From Eutreptiella sp. 'Long Island Sound 2002' (lineage: Eukaryota; Euglenozoa; Euglenophyceae; Eutreptiales; Eutreptiaceae): a DNA stretch of 64,000 nucleotides. A program made the translations under genes and the position numbers. Positions 1 to 64,000 of this stretch are shown here, piece after piece (positions within the stretch are counted from its first letter, which is position 1; each line of letters begins with the position of its first letter). Under the pieces are notes generated by a model. It worked only from the letters and a program-made list of their open reading frames with translations. It did no database searches and was not told the DNA's origin. Where the stretch lies: NCBI GenBank assembly GCA_964036045.1, contig OZ038381.1:122081843-122145842 (forward strand), given 5' to 3'.

Positions 1-676
1 GCTGATTCTGGATCCCCTGAGGAACCATATCAATGAACTTCTCATACCCCTGGGGTGGATCATTGGTCCTCATTGCTGAATGGCTGGTGATAAAGGAGAT
101 GTACAGACCCTTGTTGAATGAATTCCATCAATAGGAGGGAGCGTCGATGGAGATTTTGCATAAACAAGTTCCTTTGTTGAACCGGCATTCCCAGTTGCAC
201 GACGAGCACAGAAATGTGGAATCTGGCGATGGGGATGGTCAGACCAAGGACTGAAGCAATGAAAAACATGGGAACAAGGGGAGTTGGTGCACGTGAGTTG
301 CCAACAATTTTCCTTGTTTGTTGAAATTCTGGTCTTTTTTTCGTGTGAACCTCTGTTTGTGTGCTTCTCTTGTGATGTGCTGAATTTGCTTGTGTGTCGT
401 GACATTTCGACATTTGCCACCGGGTTTTCGAGTAATTGAACTCTATGATGAGATTGTGTGTTTGGAGACGTGTGTGATGGTGTGGAAGCCGGGGCTCCAG
501 GCATGCCACGAATTTTCTGTGGTAGTCTTTTTTTACTCTTCACAACCCGAGGCACTTGCAAGAAGGTTGGCATTCCCCGCACCACACAAAGATTGTAGGG
601 AAGAAAGAAAGGGAATCCCAATAATTTTTTTTTTCAGACATCCGCCACATACACAAAAAACACTCAAACACTTGTA
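1..676. other. Unclassified AT-balanced flank
   Basis: No convincing gene. Open frames on both strands are short and low in recognisable motifs. The minus strand lies downstream of the retropepsin-like fragment at 677-1090 and could hold decayed retroelement sequence, but I could not recognise a reverse transcriptase motif in any frame. Confidence 0.4.
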
Positions 677-1090
677 TCACACTAGTGTGCCATTTTCGTG
701 GAACACCGGTACCGTGATGTGGACAGTGACGCCTTGAGAGCCCCCATGAATGCGGCTTTTTCCGGCCCCAATGAGAGCGACTGGTTTCCGGGCGTCCTCT
801 AACAAATGGAGGGGAAGGATTCCTTTTGCGGCAAGGGCCTCCTTCTCCGAGCCGGTGTCCGCCAACGCCTCATTGTTGAGGGGGGTTGTATCGTTGATGA
901 CAAACTCTATCTTCGTTGGAACGACCAATTTCCTTCGATCGTCCTCCGGCTTTGACTTGCCCCTTCAGATGCGAGGTCTTTCGATCTTCTACCCAATCTC
1001 ATCTAACCGAATATCTACCCGGCGACGTTCCGCCACCCTCGGATTGATGACCCGGTTGATATGGACGTGCCAAACAGCCTTCTTCGGAGG
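677..1090 (-). pseudogene. Retropepsin-like aspartic protease fragment of a retroelement
   Basis: The minus strand encodes a DTG triad in the context ALADTGSEKEAL. It is followed by a hydrophobic stretch (KPVALIGAGKSR) and a glycine turn before VTVHITVPV, which is the layout of a retroviral-type aspartic protease monomer (Asp-Thr-Gly, then flap, then psi-loop). The frame extends upstream to about 1090 only through two in-frame stops, and it ends at 677. This suggests a dead piece of an LTR-type or other protease-bearing retroelement. No RT or integrase was recognised next to it. In the family, the protease cleaves the Gag-Pol polyprotein. The call rests on the DTG context alone, so moderate confidence. 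Confidence 0.5.
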
Positions 1091-1104
1091 TAGGTAGGTA
1101 GGTA
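1089..1104. repeat. GGTA/GTAG microsatellite
   Basis: Four tandem GTAG units (gaggtaggtaggtaggtag). A looser version (ggtaggtaaggtaggtaagg) recurs near 18798. It may mark the end of an old insertion, but that is only a guess. Confidence 0.5.
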
Positions 1105-1589
1105 GCTGCACTCGGTCGTGGAGAGGCGCCCCATGGTTCCCGCTGGTGTTGCCGCTGTGACGGGCAGGAAGAGGCTCCGCTCTTGAAGATGAGAGGCGAC
1201 TTACATCCCGCTAGCCTTGACTGGTGGCCCCCAACAAAGCGGCCCCGGGCAACACCGGGAGGGGTGTCCGCCGCCAGCGTGACTGCCTGTCCTGCCAGGA
1301 GGGTTGGCCCCCGTGCTTGCGCATGTCCCCTCCTTTGGACGGAACCCTAGGGGTTCACCGGACTTCCTGGTGTAGCCCGTTCCCAAGGCATGCATGCATG
1401 TTCTTGGTACTGGGGTACCGAGGTGCTTGGGTGTCGTACGCTCCGCCTGGAGTCCCAGAGCAGCGCAGGCCTTGGGATGCTGCCCTACCCCCGGTGTCCG
1501 GATCTCGTTTGGCCGCGTCACCTGCATGGCACGGGCTGCCTCAGTGCCCGGGCTATGGACACTGGGTTTCCTACTGTTGCGTGGCGCTT

Positions 1590-2215
1590 GTGTTTTGGTC
1601 TGGGTTGTGCTTGGGCTCGGGTGTCGGCTGCGTCCCGCCACTCGTGGCTGGGGTCTTGGCTGTGTGTGTTTGGGTACAGGTTGTGGTTTCGCCCTTCCTT
1701 TCCCGGCTGAGGTTTGCGGTGTTTGCGGTCGGGCTTTGGTTCCCGTTTCCCACCATTCTTGGTTGGGGTTTTGCGGGATGCGTGGTTGTGTGCGCGCTCC
1801 GCCTGTACCTCGCCGTTCCCGGCTCTGGTGTGCGGTGTGCGTGTGTGTGCTTGGGCTCGGGTTTCGGCTGCGCCCCGCCACTCCTGGGCGAGGTGTTGGG
1901 GTGTGTGCGTGTTTGTGTGCGCGCCCCGCCCGGTCCCCTGCACCTTTTGGCCGGGGGTGCGGTGCGGGGCTGTGTGCCAGGGCCTGGGTTGCAGCCGCGT
2001 CCCGCCACTCCTGTCTCGGTTGTTGGGGCGTGGGTGTGTTTGTGTGCGCACCCCGCTTCTACCCCGTCCTTCCTGGCTGACGTGTGCGTCGTGGGTGTGT
2101 GTGATGGGCTCCTGTTTCGGCTGTGCCCCTCCACTCTTGGTTGGGGTGTTCGGGTGTGTGTGCGTGTATGCGTGTGCCCCGCTAGCACCCCGCCATTCCT
2201 AGCGGGTTGGTGTGT
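1590..2215. repeat. Degenerate ~125-bp GTG-rich tandem repeat
   Basis: A core reading roughly TTCGGCTGCGCCCCGCCACTC, followed by GG-TTGGGGTGTTGGG and a GTGTGTG run, recurs with the CCACTC/CCATTC core at about 1638, 1753, 1878, 2005, 2131 and 2193. Spacing is 115-127 bp, with a shorter last unit. The region is strongly G/T biased on the plus strand. Very long open frames across it on both strands are composition artefacts, not genes. Confidence 0.7.
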
Positions 2216-2689
2216 GTGTTTGTGTTTGGGTTTCGTCTGCTCTCTGGTTTTTTGCTGGCTTGGGTGCTGGGGTGCTGGGGCGCCTGTGGCGTTGGGGTGT
2301 GCGGGTGCTGCTGTGGCTGGGGTTCGTCCCCCCCCTCCCCTTTGGTTTTTGTTTTTTTTGTGGGGGGGGGGGTGTCGTGGCTTTGTGGTGTCCGTCGCTG
2401 GCTGTCCCGGTCTTGGGTCTCGTGCTCACCGTCCTCCCTTCCCCTCTCGTTCGGGCTGTGCCTTTGTGTTTCTTTTTCTGTCCCTGCCCCAGCGAGGTAT
2501 GTGTCGGCAAGTTCGGGGTGTCCTTCCGTTTCTCTCCGCCCTCGCGGTGCCGGAATTAACTTTCTTGCGGCGGTCTGTGTGGGCGGACCGCCACTGTTGT
2601 TGCCGGGCGCGCGGTGGCCCCTTGCTGGTGCGTGGTGGGCGGGTGCGGCGCCTTCCATGCGTGGTGTGCGGCGGCTTGGTCGGGTTAGA

Positions 2690-3005
2690 CCCTCCGTTAG
2701 TTTCCCTTGCTTTGGTGTTGTGGTGTGCTGTGGTGCGCCGTGCTGTGTCCTGCTGTGTTTTGCCGTGCCGCGTCATGCTGGCCCGTGCTTTGTTGCGGTG
2801 CGCAGTGCTGTGTTGTGCCGTGTTGCGCCGTGTCGTGCCGTGGTGTGCCGCGCTGTGCCGCATCGCGCCGCGTCGTGCTTTGGTCTGTCGTGTCTTTGGG
2901 TGCCTCGTCGTGGTGCGTTGCACGGTGGTGAGCTGCTGTGCGGTGTGCCGTGCTGCCTCGTGTTGTGCCGTGGTAGGTCGGTGGTGGTTAGTCCGGCCCG
3001 TGTCA
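2690..3005. repeat. Degenerate pentanucleotide (GCCGT/GCTGT) satellite
   Basis: About 300 bp in which GTGCT, GTGCC, GCCGT and TGTGC words repeat in near five-base register (for example around 2810-2880). This is a degenerate pentanucleotide array. No coding function is implied. The interval 2216-2689 between the two arrays is similarly GC/GT-biased, with a G homopolymer near 2362-2371 and no supported gene. Confidence 0.6.
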
Positions 3006-3382
3006 TGGTGCGGAGTGCGGGTCGGAGTGTGGCTGGCCGGTGACTGGGGTGTGCGGTTAGGTGTGGGGTGGCTCGCTGGGCGCGTGCTGTGGGGGTCCGG
3101 GTGTCCCGCTCGGGCCTGTGGGTCAGGTGGGAGGCCGCGGGGTTGCCCTCCCTGGGGGCCTGTGCCTTGGTCCCGTGCCATCTGGGGGTTCTTGCCTCTA
3201 GCCCCGGGCGCTGTGGCCGCGCCCTCTTCCTCTTCCAAGAGGGTCCCGGGAGGCAGAGGAGGGGAGTGGGGGGGGGGTACAGCGCGAGACAGAAAACTAC
3301 GGGCACGATGAGAAGGTGTGCTAGTAGTGCAAGTGCAAGGGATGGAGTATGTGGAGGTGCCAGAGGGTACGGGGAAAGGTGA

Positions 3383-6300
3383 GTGGCGCAGGAGGCAGGC
3401 AGGGGGGGTGGATGTGTGGGTCACAGGGGGGGGAGAGGCGGTGTTGCAGCTACAGGAAAGGGAGGATGTGGGGACCAGGTGGGGGGCGGAGAGAGCGGTC
3501 CAGATGCGAACGGACAGAGCGGTGTGGCTGGAGCAGGGATGGAGGGGAAGGTAAAGGGTTGCGGCGGGGGGACGCCGGTGGTGGGGTTGGCATATGACGT
3601 GGCAAGCGGACAACTGGAGGGGGTCCAAGTCAGGAAAGAGTGGGGAGGGGAGCTGCCAGGAGGAGGAAAGGATGCGAGTGGCGTGCGCGCACAGTTCACT
3701 AGGGCGGCGTTGACTCCAGCACCCATGACGCAGGGACACAGGGGGCAGGAGTTGGTGTATACGTTCAGTGAGGAGATGACACTGAAGGCAGCGCAGGCCA
3801 TCAAAATGGTGCTGGACAAGAGGACGGCGTGCATGGCCAACCGCACGTACCATGTGCACCCGCACACGGGGGACACGTGGCATTACGCATTCCCGAGGGG
3901 AGACGGCATGGAGAGTATAGTGTCACTGCCGGAGTGTGAGAGGCAAGGTGCTGAGATATCGGCCCTTGCCAGAGTGGCAGAAGAATGGGTGCGGGAGACG
4001 GGAGGGGTGGGGCACGAGAAGTGGGCACTAGGGGCCATTCCGCATGCGAGGTACCGCAGGGGAGAATGGATGACGCGGGAGGACACAAAGGCGATATTCC
4101 CCGTGGCGACGAAGGGGCCAGCGGCGGCACAGTGGAGGGGACAGGCAGTCCACGTCATTCTCCCGGATGACAGGGTGGGAAGCAGGGTGGAAGTTGAGGT
4201 ACGCCATGGGCAAGGGGCAAGATACCAGTACGATGTGGTGGTACCAAACGTGGTGGTCACCGCAGCAGCGGCAGCGGGTATGTAGGTCCGGATTGGACTC
4301 GGCCGGGAGGGACAGGCGGTACAGGTGTACACCATGGGACTCTGGGAGGGACAGCCGGACATCCAGTGGATGGTGGAGCCCACCTGAAGGTAGCCGCTGC
4401 ATCCCGAGGGCCAGGTGGGGAGGGAAAAGGCGGATGGGACGGACGCTGCGGAGCTGGACAGAGCAGAGAAAGAAAAGGAGAAGCGCCAGAAGGAGGCAGC
4501 GGCGGAGGGGCTGGACATGCTGGGTCACGGCGGGGACAGAAAAGACATGCTGCAGAAGTGGGCACAGAGGCTGAGGGGGAAGGCGACGGCATGGCAGAAT
4601 GTCTTGAAAGAAAATGGAGAGGCGCAGCCAGGGCTGGAAGAACGCATCAAAGGATGTAGGGGTGAAGAGGTACGGCAGGCGGTGAGCAAGGCCAGGTACC
4701 ACCTGAGGGCCAGGGCGGAGGCGGTGGAGGACAAGTGCAGGCCGGAATGCACGCTGGCCAGGTGCCTGTGCAGGCTTGACGGACCGCAGGAGCCCAAGGG
4801 AGGACACCATGGGATCAGAGTGCGGCAGCCCAGGAGAGGAGGGCCCATATGGCGGCAGATGGGGGAAGATGAAGGGGCGCTGCTGGTGTACTTCCACCAA
4901 GTCAAGCACATGTGGGTGGGATATGCGGATGGTCGGAGCGAAACAGTGGGAGAGGAAGAGGGGGCGGGTGAGAGGCAAGCAAAGGCGCAGGTCCTCACAG
5001 CAAGGAAGGTGGAGCCAGAGCAGGCGGTGCCGTGGATGCAGATGCAGCGGGATGCGCAGGTAGCGGCGTGTGTGGACAGCAGGAGCAGAACGGTGGAGGA
5101 GTGGGGGCCCACGAGGCAGGTCTTGGCCATGGCGCTGTACGTTGGGGAGACAGTGCATCGCAGCAGGGGCATGGCCGGAGAATGGGACCCAGACACGGAA
5201 ATGCACCGGATGCGCAAGGTTCTGGCGATGGTAGGCTATGACGGGGCGGCAGGGAGGAGGGCCAAAGGGCACACAATACAAGTAGTGTCTTCACAGGCGA
5301 GTGCCACAGGGGCTGCAGACCAAGGGGTCACAGACCTGGTGCAGGACGGACACACGTGGTGGGTCGTGGAACCCAGGGGGGATAGGCGCCAAGCGGTGGT
5401 GTATACGGCGGCGCCATTGAAAAGGGTGGAGCACCCACTCATGCGGTGGGTCGGGGAGGTGGAAGAGGTGCGGGTTGAAAGAACGGAAGAGGTACGCGAG
5501 AAGGCCGTCCTACAGGCGTTGGTGTCGCAAATGGATAGGTGTGCGTAGGCAGAGGGAGTGGAAGACATCAGGGAACAGATGCGGTTGGCATTGGAGTGGG
5601 TGGCCAGCAGCAGGGGAGGGGAGCAGCCGAGGTGGATAGTGACACCCGGCACGGAGGAAAAGCACAGGAAGGAGGCATTGTGGAAAGCGAGAAGGCTCAC
5701 GGAGGAAGCCAGGAAGCAAGGTCTGGAGGTGGAAGATGACCAGGAGGGGGAGAGGCCAAGTAGGTGGAGGGGGATGCGGAGGGGGAGAGGAGGACAAATG
5801 AGGTTCATATTGGGGGACGGGGATAGTGGGGGGGAGCGAGACGACAGCGAGCAGGACCAAGCACGGGGAGAGGAAGGCCGGGAGCTGGGCCAGGCAGCAA
5901 GCAAGCGAGAAGAATGAGAGGAGGGAGAAGACGGAATGGAAGAGAGAGAAGCAGAAGGGAGGAGGGCAGGGGAATGATGCTGGGGACAGGGTGGAAGAGA
6001 GGAACAGTGGGGAGGGGACAAGAAAGGGTAGTGAGAGGGAAGACGGCAAGCGGAGGAGAGAGGCGGACGAGCAGGAACTGCAAGCAGAGCGGCAGCAGGA
6101 GAAGGATCAGGAAGGAAGGCCAAGAAGGAAACGGACAAGGGGAGTCAGGTACGGGGAGGAGCAGCAGGGCCGTGAAGAGCAGGGGGCGGTGCGGGAAGGG
6201 GTGACAGTGTATGGTCCGCACAAGGTGAGTGGGAAGTGGAGGAGGTACGTGGGAACGGTGGAAGAGATGATCGAACAACAAGATCGCACGGGACATGTGA

Positions 6301-6503
6301 CGAGGGCAGCCATCGTGCAGTGGGAGGATCAGGGGGAGGAGGATGAGGAGAGACTGTCGTACCCTGTGGAAAGATTGCAGGTATGCCCGCAAGGTAGAGA
6401 GATGGAAATACACGGGAAACTGGTTCCGGAGCAGGAGGCAAGAGAATTGGAAGGAGAGAGGTGTCGACGGGGAGGAAGAACAAGAAGCGAAACTGACCAT
6501 TAA
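3383..6503 (+). pseudogene. LINE-1 ORF1 (gag-like) with chromo/Tudor-like C-terminal module
   Basis: Frame 2 carries coherent protein from 3383 to about 5900, broken only by stops at 4283 (TAG), 4385 (TGA), 4391 (TAG) and 5546 (TAG). It then shifts to frame 3 up to 6503. An early segment (about 3760-3960) is acidic/aromatic with HVHPHTGDTWHYAFPRGDG. Residues from about 5920 to 6130 form a very charged Glu/Arg/Lys stretch. Near 6200-6390 a module reads as a small beta-barrel: VYGPHKVSGKWRRY, then VGTVEEM, then AIVQWEDQGEEDEERLSYP. This resembles chromo/Tudor-type folds, and a similar module (ending HPIRLLTY) sits in LINE-2 ORF1. In LINEs ORF1 usually packages RNA; a nucleic-acid or chromatin-binding role here is inference. 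Confidence 0.65.
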
Positions 6504-6605
6504 AGAAGCGGAGGACACCGGGAAGACGAAGAAGGACACTGGACGAAGGCAGGGAGGAAGGAGCAAAGGGGAAGAAAAAGGCGCGGCAGACATGGGGAAC
6601 TGCGC

Positions 6606-7430
6606 GTGGATGGGGAGAGCAGGTGGCAACGCATGAAGTTGTACACCCATAATGACCCCGCGGCAATATATCGTGCAAACAAAGCAGCGTGGCAGCAGAT
6701 GAAGCTGCATGAGGCGGACCCCGACGTAGTGGCATACCAGGAGATAAGGTTGAAGGGGAAGGACAACGGTGTGTGCGCGCTGATGTACGAGAAGGATGGG
6801 AGAGAGTACCAGCCGGAGTTGGCACAGGGGGTGCCGCTGTTGGTGCGCAGAGGGCTGAGCGTCGTACAGGACAAGAAGGTGGGAACGAGGGGACGAAGGG
6901 CGGTGTATGATGTGGCGACAGAGCATGGACAGGTAGTCATCATCAACTACCATGTCCCACATGGGAGGAGGGTCAAGGAGTATGTGGCGCAGCTGAGGAT
7001 GGAGTACATCAGGGCGCTGGAGAGGGGGCCAGTCTTCGTGGTTGGAGACTTCAACTACGATCCCCGGAGAAGAGGCGCGGAGACAGAGGTGGACCGCGAA
7101 GTGCGGATGTTTGTGGAGGAAATGAGGCTGCAGGATGCGTCGTACAGTGGGGCGCCAGGCCCCTCATACTACCCGGCACCGGACGGCAGCACACCGTCGC
7201 GGATGGACCCGGTGTACGCAGACCCGAGCTGGGTCAAGGGGGTGACAGCGGGATACATGGTGGGGCCGGAAGAAATGGAGGACAGGAAGGGGCATTGCCC
7301 CATGATGGTGACAGTGGACGTGAAGGTTGGTGAGACCGGGGACGAAGAGGAGGATGAGCAGGGGTCGGAAGAAGAAGGCGTCAGCTTGCCGCCAATGGTA
7401 AAGTGGCCGGAGGAGGGGGACGAGAGGTAG
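6606..7430 (+). pseudogene. LINE-1 ORF2 N-terminus: APE-type endonuclease
   Basis: Exonuclease-endonuclease-phosphatase fold motifs appear in order. They are an N-terminal Asn (KLYTHND), the metal-binding Glu (VVAYQEIRLK), the VVGDFNYDP motif near 7039-7065, SRMDPVY near 7198-7218, and a final GHCPMMVTV in place of the usual S-D-H. These are hallmarks of the AP-like nuclease that nicks the target for target-primed reverse transcription. The frame ends in TAG at 7428 and continues in the same frame into the RT segment, so this is one ORF2 with a premature stop. The last motif has C-P rather than D-H order, which could weaken activity. Confidence 0.88.
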
Positions 7431-7460
7431 CAACAGTGGGGGCAGCGGGTACACGCCGAA

Positions 7461-9551
7461 ATGAGGCAGGGGAGCCACCTGCATCAGGCCATGAGGAGCG
7501 CAGCGAGGGTATGCGGGTTTACCAAGCAAGGGGGGGAATTTCAGGCACAGCCCAAGCTGCAAAGGCTGGTGGCCACCCTGAGGAAACGGCAGCACGAGGA
7601 GGTCGAGGCAAGGGTACAGGAAGAGGGAGCAGAGTGGCAAACAGAGGTGACACAGGCAAAGAAGAGGGTGCAAACAGCGAGGAGGGCTGTGGAGGAGGAA
7701 CACGAGAGGATATACCAGAAAGTGGTGGCGGAGCATGAGCGGTACATGGAAACAGCGGTGCCGTACAAGTCGCTACGGTACATCAGAGAGCTCGCGGAAG
7801 CTGCAAAACCACAGAAAATCCGGGCGGTGAGACTGCAGGATGCCAGGGTCACGGGCAACAAGAGGGAAGTGCTGGAGGAGGTGGCGCAGAGTTTCAGGAG
7901 GCAGCACAACCAGGGGCAGCAGGAGCTCAGGGGGATCACACGGAGAATGGTAAGGGCGTTACCGACAGTGTTCACGGCAAAAGCAGAGCAAGGATATACA
8001 CCGCAGCAGGGTGACGCTGGGGTAAATTAAGGAGGCGGTGCGGGCTCTCAAGGGGAAAAAGAGCCCGGGAGTGGACCAGCTGGTGGCAGAGGCATACCAG
8101 CACCTAGAGGTGCCGGAGCTGGAGCGGGGAGGGACGCAGAGGTGTTGCGCACAGGCGAGCCCCCAGTGGAATGGGGGGGCAAGGTGCGGCCCCTGTACAA
8201 GAAGGGGGATCACCTCAGGCCGGGGAACTGGAGACCAATATGCTGTGCCGTCACAGAGGCCAAGCTGGTCTGGATGGTGATCTTCGGGAGGATACAGCGG
8301 CGGCTGTATGCTGCAGGGGTCATACCGGAGAAAATGTGGGGGTCCGTGCCACGTAGGTTCACACAGAAAGCAAGCTTCCTGTACGATATGTACCTCGATG
8401 ATGAGGACCTAGAGGCGTTCATGGTGTCTGTCGACGTGAAGGGGGCGTTCCCCAACACGCCACATAGGCTCAGTGAAGAGGTGTGGCGGCAGCTAGGGCT
8501 CCCATATGGTGACTTCCTGGAGAAGTACCTGCGCTCAAGGAGGTACACGGTCGCCACGGGGAAGGGGTGTAACGAGTGGGTAACCCCAGGTAGCGGGGTG
8601 CCACAAGGCGGGGAGGGGGGCCCATTCCTGTACTTGCTGGCCATGCTCCCACTGATGAGTTGGATAGCGCGGGAATATCCGCAACTGGCGAGGGCACCAC
8701 ACACGTCGCCAGCGCAGGCGTATGTGGATGATGCGGTACCCATGGCGCGGGATGAAAAGGCCCAACCGGTGGTGCAGGACCTGATGCAGAGGTACGGGCG
8801 GGATAACCACCTTGTCTGGAGCACGGAGAAGTCGGCGGTTCTGAGGAGGGGTGGCGAGGATGGTATGGCACTGGATGTAGGAGACAGGGTGGCATGGTTT
8901 GAGAGGGCAGAGGAAGCGGTGGTGCCGGGACATGTGCAGGCCATGGAGGCGAGGGGAGTCAGGCTGCCCGACAAATTAGTCAGGGGGTTCAGGGCGATGC
9001 TGGTGGTCCTACGGCATCACCCCCCTTCAGTGCAGACGACCCTGTACTATCTGCGGGCCGTGCTCAATGCGGTGATAGGATACCAGGGGATGCACCTCCT
9101 GCACTGGAGGGAGCAGCTGGAGGAGGTGGAGGGAGAAGTGCGGAGGCTCATCAGAGGGTATGAGGGGATATTCACGGAGGTACCGCGGTGTGTGTTGCGG
9201 TCGCCGACGGCCTACTATGGAGAAGGGATACTCACGGCGGGGGAGGCGTACAGGGCACACACGGCGAGGTCGCTGAGCAGGATGTGCCACAATCAGGAAG
9301 AGGTGGTGAGACGGGTGTGCTATCACGCTGTCGCAGAGGTGCAGAAGGAGGAGAACATGTGCCCGCGCTATGTGTGGCACCGGGGAAGGCGTTTGGCGGC
9401 GGGTAGGAAGGAACGCATGTGGCGCGCCCTACAGGCGGTGTTGCCGGGGGAAGAGCACAGGCTGGCAACCAACAGGACGTGCGGCAGGCGAGGACTGATC
9501 CTGGTTCTGGACACGGACTTCGGGGGGGCGGCGGATGGGCCTGTACGGTGA
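7461..9551 (+). pseudogene. LINE-1 ORF2: linker and reverse transcriptase domain
   Basis: A helical linker (EEEHERIYQKVVAEHERY and around) precedes the RT. RT motifs are NWRPI near 8229, SVDVKGAFPNTP near 8430 (first catalytic Asp), GSGVPQGGEGGPFLYLL near 8592, and AQAYVDDAVPMA near 8710, the catalytic YVDD loop. The reading frame slips around 8025-8115 (the KEAVRALKGKKSPGVDQL segment lies in frame 1, the rest in frame 3) and stops with TGA at 9549. The next segment is in the same frame. In life the enzyme copies element RNA onto the nicked target. The YVDD box is intact, but the copy cannot be translated whole. Confidence 0.9.
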
Positions 9552-9566
9552 GTCAGGAGGGAAGGA

Positions 9567-11984
9567 GTGAGCATGGAGGTGCTGCACGTGCCCAGGAAGG
9601 ATATGAAGGAATACAAGAAGGCTGGGCTGCACCATGCGGAGTTATATCGCGGCGCCAGGATGGTGGAATGGGGTGTATACAGGTGGATGATCAGGAGAGC
9701 GCGAGGACAAGAAGACCGCGCTAGGTGGAGCGAGAGGATACGCAAGATGTGGAATGAGTGGGTTGCTCTGTGGGGGATCCAGAGGAAGAAATCAAGATGC
9801 GGGAGGGGAGAGGGGGTGCAGCAAGAGAGAGTGGTGCTGGACAGAGGAGAGAGGGACAAGGCCAGACCAGGCATACTGTTGTGTGCGCCGCTGGGACTCA
9901 AAGGGCCGAGGGGGAAGGTGCAGAGTGCGACCGGGCAGTGGTATGAGGTCCATGCGGATATGTTCCGGAGAGACAACATCCCGGGAGGGGCAGGACAGGG
10001 GGACCAGTGCTGGAGGTGCACCAAGGAGGCAGGGCAAGTCCCGTGGCCAGTCCTGCGAATGATGGCATGGGCATTCCGGAACGCGACCATGCGCGCTACA
10101 GACGCTAGGGGGCAGTGGTGGGGACAGGTGCTGCGGCCCCCCAAGGAGGTGCAGGAGGATGAGGAGGCACAGGGTGAGGCGGAGGTCTGGTGGGGAGAGG
10201 AAAAGGAGGGGAAGAGGACAGGAGTCCTGTTGGGGTGGGACACAGTGCGGGGACTGCAGGAAGAGGACGATGGACTGGCAGTCAGTTTCTGGATGACGGA
10301 CTCGGGGAGGGCCGACAAGGAGGCGCTCATAGTTCCTGTGGGCCACAAGTGTGGAGAGAGTGCGAGGAGGATCAGGCTTACGGTCCACGGGTTGCCAGCG
10401 GACAGGGTATGGTACTTGGTTCTGGTACGGGCATACCTGGAGCAGGGCAGGGCGAAGGGGGACAGGGCATGGTGTCACCGGGTTGTGGTGACGAAGGGAT
10501 GGAAGGCCAGGATGGACAATAAATTGGCAGTGTACAGAGGGGTGAGAGAACTAAGCATCGGGGATGGGGTACGAGAGTATAGCATTGGGAGGCACAAAGT
10601 GTACTGCCACTACCCGAGGGAGGTGGTGTGCATACCGGAGCCCACGGAGGAGAGAGTGGTGCTCTTTCTGGACGGGTCCGGGGTGGAAGGACAACCGCCC
10701 ATGGCGGGGGCAGCGGCAGTAAGGGTCAGGGGGGTGGGACAGGTGACGGAGAGCGTTGTGGAGAAGATGGTGTATGGAGCGACGTCCCATGGGGAGGTAC
10801 AGGCGGTGGCGGACGTGGTTGGGGAGATAGGGGAGGAAGTACGGGAGGTGTGGATGGTGGTGGACGCGGAAGCGGACATGGCATCCCTCAGGAGACTGGC
10901 CAGCAGTCGGCTGCATGAGGCTCTGGGCACGGGGCTGGCGTCGCAGGTGTACGCGATATGGCACGGGCTGGAGATGAAGAAAGTGGCCCTGGTCATACAC
11001 CTGGTGAAACAGGAATCACACAGGGCAGCAGTGGGGAGACATGAGGCGGATGGGGCGGCGCAAGCAGTGGATAAGGAGCAGGAACCAGAATGGAGGGTGC
11101 CAGAGAGAAAGGAGCACCTCCACTTGGTGCATATACCTCCGAGGGTCGGGGACGAGGAGAAGGCCAGGTGGGTGGTGGAGGAGGACAAGGGCAAGCAGGA
11201 ACTAAGGGTGTATCCACAGCCGGTATACATGCTAGCTCAAGTACGAGGGGGGCCGGAGGTGGTAGAGCTGAACGAGTACCTGGAGGGCAAGGTGGGACAG
11301 CGGGTCAACTACCCCAGTGTGCTGAGGCCAGAAATGCTGCCCAAAAGGCTGCAAACCAGAAGGCTGCAGGCAATCACGGGGCAGGTGCCCGTGCGGGAAA
11401 CAATCATGAGGTGGTACAGACATAAGGGTATGGACCTCCCGGAGGAGTACATGAGATGCCACTGTGGCCGAGGGCAAGAATCATACGAGCACTTCATGCG
11501 GTGTGAACAGTATAAGGGGATCGACGAACCGCTGGTTCGGGATCGGGACGTTCTGTTGCTCAAGGAGGGTGCGAGAGCCAGAAGCGGGGTGGAGAGAGAG
11601 CTGGGGAAAGAAGGGCATCGCAAAGGACTGTGGCACATGGTGATTGTGAAGTCGCTGTGGCGGGCACTCCAGGAACATACGGTGGCGCCAGAGGCCATGG
11701 CACACAGGATGCTGCGGCGTATGGTGGAGCATCTCCAGGAACGCATGGCGTGCAGAGACACACAGTTGGAGGCGCGGGCGGAGGACATGCGTGATCCAGT
11801 CACCAAACAGGTGGAGCTGGCGTTGATCAGGTACAACCCGAAAAAAACGGAGATGGAAGTGCGGAAGCAGCCCGATTGGCAACCAAGGCGGTCAGAGGGA
11901 GAGACGGAAGTGGAAGAAAGAGAGGGAGAAAAGCAGAGGGAACGGCTGATGGTACGCAGACGAAGACGAATCAGGCAGAAATGA
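9567..11984 (+). pseudogene. LINE-1 ORF2 C-terminus: RNase H and C-C-H-C finger
   Basis: About 805 residues follow the TGA at 9549 in the same frame. From about 10645 the RNase H signature runs in order: VVLFLDGSGVEG (first Asp), SHGEVQAVADVV (Glu), VWMVVDAEADM (Asp), ESHRAAVGRHEADGAAQAV (last His/Asp region). Near 11458-11510 a finger reads CHCGRGQESYEHFMRC (C-x-C-x8-H-x3-C), as in LINE ORF2 C-termini. The tail is highly basic (last residues RRRRRIRQK) before the stop at 11982. No restriction-like endonuclease motif was seen downstream. RNase H removes the RNA strand of the hybrid during insertion. Confidence 0.85.
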
Positions 11985-12474
11985 GGGTAGGACGGGTGAA
12001 CAGTGTCACAGCACAGGGGGACAGCTGGAGGGGGACCGGAGGGAAAGGGGCAGCAGTGGCGCCGGTCACATGGACTGGAGCATCCGCGACTGGGCACACT
12101 GAGTCACAGAGCGGAACAAGACTCAGGCCAGGGGGGAGCGGACCGGGCTGATGTGACGAGGGGAAAGCACAGCAGGCACAAACACGGAGATCACCGGGCG
12201 GGAAGCAGGGGCGGGTACCAAGAGACGCAAGCGAACAAGAGGAGCGTGGCCGGGGGTGCAGGGACGAGGACGACGACAGTGCAAACCAGTACGAGGCCGA
12301 CGACCGCCAGGCAACGTCCCCCGTACGCGGGGGAGTAGACAGGGAAGAGGAGCCGCGGTGCACCAAGAGCACAACGCATGTAGGGCGCGCGAACAGTGGG
12401 GCTGGAGGTCGTGGGTAGTGGGGGCAGCGGCGACAGGGCTCAGGGCTCAGGCGCGATACCATGTGTGCAGAACA
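11985..12474. other. Post-ORF2 GC-rich region, probable LINE-1 3' UTR
   Basis: No gene supported. Purine-rich, without a visible poly(A) or tandem tail before the next coding block at 12475. It could be the 3' UTR of LINE-1 or a spacer to a further ORF of the same element. Confidence 0.35.
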
Positions 12475-15043
12475 ATGTCCCACAAGCCTGAGCCGAAGCC
12501 CAGCCAGCCGCCGGCAGTGAGGGGGTACGGGGGGCCGGGGCTGGTGGGCCTGAGGGCCGGGGTGGCCCGCATGCAGGCGGACGGAGCCCCGCGGCCCCCC
12601 TCGCCGGCTTCCTCGGCGACATCTGGGGAGGTGTCGTCGCCCTCGTCTCCGGAGAGCCCGGAGACGGTCAGGCAGGAAGGGCCTCGGGCGACAGGGCGGC
12701 AGAGGGGGGAAGGAGCCGCGGCGGGGACGGGAGAGTGAGGGGACAGGGGAGGACAGGCAGAGGCGAGTGGAGGTGGCGGCAGGGGCTGAGGGGCAAGGGG
12801 AGGGCAGGGGCAGCGTGCGGCGGTGGGGCCGCGGGTGGACCCGTTCAACATCGCGGATGTGATGGCGGGCGTGGATATTGGGAGGAGGGGGTGGAGGGAG
12901 TCGGTAGTAGCCGACATCCTCGAGTTGTCGGAGGATGAGGGGGAGGGGGCGGGAAGGATGGCGGTGGAGGGAGGCCCAGGACAGCCGTCGGCGCTTAATG
13001 TGTCGGCAGCTGCCATGAAGTCCATCCTCCCAGAAGTGCGGAGGCAGGAGGAAGGCAAGGGCGGACGAGGGCAGCCAGAGGCGGGAGCGGCAGGGAGCGG
13101 GGACAGCAGTGTACGCGCCGGAGGGAGGGGACGGACAAGCGAGGGAGGGAAAGGGCAGGGGGGAACGTCGGGGGCTGTGCAAGCGAAGGGACACCAGGCA
13201 GCGAAGGGGGGAAAAGAGTGTGGACGGGGGCGACAGTGGCCGCACCCCCAACGCTCCTTCAGGCAGTTGCCACCGGGGTCGCCCCAACAGGTCAGTGCGG
13301 CGGTACAGGCGGAGGAGGACAGGGAGGTGCGCCGCCAGCAGGCGGCGCGGTACGAGGCGCTGGCACACGTGGAGCGCCAGCGCCGTCGCCACCAGCCCCC
13401 GGAGCAGGGACCGGACACCATCTACTGGTTGGAGGTGGAGCCGGGGAAGACAGGGTCGGGGCGCCAGGGGGGGCTGGGGGGGTCAGGAGGGGAGCGCAGT
13501 GGGCAGCCCAGTGTTGGGATGCGGAGGCAGGTAGGGTAGGCAGAACAGAGCAGCCCAGCGGTGGAGGGGCACCACGGCCAGCGGGAGGGAGAGCAGGAGA
13601 GGGGGAGCCAGTGCAGTGGACACACAGGCAGCGCTATGCAGGGCAAGGGTGCGGGACAAGTAGAAGGCGGCAGGGGCAAGCATAGTGGGCACGGTACGCA
13701 GGGGAAAGGAGCGAGGCAAGAAGGGCTCCAGGGGAGGGGACACGGGAAGGCGGGACTCCACAGAGTAGGCGGCAAGGGACACGGGGCAGCGGGGCGAAAA
13801 GGCAAAGGGCAGGGGAAGGAGAGTGGCCATGGATACATGGGCTCACCGGTGTTCCCAGGGAGGGGATTGGGATGGTGGGGAGGTGTAGTCCCGCCAGCTG
13901 TCCCATCAATCGTCCGACCATTCCCACCACCGCCTTACCTGGTGATGGGGATGATGTATTCACCCCCGCCGGCGTACCAGGGCATGCAGCCACAGGCACA
14001 CGTGCAACAGCGCCCGCAGGTCGGTGGGACAGCGTGGGGGGCGCAGGAAGGGAAGGGAGAAGAGCACAGGGGGGCATGGGAGAGGTTAGGGGAAGCAGTG
14101 AGGAGCCTGAGGGGGAGGGAGGCCAGGGTCATGGGTGGGGCGGGCAGGGCGGGGGAGGGGAGGACAGAAAGGGACAGGCAGGCCACAGGGAGGCGAAGCA
14201 CAGGCAGTGGAGGAGCTGCAGAGGGCGTGGGCGGACCATCGTAGAAGGCAGGAAAGGGTAGAGAGGGCGGAACGGGAGGGAGGACGACAGGAGGAGGGAA
14301 GGGGGCAGGAGGGTACCCAACTGTTGCCCTTCAGACAGCCGGCTATCCCGCCGGAGCAGGAGGGAGAGATGCAGGAGAGGGCATGGACGCGGATCAAGGG
14401 GGAGGCGGCGAAGCTGGCGGAGAGGGACAGGGAGGTGGCGGCGCGCGAGCGCAGGGTGCGGGAGGAGGAGGAGGCGGTGACCCGGGGGGCCCACCGGGTC
14501 CTCCCGGATCCGGAAGGGGAGAACCCCCTCCACGGATGTGGAGGGGCGGTCGCCGTCAGGGAAAAAGGCCCGGGAGGAGGAAGAGGAGGCGGGGCAGGAG
14601 AGGGGGAAGCTGCGCAGGGGGGAGGAGCGGGGAGCAGGGGAGGCGGAGGGGGCGCCGCGGCCGGCCAGCCCCAGCCCAGAGCCGACGCCATCGGACTGGG
14701 ACTCGGAGTCGCCACCGCCGCGGCAGTATGCGCCGCCGCCGGTACGCAGCGGACCCGGGACGCTCGCGGGGTGGACGACAGGGGAAGTGGCGGAGCTGGT
14801 CCACTACATGAAGTGGGCGGGGAAGACGAGGGGAAGGCAGGAGAAGAGAGGGACCTGCCCCTTCAGCGACCAGGTCGGCAGGACAGGGAGGCCCAGGCAA
14901 AGGGGGCCGGAGATGGATGAAGGGCGGTGGAGGAGGATGCTGGGGGAGGCGCTCCCGGGGGTGAGCCTGGACTGTCCCCAGGAGAAGGGGAAGAAGCCCA
15001 GGGCTCGGATGCTGCGCGCCCTGATCCCCCCTCACTCGCCCGT
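12475..15043 (+). pseudogene. GC-rich gag-like ORF of a LINE (Pro/Arg-rich, coiled coil, W-x-W-A module)
   Basis: Begins with ATG at 12475 (MSHKPEPKPSQPPAV) and stays in frame 1 to 14244, broken by stops near 12736, 12790 and 13537. It then continues in frame 2 (14135-14510, helical EELQRAWADHRRRQERVERA) and frame 3 (14538-15043). An acidic segment (ILELSEDEGEGAG) follows a globular stretch near 12830-12930. The C-terminal TLAGWTTGEVAELVHYMKWA closely parallels HLAWWSAPALRELCRWMNWA at about 17935-17997, showing two copies of one family. It is likely a gag-like ORF1 or an extra ORF of LINE-1. Function is unknown; frameshifts mark it as dead. Confidence 0.5.
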
Positions 15044-16745
15044 CTCCCCTCCCATTCTCCGTCTCTCAGCCGACCCTGCCTGCAATGTTCGTCTCCCCTC
15101 TCTGTCTGAGCCGCGCTGTCACTCGTGTGTGCCACCCGCGCTCTCTAGCCCTGCCCCTCTCTGTCGTCCCTACCCTTTTCCCTGGTGTCTCTCCCACCCT
15201 AGTGTTATTCCCTCGGTCCCTGTCTCTCACCTCATCCTGGAAGCCATGTGCCCAGTGTTGGGGGGGGGGCTGTTTGCGGACTGGACTGTGGCCCTGCCCG
15301 AGGACTGGCATGACGCTGGCCGTTGGGTTCCTACGAACCATGAGCCACCGCATCTTCCGAAGGAGCACAGAGAGAATGACAGAGAGAATGTTTGCCGATT
15401 TCCCTTCGCTGCATTTGCACTGTGGACCAGCGGCGTCCAGCCGAAGAGACCAGCTGCGGCGACTCGGTACGGAGCTATTCCAATCGGACCAGAGCCCCCA
15501 GACGGGGGCTTGTCCCAGCTTGGTCACCAAGGGTTCACACTTTGTTGCACTACTTCGTAGGGTGTTCCACGGAGCCAATGGCCACCAAGGGCGTGGCGCA
15601 TTCCGTATCGGCCGTGGCCAAACCCTCAGAGCAGGGCAGGCGCAAGTCCGATGGTATCAATGCAGCACCATCTTGCCATGCCGAGAGCTTTGTCGCCATG
15701 TAGCATGTCAGTGTATAGCCGACACACTCCAGCTGTCAGTCCACAGGGGCGCCACCGAGACGTGGCTCCGCAGCATTGGACTTGAGAACACCAGCGTTGC
15801 CACCTGCCCTTCCCAGCAATCTCTCCGAGACCGCGTTCTGAGTACCATCAGCCAAGACCCTGGTACCAGCGTGTCGGAATATTAGATTCGTCTGCCCGTT
15901 CGCCACTCCTGCAAGGCAGAACCCTGGCACCGTGCTTCACCCGAAGGGCACAGCGCCGCTCCACGCCATCTCCGACCGTTCTCGTCGGTCACAACCTTTT
16001 GCTCTGCTCCAGTACAGTACCCCATTCCACTACTGCATCTCGTCAGGCTTCTCGTTCTGCCCCACACTGCTCGCCGTACCCACGACACCTCCCGCGTCCC
16101 GCTGCCCGGGCGCTCCGTCCGCACCCGTCTGCGCCCCCGTACTCCGCCGCTCCATCCCCTCTCTCCCCCGCCGCTTGCCCTGTGCCCTCCGCTTGGGGTT
16201 CTCGTCCGTGTCCGCCATCACCACATCCCCCTCTACCGCCAGCCGTGTCCCTGCCCTTCCCTGCATACCTGCGCCTCTCCGCTCCCTTCGGCGAGACAGG
16301 GGTAGCACGGAGAAGAACAGGGGGCACACGCAGGGCGCGCGAGAGCAGCGGAGAGCGCGACCACGGGGACACCCAAAAAAAAAAAGTAAAGGCGGACATG
16401 ACACCAAGGAAGGTCACGCAAAGGAGGCAGAGCGCGGGAGGTGGGGGGAACAGGGGGCCAACAAGGCCGCAAACAAGCACAATGTCTCTCTCAGAGAGGG
16501 AGCGGTATGGGGGCGACGCCCTCCATGGCCAGAGCCAAGAACACCCGCTTTGTTGCCTGCCCAGGGAAGGCAGAGGGACGGACCGAGGCAAGGCGACACG
16601 GCACGGCGCACAGGTCAACCCCCCCCCCACCCCCCCAGCCCACCCCCCGGCGCTGGAACGCTCCAGACGCGCAGACCGACCCCACGGGGAGCGCACAGCC
16701 CCAAGCCAGGTAAGGGGGAAACGGGACCGGGCCGCCCCCCCCCCA
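15044..16745. other. Unrecognised interval between gag-like ORF and LINE 3' end
   Basis: From about 15250 to 15900 composition drops toward normal and open frames exist on both strands, but none has a motif I recognise. I looked for rRNA signatures and found none I could defend. After 16300 the strand becomes purine-rich, with an A11 run at 16376-16386, and a C-rich run lies at 16620-16650. No gene is called. Confidence 0.3.
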
Positions 16746-17505
16746 AGCAAGCCAAACAGAGCACGGGACCGAGGCAGGACACGCGGTGGGGCATGGACCG
16801 CGTGGAACAGCCCTACCAGCGCCTAGCACCGGGACCGCGTGAGGTGCGCGCACCACACCAACCAGGGGAGGGGGGGAGGGAACGGACGCCGCGGGAGCGC
16901 GAGCGCGCACACACACAAAGGCCACGCGGGGAATACCCGAAGGGCAACCGGACCGAGCCCGCCGAACGCACAGACCGCATGGAATCGCGTACCTGCGAGC
17001 CAGGGTAAGAAACACCCGGACGGGATGGCCCGCCACACACAGCGCAGGACTTGCGGGGCGGAAAGGGGGAAACGGGGAAGACACGGCAACAGGTACCGGC
17101 CCGAGCCCCCCGCACCAGCCGCGAGCGCCGCGCACACACGACCAGGGCACTGCACCTGCCAAGGCAGTATTGGCTCACCGCGCCACGCACAAGCCTCAAG
17201 GCTAGGCAGTCTCTGCGCCAGCCCACGGGCGACCACTCATCAGGGGGGCGACGCGGTGGGTAAGCGCCTGCAGCTACGGCTGCTAAGTGATGCACTGACC
17301 GGGGAGTGGCGAAATGGGGAAGCCGGGGAGGGACAGGTCTCCGAGCCCCGTGAACCCGGGGGACTCCGCCACCAGGCAGGAGGTGTGTCATGAGGGGCCC
17401 CCCACCAGGTCTCGGCGGTGAGGATATCACCTGGCCTGACCAGCTGGCCCCCCGGAGCCGAATGGTGTCTAGTACCCGCAAAATCAAACCTCAAACCTCA
17501 AACTT
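16746..17505 (+). repeat. LINE 3' end, copy 1, with AAACCTC tail
   Basis: This stretch is similar along its length to 31967-32764. Shared landmarks are gccaaac-gag near the start, the purine-rich gggagcgcgagcgc block, caccaggcaggaggtg-type text, and a common end at ctagtacccgcaa followed by caaacctcaaacctc. The short AAACCTC tandem at the end is the kind of simple-sequence tail left by target-primed LINE insertion, so I read this as a 3' UTR plus tail. No protein is called in it. Confidence 0.6.
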
Positions 17506-18240
17506 CCCGCTCCCCAAGGCGCCACGACGACCCCCCAGGGCTCCGGTCCCGCCGCTCCCGCTCCCCCGGGCGCCACCACGCACGCCCATCCTGTCCCATG
17601 TCTACATCCCCCTCCCCCCGCGAGCAGCACCGCGCATCCGGTTCTCCCCGCTGCGCGCGCGTCCTCCACCTCCAGCCCCCGCCACTGCTGCTCCCGCTCC
17701 CCCGGGCGCCGGCAAGCACGCCACCGCCGTCCCATGTCGGCGTCCCCCTCCCCCCACGAGCCCCACCGAGCTTCCCGTTCCCCGCGCCGCCCGTACGCAT
17801 CCTCAACCCCGAGCCCCCGCCACCGCCGCTCCCGCTCCCCCGGACGCCGCCACGCCCGCCACCGCCGTCCCATGTCCACGACCCCTCCAGGAACTGAAGC
17901 TCGGATCCCTCCCCCCCCTCCCGGGGCCCCCGCCCACCTCGCCTGGTGGTCTGCCCCTGCCTTGCGGGAACTGTGCCGCTGGATGAATTGGGCCTGAAGA
18001 GCGGGAAGGCGAGCAGGGGTGCACATGGTGCACACCTTCGAGGAGGTCCGCACCCGCATCCCCGCCAACCCCAACGAGGCCGCCCCGGAGGCTGCCATGC
18101 CGCAGGCGGCATGAAAAGCCCTCCTCCGGGATGCGGTCCAACGCCTTCGCCCCCCCCACACCCCCCGAACCCTCCGCCGGTGGCTCCAGACCACCCACCT
18201 ACAGGTGTGGGCCATCAGCGCCCCACAGGCCACCACCCCA
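17506..18240 (+). pseudogene. Arg/Ser-repeat gag-like ORF fragment
   Basis: Starts just after the AAACCTC tail. The first 400 bp are tandem repeats encoding Arg/Ser/Pro-rich protein (RRSRSPGRRHARHRRPMS and variants). A more ordered segment follows: HLAWWSAPALRELCRWMNWA near 17935-17997, a TGA, then VHMVHTFEEVRTRIPANPNE and, after a further stop, ALLRDAVQRLRPP. The W-W...EL..WM-WA motif matches the gag-like ORF at 14.8 kb. It is probably the ORF1 of a separate, 5'-truncated or broken LINE copy. RS-type repeats commonly bind RNA; that role is inference. Confidence 0.45.
17545..17890. repeat. ~138-bp tandem repeat (RS-encoding), about 2.5 units
   Basis: The block ccgctcccgctcccccggg recurs near 17549, 17687 and 17825, each followed by cgcc-ccacg and a gtcccatgtc landmark. 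Units differ by about 10-20 percent. The region reads as Arg/Ser/Pro repeats in the plus frame. A related inverted stretch lies at about 21890-22010. Confidence 0.6.
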
Positions 18241-19547
18241 CCCCACCACCACGGCACTGGGAAGGGAAAGGGCACGGGCAAGGGGAGGGCAAGGGACGGG
18301 AAGGGACACCCCGGCAAGGGGGCAAGGAAGGGCCCGCGGTGACAGGCAGGTGCCCACAGAGACAGGGCACCGGGAGCGACACAACATGGGGGCAGGAAAC
18401 CATCCATGGGCCAGGACGGGGAAGGAACAGGGACTGTGGCGCAGAGAAAGAGGAAGCAACGGCGGGCACCGGCGCACGCGCAGGAATGGCATGCCACAAC
18501 AGAGGGACCAGCGCGGCCCCACCCCCAGCGGACACCGCGCGACCCCCAGAGGCGCACGCCCCCAACACACGCCGCCAAAGCACGAATCGAGCGCCGTACG
18601 GACCACACCGGCTGACGCCCACCGACCACCAGTAACCACACAGGGGAAGGAGGGCACACCCACAAAAGGAGAAGGGGCTACACCCACAGAGGAAGACGCC
18701 GAGAACACAGCCGCGCAGCCCACCACCACGCCCTCACCACCAGGCGACGACCCCGGCCACAGCAAGGGCCAACTCACAGGCACCGGAGGAGGAAGATGGT
18801 AGGTAAGGTAGGTAAGGGCGGCCGCGTCCGCAGCCTCATCTGACATTTCCTTGTTTGTTCTACATGGTGACCGCCTCTGGTGGGAAGGGGAGTTCTCCAC
18901 CATCAGTTCCCCTGGCAACCCCTGTCTCACCTCACGGCCGAGAACTCCAACCAGGTTTCCTTGGGGCATGACCGGCGGTAGGTTCCCTTCAGTTGCTGCC
19001 CTCACGGTTTCAGCTCCTTCTGGTCAACCATCGAGGGATCATCCCGCCTTACTGCCCTAGCACAGCTTTTTGGGCGTCTGCAGGCGGTTTTCCTGTGGAT
19101 AGCCCTTGCCGACAGCGGAGCATTTCTCTCTGTCAACCACATTCCACCACTCCCCATCCCTCACGGGTTGGAGTACCCACCTGGCTCCCGGATGCACTTG
19201 GGTGTCGTCCATCCACAGCTGGAGGCCAGGGGGCGACCCTTTCCACGTTCCCCCTGGTCCCGCTCACGCGTGAACCTACGTGTACTCAGGCCATTGACCC
19301 AGGAATCTCAAGGTCAACCCTCACCCCTGCGGACACCTCACGGCCGTCCCGGAGTTCAGGGTATTTTCCCGACTTCCAGTGGTCAGGTTCCCCATGGTTG
19401 GCCCATGGTTCACCACTCCATGGCAACTGGTTTCCCAATCCCACGGGGCTGTTGCTTGGCGCTTTCGGTCTCCCTTCGCATCCCATGTCCCATTCCCCTA
19501 TGCCACATCCCGTCACCGGCCCATTCTCAGCATCCCGTGGACTCCCT
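18241..19547. other. Low-complexity coding-like tail and unrecognised DNA
   Basis: 18241-18800 can be read as a Lys/Gly/Pro/His-rich continuation of the preceding gag-like frame, ending near a ggtaggtaaggtaggtaagg run at 18798. 18830-19547 is less GC-biased and has no feature I recognise. Confidence 0.3.
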
Positions 19548-20230
19548 GCCTCCCCAGGCTGTTGTGCGGCCCTAGCCACACGCGCTTCTCCGTCCCGTCC
19601 CCTTTTCCCATCATCCCGTGTTTATACCCCACCAGGCTGCCAGCAACCCTGTGGCGCAGGCCCACTGGATCCTCTTCCATCCGGGGACCGTTTCGTGCGC
19701 CTAGCACGGGTCGCTCCCTTCCCCCCCCCGCCCCTTTCCCCTGTGACGCGGCCCCAGCTTATTCCCCTGGGTCGTTGTGCGGCCCCATTCCATCCCTCAT
19801 CCTGTGTTTATACCCCACCGGGCCGCCAGTAACCCTGTGGCGCGGGCCCACTGGATCCTCATCCATCCGGGGACTGTTTCGTGCGCCTAGCACGGGTCGC
19901 TCCCGTCCCGCCCCCGCCCCTTACTCCTGTGCTGCCTCCCATGGCGTCCTAGTTTCCTGTGGCCGTCGTGTGGCTCTAGCCACACGCCCTCCTCTGTCCC
20001 GTCCCCTTCTCCCTGCATCCATTTTTTTTTCTCCGGGCCGCCTGCAACCCTCTGGCGCGGGCCAAGCGGATCGGCTGCCTTCCAGGGTCCGGTTCGTGGG
20101 CCTAGCACTGGTCGCCCCCTTCCCGCCGTCTTCCGCTTGCGTGGTGTGTTCCCTTCAGGACCTGTGGTGGGTCCCCCTTCCAGGCCCCCGCGCCCCCCGT
20201 TACCCTTGCCTTTCCCCCAGGTGGTCACCC
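19548..20230. repeat. Imperfect ~190-220-bp tandem repeats
   Basis: A block with the landmarks gccagcaaccctgtggcgc, actggatcctcttccatcc and cgcctagcacgggtcgctcc occurs from about 19619, again from about 19807 and, more diverged, from about 20030. Units are separated by gtcccgtcccc-rich spacers. It spans several open frames, but the repeat structure argues against a normal gene. Confidence 0.6.
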
Positions 20231-20641
20231 GTCGTTATTGGTACTGTCCTTCGTTGCTATGAATTTTTTTTCTGCGCCACCCGCAGTCCCTCGTCTGCCC
20301 TATTTGCTCCGTCCCGTTCCTCCGCCGCCCGCTCGCTTTGTGCCGCACGCCCTCCTGTGGCGCTGTTGGGTTTGGTTCGTTTTTTTTTTCGCCGTGCTTT
20401 CTGCCGCGTGGTTCCCTCCTCCCTGCATGCACGCACCACAACACTGCACAGCCATCTGTCTCGGCTCCGTTCGGTGCTCACGTCCAGTCCCATCGCCCTC
20501 CTGTGGCACGGCCCTTGGCAGTCCCCGGCCATGCCAGGTGGGCGCCCCTCCCTCGCGTCCCAGTCATTTAAGCCATCCATGAAGTTAATCTTCTTTCTCT
20601 CCTCTCCACCCTCCCCTCCCCTCTGTCTCCTGCCCGCCCTC

Positions 20642-21226
20642 TTACTGTTGTTCTCCTGCTCCGTGTGCTCGCCGCTGGTCGTCCCCGCGCCATGGTTGTA
20701 TTTCGCGTGCTTTCACGCGCCTCAGTGCCTCCGCCCTGTCTTCCGACCTGTAGGCCGACTTGGGCGGCCTCCCCAGATACCCTTTCGGGGGGACTTCCCC
20801 ATTGTCCTCCCCCGCCGGCCGCCCCTCCATCAGTTCCCTGATGGTCGGGCGGGGCGGCCGGTACGGCTCAATGCGGGTCAACGGCATGGCGTTTCGGTTC
20901 GTGCTCGCTTGCTGTCCCCGGGCGCGGTCCGTGTGGCGCCCTGGCGTGTTGGCGCGGGTTCGCTTGTTCTTCGTGGTTCCTGCGGGATCAGGCGGCTGGG
21001 GCGTGGGGGCGGGCCCTGCCCCGGCCTCCCACTCGGGCGCCGCGGTCCTGCCGGGGGGAGGGGGGATCATCCCCTCTGCCTCCGGGGGGGTGGGGGCCGG
21101 CGCCCCCGTGGCTTGCGGGCCGGTGGAGGGGGATGCGAGGACAGGGGGGGGGTCGCGCCGTGGCCCACCTGCTCCCTCTCTGGAAGGGGCGGCCTGCGGC
21201 TCCCTACCCAGCCCCCCTTTCGTCAC
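20642..21226 (-). CDS. Hypothetical Pro/Arg-rich protein (gag-like), partial
   Basis: A 194-residue minus-strand frame. It is Pro/Ala/Gly-rich for its first two thirds, then has a more ordered end with MPLTRIEPYRPPRPTIREL and charged helix-like ALRRVKAREIQPW. No domain is recognised. It lies downstream, in the minus direction, of an inverted copy of the RS-type repeats at 21.9-22.0 kb, so it may be the tail of a third gag-like ORF of the same LINE family. The strong GC bias leaves frames open by chance; treat with caution. Confidence 0.35.
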   Translation of the reverse strand: MTKGGLGREPQAAPSREGAGGPRRDPPPVLASPSTGPQATGAPAPTPPEAEGMIPPPPGRTAAPEWEAGAGPAPTPQPPDPAGTTKNKRTRANTPGRHTDRARGQQASTNRNAMPLTRIEPYRPPRPTIRELMEGRPAGEDNGEVPPKGYLGRPPKSAYRSEDRAEALRRVKAREIQPWRGDDQRRAHGAGEQQ

Positions 21227-21879
21227 CAGCGCATTCCCCCCTGGCGTACGCGTTCGGTCGGGGTCACGGGGCAGTCCCCTGCGCCGGGTGCAGCCTGCCG
21301 CTGGCGGGCCAGCCTGGCGGGGGGGGGGGGGTGGGGCGGCCCGTGCACCGCCCCCCCGGAGGCTCCAACAGACCCGGTCCGTCCTTCTGCCCTCCCTGAG
21401 CGGGCAACATTGCCGGCGTCATTGGCGATGCTCTGGTCACGGGGGGCGCGGCCCCCATACTGCCTCGGTGCGTCGTCGCGTGCCGCCCCCGGGCGTGGCC
21501 CGTGCGTCGTTCTGGCGCGCTGGTGCGGGCTTGCACGCCGGTTGCGACCCCTGCGGGCGTCACGGTCCCTTCTGGGGGAGGGGGGACGTCCCCCCGGCCC
21601 CGGGGGGGGCGGAGGGCCGGCGCCCCCGCGGCCCGCAGGCCGGGGGGGGAGCGGGGGGGAGAGGGGGGGGAAGGGGGGGGCCGCGCCGCTGCCCCCTGCC
21701 CCCCCCTCGCCCCGTGGGATGGCCCGTGGCCCCCGTCCCTGTCACCCTTCGTCTCCGGCGCCCCCCCCCTGGGGTATACACGTGCAGTCAGGGTTGCCGA
21801 GCGGCCGTGGGCGCCGGGTGCGACCCGGTCAGCCGCCGGTGGGTCAGTGTGGCGGCTGGGGGGCTGGAGGACGCATACG

Positions 21880-22015
21880 GGCGGCGGGGGGGACCGGATG
21901 CGCGGTGCTTCTCGCGGTGGGAGGTGGATGTGGACATCGGACGGGGGTGGCGGCGAAAGTGGAGCCCTGGGGGGTCGTCGTGGCGCCTTAGGGAGCGGGA
22001 GCGGCGCGAATGAGC
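21880..22015 (-). repeat. Inverted copy of the RS-repeat start
   Basis: On the minus strand this reads tcccgctccctaaggcgcc followed by acgacgaccccccaggg, nearly identical to plus-strand 17505-17540, and continues into similar Arg/Ser-coding text. This shows that two copies of the LINE gag-like region lie in opposite orientation about 4.4 kb apart. Confidence 0.6.
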
Positions 22016-22132
22016 GGCTGAGGCGCGGTGGCTCTGTGGGGAGCGTGAGCGTCGGGGGTGGGTGCGCCGTGTGGGGAGGGGGCGGGAGCGCCGCCGTTTG
22101 CGAGACCTGTCTTCGTTGCCGGGCGCGCCTGG

Positions 22133-23332
22133 CTAGTGAGGAGGCGTCAGCGGGTCGTGGGGGGCCTTGTGTGGTCCCGCCTGGTACTGTGGGGAGGGGA
22201 GGGGAAGTCCCCCACCCTCCACTGATCCGCCGCGTAGGGGTGCGGCGGCGGCGGCGGCTGGTGGTGCGGGTCGAGTGACTGTACGGGGTCGGGTTGGGCC
22301 CGAGGGGGCCCTTTGGCGTGGGCGTGGCGGTCGAGGGGTCCCAGGTTTCTGGGTCGGTCTGGCCGGTGGCGCTGGTGGATTGTGGGGGGTGGATGACAGG
22401 GGGCTTGGAGATGGCGATGTTGACGAGGGTTTGGATGAAGTCATGTTAGGTGGCCGCCTCTGTGGTAGCGGCGGCCGCTTGGGGGAGGGGGGCTCGGGTT
22501 GTGGTTGGTGGGGGGTCCTGGTTTGGGTTAGGGTTCGGGAAAGGGCGGTGTCGCTCGGGCTGTCGTCGTTCTCTTTGTGGTGTTGGGCGCTGCGCGGGGT
22601 TGTGTTGGTGGTGATGCCGTTGCTGCTGGTGTGGTCGTTTGGGTTCCGGCTTGGGTTTGGGGTCGGGTTTTGGGTTGGGGTCCGGTTTGAGGTTGAGGAG
22701 GACCTTGTTCTGGAGGTGCGAGGGCACTGGTGCCGGGTGAGGGGGGTTCCTGGTATGCTGCCCGGGTGCCTGGGTCGCCTGTGTGGGGGTCGGGGGGCGC
22801 CGGTAGCCTGACGTGCGGCTACAGCTTTGGCTTTGGTTGTGGCTTTGTGGATGAGGTGGGCGGGGAGAGGGGGGTCGGAGGATGAGCTGGAGGACGTTGA
22901 TGAGGATGAGGACGAGGGAGAAATGCTCATTTTGGGGGACGCGGGTTGCGCTGTGATGCGGGCGGTCGCGGGTTTCTGGGCCGCGGCCTCTGCTGCGGCC
23001 ACGGCGGGGACGATGGAGGGCATGTCCTCGGGCTGTAGGTTTGGAGTGGGTGGCTTGGGGGGCCCGGCCGTGACCTGGCGGCCCCGCGGCCTGATCTGGT
23101 CGGCAGCAGTGGGGGAGGGAGGCGCGGGGCTGCGGTCTTCACCTTCTGGGCTTGGCTGGGCCGGGGTCCTGCAATGCGTGAGGTTGTGTGGGTTTGCGTC
23201 CGCGGGGGGAAACAGTTTGCCCGGGCTGCATTCGGGGGCCGCGGGGGGGGGCCTGGGTTTCCAGGGGTGTGTGCGGGGGGCGTGTGCGGGCCAGTGGGCA
23301 AGGTGGGCGTGCCATGGCGCGTGGGGCTCCAT
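22133..23332 (-). CDS. Hypothetical Pro/Ser/Thr-rich protein
   Basis: A 399-residue open frame, dominated by Pro, Ser, Thr and Arg, with two poly-Ser runs (residues about 145-160) separated by short acidic text. A possible helical patch is IVPAVAAAEAAAQKPATA. No catalytic motif is seen. It follows the frame at 23540-24840 on the same strand with a 200-bp gap. It could be the disordered C-terminal part of that ORF or an ORF1-like product of the LINE family. GC-rich composition makes chance open frames likely, so the call is tentative. Confidence 0.35.
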   Translation of the reverse strand: MEPHAPWHAHLAHWPAHAPRTHPWKPRPPPAAPECSPGKLFPPADANPHNLTHCRTPAQPSPEGEDRSPAPPSPTAADQIRPRGRQVTAGPPKPPTPNLQPEDMPSIVPAVAAAEAAAQKPATARITAQPASPKMSISPSSSSSSTSSSSSSDPPLPAHLIHKATTKAKAVAARQATGAPRPPHRRPRHPGSIPGTPLTRHQCPRTSRTRSSSTSNRTPTQNPTPNPSRNPNDHTSSNGITTNTTPRSAQHHKENDDSPSDTALSRTLTQTRTPHQPQPEPPSPKRPPLPQRRPPNMTSSKPSSTSPSPSPLSSTPHNPPAPPARPTQKPGTPRPPRPRQRAPSGPTRPRTVTRPAPPAAAAAAPLRGGSVEGGGLPLPSPQYQAGPHKAPHDPLTPPH

Positions 23333-23539
23333 GCCGTGGGTGTGTGCGGGTAGCTGGGTGTCGGAGGTGGTGAAGGGTGTTCGGCGGGTGGGTCTGTGGC
23401 GGGCGTGTGCGGTTATTTGGGCGGGTCGGGTAGGCCCGTGTCGCGGGGCCCGGGGGTGCGCGTGTGTGGGCCGCCGGGTGGGTAGCGGGGAGGGAGGGGC
23501 AGGGGAGGTGATTGCGCGTGTGGGGGGTGTTGTGCCGGT

Positions 23540-24840
23540 TTATGTGTCCGCTTGCAGAGGTGCGCTTGTGTGGTCAGTTGTAGGCCGGGCGGTTTGGAGG
23601 AGAAGCTTGCCGTCTTCTGCGGCCGCGGCACAGATTTCGCAGACGAACCTGTGTATTTGGTACACCTCTTGGTCAGTGTCGGGAAGAGGGTACGCTAGCT
23701 CCGGGCTAAGGCCCACGCGGAGGAGGATCCTGTGGATGGCGTGGTACCCGCAGGTGAGGGAGTGCTGTGGCCTGGGGGCGGGTCCTTCCGCGTGTCTGGG
23801 CCTGCCTCGATTTGCGTGTGGGCGGTGGCGATGGCCCCAATACCAGTGCACCGTCCCCGCGGATGGCCAGCGGTGCTGGATCCATTGGGCCACGCAGAGC
23901 ATGGCCAGTCCCAAGTGGTAGCACGCCCGCCCTGAGCTGATTCGGGCCAGGGCGCGGGCCAGAGGTTTGTCCCCCAGCTGGAGGACGTCCCACTGTCCCA
24001 CTGTTGGTCGGGGGATGTTGCTGTAGGGGCCACTACGTAGTAGTGCCAGTGCTCGAGGACTGTACACCAGACCTCCGGCGGGGGGTGGTCGCTGTCTGTA
24101 GGTGGGGGAGGGAGGTCGTCGTCTGGGGTGCGGAGGCCGGCAGCGTGAAGGGCGGTGTTGCGGGTTGGTGCGGTGACCTGTTCCCATCGTTCTGGGTGGT
24201 TCGGGTCCGCTGGGTGGTCCCTCTCTGCTCCGCCTCGTCGTAGGCGTATGGTCCCTCGACGTGTGACGTCCGTGTCGGTGTCGTGAGTCAGGGCCTGGCC
24301 CCACTTGATGGGGGGGATTCAGACGTGCTGGCCTTGGGCGTGTTGGCGGGCTCGCCAAAGTACGAGGTCTACGATGGCCTCGTGGAGGCCGTTGCCTGGG
24401 GTGGTCAGGTCCTGGAGGGCTTTGACGGTGAACTTGGTCCAGCTCTCTTGTAGGCGGTACCAGCCCAGGGGAGTGCTCAGGGCCCTGCTTTGGAGGGTTG
24501 CTCGGAGGTGGTCGGGGTCGCGGATGGTGGTCGGTGTGAGGGGGGGGTGCTCCGCGTCCGGGGGGGGCTGGCTGGGTGGGCTGCCGGGGTCCTGCGCGTC
24601 CGCGTCGATGTATGGGTGGCCCTGGGTGGGTTTTGCTGGGCTGGGCGGTGCCGGGTGGTCTCGTGGGTGAGGGGTGGGCTCTGGGGTGCCGTGGGCGGTT
24701 GCGGCAGGGGGGGTCTTGCGGTGTGGCCTGGCGGCCTTTTGGGGTGCTCTGTTGGTGTCTTGGAGGCCTGCTGACGGAGATGGGGTGGGCGTGTGTGGGG
24801 CGCGGAGTACGTTAGTGGACGTCTGGGTCATGTACGGCAT
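23540..24840 (-). pseudogene. ORF with possible Ulp1/C48-like cysteine-protease module
   Basis: Two overlapping minus frames give one coherent protein. First comes a Pro-rich leader, then LTTPGNGLHEAIVDLVLWRA (near 24370), which recalls the W-L-n-D-e-v-I entry helix of Ulp1 peptidases. After a stop and frame change come LEHWHYYVVAP, VGQWDVLQLGDKPLARALAR, a His-containing TVHWYWGHRHRPH, and QHSLTCGYHAIHRILL. The Q-x4-C-G arrangement with an upstream His resembles the Ulp1 His...Gln...Cys order, but the spacing is not canonical and no clear Asp is placed. It lies just after the LINE-2 ORF2. Cysteine proteases are known in some algal LINEs (the Dualen type), so an element-encoded protease is plausible but unproven. 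Confidence 0.35.
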
Positions 24841-25283
24841 GGTAATGGATGAGACGCTGCATGTGTTCCCTGGCGGTGGGATCGGTGAGTTGTACCGTGT
24901 GTGTCAACAGGAGGCATTTGCGGTGTACCATTTGGGCCGCTGCTTTGCGGACTGCTTCTAGCTTGAGGTGCGCTGCTGTCTCCATCGGTTTTTCCGTGTT
25001 TTTGGCGAGGTGTCGGTGTAGGGGCTGTGTCAGCGCCCCTCTCATGGTGGCTTCCTTGATCAGGGGATCCCTGAAGAGGTGTTCGGTGGCCTGGTGTGCG
25101 TGGCTGTGGGTTGGCCAGCCTTCGTGTTGCCGTAGGGTTTCTGCCGGGGACCAGCCCACTAGTGTGTCCCTGCCCGTATGGAGGGGGCACATCTTGAAGT
25201 GTTCCCAGTCCTCCCGGTTGCTGTGGTCGCACGGGCAGCAGGTGTGCCCTTCGGGGACATGGATGTGCTTGCGGGCCAGCCAT
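24812..25283 (-). pseudogene. LINE-2 ORF2 C-terminus with C-C-H-C finger
   Basis: The minus strand near 25190-25245 reads CPCDHSNREDWEHFKMC, the same C-x-C...H-x3-C pattern as LINE-1 (CHCGRGQESYEHFMRC). A helical, charged tail follows (AHLKLEAVRKAAAQMVHRK) and ends with a stop at 24812. It is in a different frame from the RNase H block, so at least one frameshift separates them. Confidence 0.75.
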
Positions 25284-26419
25284 CAGGCGACCCTGGTGAG
25301 GAGTGGTAGTTGCTCCCTGAGGAGCTGGATGCGTCGTTTCTGGAGGTTGGCTGGGACGTTTGCTGGGCGTAGTGCCGAGTGGTAGAGGGGGACCGTTAGT
25401 TTCTCCTGGAGCTCTTGGATGTGTGCTCGGCTGTCTGTGTCGCCCAGCACGCGGGCGAGATGTTGGATGGGGTTGGGGTAATGGTATAATCTGTCTTGTG
25501 AGGTATCAGGGGCGTCCTCCGGTACCCAGTCGGGGGTCTGATGGGTCTCCGGTTTGGGGGGTATGTGTTGGAGGTTTGTGTGGTTTCGGCCGGGGTCGGG
25601 GACCTGGAGGGTCGGCCGGTGCGTAGTGCGCTTGTGTACCGCCTGGTTATGGACCTTACCATTTCCGTATTGGTGCCTGTCGGATTCCTGTTTCACGATG
25701 TTAAGTTGGACATAGGGGGGAAGGCTGTGAGGGGCTTTCCAGAGTAGCAGTTCTTGGGTGCCGAGGCTCGTTGCGGTGGTTTTGTGGAGTGGTTTTCTTG
25801 CTATGCGGAGGAGTATGTGTGTTTTGTAGATGGCGTCCACTACGAACCAGACCCGGACGACGTGCGGGAGGTGGGCAGCCGGGTGGGTCAGGATTTTGGT
25901 GATGGCGTCGGCCATGGCCCCGGATTCTCCATGGAAGGAGGCCCCGTAGGTGGTGTGGCCCGTGTGGTGGTCCATGTGGTAGTGTCTTCCGGTGTGGGTT
26001 AGCTGCAGGGTGGCCCCCCCGGTGATGGGCGTGAGGGCCGATTCGCCTGAGGCGTCGGGGAAGAAGAGTAGGTCCGCCGGTGATAGTTGTGGGAGGCGGC
26101 ATGGGTTCATTGGCAGGTCGGCGTATATGGCGAGGCCCGTGGTGAGGTGGGCCACCGGGGTTGTGGGCTGCAGGATGGGGGTGCCGCACACCCCTATTCC
26201 TTTGGAGATGATGTGTTTCGCTTGGAGGGACATGGCTATGAGTCCATGTTCTGGTTGTCCTTGTGTGAGGTAGGAGTAGATGTAGTGGAGGATGTAGGCT
26301 GTGTCCGGGTTAAGGTCGCGGCAGGTGAGGGTTTGTGTTCCGTGCTCAGGTGTGTGGCAGGAGTGGTTGAGCGGGTAGTAGGGGTGCTCGTGCTTGCCCG
26401 CTCTGCCTGGTTCGTACAT
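25283..26419 (-). pseudogene. LINE-2 ORF2: RNase H domain
   Basis: A 378-residue frame. RNase H residues appear in order: LLFFPDASGESA (Asp), SFHGESGAMADAI (Glu), VRVWFVVDAIYK (Asp), VKQESDRHQYGNGKVHNQAV (His and last acidic region). Spacing matches LINE-1. The segment after it (TDSRAHIQELQEKL and LQKRRIQLLREQLPLLT) corresponds to the LINE-1 region leading to the finger. The frame starts with no clear ATG of its own; it is an internal part of ORF2. Confidence 0.8.
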
Positions 26420-26711
26420 GCTGGAACGAATGGCGACTCCTGCCGGGTCTGGGCAGGGCCAGGTGGGCGTTGTGGTGAACAGTCATTGGGGTGTGTGGTC
26501 GGGGTTCCACGCCACTGTGTGGTTCGCTTCAGTGCGGTGGAACCATGGCGCTACCCATGCGTAGGCTTGTGCTGGTAGGTTGTTTTTTGGGGTGGCTGTG
26601 GTGGCGTGCTATGAGGTGCAATACAAGCCACGGCGTGGTGGGTGCTTTGAGGTCACAGGCTGAACATGTGCGTGGCACGGTCTGGGAGTCGTGGGGGACC
26701 TTCGGTAGGTC

Positions 26712-28860
26712 TCACATGGTCATGTGGTGCTTCCGTACACGCCATTCTGCCCCGTGGTGGATGACGGTGATCTGCGTGGGTTCGGCTTCATTGAGGGCCA
26801 GTAGTAGGGTTAGCGGTGGGACTGGGCCCGCCACCGAGGGGACGGGTTTGTGTTTCGAGCCGGTGGGTGCGTAGGGCGGTGTCGCTGGGATGGGACGGGG
26901 GTGCTGCTTTTCGAAGTCTTGGTAGGCTGCCTGCATGTCTTTGCTTTTTGGCAGAGTATGTCCTGCTGCTCCTGCCGTCTGCGTGAGGTACTGGTGGAAG
27001 AGGCGGTATTGAGGGCATTTGGGAAGCTGTATGAAGGGGTTGTGGTGTGTCCCGCTGTGGTGAAGGACCCGCATTAGGAGGAGGGTGACGTATACTACGG
27101 TGATGGAAGCCCCGACGAGGTCTATGGTGTTGATGGTGCCTTTGGGGTGATGGTGGAGGTCCCCGCGGAGGACCGCCAGGGGTCCTTCCTCCGGGCATGT
27201 GTGGTTGGTGAGTATGGCGTGGTGCGGGGAAGGGAGGAGAAGCTGGAGGTGGTTCCATAGGCGCGTGTTCATGTTGGTGGGCATGCCCGTTTGGTGGAGT
27301 ATCCAGCGCAGGCATGTGATGCGGGCCCGTTGTGCGGCTTGGAGGCGGATTGTGGCGACTTCGCGGACTTCCGGCGAGTGGTTGTGGGTCATGCCGTGAA
27401 GGAGGAGGGCGGTGTGTCTGGTGTAGGCCGCTTTCACGTCGTCCCCTATGATGTCTTCATAGTGGGACCATGCCGCCCGGATGGCGCGATTGGGTATGGA
27501 GGTGGGCCAGCCCCCGTGTGCTGCCCATGTCCTGGTGACGGCGAGTGTGGCCGGCTGGAGTGCGGTGGTGGGGTGTGTCAGGTGGAGTGCCTGGAACCCT
27601 ATGGAGGCGTTCAAGACCCCGGTGAGGTAGTACGCCAGGCTCTGGTGGGATAAGGAGAGGGCCTTTGTGGTCGGGAACACATATCTGGGGAGATGGGCAG
27701 GTGTGACTGCAACTTGGGAGGGAGGGAGGTATCCTCAAGGTTGGCGGCCTGGATCACCCCCAAGTGGGTGGTCGTTTCCACGACTTGCATTCGGGGGTCC
27801 TTGTGGCCCTAGGGTCAAGGGTGTAGCAGACCCCTTGATCATGGCCACTGACGTTGTGGGGTGGACGATGAGGTTGTTGCGGGAGGGGTAGTGGATTGTC
27901 ACGTCCAGTAGGTCGTTGGCTTGCTGGGTGACCGTTGGTCCGGGGTCCGGGCTGTGCGGTTCGTGTGGGGTGTCTGCGACCGTGGGGTTGGTGTCGTCCG
28001 CAAAGCCCATCAGGGGGGAGAGGAGGGGGTAGGGTGCGTAGGCCGGGTAATCCTGTCCGATTGTGAGGGCCAGGGGGAGTGTCACGAGGAGGTACAGGAA
28101 GGCGCCTTCCGCTCCTCCTTGGAGGACCCCGCTGCCTGGCTCCAGGAAGGGGGTGAGGCCTGCTCCGATGCGGACTGTGTATTTGCGGGTGCGGATGTAG
28201 CCGGAGGCGAAGTTGTAGAAGGGGCGGCCAATATGTTTCCACGCCGCCTCCAGAAGGAGCCAGGGGGTGTTCGGGAAGGCTCCCTTGACGTCGAGGGAGG
28301 CGATGATGAGGTCTACCGGGTCCATGTCGGCGATGGTGTCCTGGAGGAAGATGACCTGGTGTGGGGACCGGCCCGGGATGGCCCCCCAGAGGCTGGCAGG
28401 TATGTGGGGGTCCAGGTGGGGGCGGATGCGGCGCAGGAGGATGGTCCTAACGATTTTGACCTCCGTGACTGCAAAGACTATGGGGCGCCAGTTGTCCGCG
28501 TTGGCCCAGTCACCCTTTTTGTAGATGTGGCGGACAACGTTTGCCCAGTCTGGTGGTAGGGGGGTTTGGCCCGTGACGATGTCCCAGAGGCGGTGGGCGA
28601 GGATGCGGGGTAGGTGGGCGGGGAGGTGGTAGTATGCCTCCGCTGGGAGGCCGTCCTAGCCTGGGGTTCTGTAATGCCGGAGACTGTGGATGGCCCTCTG
28701 GACTTCGTGGATTGTGAAGGGGCGCTTTTCCAGTTGCCTCCTCTGGGCGTGGTTCAAGACCTGAGGGGGGCGGTTGACTTTGGCCTGGGTGTCCGTGTCC
28801 AATGTGTCTTGGGTGGGCGTGTGTTGATGGAGGAAGCTGTCTTGGGTAGTATGGAGCACG
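26712..28860 (-). pseudogene. LINE-2 ORF2: reverse transcriptase
   Basis: RT motifs on the minus strand: HIYKKGDWANADNWRPIVF near 28500, IIASLDVKGAFPNTP near 28290 (first Asp), GSGVLQGGAEGAFLYLL near 28110, and SPLMGFADDTNPTVAD near 28000 with F-A-D-D as the catalytic box where LINE-1 has YVDD. A thumb region follows at 27680-26712 (LTGVLNASIGFQALHL, matching LRAVLNAVIGYQGMHL in LINE-1). A TAG at 28656 cuts the frame just before DGLPAEAYYHL, and further shifts occur near 27735. Confidence 0.88.
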
Positions 28861-28989
28861 GTGGCTGGGTCGTTGGTGAGGGAGCCGTCCTCCTGCCTGT
28901 GGTGATGGTGCGGTGGCCAGTGTAGGTCATGGCGTCGTTGAGGTGGCGGATGGCCGTGTTAGGGAGTTCATGTTGCGCATACCGTTCGT

Positions 28990-29900
28990 GCTCTTGGGCG
29001 ATGCGCTGTTGCCTGTGCATATGCCGATGCTGCAGGTCTGCCCTGATGTGGGCTATCTGCGTCCCGCAGTGGTGGATGTGGCGTCGTGTTTGGGGGGTGT
29101 TCGTGTGGAGGAGGGTCACCAGTTGTTGCTTCGCATGCCAGAGGTCATGCAGCATATCCCCCAGGGCCGTGGGCGGTCAGTCATCCTCAGTGTGGGGGTG
29201 CTGCTGGAAACCGCAGGCGACGGCGGCTGTGCGCAGCGGGAGGGGCCCGTATCGGGCTTCCGCCCGGATGATGGTGGTGGGGTCGCCATAGCATACGTCG
29301 ATGCGGGAGGGGGCGGCCTCTGTTTGGTGGGGGATGTGGGATGGTTGGCCTTCCAGGTTGGCAGTCAGGTCCACGAGCCCCAGCATTTTGACTGCATGGT
29401 CCTGGAGTGTCGCCTGTCCCCCTTCGTCCACCGGGATGGGGGCGGCTTTCATGTTGCCGATGATGATTGTGGGGGCGAGCATGGCCATCTTGCGGTATGC
29501 TTCGGCCAGGGCCTGGAGGAAGGGTTCCGTGGCGTCGCCGAAGGGGACGTGGGCGTTGATGACGTTGAGTTGTCATCCGTCCCCGACGACCTCTTAGACG
29601 CTTAGTCTCCCTTGGATGCTGAGGTGGTGGACGAGGTGGACATGGATGCCGGCTCGGGCATATAGGGGGGTCCCCTTGTGCCAGCAGCATTTGTACGCTT
29701 TCTGGTCCGGGGTATATATGGCAGTGGTCTCCCGAGGGGCGTTGCGTTGTAGGCCCTGTTCCTGGAGGGTGAGGAGGTGGGGAACACACTCCGCCCCCTG
29801 TGCCATCGGGAGCACCTGGGGGGCGCCTGTGGCATCCTTGCAGTATGTGATGGCCGGGTGGTTGAGGTTGAGGAGGTTGACAGTGGCCTCGGTGGGCGCG
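28990..29900 (-). pseudogene. LINE-2 ORF2: APE-type endonuclease, degraded active site
   Basis: Aligned with the LINE-1 endonuclease by motif: LNLNHPAITYCKDA (N-terminal Asn), HLLTLQEQGLQ (Glu), TIIIGNMKAAP where LINE-1 has VVGDFNYDP, and APSRIDVCYGDP where LINE-1 has SRMDPVY. The G-D-F-N motif is changed to G-N-M-K, so key Asp and Asn residues are missing and this copy is unlikely to nick DNA. Frames change near 29600 and 29190. The helical linker to the RT (28940-29155) follows. Confidence 0.7.
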
Positions 29901-29942
29901 GGCTGGGGATGTGGAGGCTTGGGCCCTCGGCCCTCTGCCCCG

Positions 29943-30830
29943 TCAGGGAGGGGGATTGGGGCTCCGAGACGTTTTGCCTGGTGGTGGGTGCTTGGGTAGG
30001 CGCGAGGGGGGGAGGTCCTGGCTCCACTCAGGGGGGAGCTCCCCGGTGTACTTGGTGCCTCTGTGGGCCTTGTTCTCGTAGGTGAGGAGCCGGATGGGGT
30101 GGGCGCTGTTGAGCTCCAAGGTGTGGCCCTCTGGCTTGTCCAGGGCGCTGTTGCCCTGGTCTAGCTCCTTTTGGCGGTGCCAGATCACCCGGATTTGTAC
30201 CCCATCGTTCGGGCTTAGGTCGCGGAGGCGGTACTGGATTGTGCCCTCACACCAGATCCAGTCGCCTGTGTGGTCGTTGCGGAAGGGCTGCTGGACCTCC
30301 GCGCCCTTTTTGAATTCTGGGTACGCTTCGCGTTTGGGCGGTGCCGGTGGCGGGAGGGAGGATGATGAGGATGCTTGGTCCGGGTGGGGTGGTGGTGGTG
30401 GTTGGAGGGAGGATGATGAGGATGCTTGGTCCGGGATTGCCGGGAGGGTTGGAGGGGGTGCAGGGGGTTGGGAGGTTATTGCCCTGCCGTCTTTTCTGGT
30501 TTGCTGGGGCTCGGGGGCGGGTGCGCAACTTTTCTCTCTTGCTCGCTTGGGTGGGACTGGAGATGCTGGGGCTTGGGGGGCGTGGGGTTGGAAGAAAGGA
30601 TGTGTGGCCTGCTGGCCCGGATCCCTTAGCGGGGGCTCTGCCGGCGTTTGCATGGTTGCTTTTGCGTGGCTGCGCGTGAGGTCGGCGAGCTTGCGTACGG
30701 TCTCCGGGGGGTCGGTTGGCCATGGCAGTGCAGCCGGGCTGTTGTGGAAGGGGTGGTGGAGGTGATAGTTCCTCATGGCCTTGGCCTGCATGACCCAGGC
30801 CTCCGTGGGTTTCGGTGTGTCTTGACTCAA
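29943..30830 (-). pseudogene. LINE-2 ORF1 C-terminal half
   Basis: A 295-residue frame: N-terminal mixed text (TPKPTEAWVMQAKAMRNYHL), a Pro/Gln-rich middle with two near-identical DQASSSSSLPPP-type repeats, then an ordered end with EVQQPFRNDHTGDWIWCEGT, DGVQIRVIWHRQ and HPIRLLTYENKA. The ordered end is a likely small beta-barrel, like the chromo/Tudor-type module of LINE-1 ORF1 (GKWRRYVGTVEEM...AIVQWEDQG). Upstream it is cut by the AT-rich insertion. Removing that insertion joins CACACACCGAAACCC in frame, so the protein originally continued into the 31.6-31.97 kb/33.2-34.1 kb text. Confidence 0.7.
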
Positions 30831-31588
30831 TCCTTCAATTAATCCTCGTTGGTGACTTTTGCGGCCGCCAACTTAATACCAGTCAATCTACTTCGTCAAA
30901 TATCGTCGATATCATCAATATGTTCAACCTACTGAGTTCGTCGAACACCACCTCCAACTATGCACCCATTATCAACACAAGAGCACCTCCGTCCACACCG
31001 TCCATACTCACTAAGCACATCAAGAGCATACCCGAGAACATAGCAAAAAACGATGTCGTCTATTATCGACACGATAAAGACACCAACAAGACCACCAACG
31101 GAAACGAGCTATCTCTTCCTACCGAGGCTAGAACACGCCTGTACGAATTGGCAAAACGGGAAATGGGAATGGACAAGGACGACCTACACCGATCACACGA
31201 TGGCTTGGTGTCGGCAAAATGGGAAACGCTGCGCAAGGCGCGGCTCTGGAGGGCAATGGGACACACTTTCCAAAAGCATGGGGCATCAATGGACCTTGGT
31301 CGCTTGCGTGCAGGACTGGCATCGCCCTTGACGGAGGTCAAGCCTAGGGCGTCTCACACTTTCTGAGTGTCTATTTTGTTTTTCGATTTCAGCAACACAA
31401 TGCCTGAGTCACGCTGATTCAAATATAAATCGTCCAGAATCAGCCAGCCACGGGCGTATTAACCGTTCACAATAATCCTTTAATCATTGCAATTATCCGT
31501 CCGTCTATTGGGTATCCATCTACCTTGGCGTTATCCCCTTTGTCGCAATCACTGTCGGATATATCGTCTCTTTTGGACTATTTGCCGC
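30821..31588 (+). mobile_element. 768-bp AT-rich insertion with 5-bp target duplication
   Basis: GC-poor DNA sits inside the GC-rich LINE-2 ORF1. It is flanked by TGTGT on both sides (30816-30820 and 31589-31593). Deleting it restores the LINE-2 reading frame. It holds a plus frame to 31363 whose last part is charged (LYELAKREMGMDKDDLHRSH, WETLRKARLWRAMGHTFQKH). No TIR was found. A 5-bp duplication would fit a solo LTR or a small non-autonomous element. A 21-nt stretch at 31357-31377 recurs exactly at 43968-43988. Confidence 0.6.
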
Positions 31589-31966
31589 TGTGTGGAGGGC
31601 TTCCCATGGGGCACCTTCGCGGCCTGTGAGGTCGGTTGCTTGGAGGAGTTGCTGCCGGCCTCCTGGGGGGTCTTCCGGGTCTACTTCTTGGGTGTAGGCC
31701 TAGGCCGCCATGAGGACTCTGTGTGCCCAGTGGATGAACCACCATTGGGCGTCCGCTTTGAGGATGTGGACGGCAGGTTGTTGGGGGGGGGTGTCCAGGG
31801 TGTCCCACGACGTGATGGCTAGTTCTATCCTGGAGGGGTGGAGGTGTGGGGTGGCCCTGCGGCGTAGAGGTTGATCGATGTGGAAGGGGGTGACGGCATC
31901 GTTGAGGCCTTGCAGTGGTTGGGGCATCGCTGGGATGGCTGTGGGATGCCAGTGGTGTTCGTGGGC
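31117..31966. repeat. Long direct repeat, left copy (850 bp)
   Basis: Matches 32765-33613 along its whole length with scattered substitutions. It contains the 3' part of the AT-rich insertion plus LINE-2 ORF1 sequence. Together with its partner it brackets the LINE 3' end at 31967-32764, as a target-site duplication would. Confidence 0.8.
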
Positions 31967-32764
31967 ACGCCAAACGGAGCCAGGGACCGGGGCAGGACAC
32001 GCGGAGGGGCACGGACCACGTGGAACGGCCCTACCAGTGCCCAGTGCCGGGACCGCGCAGGGTGCGCATGCCACACCACCCAGGGGGGGGGGGAGCGGAC
32101 GCCGCGGGAGCGCGAGCGCACACACACGCAAAGAGCACGCGGGGACTACGAGGAGGGCAACCGGACCGAGCTCCCGGAACGCACAGACTGCGTGGAATGG
32201 CGTACCAGCGAGCGAGAGTAAGGGACACCCGGACGGGACGGCCCGCCACACACAGCGCGGGACACGCGGGGCGGGAAGGGGGAAACGGGAGAAACACAAC
32301 ACCAGGTACCGGCCCGAGCCCCCCAGACCGGCCGGGAGCGCGGCGCACACACGGACGGGGCACTGCACCCGCCAAGGCAGTAGTAGTGCACTGCGCCACG
32401 CCCCAACCCCTAGGCTAGGCAGCCTCCGCGCCAGCCCAGGGGGGTCCCACGAGCGACAAGCCACTAGCACGGGCCCGGCGGCGCCGGCGCCCCGGGCGAC
32501 CACGCATTAGGGGGGCGGCGCGATGGGTAAGCGCCCGCGGCCACGGCTGCGATTTGATGCACTGACCGGGGAGTGGCGAAACGGGGAAGCCGGGGAGGGA
32601 CGGGGCTCCGAGCCCTGTGAACCCGGGGGACTCCGCCAACAGGCAGGAGGTGCATCTTGGAGGGCCCCCCACTAGGACCTGGTGGGGAAGATATCACTTG
32701 GCCCAACCAGGTGGCCCCCCGGGGCCGAAAGGCGTCTAGTACCCGCAATCCCAAACCTCAAACC
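31967..32764 (+). mobile_element. 5'-truncated LINE 3' end, copy 2, with AAACCTC tail
   Basis: Similar from end to end to 16746-17505 and finishing with the same ctagtacccgcaa then AAACCTC repeats (about 32750-32764). It lies between two 850-bp direct copies of the target. The simplest reading is target-primed insertion of a 5'-truncated LINE with an unusually long target-site duplication. Frames open in it are composition-driven; no protein is called. Confidence 0.65.
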
Positions 32765-33613
32765 TCCTACCAAGGCTAGAACACGCCTCTACGAATTAGC
32801 AAAGTGGGAAATGGGAACGGACGAGGACGACCTACACCGATCACACGACGGCTTGGCGTCGGCAAAATGGGAAACGCGGAGCAAGGCGCGGCTCTGGAGG
32901 GCAATGGTACACACTTTCCAAAAGCATGGGGCATCAATGGACCTTGGTCGCTTGCGTGCAGGACTGGCACCGCCCTTGACGGAGGTCAAGTCTAGGGCGT
33001 CTCACACTTTCTGAGTGTCTATTTGTTTTTCCATTTCAGCAACACAATGCCTGAGTCACGCTGATTCAAATATAATTCGTCCAGAATCAGCCAGCCACGG
33101 GCGTATTATCCGTTCACATCAAGCTCTTAATCATTGCAATTGTCCGTCCGTCTATTGGGTATCCATCTACCTTACCGTTATCCCCTTTGTCGCAATCACT
33201 GTCGGATATATCGTCTCTTTTGGACTATGTGCTGCTGTGTGGAGGGCTTCCCACGGGGCGCCTTCGCGGCCAGTGAGGTCGGTGGCTTGGAGGAGTTGCT
33301 GCCGGCCTCCTGGGGGGTCTTCCGGGTCTACTTCTGCGGTGTAGGCCTGGGCCGCCATGGGGAATCTGTGTGCCCAGTGGATGAGCCACAATTGGGCGTC
33401 CGCTTTGAGGATGTGGACGGCAGGTTGTTGGGGGGGGGTTGTCCAGGGTGTCCCACGACGCGATGGCTAGTTCTATCCTGGAGGGGTGGAGGTGTGAAGT
33501 GGCCCTGCGGCGTAGGAGTTGATCGATGTGGAAGGGGGTGACGGAACGTTGAGGCCTTGCAGTGGTGGGGGCATCGCTGAGATGGCTGTGGGATCCCAAT
33601 GGTGTTCGTGGGC
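32765..33613. repeat. Long direct repeat, right copy (849 bp)
   Basis: Partner of 31117-31966. After it, LINE-2 ORF1 sequence resumes without interruption on the minus strand, as expected if the pair is a duplicated target. Confidence 0.8.
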
Positions 33614-35860
33614 GGCGAGGGTGTATAGGGCGGCGGTGATAATGTGGTGGGCTTGCCCCTCCAGGACGGTGCGGCGCTCTGTGCTGAAGTCCTTTGGTAG
33701 GTGGGCTGTGGGGAGGACGGTGATGTGGGCCAGAGCGCGTTGGTGGGCCTTTTTTTCCCTCGTCTGGCGCCTGCGTCCGTTTGTCCCCCGGGCCGTGTTG
33801 GTGTTGGTGTTTTGGTGGGGGCAGTCCAAGGGCGAGGGACTCTACCCCGTGCAGGGGGGTGGCATGTTTCCTGGACCTGTTGGGCAGGATATATATGCCC
33901 GCTTTTCCTGGTATGGTGCCTAGATACATGTTGCCCGTGATGGTGGGGGCCGGGAGCGGTTGGCGAAGGGGCGAGGTGTATGGAGTGGAGCAGGGAGGGT
34001 CATGGTGCTCACATCGGGGGTGGTTGATGCCGTATGGGGTGATGTGTACGGCCAAGGGTCAAACGGCGGGCTGTAGTTTGTGGGGTTGGATGTTATTGAG
34101 ACGTGCCACTGCCCGTGTGTGGGAGCGCCCTTCGATAATCCACACGGCGTCCGCCCGTGATGCCGCTGGGTTCAGGCAGTCCGTAATGATGCCTGTGACA
34201 GTGCAGTTGTGGGTGGTATCGGACAGTCTGGCGGGGGGGATGCTGATGCGGGGGACGATGTGCTCGTTGTCGAGGGTGCGGGCCTTGCGCCTTGCGTCGT
34301 GTCGGTGCTGGGCCTCCTGGGTCGGGGTGTGTGCGCCTTTGTGTTTGGGCTTCTTGTTGGGGCGGTCTGTCATGTGGAAGGAGGTGGGCCAGGAGGGGGC
34401 ATGACGGAGGGTGGGGTGTGGGAGGTCCCCCCGTGTTGTCCACATGTACAGGGTGGTCGCGGCGGTCCCCTCTGCCCGTATGGTGTATCGCTCGTCGTGT
34501 CGGCGATGGGTGACGAGGACGTTGGGGGCCGTCAGCTCATACACCTGTCTGGTGTGGGGGGGGTGGCGGCGTCGTCCTTGCGGGTGGTTGTGTCGGAGAT
34601 GATGTAGTGGGTCGCCCATTCATGGTGGGGGGTGTGCTCAGGTGTATCCAGCTGGAGTGTGGGGTGGAGTGGCTTCGGCGATGGGGGCTTTTCTTTCGGC
34701 TTTCGCGTGGGGCGCCACTTTGGTTTTGACCAGGTATTGCGGGAACCAGGTTTCCGGGGCCCCTACCTGGGTGGCTGCCGCTGCTGCAGCCTGGAGGAGG
34801 ACGGTGGTGTTGGTGTCTAGGGGGGGGGGGGCAGCTGGTTGGGGGGTATGGGTGTCGTGGTCTTGCTATGCCCACCAAATGGTGTAGCCTCGTTGGGCGT
34901 TGCGGTGCGGGGTCTGGGTCTGGGCCTGCTCGATGGACAGTGCGGTCTTGACGTCCTCTGCTGCTTGTGGGTTTACGGGTGTGGCGTACGCCCATAACCC
35001 CGGGGTGTGTATGCCGTGTGGTGCTTGGCCTACTCGTCGTACCGGGTGGAGGGTATGCTGGGCGCGTGTGAGCCCCGGGTTTTCCTGGAGGAGGTCCCAA
35101 CGAATGTCCTCCCATCGTTGCTGCCAGGTGTGTGTGTGGTCGTTGTGGGCAGGGTAGGTGATGACGATGGCTTACCATGGGTTGGGGCCCGGGTGTACGG
35201 TCATTGGTGCCGATGATGCCTGTGAAGGTATCTGGACGGCGTGAGGGGGGGCTGCTGTTATAGGGTTTATCCTCCGTTGGTGTGATGGTGGCATCCGCTT
35301 CGACGGTGAGGAGGAGGTGGTGGTGGTCCGTCGGTAGTGTCCAGATGGTGGTGGGTTCGGTGATTGAGTGGAGGCGGATGGCCTGGAGTCCCGGTGTGAT
35401 TTCGTCCCACCGGAGCATGCCGTTGTGGACCGCCCATTCTCCCGGTAGGTTCCGAAACCCCTTGCAGTCCGGGGTGGTGCGGTGTTGTGGGTGGAGCTCC
35501 ATTGTGGTGATAGGGTGGGTGGGGGGCTCTTTGTGGGGGCTTTCCTGTGCGGTTCGTGGGGACGGTGCATGGGGCATCTCGTTGTCCGGTTGTTGTGGGG
35601 CTTTCGCTTCTTGAAGTTCTGCGCTGATGGTGGCAAAGACGTCTTTGAGGGTCGGGGAGGCAGGGAGGTGCAGTGCCGGATTGTTCCAGGTGATGTGGTA
35701 CCCCGCTGGGTTTCCGGGGTCTTGCTGTATGGTGATGGCGGCGGTGACGTCTTCTTCTTCGGAATCCGGCTGGCAGGACTTGACTCCTCGGCGTTGCGGC
35801 TCCTTCCCACTTGGTTGTCCCGGCCCCGCTGGGGTAGCCTGCCTCCCTAGAGGTTGATGG
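33614..35860 (-). pseudogene. LINE-2 ORF1 N-terminal half
   Basis: Several overlapping minus frames carry coherent segments: GFRNLPGEWAVHNGMLRWDE and HHLLLTVEADATITPTED near 35300-35480, VYELTAPNVLVTHRRHDERY near 34500 (compare YQYDVVVPNVVVT in LINE-1 ORF1 near 4235), and TVTGIITDCLNPAASRADAV near 34170. The matching order suggests this equals the first part of LINE-1 ORF1. Frameshifts are frequent. It is pre-terminal to LINE-2; the 5' boundary against the coiled-coil gene is near 35860-35878. Confidence 0.5.
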
Positions 35861-35877
35861 TCGCAGCAAAAGCATCT

Positions 35878-36957
35878 TTACTCGCCAGAGCAGACGGGGA
35901 TGTACGCGACCATGTTTTTGTGCTCGAGAGGAGTCATCGCGATGTTGTTCCCGTCCTGTTCCAGTAGATGTCCAAGATGAACTGGTTGATGCTGACCCTT
36001 GTGATCTACTCCGCGGCCGCCCGACATCTCGGTCTCAACGGCGTCCTTCTCGATCGTCTCGCCCAGCCTTATTGGTGTCCTGACTCCCGTCTCGCCTCGG
36101 TTGTTGCGTTCTCGACGTAGGGTCGGATGATGCGCTGCGGTCTCGTCCGCTTCGTTGCTCTCGTAGATCTTTCGATCGTGAGCGGTCTCTTCCGCTTCGG
36201 TGATTTTGTCCCCGAGATTGTGATCATTCCGAGCAATGTCCTGGGGGGTCTCGTCGATCGTGACGACGTTTGTCCCCAATGGCCTTGACAGATTTGGTGT
36301 GAACAGCGCCCATAATCTGTCGTTGGGATTCGTTAGCGTGGTCACGAATCACCAGTTGTCCACAAATCCTTGCGAAGAGCTCAATGTATGAGAAGAGACA
36401 ATATCCCGGCTTCATCCTCATGCATCCAGCGTTCCATGCGCTCGCAAAATTTATCTTTGGGGCGTTGCTCGCGGTAGGGGTAGATGTGCTCCATCAAGTG
36501 CTTCTTCGCGAGTTGTTGATTCATTCCGCCCTTGACCTTGGCACCATGCCGTAAAAAGTCAGCCCAGAAGACAACCCAAGCTTCAGCCGTCATGTCCTTC
36601 GACGTGTCGATGACAAGCCCCTTAAACTCCACCTGCGCCTTGTACTCATGCGGCAATACTGAACCTGTCACGATTTGCCATGCTGCAGCAAAGGCATCTT
36701 CAACTCCTTCATGTTCAAGGTGACTCTCCTAGGCTCCCTTGAAGTTCTTATCGTCCAATACGGACATGAGGACCTCGACTTGAGACTTGGGGCTTAAGCC
36801 TCCCTTGCGGCAATGTCTCCACCGTAGGAAGTCTTTCATCCTCTTCTCCTTGGTATCCGGCTCACAAACCTAATATGGAACTTTTCCATCGTTTTGCATG
36901 TTGCCCCTGGTGCGGTCATCAATCCAGGAGTTGGCATTCTTGCCGAACTGTATCAGG
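35878..36957 (-). pseudogene. Broken coiled-coil gene, C-terminal part
   Basis: The minus frame enters from the element junction with FLIQFGKNANSWIDDRTRGN and continues through two TAG stops with VEVLMSVLDDKNFKGA, EDAFAAAWQIVTGSVLPHEY, VVFWADFLRHGAKVKGGMNQ and CERMERWMHEDEAGILSLL. It then shifts frame into a Glu/Asp/Arg-rich tail (35878-36345). It is in frame with the part at 44285-45988 once the 7.3-kb element is removed (GEPGMF joined to LIQFGK). No domain is recognised. It may be a host gene or part of an older mobile element. Confidence 0.6.
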
Positions 36958-37206
36958 ACTGTGCTGTGTATGGGTGCGCGCGTGCGTAAAGGAGATCTAA
37001 ATCAGATTTGTCATAGACAGAGATTACAGAGTTGAGTATTGAATTCAATGTTATTATGTGTTACTCTTTAGAGTCCGTGGATGAAATTATGTGTTGGATG
37101 ATTCGGAGTTCAAGTGCTGCGCAAGGGAGTGAGTGGCAAGGTAGATCTGGAAGTCAAGAAAAGATAGGCACCAAGGGAATCAGGGAATCACAACAATTCC
37201 ATCACA
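36955..37206. repeat. Terminal direct repeat, left
   Basis: Starts aggactgtgctgtgtatggg and ends attccatcaca. About 96 percent identical to 44033-44284. If the first aggac is excluded it begins TG and ends CA, as LTRs do. Confidence 0.9.
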
Positions 37207-37691
37207 ATCCACGGACTCGATTCCTTGACGGAGTACAGATTGCGGTCGCGAAGCTCCAGAACATGCAGCAGGAGCTAGAGTTGGACAGTGCCGACCTCCT
37301 TCATCTGTTGCGCGCAACGCGTAAAGCCCAGGACAGGGCTTGCAAGCGCGCTGCAGCGCGCTACCGTGTGTTGAAGGAGGCATCAGAGGAACATGCACAA
37401 CAGGCAAAGTTGGAGATTGCCAAGTTGACAGCTGAAGTTAACCTTCTAAGAGAACGAGCGGAAGAGTTGGCGGAGGCGAAGGAGAGTCTGCAGGAAAGAG
37501 GTTGTGCATTGCAGCGTGAGATTCTGGTGTTGGGTTCAAAAAAGCAACAAGGCGGCGCCAGAATTCAAAGGGCGCGCCGTGCAGCCGCGCAATGGCAGCA
37601 CTCGGAGACTTCAATGAACGACAGCGCCAACAAGGGCAAGACTGGTGAGCCCAGCCAGGCCGTGACTGTGGCGAAGACCAAGATGGATTAA
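37032..37691 (+). CDS. Coiled-coil protein encoded just inside the left repeat
   Basis: The open frame begins in the left terminal repeat (first ATG 37032) and has 219 residues. From 37207 the unique part is a long helix rich in Ala/Glu/Lys/Arg with heptad-like spacing: VAKLQNMQQELELDSADLLH, EIAKLTAEVNLLRERAEELA. A basic patch (RIQRARRAAAQW) precedes the tail. A possible splice donor (ctggtgagcc near 37644) could send it to the exon after ttttttttttag at 37816, replacing the TAA end at 37689. Position after the repeat suggests a gag-like or structural protein, but no known domain is seen. The true start is uncertain. Confidence 0.55.
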   Translation: MSIEFNVIMCYSLESVDEIMCWMIRSSSAAQGSEWQGRSGSQEKIGTKGIRESQQFHHNPRTRFLDGVQIAVAKLQNMQQELELDSADLLHLLRATRKAQDRACKRAAARYRVLKEASEEHAQQAKLEIAKLTAEVNLLRERAEELAEAKESLQERGCALQREILVLGSKKQQGGARIQRARRAAAQWQHSETSMNDSANKGKTGEPSQAVTVAKTKMD

Positions 37692-37816
37692 CAGGTTAAT
37701 GGTTTTCTTTTTGGTATTTCTGTGTTCCAGTGTTTTGGTATGTCTGTGCTTTTGCTTGATCGTTTCGCTTTGTTCGTTTCGCTGCTCGCTTCGTGTGTTT
37801 TCCTTTTTTTTTTTAG

Positions 37817-38113
37817 GCATGGCGGTCCCCCGCCGAAGAAACACAAAACATTGCTCCCATACGAGGTTCACCAACGAACAGCTGCATATGTACAAAAAGA
37901 GGTTTAAACCTGCCAAAGGTGCTAAGCACTTTCATAACTGAAACCATGGTCTACAAGCAGGCTTTCCTAAATTTGCAATATGTGGACCTGGTGAGTGGCA
38001 ATGTGGTTTTGTGCCCGACGGTCACTGAGGTTGTTTCAGTGAGAGGGAAGAAACAGTTGAGTGTGCAGTTTTTGTGCAGGATTTTGGCGATTATTGGTGG
38101 TCAGAGGCGATGA
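37817..38113 (+). CDS. Small plus-strand exon(s) of the 7.3-kb element
   Basis: After a classic T-rich acceptor (ttttttttttag at about 37806-37816) an open stretch gives MAVPRRRNTKHCSHTRFTNE and LHMYKKRFKPAKGAKHF, basic and perhaps nuclear. An overlapping frame (37919-38113) reads MVYKQAFLNLQYVDLVSGNV then VVSVRGKKQLSVQFLCRILA. A donor-like gtgagtgg follows at 37990. Exon structure is not resolved and no family is recognised. Confidence 0.35.
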   Translation, partial: AWRSPAEETQNIAPIRGSPTNSCICTKRGLNLPKVLSTFITETMVYKQAFLNLQYVDLVSGNVVLCPTVTEVVSVRGKKQLSVQFLCRILAIIGGQRR

Positions 38114-38239
38114 AAAAATCAGTGGCTAAAATCAAAAACAAGAATGTGAAAACACAAGAAAACCTGCAGTCGCCCTGTCCCTTGCGTAGCAACACTGGGC
38201 CAATCTGTGTGAGAATTAGTGAAGACCGACAGTGAACAA

Positions 38240-39445
38240 TTATCCAATCAAATGGGGTTCTGTTCGGCGTAAGTGTTCATATTCTCGGACCAGTTGGATG
38301 GCCATCCAGGCTTTGTATTTCACATTTGTGTGACAGCTGATGTTGTTCTCGTGAACCACATTTACCCAAGCTTTAGCCATCAAGCGAGAGTATGTAGGGC
38401 GGTCGTGAAGTAGTTGCCAAAGTCTTGACTTCAGACGTCTGTCATCGACTTGAAATTGATCACTGAGAGGAAGGGTGGATCCAGTCTTATTTGTTTCAAC
38501 GTTGCTTGGAGACTCAGGAGCAGTGATAGAATTTGCTTGGTCGTGAGGGAGTGCAAGATCGTGTTCGTCTGCGCCCGACTTGCTGGACGACTCCAGGGCA
38601 GGGAGGGAGTCTGATGCAGAGTGCAGCGATGCGTCTTCAAAGAGTTGGCATTGTTCGTAGTGACTGTCGTATATGGCCATTGTTCTTGATGTCCAATACG
38701 TTGGTGGCGCTGATGCCGCGGATGGCACGGATACAGGCCGATTGTCGGTTGACGAGCTGTCCCAAAAACGCCCTTTTGGCTCAGAGGCAGCGCGGAACTC
38801 GTCACTGTTGTCCGATCATTCATGAAAATCAAGTCTGGCTTTTTCCTCTGCTGCAGTAGGACCGATGTCGGCCTGAATGGGTTCAGGGGGCACGCGAGGC
38901 TCGCTCCTCTTTTCCTTGGATTCGCCGCCAGCTCTCGTGTTGAGGAGAGGCAATGAGTGCTCAGAAAGCGAATCATGGTTATCTTTTTGAAAAGTGACTT
39001 CTTCTGGACTTGAGTTACTTCGGCAGTGTGTGGGATTATCCGCTGGATCTTTGGAGTCGTTGCTCGGGAATAACAGAGATGCTGCTTGGACTTGAGGGTG
39101 CCATGCTTTAGCTTCGCTTACTTGACGGCCTTGGTGGTATTGGATAACTTTGGCAGGTTGCGCCGATTGCAGGTTTTGGTGATGCTCTTTTTTTGCTGCT
39201 CTGCATTGCTTGCAGCGCAGTGGGAGATGTAGTCCGCGGTCCAAAAACAATTGTGCTGCCGCTCGTTCGAGTTCAAAGGTAGACTGACAGTCTTTGCACC
39301 TCTTCGTTTGATCTGGTAATTCTACGTTGGGTTCTCGGAAATGCTTGACTCTCCGTACTGAAGTCCAGCTTCCAGATGAATCTGCGGAGGAGTGTTGGGA
39401 GTGTTTATCGGCGGTTGACGTGGTTGTGGATGGCCCAGTGTGCAC
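38240..39445 (-). pseudogene. Zinc-ribbon (zf-trcl-like) protein of the 7.3-kb element
   Basis: A minus frame of about 401 codons interrupted by one in-frame TGA at 38813-38815. Near residues 45-80 a zinc ribbon reads KRCKDCQSTFELERAAAQLF and then LPLRCKQCRAAKKEH, that is C-x2-C...C-x2-C with the F-x(n)-G-L-x-L-P-x-R-C-x2-C-R spacing typical of the zf-trcl probable zinc-ribbon family. The middle is Ser/Gln-rich and likely disordered. The C-terminus is an ordered helical stretch (RRLKSRLWQLLHDRPTYSRL, AWMAIQLVREYEHLRRTEPH). The gene runs opposite to the coiled-coil ORF. DNA or RNA binding is inferred from the ribbon; no partner is known. Confidence 0.55.
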
Positions 39446-40138
39446 GCCAAGGGTGGAGGGGACAGTACCTTTGGAGAAGTTGCCAGATGAATGTACATCC
39501 AGTTCTTCTTCAGCCGGAAGCCCATTTTTGCGTGTGGCGTACGGGGATTGAGTAGAAACGTGATTTGGCGTGTTTGTTTGTGTTTGACTGCAGAGTGATA
39601 AATCATCGTTGTGAGAAAACCAGCAGTTGTGTTTAAAGCAGCAGCGCTCTCTGAACGGACATGGAGATTGTTTACTGAGGCTCTTAGAAAGCAGACGATT
39701 TATGTGAAGAAGTATTTAGATGTGATGATCCGCTTGCACGAGTTGAATTGAATTCAAAATCGCCGTCAGCGTTGCGGAGTGATTCAGCAACATTGGTAAT
39801 AATATAGCGTCCACGTTAAGTGAAAAAAAATTGTATTAAAATCCATCTTCTGCCTTTTGCGAAACATTGTCGTAATTGTCGTACATTGCTGTGACCCTTG
39901 TGGTGAGCGCGCGCTTTCGTGTGTTTCTCTTTTGTTGTCTTTTGCTTCGCTTCGTTTCGTTTCCTCCTGACCTTGTTGGCAGGTGAGACAGAATTGTATG
40001 TGGCGTTGTTTGTGTTTTTTCATTTCGTTTGTCTCGCTTCGTTTCACTTTGTTCTGCTTCATTTCACTTCGTTTGCTTCTCTTTTGTTGTTGTTTGTTTC
40101 GGTTCTCTCTTTCGTGTCAGTGTTTTCTTTGTTTTCAG

Positions 40139-40197
40139 GCGATGGCTTTCATTGCTATGGGTTTGGACTACGACACCAGAGCCGGACAGCCAGTTAT
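40139..40197 (+). CDS. Candidate small exon (MAFIAMGLDY...)
   Basis: Flanked by a T-rich stretch ending ttttcag at about 40132-40138 and a donor-like gtaggt after ccagttatg. It encodes MAFIAMGLDYDTRAGQPVM. Surrounding sequence is TTCG/TTTG-rich intron-like DNA. Part of a multi-exon plus-strand gene in the 7.3-kb element; function unknown. Confidence 0.35.
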
Positions 40198-40691
40198 GGT
40201 AGGTCCGTGCTTGTGCCTTGGTGTCATCGTTCGCTTCGTTTTGTTTCACTTGCTTTTTGTTTGTGTTTTTCGTGCTTGTTACTTTTGATTGTAGATTTAC
40301 AATTTTACCTTTTCGTTTATGAAGTTGTTTTGGATGGGCTGGAACAGGTCTGCGCGTGTGTACGCGTGTGTGTGTGCGCGCAGTGTGACGGCCCTGAGGG
40401 CCTTGCTAATTTTTTTTTGGCCCTGTTGCCCCAAAGCAGATAAAGGGGCTAGATCTTTGTTGCTCAGGATCTGATGATCCTGAATGTGAATTTTATCTTT
40501 GCTGTTAGAGTTTTGTAGGTCAGTTTTAACCTTCTAGGTGTGTCTGTTTTTGTTTATGTGTATGTAGGCTTGTCTTTGTTTTTCGTTTTTGGTTGATTTT
40601 GTAGTAGTTTCGAGTGACAGTTACCCCCACCCCTCTGTTTGGCTGTTTGGTTGGCGAGGCGTTCATTTTAAGCGCCGACAAGTTTGGTTGG

Positions 40692-40721
40692 CTACCCTAC
40701 GTGCTCATTTGGATCAGGTAC
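40692..40721. repeat. Left TIR (30 bp)
   Basis: Exact reverse complement of 42368-42397. Begins CTACCCTACGTG. Two GTTCAACC motifs follow at about 40750-40765. Confidence 0.95.
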
Positions 40722-41436
40722 CCTTGAATTACCCAAGTGAAACCGTGGTTCAACCGAGTTCAACCGCGCACTTTCATTACGGCCTCCCCACGGTTAAACC
40801 CCTATCATGGTACAGCAACAAATTGCTAAGTAGCAACCTGAAAAGCGCTATTTCTCAGCCCTGCAAGTGATGCCACACCCCCTAAAAAGAATGTTTTTGA
40901 AACCCTTCTTACCTCATTGGTGCAAAGCACTGGAGACCTATTTCTCTTGGATCATATTTCACGGCGGTGGTGGTGGTCTAGGTGCCAGTGGCGGCGGCTG
41001 TATTGGTGAAACCGCACTGCTTCACCATCAATTTTTCGTTAGGCGTGGTGACATACACCTCTGCGCCTTGTTTGGATTCCCTTTAGGACTTTGGACCCTT
41101 TTTAGTGAACAACAATTACATGCAAGCCTACACTTGATTGTCAGAAGCTTGTTTCCTCATGGATTGCACTAAAATGTAACCAGCTTTCGAGGTGGTTCAA
41201 CCGCTGGACAGGCGCGCGGTTGCACGGGCTTCACTGGTTCAACCGCTGTTGCACGAAGCGCTACACAAAAAACACATCTTCACCTTGGGAAGCCAAACGT
41301 GACCAGTTAAGTCTGCATCGCCACAGGCAGACGTCCCCATGCAATGCCTGTGTACGGTACGAGCACAATGCGCCGTTCAGACCACGCCAGAGGCATGTGC
41401 CAGAGGCATGTGTGTTTGATCACCTATATATTGTAT

Positions 41437-41626
41437 CTAATCATCCACATCCCAACGAACCCCAACTCTTCCATCCTTTATGGTCGTTTTTGGTACTTGT
41501 CTCTCACTTAACGTGGACCAAGCTTTATCCATCGTTGCATACGACGGAAAGCAATGTGTCCATGGGACGGTGCTTGCACGGGTTTTCTTCTCTTTGGCAT
41601 CGGCCCACGAAATAAGCTTCTTGTAC
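41437..41626 (-). pseudogene. Transposase-like exon 2 fragment of the small TIR element
   Basis: After the acceptor ccctag (minus), the exon reads YKKLISWADAKEKKTRASTV, then WTHCFPSY, and ends VPKTTIKDGRVGVRWDV before a TAG at 41437. It aligns with YKNLISWANRRTKAAQEKLD...HPFPSF...LETTIHNGKVGVRWDL at 63.0-63.2 kb. Everything after RWD, including all proposed catalytic residues, is missing. Confidence 0.8.
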
Positions 41627-41925
41627 CTAGGGACGGTTGAACCGAGAAATTGGGATAAAGTGCGGGGTTGAACCTGCGGTTGAATGGGTTGCCGTCATGG
41701 CACCAAAAGGCGTCCAATGGTACAAACCACAAAGTATTCACATTTGCGACGCGGGCAACACGTTGCAACTCATATGTTCATGCTTTGGGCAACATTAAGC
41801 GATTATTTTGCTGTGCAAACGTTGTCATGAAGCACAAACACAATTGTTCATTTGTGATAAGGGTTCAACCGCACCGTTGAACCATGTTGAACCACTTGTA
41901 GGGATGTGTGCATTATGCCACATGC

Positions 41926-42170
41926 CTTCGCTTCGGCATCCCAAGGTCCAAAATGAGGCGCACAGCGTCGGATCCTGTGAAAGCTTTTTTTGTAGCCCTT
42001 TTTGTCTGTTTGGAAGCCCTCTGTGTGTTACCAATTCGGTCAGCAAGTTGTTTCCGTAGGCGTTTTGTCGTGCCGTTCGTGCAAAAAAAGGTGAACAAGT
42101 CGTCCACCAGCTGTTGCTCCCCCCACCCGCTGTAGTGGTCGTTCACCACTTGCAGCCAGTGGTGGGACAT
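41926..42170 (-). pseudogene. Transposase-like exon 1 of the small TIR element
   Basis: Begins MSHHWLQVVNDHYSG and ends DAVRLILDLGMPKR. It aligns with exon 1 at 63569-63816: DHY-S/T-G, then L-x2-D-L, a basic stretch, then F-x3-DAVRLILDL-x-MPK-x-R. The exon ends AAGCGAAG followed by GC, so the intron 41627-41925 appears to be GC-AG; joining AG to G gives the same Arg codon as in the larger element. It is probably an N-terminal DNA-binding or dimerisation module, but that is a guess. Confidence 0.8.
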
Positions 42171-42367
42171 TTTTTAAAAAAGGTTTGTCACGCGTCAGTT
42201 TCAGGTGGTTATGCAAACAATTTGTTCAGAACAGCTCGCGCCGCTGGCGCAGCTGCCGCCGCCAGCACTGGCGGTGGTTCAACCGCGGTTCAACCGCGGT
42301 TCAGCGGTTCAACTGCGCCCCTTCTGAGTTCAACCGGGTTGAACCAGGTAAAACCACCGTGTGAAGT

Positions 42368-42397
42368 ACCTGATCCAAATGAGCACGTAGGGTAGGC
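42368..42397. repeat. Right TIR (30 bp)
   Basis: Exact reverse complement of 40692-40721. Several GGTTCAACCGCGG-type motifs lie just inside at 42268-42350. Confidence 0.95.
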
Positions 42398-44032
42398 AGT
42401 TGCCCCTGGGTGGCGGTTGAATAGAACAGCCTTTGGCTGTTTAGTGAGGTAACGTGACCTTCGTCCTCTTTTTTTTTTAGGCCCTGACCCAGCTGGGCCT
42501 CTTTTAGCGGAATAGTTAAACTTGGTTCCCTGTTTGTTCCCCTGTTCTTTGGGCGCGAAGCCTGTACCCCTCCCCCTGTTGGTAAGGGTGTTGCGACGCC
42601 CCAGGGAGGAGTCCCTCACTAGGTGGGACAGCGCAGTGAAGTGATACGCCCTGGCCAGTTTTTGGCCTGATTTTTTTTCTACGCAAACAGCGCCTTCGCC
42701 CTGAGGTCGTGTGGACCCCAGTCAGTCAGTTTGGCTCTTTTTGAGCCTCAAAAAACTTGTTTTGTTTGGCATAAGCCGCTTTTGTTTGGCAGCGCCGCAG
42801 CTGCCTACATGTTTGCTTTCTTGCTGTTATGTATCAACGTGCCCGTGTGTCTGTGCCTGTGTCTGTTGTGTCCTGCGTTTCATTGTCTTAGGTTTGAGTA
42901 TTTGGATTATTTTGAAGTGTTATTCTGGTTGATGAGCGAAGCCACACTACCACACAAGTTCGGGTGTGCAGTGCTGCTTGCGTCGCTCTTCGTTTTCGTT
43001 TTCGTTTGTTTTTTTTCTCTGACTGTGCAGCCAGCGACCAGTGCTGGTATGTCTTTGCTGTTGTTGGTGTAGTACTGTTTCGTACATCCTCTGGTTTCAG
43101 TTCGTTTTTGTTTGGTTGCGCGCGTCGATTGTCTTCTGTGTTTCTTTTCAGGTGGAGTTGCTGAAGCTGCTGGAGTCCCAACAGGAGTTAACTCAATGAA
43201 TGAAGTATTTTATATAGTGCACATTATTCAAGTGTACATTGTTCAAGTGGGCTTCAGCACGCTGGCACTTCAACAACAAGATTCATTTATTTGTTTTGTG
43301 TTTGTTTGTGTACATGGTTTGTTTGTATGTTTGGCTGTATGTTTTCTAACATGCGTCGATTTTTTTTTCAGAACAATGTCAAAGGTTTTCTGTTTTGCTC
43401 TTTCATTCCCACCCCTTTTCCCACCCTAACTAGCATTTAGCACCTCCTCTCCCCCCTGAGGTGCAACACAGTCAGTTTTTTTGTTTGTTTTTGCTGGATG
43501 GTGCAGCAGCACCAATCAGCACCTCCAGCACCCCCCAGACGATGTCTCTTTTTTTGCTGTTATTGTTTTTTGGGACATTTTTCTGGGTTAACAACCCCTG
43601 TGTTTACAGTTGGGTGGCAAATGTCAGTTTTTCCTGACACTGCAGGGTGCAGTGTGTGGGTCTCTGGGTGGTACGAGCATGCACTGTGTGGTCAGAGGGA
43701 AGCAGAGTTGGTACGAAGGGATCCCAGGGACACTCTGTCAGGGCAGGTACCCCCCCCTATGCCGGGTCCCTTAAAAGAAAGCCGGGTAGGGTCCATAGGG
43801 CAGTTGGTAGCAGCAGCCCGGGACAGCAGCCCCCCCGTTAGGGCCTGCAGAAGTCCCACACCAGGTGGGTTGGCATTAGGTAGCTAACCCAGCCCAGCCC
43901 CCCCCCCCCCCTCGCAGCACAGTGACTGCACACTGCTCAGCCCCCCCGGCCCCTGAAACAGTCCTATCACTTTCTGAGTGTCTATTTTTTTCCCTTATCA
44001 GACCATGAATGGTCTTGGCAGGGGAGTGCAAT
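42398..44032 (+). other. Right part of the 7.3-kb element with small candidate exons
   Basis: T-rich acceptor-like runs ending in AG precede short coding-like stretches at about 42481 (after ttttttttttag), 43032-43049 (ccagcgaccagtgctg then gtatgt), 43153-43200 (after ctttttcttttcag-like text: VELLKLLESQQELTQ in one frame) and 43372 (after tttttttttcag). Each is under 60 bp, so a gene model cannot be fixed. Further right the DNA is C-rich with a C10 run near 43900. A 21-nt stretch at 43968-43988 also occurs at 31357-31377. Confidence 0.35.
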
Positions 44033-44284
44033 AGGACTGTGCTGTGTATGGGTGCGCGCGTGCGTAAAAGAGATCTAAATCAGATTTGTCATAGACAGAG
44101 ATTACAGATTTGATTATTAAATTCAATGTTATTATATGTTACTCTTTAGAGTCCGTGGATGAAATTATGTGTTGGATGATTCGGAGTTCAAGTGCTGCGC
44201 AAGGGAGTGAGTGACAAGGTAGATCTGGAAGTCAAGAAAAAATAGGCACCAAGGAAGTCAAGGAATAACAACAATTCCATCACA
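44033..44284. repeat. Terminal direct repeat, right
   Basis: Partner of 36955-37206, ending ccatcaca directly before the coiled-coil gene target gaacatgcc. Confidence 0.9.
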
Positions 44285-45988
44285 GAACATGCCTGGTTCC
44301 CCCCTTTCTTGCGGATCCAAGGCATGAGTCACTGTGCCATACTGGCGTTCATGTCGTACCTCAAGTAATGCAGCGCACTCCAAAATACCAGTGGGACAAT
44401 GGTGCGGCCTTTCCTCGACGCCAGAGGTTGTAGTGCTCGTCCAGTCAACTCATCTTCCGTGAACAACCACTCAATTTGTCGCCGACGGAATGGCAAGGGA
44501 GTTTCTCGTCGTGAGTGGTATCAATAGAGAACTTCCTGAAATGGGGTTGGCATCCAACTTGGTGATGCCCGCAGTCGTACCGCCTCACTGGCCACTGACC
44601 TAGTTGGCCCTTCAACAGACTCCGTGGTGAAGATGGTCTCCTCATGGTCCCACGGGGCATCCATTGACATTACAAATGTGGTGGTCGCCTTTGTGAACAG
44701 ACTCGTCCTCTTGGTTGTTACTGGAGACAGCATGGACCCGTACATGCTTTCGGCGTCTTGGTCTGCAAGCTCTGTTTGTAGACGGTTGACCATATCGGTG
44801 TACTTCCCGTCCACATCGTCCCGGTACTTGTCCCAAACGGATTGTACCTCTTCGCGCATGTCTATTGCCTTCTTCTCAACGTTTTCGGCCCTGTTGGTGC
44901 TGCACTTCTCTAGGGCGTCTTCCATATCCTCCCGGAGCAATCTGATGCTCTTGGCCATGTAATCCTTGTGATACTCCATCTTTTCCTTGACCCAACCCAA
45001 ATTTTCCCGGACATTCGCTGCTAGTTCAATGTATTCCTCCGTGTTGGTGTCAGCGTTGTCCTCGATTTTTTGCTCCACTTCGTCCAATTTGTTCTAAGAC
45101 TCATGGATATTGTCCTCAATTTCTCGGCAGAGATCGTGGAGCTTGTCAGACCCATTGTGCAACTTGGAGTTCCCCCCGCGGCGTCCGATACGCTGATTTT
45201 GTTCTCCACCTTGCTGAGTTCTTCCTCCACATTCGTCGTCTTATTCTTGACCGCTTTCAACTCTGTTGAGAATGCTCCGTGGACTCGATCAAGTTGTTCC
45301 AGACCGGCACACTTCTTGTGCAAGAAATTGTGAGTGTCCGTGCCCGGGCTCGGACACCTTTCTGATCCCATTACACCCTCTCGGCTTTTCTTCTCGACGT
45401 ACTTGACGATGTCAATGTGCAGTTCCTTCAGTTCCTCAACCTTGGCAGCCATGTCATCTTTTGACTTTTGGATGGCCTCCAGCTTGTTGGTCGCGTCAGC
45501 TTGCACATTGCGCATGTCACTGGTTGTGGTTTCCATGTCTACGTGCATTTCCCCGACCATCGCATCTAGTGCGGCTTCGTGCTGCTTGATGACTTTCACA
45601 GCTTGGTCCATCTCTGCTTGTCGTTCTTGGTCAAGTTGGACAAATTCGGTCTTGGCGGAGTCCACATTGGTGTGTGATCGCTCAATTTGGCCCTCCATGC
45701 TGCCCATGGCCATCTTGATCTTGTCTCCACCTCGGTGACGATGTTCTGGATGGCTTCCTTTGGACCCTTCACCCGATTGGCAGTGTCCTTCATTGCGGCA
45801 CTCCATGACGCCATGTCCCCTGATTTCGATTGCACGTCGTGCACAAGAATCTTGACTTCCTGCATCGCATCCATGGCCTCATTTGCTGCTTTGCGCGCTC
45901 GGTTATCGTGCCATTTGGAATCCAGCAAGGCCTCATTAATCTCGTCACTCACGGCTCTGTCTGGTACCCTTGTGTGCTCCGCAGGAAC
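44285..45988 (-). pseudogene. Broken coiled-coil gene, central part
   Basis: On the minus strand the frame emerges from the DIRS junction with VPAEHTRVPDRAVSDEINEA, runs through AANEAMDAMQEVKILVHDVQ, shifts frame near 45730, then reads EGQIERSHTNVDSAKTEFVQ, ATNKLEAIQKSKDDMAAKVE, later AKSIRLLREDMEDALEKCST. It continues past a TGA (44521-44523) into RRRQIEWLFTEDELTGRALQ and, after another shift, EVRHERQYGTVTHALDPQER up to the 7.3-kb element. Long heptad-rich helices dominate, so a coiled-coil scaffold or filament-type protein is likely. No catalytic domain is visible. Decay (stops, shifts) shows the gene is dead in this copy. Confidence 0.7.
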
Positions 45989-46064
45989 CTCGGATTTACC
46001 CGAATAGGTGAGGAGGAAAGAAGAGATGGCGAAGCAATAGCACTACACAAGACACATATATATG
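45989..46064. repeat. Split direct repeat A1
   Basis: Starts ctcggatttacccgaatagg and is identical to A2 except for a 2-bp TA indel near the end (acatatatatg against acatatatg). Confidence 0.9.
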
Positions 46065-46176
46065 CTCTTAAAACCGGTCACGCGCTCACTGAGTTGTTCA
46101 ACTAGTGATTTGCTGTACCCAGAGCTTTGATTTCTGATGCAATCCAAAATGTTTTAAGGATATAAATTTTAACAAA

Positions 46177-47163
46177 ATGACAGAAGGAAATGAGACACTG
46201 GATTTTCACGAGTTCGTGCTGAAATTGCCGGATTCGGCGTGGAACCTGAGTTCTGAGTCGTTGGAACATGCAGCACAGTTGCCAAAGGAAGGCGCAATGA
46301 GTGGTCTCAGTCCTTGGCAGGCAGCGTCACTGTATTCCAAACTTACAGGAAAGAAAACACTGGCCACTGTCAAAGACACGATGGCCTTGGTTCGTGATGC
46401 CTTACTCACCTTAAGGGGCGACGACATTGGCAGAACAGGAACGTCGTCGCATCGCGAAGACGTCTTCTTGGCATGCGAAACTTTGAGCGGTCCCAAGGAC
46501 CACGCTGGCCCCGCGTCGGACAAGGAGTCCACGTTCGTGTGGCGCGATGAGGTTCTGTCGCTTCCTTCACGCTTGTCTGCACTCCTGGAAGAGCGAAAGG
46601 TTTTGCAAGACGAGTTTCGCAGAAAAAAGATGTTGAAGCACCTTCCAGTGTTCGACGAGTTCCATAGGGCAGCTGTTAATAACGCGCCAACGCACAAACA
46701 TCCAGCGGACGCAGAGAAGCGTCGTTGGGAACAACAGGTAAAAGACGCCATGCGAGTCCTGGGAGTAGTCTTAGCACGCGGAGAGGACACGACGGTGGCT
46801 CCGGAAGCACCTGTTTCATTGGTACTATGTGAACATTTGTTTGCAATGTTGGGTGCGTTGGACTACAGCATCCAAAGCTCCCGGCGAGTGGCAGTAGATA
46901 AACGGTTTGAACAACCTGCGATTGCACCAGAGTTACTCTCGAAGGATGACATGTCACTACTTCAGTCGCGCAACAAATTACAAAAAGACCTGAGAGGCAC
47001 GCGTTTCTCCCCTTACTCGCATCGTAGTTCTTTCCGTTCGTTTTCAACACGAGGTTGTTTTGATCCACGGAGATCTGGCAAAGGAGGCAAAGGCAAAGGT
47101 AAGGGTTTCACCCAAAGATTTGTGCCACGTAACGACAAGTTAGATGAACGACCACAGCAGTAG
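46177..47163 (+). CDS. DIRS element ORF1 (gag-like)
   Basis: A 328-residue intact frame starting MTEGNETLDFHEFVLKLPDS. It is mainly helical and charged, with a basic, Gly-rich end (RSGKGGKGKGKGFTQRF) suited to nucleic-acid binding. No zinc knuckle is seen, as is common in this group. The last 20 nt overlap the start of the RT frame (47144). It presumably forms the nucleoprotein particle for element RNA; assignment rests on position before the RT and on composition. Confidence 0.75.
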   Translation: MTEGNETLDFHEFVLKLPDSAWNLSSESLEHAAQLPKEGAMSGLSPWQAASLYSKLTGKKTLATVKDTMALVRDALLTLRGDDIGRTGTSSHREDVFLACETLSGPKDHAGPASDKESTFVWRDEVLSLPSRLSALLEERKVLQDEFRRKKMLKHLPVFDEFHRAAVNNAPTHKHPADAEKRRWEQQVKDAMRVLGVVLARGEDTTVAPEAPVSLVLCEHLFAMLGALDYSIQSSRRVAVDKRFEQPAIAPELLSKDDMSLLQSRNKLQKDLRGTRFSPYSHRSSFRSFSTRGCFDPRRSGKGGKGKGKGFTQRFVPRNDKLDERPQQ

Positions 47164-48216
47164 CTTGACTGTAGAGGATTTATTGGCGCCAGCCGTGTGC
47201 GTGCCACTGCCGATCCATCCCCACATGCCACTCTATTTGCGCTGTCGTGCACAATTGCATGAATGGGAAGCGTTGAAGGACACATACGCGGCGTCAGTGA
47301 TTCGCAATGGGCTGCAGCTTGATTGGGTTGACGGTTTTGATCCGGATCGGCCAGCCGACGACTTCCGTCCTCGTTCTTCCCACGCAGAGGTAACCGACCC
47401 TGAATTGGTAAAACACGTGTTGGATGCAGTGCAACAGGGTTGCATGGAACGCGTCGAGCGAAAAGACATTAAGTGTTGTGCAAGTATGTTCGCAGTGGAC
47501 AAAGCGTCAGACGAGGCACATCCTGAGGGAGGCCGTCGACCTATCACCAATTTGAAGAACGTGAACCAGTTTGTACAGACCACCTATTTTCGTTTGGTCA
47601 CTCTGTGGGGCATTTTACCGTTTTTGAGACCCGGTCAGTATGCTTGCAAAATTGACTTGAAAAGTGCTTATTTTCACATGGGTATCCATCCGCGGGATCG
47701 ACCTTTTTTGGGGGTCTACGTCGACGGTGAATTTTACAGGTGGTGCGTTTTGCCGTTTGGATTAAACGTTGCACCACGGGAATGGCAACGCCTCATGCAA
47801 CCAATTTTAAATGCCGTGCGCGAACGCGGAGCACTCGTTTGGGTCTACTTGGACGATTGGCTCATCATTGGCAATACTTACCGTGAATGTCTGGAACACA
47901 CACGTTTTTTGGTACAACTTTGCATCGGTTGGGTATATTGGTCAATGTCCCAAAATCATGTTTGGAGCCGTCTCAAGAAATTATAATGCTTGGTTTTATG
48001 CTAAACTTCAGGGAAGGATTCGTCGCGGTACCTCCAAAGCGCCTACAAGCAATTTTTCGGGACGTGAACAGACTGGCACACAGTCACACACCATCAGTGA
48101 GGCGATGCGCCTCCGTTCTTGGAAGAATCCGTTCCTTGTTGTTCGCCATGCCCCATATCCGACTCCTCAGCGACGCCCTGGCGGTGCACGTGGCGGTGGC
48201 AGTCCAGGCTGGCTGA
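47144..48216 (+). pseudogene. DIRS element reverse transcriptase (frameshifted)
   Basis: Frame 2 carries RT motifs: RPITNLKNVNQFV, YACKIDLKSAYFHMGIHP (first Asp), RWCVLPFGLNVAPREWQRLM and GALVWVYLDDWLIIGN (YLDD box, near 47849). Near 47925 the frame slips to frame 1, where HRLGILVNVPKSCLEPSQEI continues the palm/thumb up to ALAVHVAVAVQAG. A TGA at about 48214 separates this from the RNase H text in the same frame. The motif set is that of DIRS-type RT rather than LINE or Ty3 types. Confidence 0.9.
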
Positions 48217-48225
48217 GAGGCAGAC

Positions 48226-49176
48226 GTGGCGCTCCCGGAGCGCGTGTCACGTCAGTTGATGGATCTGGCGGACGAGTTACACCAGTGGAAGGGACGCACC
48301 TTCGTAGTTTCCATGGGTCACGTCAGGGACATGTACTCGGACGCGTCAGATCTGGCGTGGGGCGGAGTCCTTCAAGGGAATGCCCAAGCAGCGTTCGGTT
48401 GGTTCCTGAATCGAGAGGAACACATAAACGTCAAAGAGTTCAGGGGAGCCCTACTGACTATTCAAGCGTATGCGCTGAGGGACACCACGCTGCGATTTTT
48501 CACCGACTCAATGGTCCTTTACTGGTATCTCCGCAAGTGGGGAGGTCGCAAGCCGCGGTTCAACGCATTGATTCTCCAACTGTGGAATTTTACACAAGCC
48601 AATCGCATCGAGATTCAACCGTTTTACGTGCACACCTCGGTGAATCCGGCGGACATTTGGTCTCGGCTTCGTTGGACACCGTCGGAGGCTACCTTCCCGT
48701 CGGACGTGTTGACTTGGATCCTGGAGGAGTTCAAAAGTTGGATTCAGCCGGAAATCGATTGGATGTCAAGGAGTTCCAATGCGGTGTGCAGCAAGTTCGT
48801 CAGTCCGTGTCCTCAGCCGGGGGCTTACGCCATCGATGTCTTCTCCCAGAATCTAACTTTACTTTCACCGGGGTGGGTCTTCCCGCCGTTCAAGCACATA
48901 CCTCAGTTGGTCAACAGAGTGTCCGAGTCACCAGGGGTGAAGGTTCTCATGGCTCTGCCGTACAGGCCGCGCGAGGTTTGGTGGAACCCATTGATGAAAC
49001 ACGTGAAGTTCGCAGTGAACACGTCGGAGTTCCGTTTGCAAATGCCAGACGGCACGGAGACACAACCACGTTTCGTGTTGACCTTGGCGTATGTTTGCGT
49101 GAATACTATCAATTGCGAGGAGCTACCAACGAAGAGGCGACGCTTATCATCAATGAAATCGGGAAGGACACCTTGA
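48226..49176 (+). pseudogene. DIRS element RNase H and following domain
   Basis: RNase H residues: DMYSDASDLAWGGVL (Asp), HINVKEFRGALLTIQAYAL (Glu), LRFFTDSMVLYWYL (Asp), VHTSVNPADIWSR (last Asp). After it comes a segment with AYAIDVFSQNLTLLSPGWVF, PPFKHIPQLVNRVSE and VLMALPYRPREVWW, the D-x-F...w.fPPf...P...W pattern found between RNase H and recombinase in many DIRS-like elements. A DAM-type methyltransferase was not recognised. It is in the same frame as the preceding RT half; only the TGA near 48214 divides them. Confidence 0.85.
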
Positions 49177-50084
49177 AACGTTACAATTCTGCGTGGCACA
49201 TGTTTGGTACGTTCTTGTTACAAGACGCGGCGCTTGCTCCACTGTTAAAGGTGGAGCGCTTTGGTCAAATCCCACTGATGACGGTGGCGGTGCAACTTTT
49301 AAATTTTTCACGCACGCATTCTTTAAGTGCTGGGCGTATGGCGTATTCAGCAGTGTGTTTATTCCCGTGCTTTTCGCAACTACGTTTCAAGGGTATGCTA
49401 CGCAACTTGAAACGTGACTGGTTCGTCAGTGTTCCTCATTATCATCGTTTCTATGATGTACGGCGTCTTATACAAGTCATGCATCAGCAACCTGTGGAGA
49501 CGGAAGCTCAGCTGCGCTTGCAAGCCATTTTGTCCTTGAGATTCTTTGCCTTGTTCCGGGGCGTTGATCTGGCGCGATCACGTAGGGATATCCAACGCGC
49601 TGCTCAGCCTTGGTTCATTTCTGCTAAGCGCAAAGGGAGGAGATACTATGCACGTTATCCTATTCACGATGTTACGCCACCGTCAATTGATCCGCAGCGC
49701 TGCTTAGCGCGTTATTTGGAGGCTACTGGTGATTACGAGGGTTCTGAGATTTTTGTGTCCCTACGAAAGCCACGGAAGCCTTTATCATCTGATACCATCA
49801 ACGGTCTCACTACTCGCTGGTTAAGGAAACACCTACTGGAATTGGGGGAACTGGAGACGGATTCGCTTTCCGCGCATTCTACACGAGGAGCAGCAGCAAC
49901 TGCACTAATCTATCTTGGCGTGGATCCGCATGTGGTAGCAGCATTGGGTGATTGGTCCTGTTACGATACATTCAGAAAGTTTTACGACAGGACCAGGGCT
50001 CTGTTGCGCATTGCGCAAGTTCTGGTCCCTCCTGATCTGGCGACTGGAGAAGCGGCGCGCGCTTCGCGCCTGGCGATTAATTAA
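49060..50084 (+). CDS. DIRS element tyrosine recombinase
   Basis: Frame 3 overlaps the end of the RNase H frame and runs to 50084 unbroken. Core-binding region: NEEATLIINEIGKDTLKRYN, LSAGRMAYSAVCLFPCFS. Catalytic residues: Arg in LRFFALFRGVDLARSRR, His-x-x-Arg in LSAHSTRGAAATALIYLGV, Trp in ALGDWSCYDTF, and the nucleophile Tyr in FRKFYDRTRAL. All four positions of the R...HxxR...W...Y set are present. The enzyme would integrate circular DNA without target duplication, matching the clean junctions. The frame extends further upstream only as a shadow of the RT/RNase H. Confidence 0.92.
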
Positions 50085-50131
50085 TTCTTATGAAGGGTTC
50101 AGTTCACGGGAGCTCAGTCTTCCGTTCTGTT

Positions 50132-50169
50132 GCCCATATATGGGGATTGTGTAGTGCTAGCTGAGCCAG
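50132..50169. repeat. Split direct repeat B1
   Basis: Contains the palindrome CCCATATATGGG and ends gctagctgagccag; identical to B2 at 50627-50664. It abuts A2 directly, forming the circle-junction-like B1-A2 unit. Confidence 0.9.
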
Positions 50170-50243
50170 CTCGGATTTACCCGAATAGGTGAGGAGGAAA
50201 GAAGAGATGGCGAAGCAATAGCACTACACAAGACACATATATG
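50170..50243. repeat. Split direct repeat A2
   Basis: Copy of A1, ctcggatttacccgaatagg through acacatatatg. Confidence 0.9.
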
Positions 50244-50419
50244 CCCACCCTGTCCCTCCCTTAAGTTCTTCGCTCACCGTGAAAAGCAGTTGACACTTGG
50301 GTCGTCGGTTGCCACGGTTTTAAGAGCATGGGAGGTTAATAGTGGTTGGAGCATGTAAGGAGTACTGATTTTCCAAATTTTTTATTATACTACGGTTTTC
50401 TCTGAGATCGTCGACGACA

Positions 50420-50482
50420 GGTCGTAGCTTAGAGGAAAAACACAACTCTAAGGTTGGTAGAGCGTGGGTTCAAACCCCATGG
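50420..50482 (+). other. tRNA-like hairpin and T-arm in the A2-B2 spacer
   Basis: A perfect 7-bp stem CTTAGAG/CTCTAAG with an 11-nt loop (50428-50452) is followed by gttggtagagc and then a T-arm-like gtgggTTCAAACcccat (50464-50480) matching the RNA polymerase III B box. There is no clear acceptor stem or D-arm, so it is not called as a tRNA gene. It may be a tRNA-derived control or priming element of the retrotransposon. Confidence 0.35.
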
Positions 50483-50626
50483 AGGGGGTATTTGAGGTCA
50501 AAAATTTCATTTTTCATGTAGAATACCATTTTTGTGTATATTTTGAGGGTGCCCGTTTCAATGAAAGGTAGCAAAGGGCACCAAAAGAGCAGAAAACAGA
50601 GAAAACAAACCGGTTTTAAGGAGTTG

Positions 50627-50664
50627 GCCCATATATGGGGATTGTGTAGTGCTAGCTGAGCCAG
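50627..50664. repeat. Split direct repeat B2
   Basis: Second copy of B1 and the right end of the DIRS-like element; the coiled-coil gene resumes at 50665 on the minus strand. Confidence 0.9.
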
Positions 50665-51818
50665 CGATGGTGGTCTTGCTAGAACCCGGTCGACTTTGGT
50701 CTCAACCGATTGAATTCATTCCTCGGTTTGCTCATTTGCCTCATGGCGTCGCTGCCATTCACTACAGCGCCCTTGGGCCGTATCCCGCACTTGGCTATCC
50801 ACAGTTGCCAAGCGCTCGGCATGTGTCCGGTGTGCTACCTCAGCTTGGTTAAGAGAATATACCACCCTTTTTAGGCGAGGGCCTTGTTCCTTCAATGCAC
50901 CTCTGATTCTTGTGGTCCCGAAGTTCATTCCGTATCTTGCGGTTCTCATCCCAGCTTTGTTATGATTCACCTTTGAGCTGTTGATTTTCCCGCTCGATGC
51001 TTTCCACCCGATTGAGAATGTCCAGCCATTGGGGGCTGGTGTAACTCAAACCCTCTGTGGTGGTTGGGCAATACCTTTCTTTGCGAAGCTCCTCCGCCGT
51101 GTTCTTGGGGAGGTCCATCTCGCATTGCATCGCCTCGACGCGGCAACGGTGGATGACGTTCTCTTTTTCCGCCTGCTGTGCCCGTTCCATGACCTCCCTC
51201 AATGCCGATGTTGTGGAAGGACTCAACATCGAAGCCCGCTTCCCGTGCCGTGCTGAGCTCGAAGTCTTCAGGGGCTTGGCTGCGCTGCTCGTGCTTCGCC
51301 AAGCGCGCTGCGATGCTTTGGCGTTGGAAGGCGCGAATGAGCATCATGAAGTGTAGATCGGTGATCGTGTTGGAGTCCGCGTGGCTCGCGGACAAAGCGT
51401 CATGGGTCAGGCGCTTGCGTTTTGTTGATAATGGTTGCTATCCTCGCCGCTTCCTCACTTGAGGCTCCGCATCGGCGCTTGTTGCAACCCCATCCTCATC
51501 CATGGAGGTTTCATGGTCCCCCTCGTCGCCGTCGTGGACGAGCCCATCATTATCCTCCATGGCGGCTTGGAACTCTGAGGCGTCGTGTTGCAAGTCAACG
51601 CAAGGCACGGCTGTCCGCAAGGAGGGGAGGGTTTTTTTTGTTTGAGCAAGGCCTCTTTTGAGCATGGAGTTTAACTCGTCAATGAAGGTATCCAAGACCG
51701 CCGGCCCATGTTGATGGGGTGGTCTAGGTTGTATCAGATTGTTTAATTGTTTTCTCAAATCCTCCGACCCAGACTCCGACTGGAGTGGCCTAGAGCTGGT
51801 TGACTGTTGCATAGCCAA
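50665..51818 (-). pseudogene. Broken coiled-coil gene, N-terminal part
   Basis: The minus-strand ATG at 51818 opens MAMQQSTSSRPLQSESGSED, then LRKQLNNLIQPRPP and an acidic stretch (DNDGLVHDGDEGDHETSMDE), a TAG near 51438, a basic KRKRLTHDALSASHADSN, and LHFMMLIRAFQRQSIAARLA. It then shifts to SALREVMERAQQAEKENVIH, LDILNRVESIERENQQLKGE and, after further shifts, EVAHRTHAERLATVDSQVRD. The last codons before the DIRS element are VDRVLARPPS. Helical heptads continue from the central part. The start ATG is the first in a frame opened by a stop-rich upstream region. No homology is recognised. Confidence 0.65.
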
Positions 51819-53785
51819 TGAGATCCTGTAGCATGGGGTGGGGTATCCGGGGAGGCGCAGGATCGTTTACCTTTTTGCTGCTACCATGTAATTAGCTTTT
51901 GTTGAGCCTGGGTGCTCAGGTGGTTGCTTATTAATCTCTGTTTCTGATTCCCTTGCTGGTTCCCTTTTAGCTAGTGGTCATTTCTCGACTTTTTTACATT
52001 TTGAAAATTTTTGTGAAAATGAAAATCACAAGTCCCTACCGACAGCAAAACAGCAACAAGCAAGACAAGTCTTGAGGCACACGTACTCGATTGATCCCAG
52101 TCCAAGTCCGTGTTACTCCTGAACAATACCCGTAGCCTCCGAATCCAAGTCCACGTTGATATATGACCTTGTAAGTTGATTGAACAAAAAGATAGGAGTC
52201 CGGAATGAGGAATCCAACACAATAGCTATAGTCAAGTTGAGACATTGAGAACGATTGAGCAGGGAAGAGAAACAGAGATAGAGAGACATTGGATTGGAGC
52301 AATTTGACATATGAATTGCAGCCACGTGAGTTGATGTTGGGGGGAGATCAATGATATTGTCATATCATACCCTAGACACCGAACATGGAACTCCTAAGAT
52401 ATCTCCAACCTCAACTGTCCCAACCATAAGTCCAAGCAGTTAAGAGCGAAGGAGAGGCCCTTTTGCTTAGAGAGCGGGAGAGAATGAACCGTCCCCCCTC
52501 CTACAGATTGGGGAAGATGAAGAGAGAGGGATCCTCACCCGAGTATGGGAATTCTTGATTATCTTCTCACCCTTTGACCAACTGAATGAAATAGAGAATA
52601 AAGTGCTGATTCCTTTGTATTGGATTAGGCATGGGCACACATACAGATACATGCATGCCTACATGCACGGACACCTTGACCTCTTGCACATACCATGCAT
52701 CAGGCTTGTCTCAATCTAAGTGTTATGCAAATTGACCTCATCATTCCTGATTAACCTCTAGCGGTTGAAATCGGGGTTAATTGGTATGATTCATGCATGC
52801 AAACTTGCAACGTAATGCATTCACACTCATGTCATGACATTCCAAAACAAATAGTCACATCCACTCATCATTATCAACACACATGTGGCACACATGAATG
52901 CATCATTGTGAGGCACTCCAAAGTGAGTAATGATGCAGAGCAACGACCGACTTACTTACCTTCCTTAGGTGCGCCTACCTCAGTGACTTCTAATTCAACT
53001 CCTCATCCACTCGGGCTCGTCAGGCTTCAGGGGACTTGTGATCCCCCATGCACGTAGGCTTTGCATCGCCGAAGCAGATGCGCCCATTAATGTACACCAG
53101 TCCCCTCCCAAGTGCAGTGATGGGATAAGAGGGACGGCCGGTGTGGGCGGAGGCACCACACCAGGGTTTAGCAGATCGTAGTTCCGGGCCTTCTATCATC
53201 CACCGCAGTCCCCCTTGCTTCCGATACGTTTCCTCTTCAGTGACAGGATAGATCTAACACTATTAGCACCGCCAGAAGGAGTTTTCTATCGACCGGCCTG
53301 AATTACAGCACGACCAGACAGGCACACGCGTGCACACAGGCATCCGGGGATCGTCCATTCCAGCAGTACATTGGAATCTGTCCTGTGAAATCAGAATTTC
53401 TGATTTCTGATTTAATTCCGACTTCTAAATCTGAATTCTGCCTGCTGCTATGTGCAACAATCACTGAATTCTGTCAGCTGCTGTGTGCGACAATCACCTA
53501 GTATCCTAACCTATTAGGAGGCTCCCAAGTTCCTGCACTGCAAAGGATGAAATTGAGGATCAAATCCACAACATAAAGGGGTGCAGCCAATGCAGAAGAG
53601 ATAGACAGTGTATTTACACAAAGGAACTCCCAAAGACTACAGATTTCGAAAGGGTAATGGGAAACCTGCCGACAAGGGCACTCTCTCTTTTTATACTGCC
53701 AGCTAGAGATGTGCACTCTTTCTTTTGGTTCCCATAGGTGCTGAGATGGCATCGCGTGTCGCGCTGAGATTGGTGCGGTGTCACA
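51819..53785. other. AT-richer intergenic DNA
   Basis: No gene supported. Frames are short. It includes a small imperfect duplication ending in caacaatcac/cgacaatcac near 53450-53500 and a ctgatttctgattt run near 53390-53405. It probably contains old, unrecognised repeats. Confidence 0.4.
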
Positions 53786-53800
53786 TAGAGATGTGCGTGT
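53786..53800. repeat. Possible hAT terminal sequence
   Basis: TAGAGATGTGCG begins here; this type of start is common in hAT termini. The same TAGAGATGTGC word occurs 82 bp earlier at 53704. No matching right end or 8-bp duplication was found, so only a hint. Confidence 0.3.
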
Positions 53801-54331
53801 CGAAATCTGATCGAAATGGAAATGAAAAAGATTGGATTTTCATTGCAATGAAAAATTTGAAAAAAAATTTTTCGAAAAACTGACAAATTTTAGATTTTCG
53901 GTTCAATTGTTTCGAAACATTTCATTGAAGGAGCATGCCAACAATCTAGGCTATACAATGCTTTGTCTGACACATGACACGTTTGAATGTTTGTTTTGAG
54001 AATACAATTTTTCTTACTTGTGCCTCTATTCTTTTTTTCCTAATGCTCTTTGCTCCGTACCCTAACATAAACTAAGAAAACCATTCAAATTGTAAAAAAA
54101 ATTTCTGTGCATACTTTTCTAGCTCTCTCGTCGCATTGACCCTAACCCCCATCCTAACCGTAACCCTACAAATGCAAAAGAGGCAAATCATCTCAACGTA
54201 TGATTCACTCCTGTGGACCTGTGGACAGTGCACAAAAAGACTTATAAAAGAGAGTAGCAATATAGAGAACGGGTAAAACCAAAGAGGTTGAACACAATTA
54301 TAAGAAGTGCACGCCCCATTGAGAGATTAAG

Positions 54332-55500
54332 TTACTCGGAGTGCGAAGACATCTCGTCCATGTCACCAATGTGGTCTTCTACTTTGTCCCCATATGCCTC
54401 GAAGTACCATTCTTGCACCGTTGGGAGGTCGAGCCAAAGATGTTTGTTGGTGCGCAAGAACACCATCATCCCAACTCTTTGTGGTAGTTGCCTTGTGGCA
54501 TGCTTTTGTAGCAATAGTCAAGATTGTGAGAAGACTCTTTCGGCACTTGCACTTGTCACCAAGCCCGGGAAACAACTTCCTGTTGTCTTTCCAAAGGCCA
54601 TGGGTATTGAAATACCCATGGTCTTGGTTGTAATAGGACCCAAGATTATGCAAGTGGATATGTTCCATGTAACGATCTCTCTCCACCAAAAACTCTGATC
54701 TTTGTTGACTTGTCTGCTCAGTAGCAACGGTTGAATCACTGTGCACTCGGCTCAAAATGGACGCTCTGAACTTTGGTCTTTTCGCAGGCCGCTCTCCATT
54801 CGCATTTCTGTCACTCAATAATTCAGAGCTGCTCCTGGCGCCTGCGCGCGCTTGTTCTGTGGGCTCCGGTGTCAGAATCTTGGCCAGGTCGTGGTCATTT
54901 TCAAGTTCAAGGGGATCCGATCCAAGAAGCGCATGGCCTGTACTGCAGGTAGTGCCGCCTTCGTTAAATAAGCGCTCAAATTGTAGTGCAAGGCTTGGTT
55001 CCAGCAACAGTGCCCGGAAGGTCCACTCACGGGGATTCACCTCAAACCGTTCCCAAAAGTGTTCCTCAAGCACGTTCGCACTTGCTTGAATGAACTTAGG
55101 TGCCTGTGACAGGGAATGCAAGCGATGCAGAAATGAGAAGTGAGAAGTGAGAAGTGAACCGGCAGTCCAGTGAAGGTGTTGGTTGTGCTTAACGAGATGC
55201 GTGCTTAATGAGATGCGTGTAGGCGGCCGGCGATGCGTTTGCATTTCTCTGATCTTCTCATCAATAAGTGTTTTAACGATGCTGAGAATCTTGTGAATAG
55301 TACGCTTGCAAGCAGGGACATACCCGCCGGGCAAGGGTCCAAAAATTGTTTGAACTCAGGAGAAGTAACAACAGTCGACAGGGGTAAACTCAGATGAGCT
55401 GCGAAAAACTCGCTTAGCCTGTAGTTGTGAGCCAAGGCCTGAGTAAAAGGCATCAGCTTGTGGAGTATACCAGTTTGAGGATCGAATGACACCTAGGGCA
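54332..55500 (-). pseudogene. hAT-family transposase C-terminal region, frameshifted
   Basis: On the minus strand the text leads through NVLEEHFWERFEVNPREWTF, ALQFERLFNEGG and an Asp/Glu-rich linker to HGLWKDNRKLFPGL. It then shifts to LVTSASAERVFSQS, a stop, LLLQKHATRQLPQRVGMMVF and LRTNKHLWLDLPTVQEWYFE. This is the conserved hAT C-terminal dimerisation region (usually P-x-L-x2-A-R-x2-L-x-I-P-A-T-S-A-x-S-E-R-V-F-S). The residues between FPGL and TSASAERVFS are missing, so there is a deletion plus a frameshift. More hAT-like text continues upstream to about 55500. The DDE core was not identified. Clearly inactive. Confidence 0.8.
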
Positions 55501-56214
55501 AAAAGCGCGCTGCGAAACGCGTAAAAATGCGACGAAAACATTTTCGACATTAAATAAGTGAATAGGTAGCGCCCTAAGCACCGTAATAAGCGTACGAGCA
55601 TAACAACATGCCCCTCGTTGCTGTGCGTGCCGAATAGTCAAAGAAAAAGACGTCCCGAGCAGCGCGTAAGACTCAAAAAAGACCACTTCCGACACATCCA
55701 CACACCGGGACGGGTGTCATCAGTGGCATTGGCATAGGCAGGAGTGACATGCGTGGCATTGGCAGCATTAACTGCAGCAAAAGCAACAACAGCAGCAGCA
55801 GCAGCAACGGGGGCCGCCCGGAATCCGCGCACTCCTACACAAATCTCCGACTGACACAAGACAGTGGTATGGAAGGTACAATGAAGAACCTTAGGTTCCT
55901 GGCACGCTATGGCGGGTGTGCCATCGCAAAAAAAGCATGTGTCAGGGGGGTCTGCAGATTTGGGCGTGGGGTACAACCGAGACACCTCCCAATGCATTGC
56001 CTGGGTCCGGGGTGAGGGGGCCAACTTGGAACCACTGTAGTACAAAGTAGCTTGTGCCATCTCACACAATAACCAAAATCTCTCCTGTGGCACTTGCAAT
56101 TCGCCTTTGACAACACGTCTAGATAAGGCACAATGCAACATCAACAGAGGTGCCGGATGGCAACTGACAAAATCATCCTTTTCAATGATGGTGGAATACA
56201 GGGGTGCAATCGAT
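55501..56214. other. hAT flank or unrecognised sequence
   Basis: A minus frame (55638-56267) is open and includes a CAG/GCA-type triplet run (55783-55806, Ala/Val-rich on the minus strand). A CFFCDGTPAIAC stretch could be a degraded Cys pair motif. It may be the N-terminal part of the hAT transposase (BED finger region), but I could not confirm that. Confidence 0.3.
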
Positions 56215-56445
56215 CCCCACGGCTTCAGAGAAGGGGGCAAAATGAGAACTGGCCAACAAGTGCGCAAAGTGGCTACCTCACCGCTGCCGTATCGGGGATC
56301 CCCACTATTTCAGAGCGGGGCGCAAAATCAGAAGTGGCCCACAAGTGGGCAAGATGGCTACCTCACCCCTGCCGTATCGGGGATCCCCACTGCTTCAGAG
56401 CGGGGGGCAAAGTCAGAACTGGCCTGGAAGTGGGCAAAGTGGCTG
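56215..56445. repeat. 85-bp tandem repeat, about 2.7 units
   Basis: Units start with ccccac at 56215, 56300 and 56385, each reading on through cttcagag-gggggcaaa, agaactggcc, aagtgggcaaa, tggctacctcacc-ctgccgtatcggggat. Adjacent units are highly similar. Confidence 0.85.
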
Positions 56446-56636
56446 TTTTCTACCAAGTCTTTTAGTGAGTAGAAAAATATTTTTTTTCTACTCAGTTTTT
56501 CACTCAGTCAGCATGACGGGCCAGAAACATTTGCCTGATTGCTACTATTTGTAGTAACAACCCTAAAACTGAGATCCTGAAATGGAGGAAACCTGGAGCA
56601 AAACTGACCTCACAGTGCTGCTGACAGCAACACCCG

Positions 56637-56849
56637 TTGCGCAACGTCATCTGGGCAAAAAATTACCCAAATATGAATCGGGGGGACCCAAATGTATATG
56701 ATGTAGTGCTTGCATCCGGGCATGTGGTAAAGTCTGTAAAATACAAACACAAAGCATTTTGTTTCAAAGGTGTGACACCCAAAGCAATTGTCTCATTCAA
56801 AGAAACAACTGCAAAGTACCAGGAAATCAAGTCCAATCGTGAAAGGTAA
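56637..56849 (+). CDS. Short coding-like fragment of unknown family
   Basis: A 70-codon plus frame reading NMNRGDPNVYDVVLASGHVV and KHKAFCFKGVTPKAIVSFKE, with balanced composition and a beta-strand-like pattern unlike the surrounding non-coding DNA. It could be an exon or a remnant. No family is recognised. It lies just outside the proposed left end of the 57-64 kb element. Confidence 0.3.
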   Translation: MRNVIWAKNYPNMNRGDPNVYDVVLASGHVVKSVKYKHKAFCFKGVTPKAIVSFKETTAKYQEIKSNRER

Positions 56850-57674
56850 ATGATTTAGAACACCGGACAAGGAGGTGATCAGCCTGTCATAGTACAGCAT
56901 GCATGCACGAAGGGGTCAGTGAGGGACAAGATGTCATCTTCAGCTTGGATGATGGCAGCAGTCAAGTCCTTGGCAGAAATGTGGACGCCTTTTTGACTGG
57001 GATAGGCTCGCCACCCTAGTGACCCCTTTTGCACACCATGGTGCCATGTCCTATGTTCAACCGGTGTTCAACTGACTTCACCTGGGCCCTTGAACCACCC
57101 CTGAACAGCGGTTGAACACCCCCACCGCGCGTAGTGCAATTTTACCAAAAATTAAACTTTTGACGTATCACCATGCCATTCCAAACCATCCATGACGATG
57201 TACCATGCTTTTAACAACATACTAATGCCCAATGCACTATTCCATGCCATACCCCTCACATTGCCACTCCCTTTCTATCATGTCCAAGAGTAGCGTCAAC
57301 GCCGCCTTGGTGTTCAACCATGCGGTTGAACACCCCACTTGACACATTCCCCTAAGCTTTGACCTTCATTGTGGTCCTTTGGCTTCCATTCTATCGTGGA
57401 TGGTGTTCAGAGGTTTTTGCAGTGTGCACCTGCCTTATCCAAATCAATTATAACCACAAAACCATGGATTTTCTGCTACTTTCATATTGCCGCCCATACG
57501 CGTTCGGCCATGTTCAACTGCGTGTTCAACCGCGCGGTTGAACACGGTTGAACACGGTTGAACTCGGTTGAACACACACTGGAGCGCGTTAGGAGAAATG
57601 CCGCACGTAATCGCAATCACACAACAATGGCACCAACAATTCACGTCAAATTGGATGAACAATCCCAGTGCCTG

Positions 57675-59171
57675 TCACCATGGGAACCCCAGGTCCAGGA
57701 GTTCAGTGCGCATCGGAGCGGGAAGGCGGTGCCACGCGATAGATGTATACGCCACAATGGCATACCTTTCACCCTCCCATCGCTCCGGCCCATGCGTACG
57801 CCACGCATTGAAAATCACCCCCTTTCGTGCATCCACAACAACCCCTTGCACAATTTGACGCCCACATTGCATCCATGCTTGACGCTGCGCCCCCCCCTCC
57901 CCCCCACCACCCATCCACGCCGTAGTAAAGAAACCACCACCACGGAAATCACCCACCGCCACCACCCCACTCAACGCGGAGTCATCCCTTGGATGTTTGT
58001 GTACATCCATGGGTGCACATCCGTTGCCCCACACGATGGAAATTGCGGTGTAACTGAGGGACGGTAAACAAACCGTGAGGAAATTATTTACAAGGCGCAC
58101 AACATGTGCATCATCATGTGTCCTCTTAGACATGCCCACGTGTGTAAACGTCGGAAACTTCCTTGTTGCTCCCCATAGGATCCGGCGGTACTCTCCTCCA
58201 TGTTTCTTCTTGTGGAGCCATCCCTTCAAGCCTTGTAAGGCTTCATGGACCTTGTCGGCTAGTCACTTTGAGTCCACGGCCCATAGCGCTTGCGTCTCCG
58301 GTCCGACCTCCTCCTTCCCATCATCGGCACACTCCTTCTCCCTTGTGCTCGCCATTGCCCTTTCGCTCCCACCTTCGTGCATGCCGTCTTGAGGTCCACC
58401 TTCCTCCTTTGCATCATCTCCAACATGAGGTCGTTCATTCTCCTTGGCATCGTGCTCCACCTTGGGGTTGTTGAGGGCATAGGACATGCCCTCCTTGTTG
58501 GCATCGTCCACGGACGTGCCCTCCTTGTTCGAATCCTCCACGGACATGCCCTCCTTGTTGGAATCGTCCACGTCATTTGAAGTGCTCTCCTTCATGGGAT
58601 CCTCGGAGTCCTCCTTGGTGCCATTGTCCGACGCATTGGTGGTACTTCCCGCGATTGCTTCCGTGCTTGCGATTGCTTCCGTGCTTGCCCCATCTTGACC
58701 TCCATCTTTTGTATCTCCGCTCTCGGTTGCCGCGTCTTGGCCTCCATGTTTTGCATCTCCGCTCTCGGTTTCCTTGTCGTGGCCTCCATGTCTTGCATCT
58801 CCGCTCTCGGTTTCCTTGGTCGCTTTCTCCATGTTCTCCTCCCACTTCGCCAACATGGCCTTTGCCTCATCCTCGCTCGTGAACGCTGTGTGGCGGAGGC
58901 GCACAATGACTGGCCACGTGACGTTGGCCTCACTCTGCTCTCCGGGCCATTGGGGGGGGAGTTTCACCATCTCCTCCCCCTTCCGTGGCTTGGGGTCGTC
59001 CTTCGTTGGCTTTGCCACGGCGCCCACTGCGATGCGGTGGCGCTTGTCTGGACCCTCGGTCAGCACCCACCGTACTGCGGATCCCGCTGGCAACCCGAAC
59101 TTCTCACGTGCCTCTTGGCGCTTCTCGTCGAGGCGCCGTTTTTCCTCCAATCGTTGCACTTTCACCATCTC
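57675..59171 (-). pseudogene. Exon C: charged linker plus 2OG-Fe(II) dioxygenase-like domain
   Basis: The acceptor tttgcatag precedes GAG ATG GTG at 59171. The exon encodes a basic helix (VKVQRLEEKRRLDEKRQEAR), a globular stretch (GSAVRWVLTEGPDKRHRIAV), four or more ETESGDAKHGG-type repeats, an acidic repeat region (DSNKEGMSVE), an in-frame TGA at 58263-58265, and then about 196 residues of a dioxygenase-like domain. Fold landmarks: LPSLSYTAISIVWGN, PMDVHKH, LSGVVAVGDFRGGGFF, VFNAWRTH-type last His and GERYAIVAYTS with the 2OG-binding Arg. This layout recalls TET/JBP-like and related 2OG oxygenases. The usual first His of H-x-D is Pro here (58011-58013). Activity is doubtful because of the TGA and this change. 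Confidence 0.65.
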
Positions 59172-59375
59172 CTATGCAAAAGCGTTGCAGAGAGTTCAAC
59201 CGAGTTCAACCGCGTTCAACCGTGTTCAACCGACCGGTTGAAGTGTTCAACCGTGTTCAACCGTATTTCACGACGTACCGCCACACACTATAGCACCGGC
59301 ATGCTTCGACGTTGTGAAGGCGCATTGCAACCAAATGTAGAGGCATATGCATACGCAGGAACATGGGGACATCAC
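59172..59375 (-). other. Intron B/C with GTTGAAC motifs
   Basis: A predicted GT-AG intron of 204 bp (minus: gtgatgtcc ... gcatag), phase 0 on both sides. It carries at least six GGTTGAAC or GTTCAACC motifs between 59190 and 59265, near the 3' splice site. Confidence 0.6.
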
Positions 59376-60413
59376 CTCTTCCGCTGGTGCGCTTGCTTGC
59401 ACCGTGGTACTTGTGCTTGCACTTGTCTCCATTGCGCCACTTGCCTCCATCGCGCCACTTGCTTCTGTCGCGGCACTTGCCTCCGTCGCGCCACTTGCCT
59501 CCGTCACGTTCGGTGTTGACCGTTGTCCTTCCTTTGCTCCCACATTTGCGTTGTTGGCGTCTTTGGGCCGCAGAGATGCCTTCTCCTTCTTGTCCTTGTC
59601 CTTTTTGTCCTTCTTTGGTTTTGCTTCGATCTTCTTCTTCTTGTTTGCCTTGGGAGCCTCCTTTTTCTTGGGAGGTGTCCACCCCTCATCATTGTCGGAC
59701 AATTGGCTTGCACTTGACCCTTTTGAGTCGGACGACGAGTCCGCTGACGTTGCCACCCGTTGCCGCTTTTTGGAATGCACTCCCCGCCCGTCCTTCTTCT
59801 TCTTCTTGTCGGTTTTGTCTTGCACCCTTTGTTTGAGCGCAGTTTGCGCTTGGAGGAGCAAAACCTTTGGGCTTGCACTTCCTCCCTTTGCTTGTGGAAT
59901 TGCCTTTGGTGGAGGCTTCAAGAGTCCACGAATGGGGACGTGGACTTTTGGCTCTTCTCGGAAGGGTGATGTTGAGCTCTCTGCCTCGTCGACCACGGGA
60001 TTTTCACTCTTCACGTCTCCATGATCCGGCGCAAACCATGCATTAGAATTCTCCCACCACGTGCCATCGTCGGTGTTCACGTCATCCCTCAATTCCTCCT
60101 TCACGCCAAACATTGGTTGGGGGAATTGCTTCGCCTTGCCCGACTGACTCCGATGCTTTGGGGTGGACTCCATGGGTGTGCCAATCGCATGTGTGTCAAT
60201 CGCATGTGGGGACCCGCCATGTGCAAGCTCTTGGAGTGCGCGATGGAGTCCTCGGGTCCATTTCTTCACGAGGGCGTCGCGATCGGAAACCCGTGCACCT
60301 GGCCCATGCCACCATTCATCAATGGGTAATGGCGGCCATGCTCCATGGAGCATGACCGCCGGTCCGCGTTTGTCAATGACGAACATGTGGGGTGGGACGT
60401 CTTGGGCCGATAA
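59376..60413 (-). CDS. Exon B: acidic/Lys-rich disordered segment
   Basis: A predicted exon of 346 codons, phase 0 at both ends (acceptor ctcttag, donor gaagag-gtgat). It starts LSAQDVPPHMFVIDKRGPAV and has an ordered N-terminal patch (WPPLPIDEWWHGPGARVSDR, LVKKWTRGLHRALQELAH). A long disordered part follows with poly-Lys/Asp blocks (KTDKKKKKDGRGVHSKKRQR; KKKKIEAKPKKDKKDKDKKE) and ATEASGAMEAS repeats. It is probably a nuclear, nucleic-acid-associated linker between the exon A domain and the dioxygenase-like domain. No family is recognised. Confidence 0.55.
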
Positions 60414-60715
60414 CTAAGAGAGATGAGCGGTTGAATGGGGTTGAGGTGCGAAACCGACCGGTTGAACACCGGTTGAACACATGTGGCCACCACCTCATAT
60501 GCACGGCACCCTCAGCGCACTAACACAGGGTATTCAATTATTGAACCATGTATGCATCCCAGACATGCAGGTCTCAATGTCCTAGCCACCAATTGCCCAA
60601 AACATCCACTCCGAACGTGTCACACACGGACTGTATCCATACTCTCTCCGTTCGCTTTGCTTCAACTGCCCGGTTGAACACGGTTGAACACCGGTTGAAC
60701 ACTTGTTGCACACAC
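60414..60715 (-). other. Intron A/B with GTTGAAC motifs at both ends
   Basis: A predicted GT-AG intron of 302 bp (gtgtgtgcaac ... ctctcttag). GTTCAACC/GGTTGAAC motifs cluster within about 60 bp of each splice site (60425-60480 and 60660-60705). Confidence 0.6.
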
Positions 60716-61627
60716 CTGCTCCACGCCTCGCATCATTGACGAAGTGCTTGTGGCCGCATTGGGTAGTGTGGTTGGTGGTGCAACCGCTGCAGGTGCCTCC
60801 TCCGTGCTGGACTTCTTGCTGCGCCCGCCACTTGATATGGTTCCCCCGACCTCGACCATGGATGGCGGTGACGCGTTGTAGTTGGTGGCGTCGGAGGCGT
60901 CATACCAATTGTGCGGCACGGACTCCACGTTTTTAAAAAAGAATTGCGGCCCATGGCCCTTGCCATGGCCGCCACTTCGGCCAGCACACCCAGGGCCGGT
61001 CCATTGGGGTGCCACTGCAGTCCCCAGCCCGTAGGATTCCCATACCCTAAAGAGGGCATTGAGGGCGGTCTCCGACAACGTCATGGCAATTCCGGGGCGT
61101 GTGCTCAAACCAATCCTCAAAAGTTTCCACTCGGCCCAATTCTGGGCTGTGAGTGCTTTCGTTGTCCACGGGTGGCTCCGGTGGCCATGGAGGTCATACT
61201 GGGCGTTTTTTTTCATCCACACCCCGACACTCCTCCGGTACATGAACCGGGGTGTGATGTCCCGGAGCCATCTCCATTGAGGGGAGTCATCCGCCAACGA
61301 CGATGAGTCGTGGCACACCCCAAATTGGGTCAACTCCTCCTTCGCTGGGAACAAAGCATCCAACGCTGGGACCACTTGTGGCAAAGGCAAGGATGCTCCT
61401 CCTGTTGTACCCCCGCCTATCGGCCCCGTTGATCCCGTAGGCCCACTTTGGGTCGGCGCAATTACATTTGGGTGTGGCAATTGCGGCGCGGCCAATTGCG
61501 GTGGTCCCAATTGCGGCACTTGGGCACCTTGTGGTGCTTGCGGTCCTTGTACCCCTTGTGCGGCTTGTAAGAACTGCATGAGTGCGAGCCCAATCGCTTG
61601 TTGCGCCGACGCTTGTTGTCCTTCCAT
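60716..61627 (-). CDS. Exon A: Gln/Pro-rich leader and unknown globular domain
   Basis: ATG at 61627 gives MEGQQASAQQAIGLALMQFL, then a Gln/Pro/Gly-rich stretch. A globular region follows (about residues 95-215) with FGVCHDSSSLADDSPQWRWL, ITPRFMYRRSVGVWMKKNAQ, HPWTTKALTAQNWAEWKLLR and SETALNALFRVWESYGLGTA. The exon ends SMMRGVEQ at a CAG-gtgtgt donor and is exactly 304 codons. The globular part is rich in Trp and basic residues and could bind DNA, but I do not recognise it. The first ATG may follow an acceptor (tttttag just upstream), so exon A may instead continue the transposase-like gene. Confidence 0.55.
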
Positions 61628-61801
61628 GACCCCCCCCTAAAAACAAAGAAAAATAGACACTCGCGCGGTTGAACATGCTTGCACACCTCAACCGACCGGT
61701 TGAACAACTTGAAGTGCCGCTGAACACGGTTGCACACGGAACACGGAGCATAAAGTATGAAGCACCAACGACAAACCACATAGCCCACACCTAGAGTTTG
61801 A

Positions 61802-63194
61802 TCATTCTCCACCCGCACTCGTACGTTCCCACCGTGGTAGCTCTTTTGCCAGAAAGATCCTTTCGTGCGCTTGTTTTAGCATGCGCTTATCACGAGCTAC
61901 ACGCCCACCGGGGCCACCGCCACGCCCACTTGAGCATAAGAAGTGGTCTTTTAATATATAGTTTAGTGATTCTACTATATCCCCACTAAACATTCCCGCC
62001 CCCCATGGGTAAATATTTTGCAGAACCTCCGTAGCCTCTCTTCTAAGCCACAAAAGGTAAGGTGACCGCTTATGCGGACAAATTAATTTCTGAAATCGAC
62101 GTGCCACGCGTTTACACTTTGAAAGGGCCGCGGCCTCGTAGCGCCATGATTGCATGGCCGTCAAAAGGTTTGCCATTTCTTGTACAATAGATATATACTT
62201 TGGAGGCAACTTCATGGTCTTACCTATTATTGTCCAGTTAGCGAGGAGACGCCATGTCTCCTCACCGTCCGGGCTTGCCTTACCTTTGAGACTAATATTA
62301 GTCTTAGATTCATTCAACACGGTTTGCACGCGTGCACGGACAAGAGGCGGCAAACGTTTGCAAAACGCGCGAATGAAGTGTGTAAGATAGTCGCCAAGTC
62401 GGATCACCAAGTGCAAAATGCACATCACAATGAACCGTGTGCGGTCATCCACGCGGAGCATTGGTTTTGAAGTGCACCCTTTGGCCGTAGTGCAATCCAA
62501 ACCTTTATCGTACAAAGCGCGGAATTTTCCATCAAGGTGCGTTGTGCGCCGCACCTTAGTGTTCATCCATCGTTCACGCCTACTACACCATGTGGAAAAA
62601 GAGTAGATGCTTCCAATGGCAAAGTAAGACGACAATCCTAAAAGTAGACGCAACCATGGAGAGTCTCCACCCAACATGATTCGTGCACGATAATAAACAT
62701 TATTCATTTGGATGTATCCACTATCAATGATAGTTTGGATGTGTTGCAACGTGGCACAAAATAAGACACGCATTGCTTCGTCGTCATGTTCAGATGTCAA
62801 TGCGACATCCAATGTCCAATTATATTGAAGAGTGCGGGCCTTTTCCATGTGATTGGCAAAGCCAATCGCAATTTGCACCCATGGGCGTGAGCCACATGGG
62901 AACCCGTCGCCTCTAATTATGATGACGAATAATTGCTCGCCATCGATCATTGGAAAGTCCATGGACTCCATGAGCTCCTTTTGTGTTGCGACATAATTAA
63001 AGAAATGCGGTAAGTCCCATCGTACACCAACTTTGCCATTGTGAATAGTGGTTTCCAATTTTTGCGCCTTACCCAATCGTTGCCATTCACGGTGCATACG
63101 CTTGAAAGATGGAAATGGGTGCACCCAATGAACATCCAACTTTTCTTGGGCAGCTTTTGTTCGCCGGTTGGCCCAAGATATTAGATTCTTGTAC
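61802..63194 (-). CDS. Transposase-like protein, exon 2 (candidate DDE core)
   Basis: After acceptor aaatttag at 63195, an unbroken frame of 463 codons follows to TGA at 61802. In spliced numbering, landmarks are YKNLISWANR, KVGVRWDLPHFF, FVIIIRGDGFPCG (Asp179, codon 62906-62908), ARIMLGGDSPWLRLLLGL (Asp260, codon 62663-62665), IYSFSTWCSRRERWMN, and SGDIVESLNYILKDHF (Glu491). Two Asp on predicted strands, a G-D-x-x-W/F-L-x2-L-L-G-L helix followed by a Cys, and a late Glu beginning a helix fit an RNase H-fold D-D-E transposase. I could not place it in KDZ, hAT, Mutator or Transib. It is homologous to the TIR element at 40.7 kb. Confidence 0.6.
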
Positions 63195-63568
63195 CTAAAT
63201 TTGAGGCATGTTAATTCGAACAAAGTGACGCGCACAACGTGAACGTTGGTGCACAACGTGAGCGTTGGTTGAAATCGTTCAACTTGTTCAACCGGGCAGT
63301 TGAACATGACTTTAACAAATGTTCAATTTGTTGTTTTCATGAAAAAACACTTGATGGTAGCATGTAAATGGGGCCAAAATTGCATGTGGAAGAAGACATA
63401 TACATGATAGTTCGATGAAACCTAGGTAGGCACTCTATGTTGCACAAACATGAGTCGCATTTGTTTCATATGTGTTCAACCGCACACTTGAACGCATCTC
63501 GCATACGGTTGAACGCTCCTTGCATACATGCAACGCACCATGGTATGCATGTAGGACATGTAGAGCAC
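63195..63568 (-). other. Intron 1 of the transposase-like gene
   Basis: GT-AG, 374 bp (gtgctctac ... aaatttag). Its position is identical to the intron in the small TIR element: the Arg codon is split AG|G in both. It holds GTTCAACC/GGTTGAAC motifs near each end (63280-63305 and 63474-63510). Confidence 0.75.
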
Positions 63569-63816
63569 CTATTTTTCGGCATTTCCAAGTCAAGGATCAA
63601 CCGGACGGCATCCTTGGGTGTAAACACCCTTTCCATGACCTTCCGGTCATTGCGTCGACTACGCCGCCCACTACCCATTCTAGTCTTGAGGCGTTCCCAT
63701 AGTGTACGACCACCCTTGGATGCGGTGAACAAGTTGACCAAATCACTCATCAATTCATCCGATTGTAATCCAGTGTAGTGATCTGCAATACATTGCTTCA
63801 AGTTTGACGTTGGCAT
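63569..63816 (-). CDS. Transposase-like protein, exon 1
   Basis: Starts MPTSNLKQCIADHYTG at 63816 and ends DAVRLILDLEMPKN plus two bases of an Arg codon. The middle is basic (WERLKTRMGSGRRSRRNDRK). I chose this ATG because homology to the small element's exon 1 (MSHHWLQVVNDHYSG) begins about here; an in-frame upstream codon exists at 63864 but has no counterpart. It is likely an N-terminal DNA-binding or assembly segment. Confidence 0.65.
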
Positions 63817-64000
63817 TTTTGATTGTAAAATGAGAGGGATCCTTGCATACAAGTAAGAAACCACAATGGGGAATCTCTTGGTGCTCTAATTTGTTCTTAT
63901 TGTTACGTTATTTTTGGTGACACTACCATATTGCACAAAGGTGAAATTAAATATTCTTCAATTCAATGCGTCATGTATATTAATTAACCACTGTTGAACG

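Follow-up and report, generated by a model that had tools for sequence, protein, structure and literature searches.

A 64,000-bp stretch of DNA (the window) raises the question of whether a transposase gene and the oxygenase-like gene beside it move as one element, and if so what the second gene does for it. The initial annotation had described a two-exon minus-strand gene for a D-D-E-type transposase, followed by a multi-exon gene ending in a 2OG-dioxygenase-like domain. Comparison with four other copies in the genome (L032–L035) revealed that both genes lie in a single 7149-bp DNA transposon, at 57014–64162 in window numbering, the last 162 bp of which fall outside the window (table 1). Copy L034 aligned with the window copy over its full length, gap-free and at 99.8% identity. 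The terminal inverted repeat (TIR) of the window element is 24 bp long, CCCTAGTGACCCCTTTTGCACACC, and the target site duplication (TSD) measures 2 bp in all four copies read at both ends (TG, AT, AA and CA). The window copy shows no visible TSD because its TIR on the transposase side has lost the outermost 5 bp. With inverted repeats, a target duplication and many copies, this is a TIR transposon.

The gene models, with splice sites placed by eye from the DNA alone, agree with the arrangement first described. Gene 1 has two exons joined at GT-AG sites and encodes 546 aa; its exon 1 start and junction sequences are free of mismatches in L032–L034, with one mismatch at the junction in L035. Gene 2 starts at an ATG at 61627, 174 bp downstream of gene 1, and has three exons, the third covering 57675–59171, with GT-AG introns in phase. 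Among the other copies, exon A of gene 2 is open in L033 and L034, the gene 2 start is absent in L032, and exon A and the domain are disrupted in L035.

Table 1. Features of the window element and of the second-family element in the same window; splice sites were placed by eye.
Feature	Position	Strand	Remark
DNA transposon (L031), full element 7149 bp	57014..64000, +162 bp past window end	-	alignment to L032–L035
24-bp TIR CCCTAGTGACCCCTTTTGCACACC, gene 2 side	57014..57037	.	partner beyond window, equivalent 64144–64162, outer 5 bp lost
Transposase exon 1	63569..63816	-	splice by eye
Intron 1, 374 bp, GT-AG, with TTCAACCG copies	63195..63568	-	
Transposase exon 2: D177, E408, candidate D96 (exon-2 numbering); RAG1-like predicted model	61802..63194	-	
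Gene 2 exon A, 304 aa, without Pfam match	60716..61627	-	
Gene 2 intron 1, 302 bp, with TTCAACCG copies	60414..60715	-	
Gene 2 exon B, 346 aa, Lys-rich low-complexity, without Pfam match	59376..60413	-	
Gene 2 intron 2, 204 bp, seven TTCAACCG copies	59172..59375	-	
Gene 2 exon C up to stop, 302 aa	58266..59171	-	
In-frame TGA then CTAG (UGA CUA G context)	58263..58265	-	same in L032–L035
2OG-oxygenase-like domain, 195 aa, exon C frame	57675..58262	-	
Second-family deletion derivative: TIR CCCTACGTGCTCATTTGGATCAGGTAC, TSD TA; transposase start joined to homologous 2OG-like domain end	40695..42392	-	
2OG-like domain remnant (HMPLAWSERRIVLVPYTGIAWGRLPVAMQT*LVTFGFPR)	41280..41399	-	homology score

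In the 2.28-Gb host genome, which its size, introns and retroelements mark as eukaryotic, a 19-mer of the TIR has 239 matches on one strand and 235 on the other and its reversed control has none, which places the TIR beyond chance. We paired TIR ends by hand at about 100 of these 474 places, excluding four pairs of 18–25 kb and unpaired ends; 20 of the 37 pairs span 6.4–7.4 kb and are near-full elements, and 17 span 0.8–3.7 kb and are deletion derivatives. A six-frame genome search with transposase exon 2 returned at least 93 matches, of which 92 were used after one 41-residue fragment was dropped. These are 95–100% identical, and the family has therefore moved recently. All 463 residues are covered in 82 matches, and 71 of the 92 are stop-free (counted by hand), so that the family is young enough for direct tests such as methylation and RNA at single copies.

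For 74 of the 92 transposase matches, an oxygenase-like domain match lies downstream on the same strand, at a distance of 2.7–5.8 kb (most commonly 5054 bp). The other 18 have no domain match, but at least one of them (L035) does carry the domain, in frameshifted form. The initial annotation had named absence of the dioxygenase from all other copies as the finding that would count against it; the copies show the opposite, and the second gene with its oxygenase-like end is co-mobile. A search with the diverged protein P0040 gave 2145 candidates, and of the 150 that were scored 149 led back to the window family; the pairing count used 149 of these 150 matches, with the P0040 locus left aside. 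A public protein set holds 35 transposase relatives, one contig each. In P0003 and P0005 (23 member sequences) the transposase is seen by eye to be fused to gene 2 pieces, P0025 and P0027 show the same type of fusion in a family only 54–58% identical, and all four look like leftovers of internal deletions.

The 1.7-kb element at 40692–42397, previously taken for a copy of the same transposon with 30-bp TIRs, had to be rejected as such. It belongs to a different family with its own TIR, which measures 27 bp (40695–40721 and 42366–42392), and its TSD is TA. Its domain remnant scored 103 against the end of the window domain, where none of 500 shuffles exceeded 58, and on this score is homologous to it. 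Since this domain end also survives in the second family, the pairing of transposase and domain predates both families.

The transposase had been said to match no known family, and by sequence we found no relative of one either. Pfam searches with 27 members gave weak, unrelated families only (best NblA, 0.0011, in one member), the profile against PDB sequences gave one unrelated chain (E 1), and hhalign of the profile against one RAG1 core scored 18.0, with at least 6 of 40 shuffles scoring higher; no relative was confirmed among viral contigs. The predicted model, by contrast, points to RAG1: its best 31 structural rows are all RAG1 or BbRAGL, and the catalytic Glu lies at, or close to, the RAG1 register. 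The core thus appears to be RAG1/Transib-like, a likeness of predicted fold. Neither EnSpm nor any other CMC transposase appears among the PDB structural rows, an absence that excludes nothing. In an alignment of 26 of the 35 homologues plus the window sequence, the only Cys or His residues between D177 and E408 kept in at least 85% of rows are C240, C258, H261, C360 and C372, and the C(2)C/H(3-4)H zinc motifs are absent. Changes in exon 2 (31 non-synonymous, 24 synonymous and 3 stop, against 66/30/4% expected) show a slight silent excess. The view of a D-D-E-type transposase in a TIR element is upheld.

The non-coding DNA of the element is marked by the octamer TTCAACCG. It occurs 30 times in either orientation, and none of the 30 copies falls in coding sequence, which makes up 71% of the element; 200 scrambled octamers averaged 0.2 copies (maximum 3) in a test that counts sites as independent, many being tandem. 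Copies are found close to either end, within each of the three introns, in the spacer and in the 3' part, and the second family, with its different TIR, has 10. Such a pattern would be expected if a protein encoded by the element binds these sites, and the gene 2 product is a candidate binder.

The terminal domain of gene 2 had been called 2OG-dioxygenase-like. The ten best structural rows for its model are all 2OG oxygenases, from a very poor model and with low scores, and Foldseek gave no match under 0.001; the fold is probably that of a 2OG oxygenase, again a likeness of fold. A distal His with an Arg nine residues on is kept (H157/R166, and H133/R142 in P0040) in the second family too, but no HxD/E half of the iron triad is conserved in the window family. 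Fold ranking and motif speak for the earlier assignment and the missing HxD/E half against it. The domain matched no Pfam family at E 10, its profile no PDB chain at E 10, and no sequence similarity to TET/JBP was found; a search with read-through exon C gave 606 candidates, none at E ≤ 1, and no relative was confirmed among viral contigs. Membership of the classical TET/JBP group or of KDZ was rejected, there being no profile match and a different TSD. The gene 2 pieces (exons A, B and C and the domain) match no Pfam family, and no RAG2-like partner is recognised for that reason.

The motifs quoted for the domain, SYTAISIVWGN, VAVGDFRGGGFF and GERYAIVAYTS, are present, but an in-frame TGA, unmentioned in the initial annotation, lies between them and the remainder of gene 2. 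Exon C runs for 302 codons to this TGA and then for 195 codons in the same frame. The junction reads AAG TGA CTA GCC, with identical context in five of five near-identical copies. One study calls UGA CUA G the high-readthrough motif (PMC12233894), and another gives about 1.5–2.9% readthrough for UGA CUA alone (PMC11166343). Conserved protein (EYRRILWGATRKFPTFTHVG versus QYRRIFWGATKMLLRFTEVG) begins 19 codons upstream of the domain's first Met, which is Val in P0040, so that separate initiation at this Met is unlikely. Between families the domain shows an excess of changes at third codon positions, and hence codon-level selection. Given this excess beyond the stop and the UGA CUA G context, readthrough is the simplest reading of the junction.

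Alternatively, the domain could be a dead or decaying remnant, in which case the UGA would act as a genuine stop and the frame beyond it would have ceased to be translated in the window family. This would account for the loss of half of the iron motif, for the frameshift in one of five copies (L035) and for the lack of within-family constraint in the ratio of non-synonymous to synonymous changes among 23 distinct copies (from 25, one below 90% identity having been dropped and one locus double-counted, L037 being part of L057). It would not readily account for the third-codon excess between families, the UGA-CUA-G context or a frame that is stop-free in 149 of 150 scored matches, a count biased towards intact copies because only 150 of the 2145 candidates were scored. 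The diverged P0040 locus, where no TGACTAG was found in 9 kb and only a TAG lies 30 codons before YRRI, fits a remnant; this locus (L056) and L057 are fragments in which no transposase was seen, and no intact diverged family was read. We consider decay doubtful, while granting it real weight. If instead an intron removed the TGA, for example one of 87 nt with GT-AG ends finishing just before YRRI, the gene 2 protein would always contain the domain. By eye, an in-frame GT...AG pair is indeed available (GTGGACTC...GGAGAG), but such an intron would have a purine-rich 3' end, would fall well below the other introns in length (204–374 bp) and would lack the octamer found in all three of them, which makes splicing improbable; a search of P0040 for an intron that holds the octamer and finishes directly ahead of YRRI also found none. 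That the oxygenase-like gene lies outside the transposon, as a chance neighbour or in a nested insertion, has nothing but adjacency at a single locus to recommend it and can be dismissed, since copy comparison refutes chance adjacency of two elements, with one TIR pair enclosing both genes in four of four copies, the arrangement recurring in most transposase matches and the same domain end kept in the second family.

Readthrough remains our preferred reading, and the base changes in exon 2 bear on what the oxygenase might act on. Among the best-scoring 30 of the 92 exon 2 matches, we counted nine C>T changes at 156 CpG positions, against five at 494 others (p 0.0014), small numbers with possible shared descent. 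This excess is a hint that CpG sites in the element are methylated, which would give an oxygenase a plausible target. We propose a cut-and-paste element whose D-D-E transposase, with a RAG1/Transib-like core, would act on the 24-bp CCCTAG... ends and generate the 2-bp target duplications. Gene 2 would give a large, partly low-complexity, Lys-rich protein ending at a leaky UGA, and a minority of ribosomes would pass UGA-CUA-G and add the 2OG-oxygenase-like domain. The gene 2 protein would bind the octamer arrays in the non-coding DNA of the element, and its readthrough form would carry the oxygenase to element DNA, oxidise methylated bases there and lift silencing. We infer readthrough, octamer binding, the DNA substrate and the anti-silencing role, and give the whole explanation a probability of roughly 0.4. 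A more specific version is unlikely as a whole: a RAG1-fold lineage apart from Transib, RAGL and CMCT in ends, TSD and zinc motifs, which captured its oxygenase independently of the fungal TET+ transposons and limits its supply through readthrough at UGA-CUA-G, with the main product binding octamers and the minor, extended one modifying bases.

Among known systems, RAG1, ProtoRAG (BbRAGL) and Transib share with the window element the predicted core fold and the approximate register of the catalytic Glu. RAG1/Transib have a 5-bp TSD and a CAC tip, whereas the window element has a 2-bp TSD and no CAC tip, and no sequence similarity was found. CACTA/EnSpm elements likewise combine one transposase gene with one second gene and have short repeats near their ends, the TNPA sites, which the repeats of the window element recall. 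The window element differs in its tips, in the absence of a Pfam match and in repeats that also fill its introns. It fits the 2–5-bp TSD of the CMCT clade, but with CCCTAG..CTAGGG termini against CA..TG in most CMCT.

Fungal transposons with TET/JBP oxygenases (TET+) have been described for ESTA, EnSpm and Plavaka (Kojima 2025, PMC12730594). ESTA, from rust fungi, are EnSpm-like TET+ transposons with TA TSDs and a RAG1-like transposase (PMC12730594). The initial claim of a new oxygenase–transposon pairing holds in so far as the element is real, but a fungal RAG1-like transposon with 2-bp TSDs and a TET/JBP gene had already been published in ESTA (PMC12730594). The window element resembles ESTA in a RAG1-like transposase by structure-type comparison, a 2-bp TSD and a co-mobile oxygenase-like gene. 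It differs in its mixed TSDs, TA being seen in one second-family 1.7-kb element, in CCCTA rather than CA..TG tips, in lacking the C(2)C/H(3-4)H motifs, and in an oxygenase whose sequence does not identify it as TET/JBP and which forms the terminal part of gene 2, downstream of a UGA. KDZ transposons of fungi (Kyakuja-Dileera-Zisupton) also carry an oxygenase gene, but have 7–8-bp TSDs (PMC12730594), and the window transposase model points to RAG1. Searches of a set of open-access papers listed no oxygenase-bearing DNA transposon from outside fungi, nor one that employs readthrough. Orchid Ty3/Gypsy retrotransposons reportedly carry an m6A demethylase domain (PMC9289625); likened by description only, they are mobile elements from outside fungi with an acquired oxygenase-type domain, of the AlkB type, but retrotransposons and not DNA transposons. 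New here are the in-frame UGA-CUA-G ahead of the domain and the confinement of all 30 octamers to non-coding DNA. If our explanation is true, a DNA transposon can use stop-codon readthrough to control how much of an accessory enzyme is made, and the oxygenase-like domain might help it to escape host DNA marking. It would then represent a further RAG1-like transposase lineage, set apart by its ends and its 2-bp duplications, and transposon-borne base-modifying enzymes would not be limited to the recognised fungal TET/JBP types.

The octamer TTCAACCG/CGGTTGAA occurs 30 times in the full element (window 57014-64000 plus the part past the window end), with all 30 copies lying in non-coding sequence. 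Ten copies are found in the deletion derivative of the second TIR transposon family (window 40695-42392) and four in the rest of the window, outside both elements. Among the 30 best-scoring of 92 genomic matches to transposase exon 2 (L001-L030), C>T changes were in excess at CpG (9 changes in 156 positions versus 5 in 494), a sequence pattern that hints at methylation of these copies.

Searching the host genome with P0040, a diverged relative of the 2OG-oxygenase-like domain, revealed three domain matches at G000:C10:25543356-25549053, spaced exactly 2630 bp apart among the matches listed. Part of the element is perhaps repeated in tandem there. At the locus of P0040 itself (L056), open frames resembling Gypsy-type retrotransposon RNase H, integrase and chromodomain were read by eye on the reverse complement (about 49-2037), approximately 5 kb away from this lone domain.

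Retroelement features in the window
Feature	Position	Strand	Content
LINE-type remains	6504-9548	+	endonuclease and reverse transcriptase domains, together with next row
LINE-type remains	27738-28655	-	endonuclease and reverse transcriptase domains, together with previous row
Additional reverse transcriptase domain	47144-47983	+	long open frames adjoining, as far as 50081
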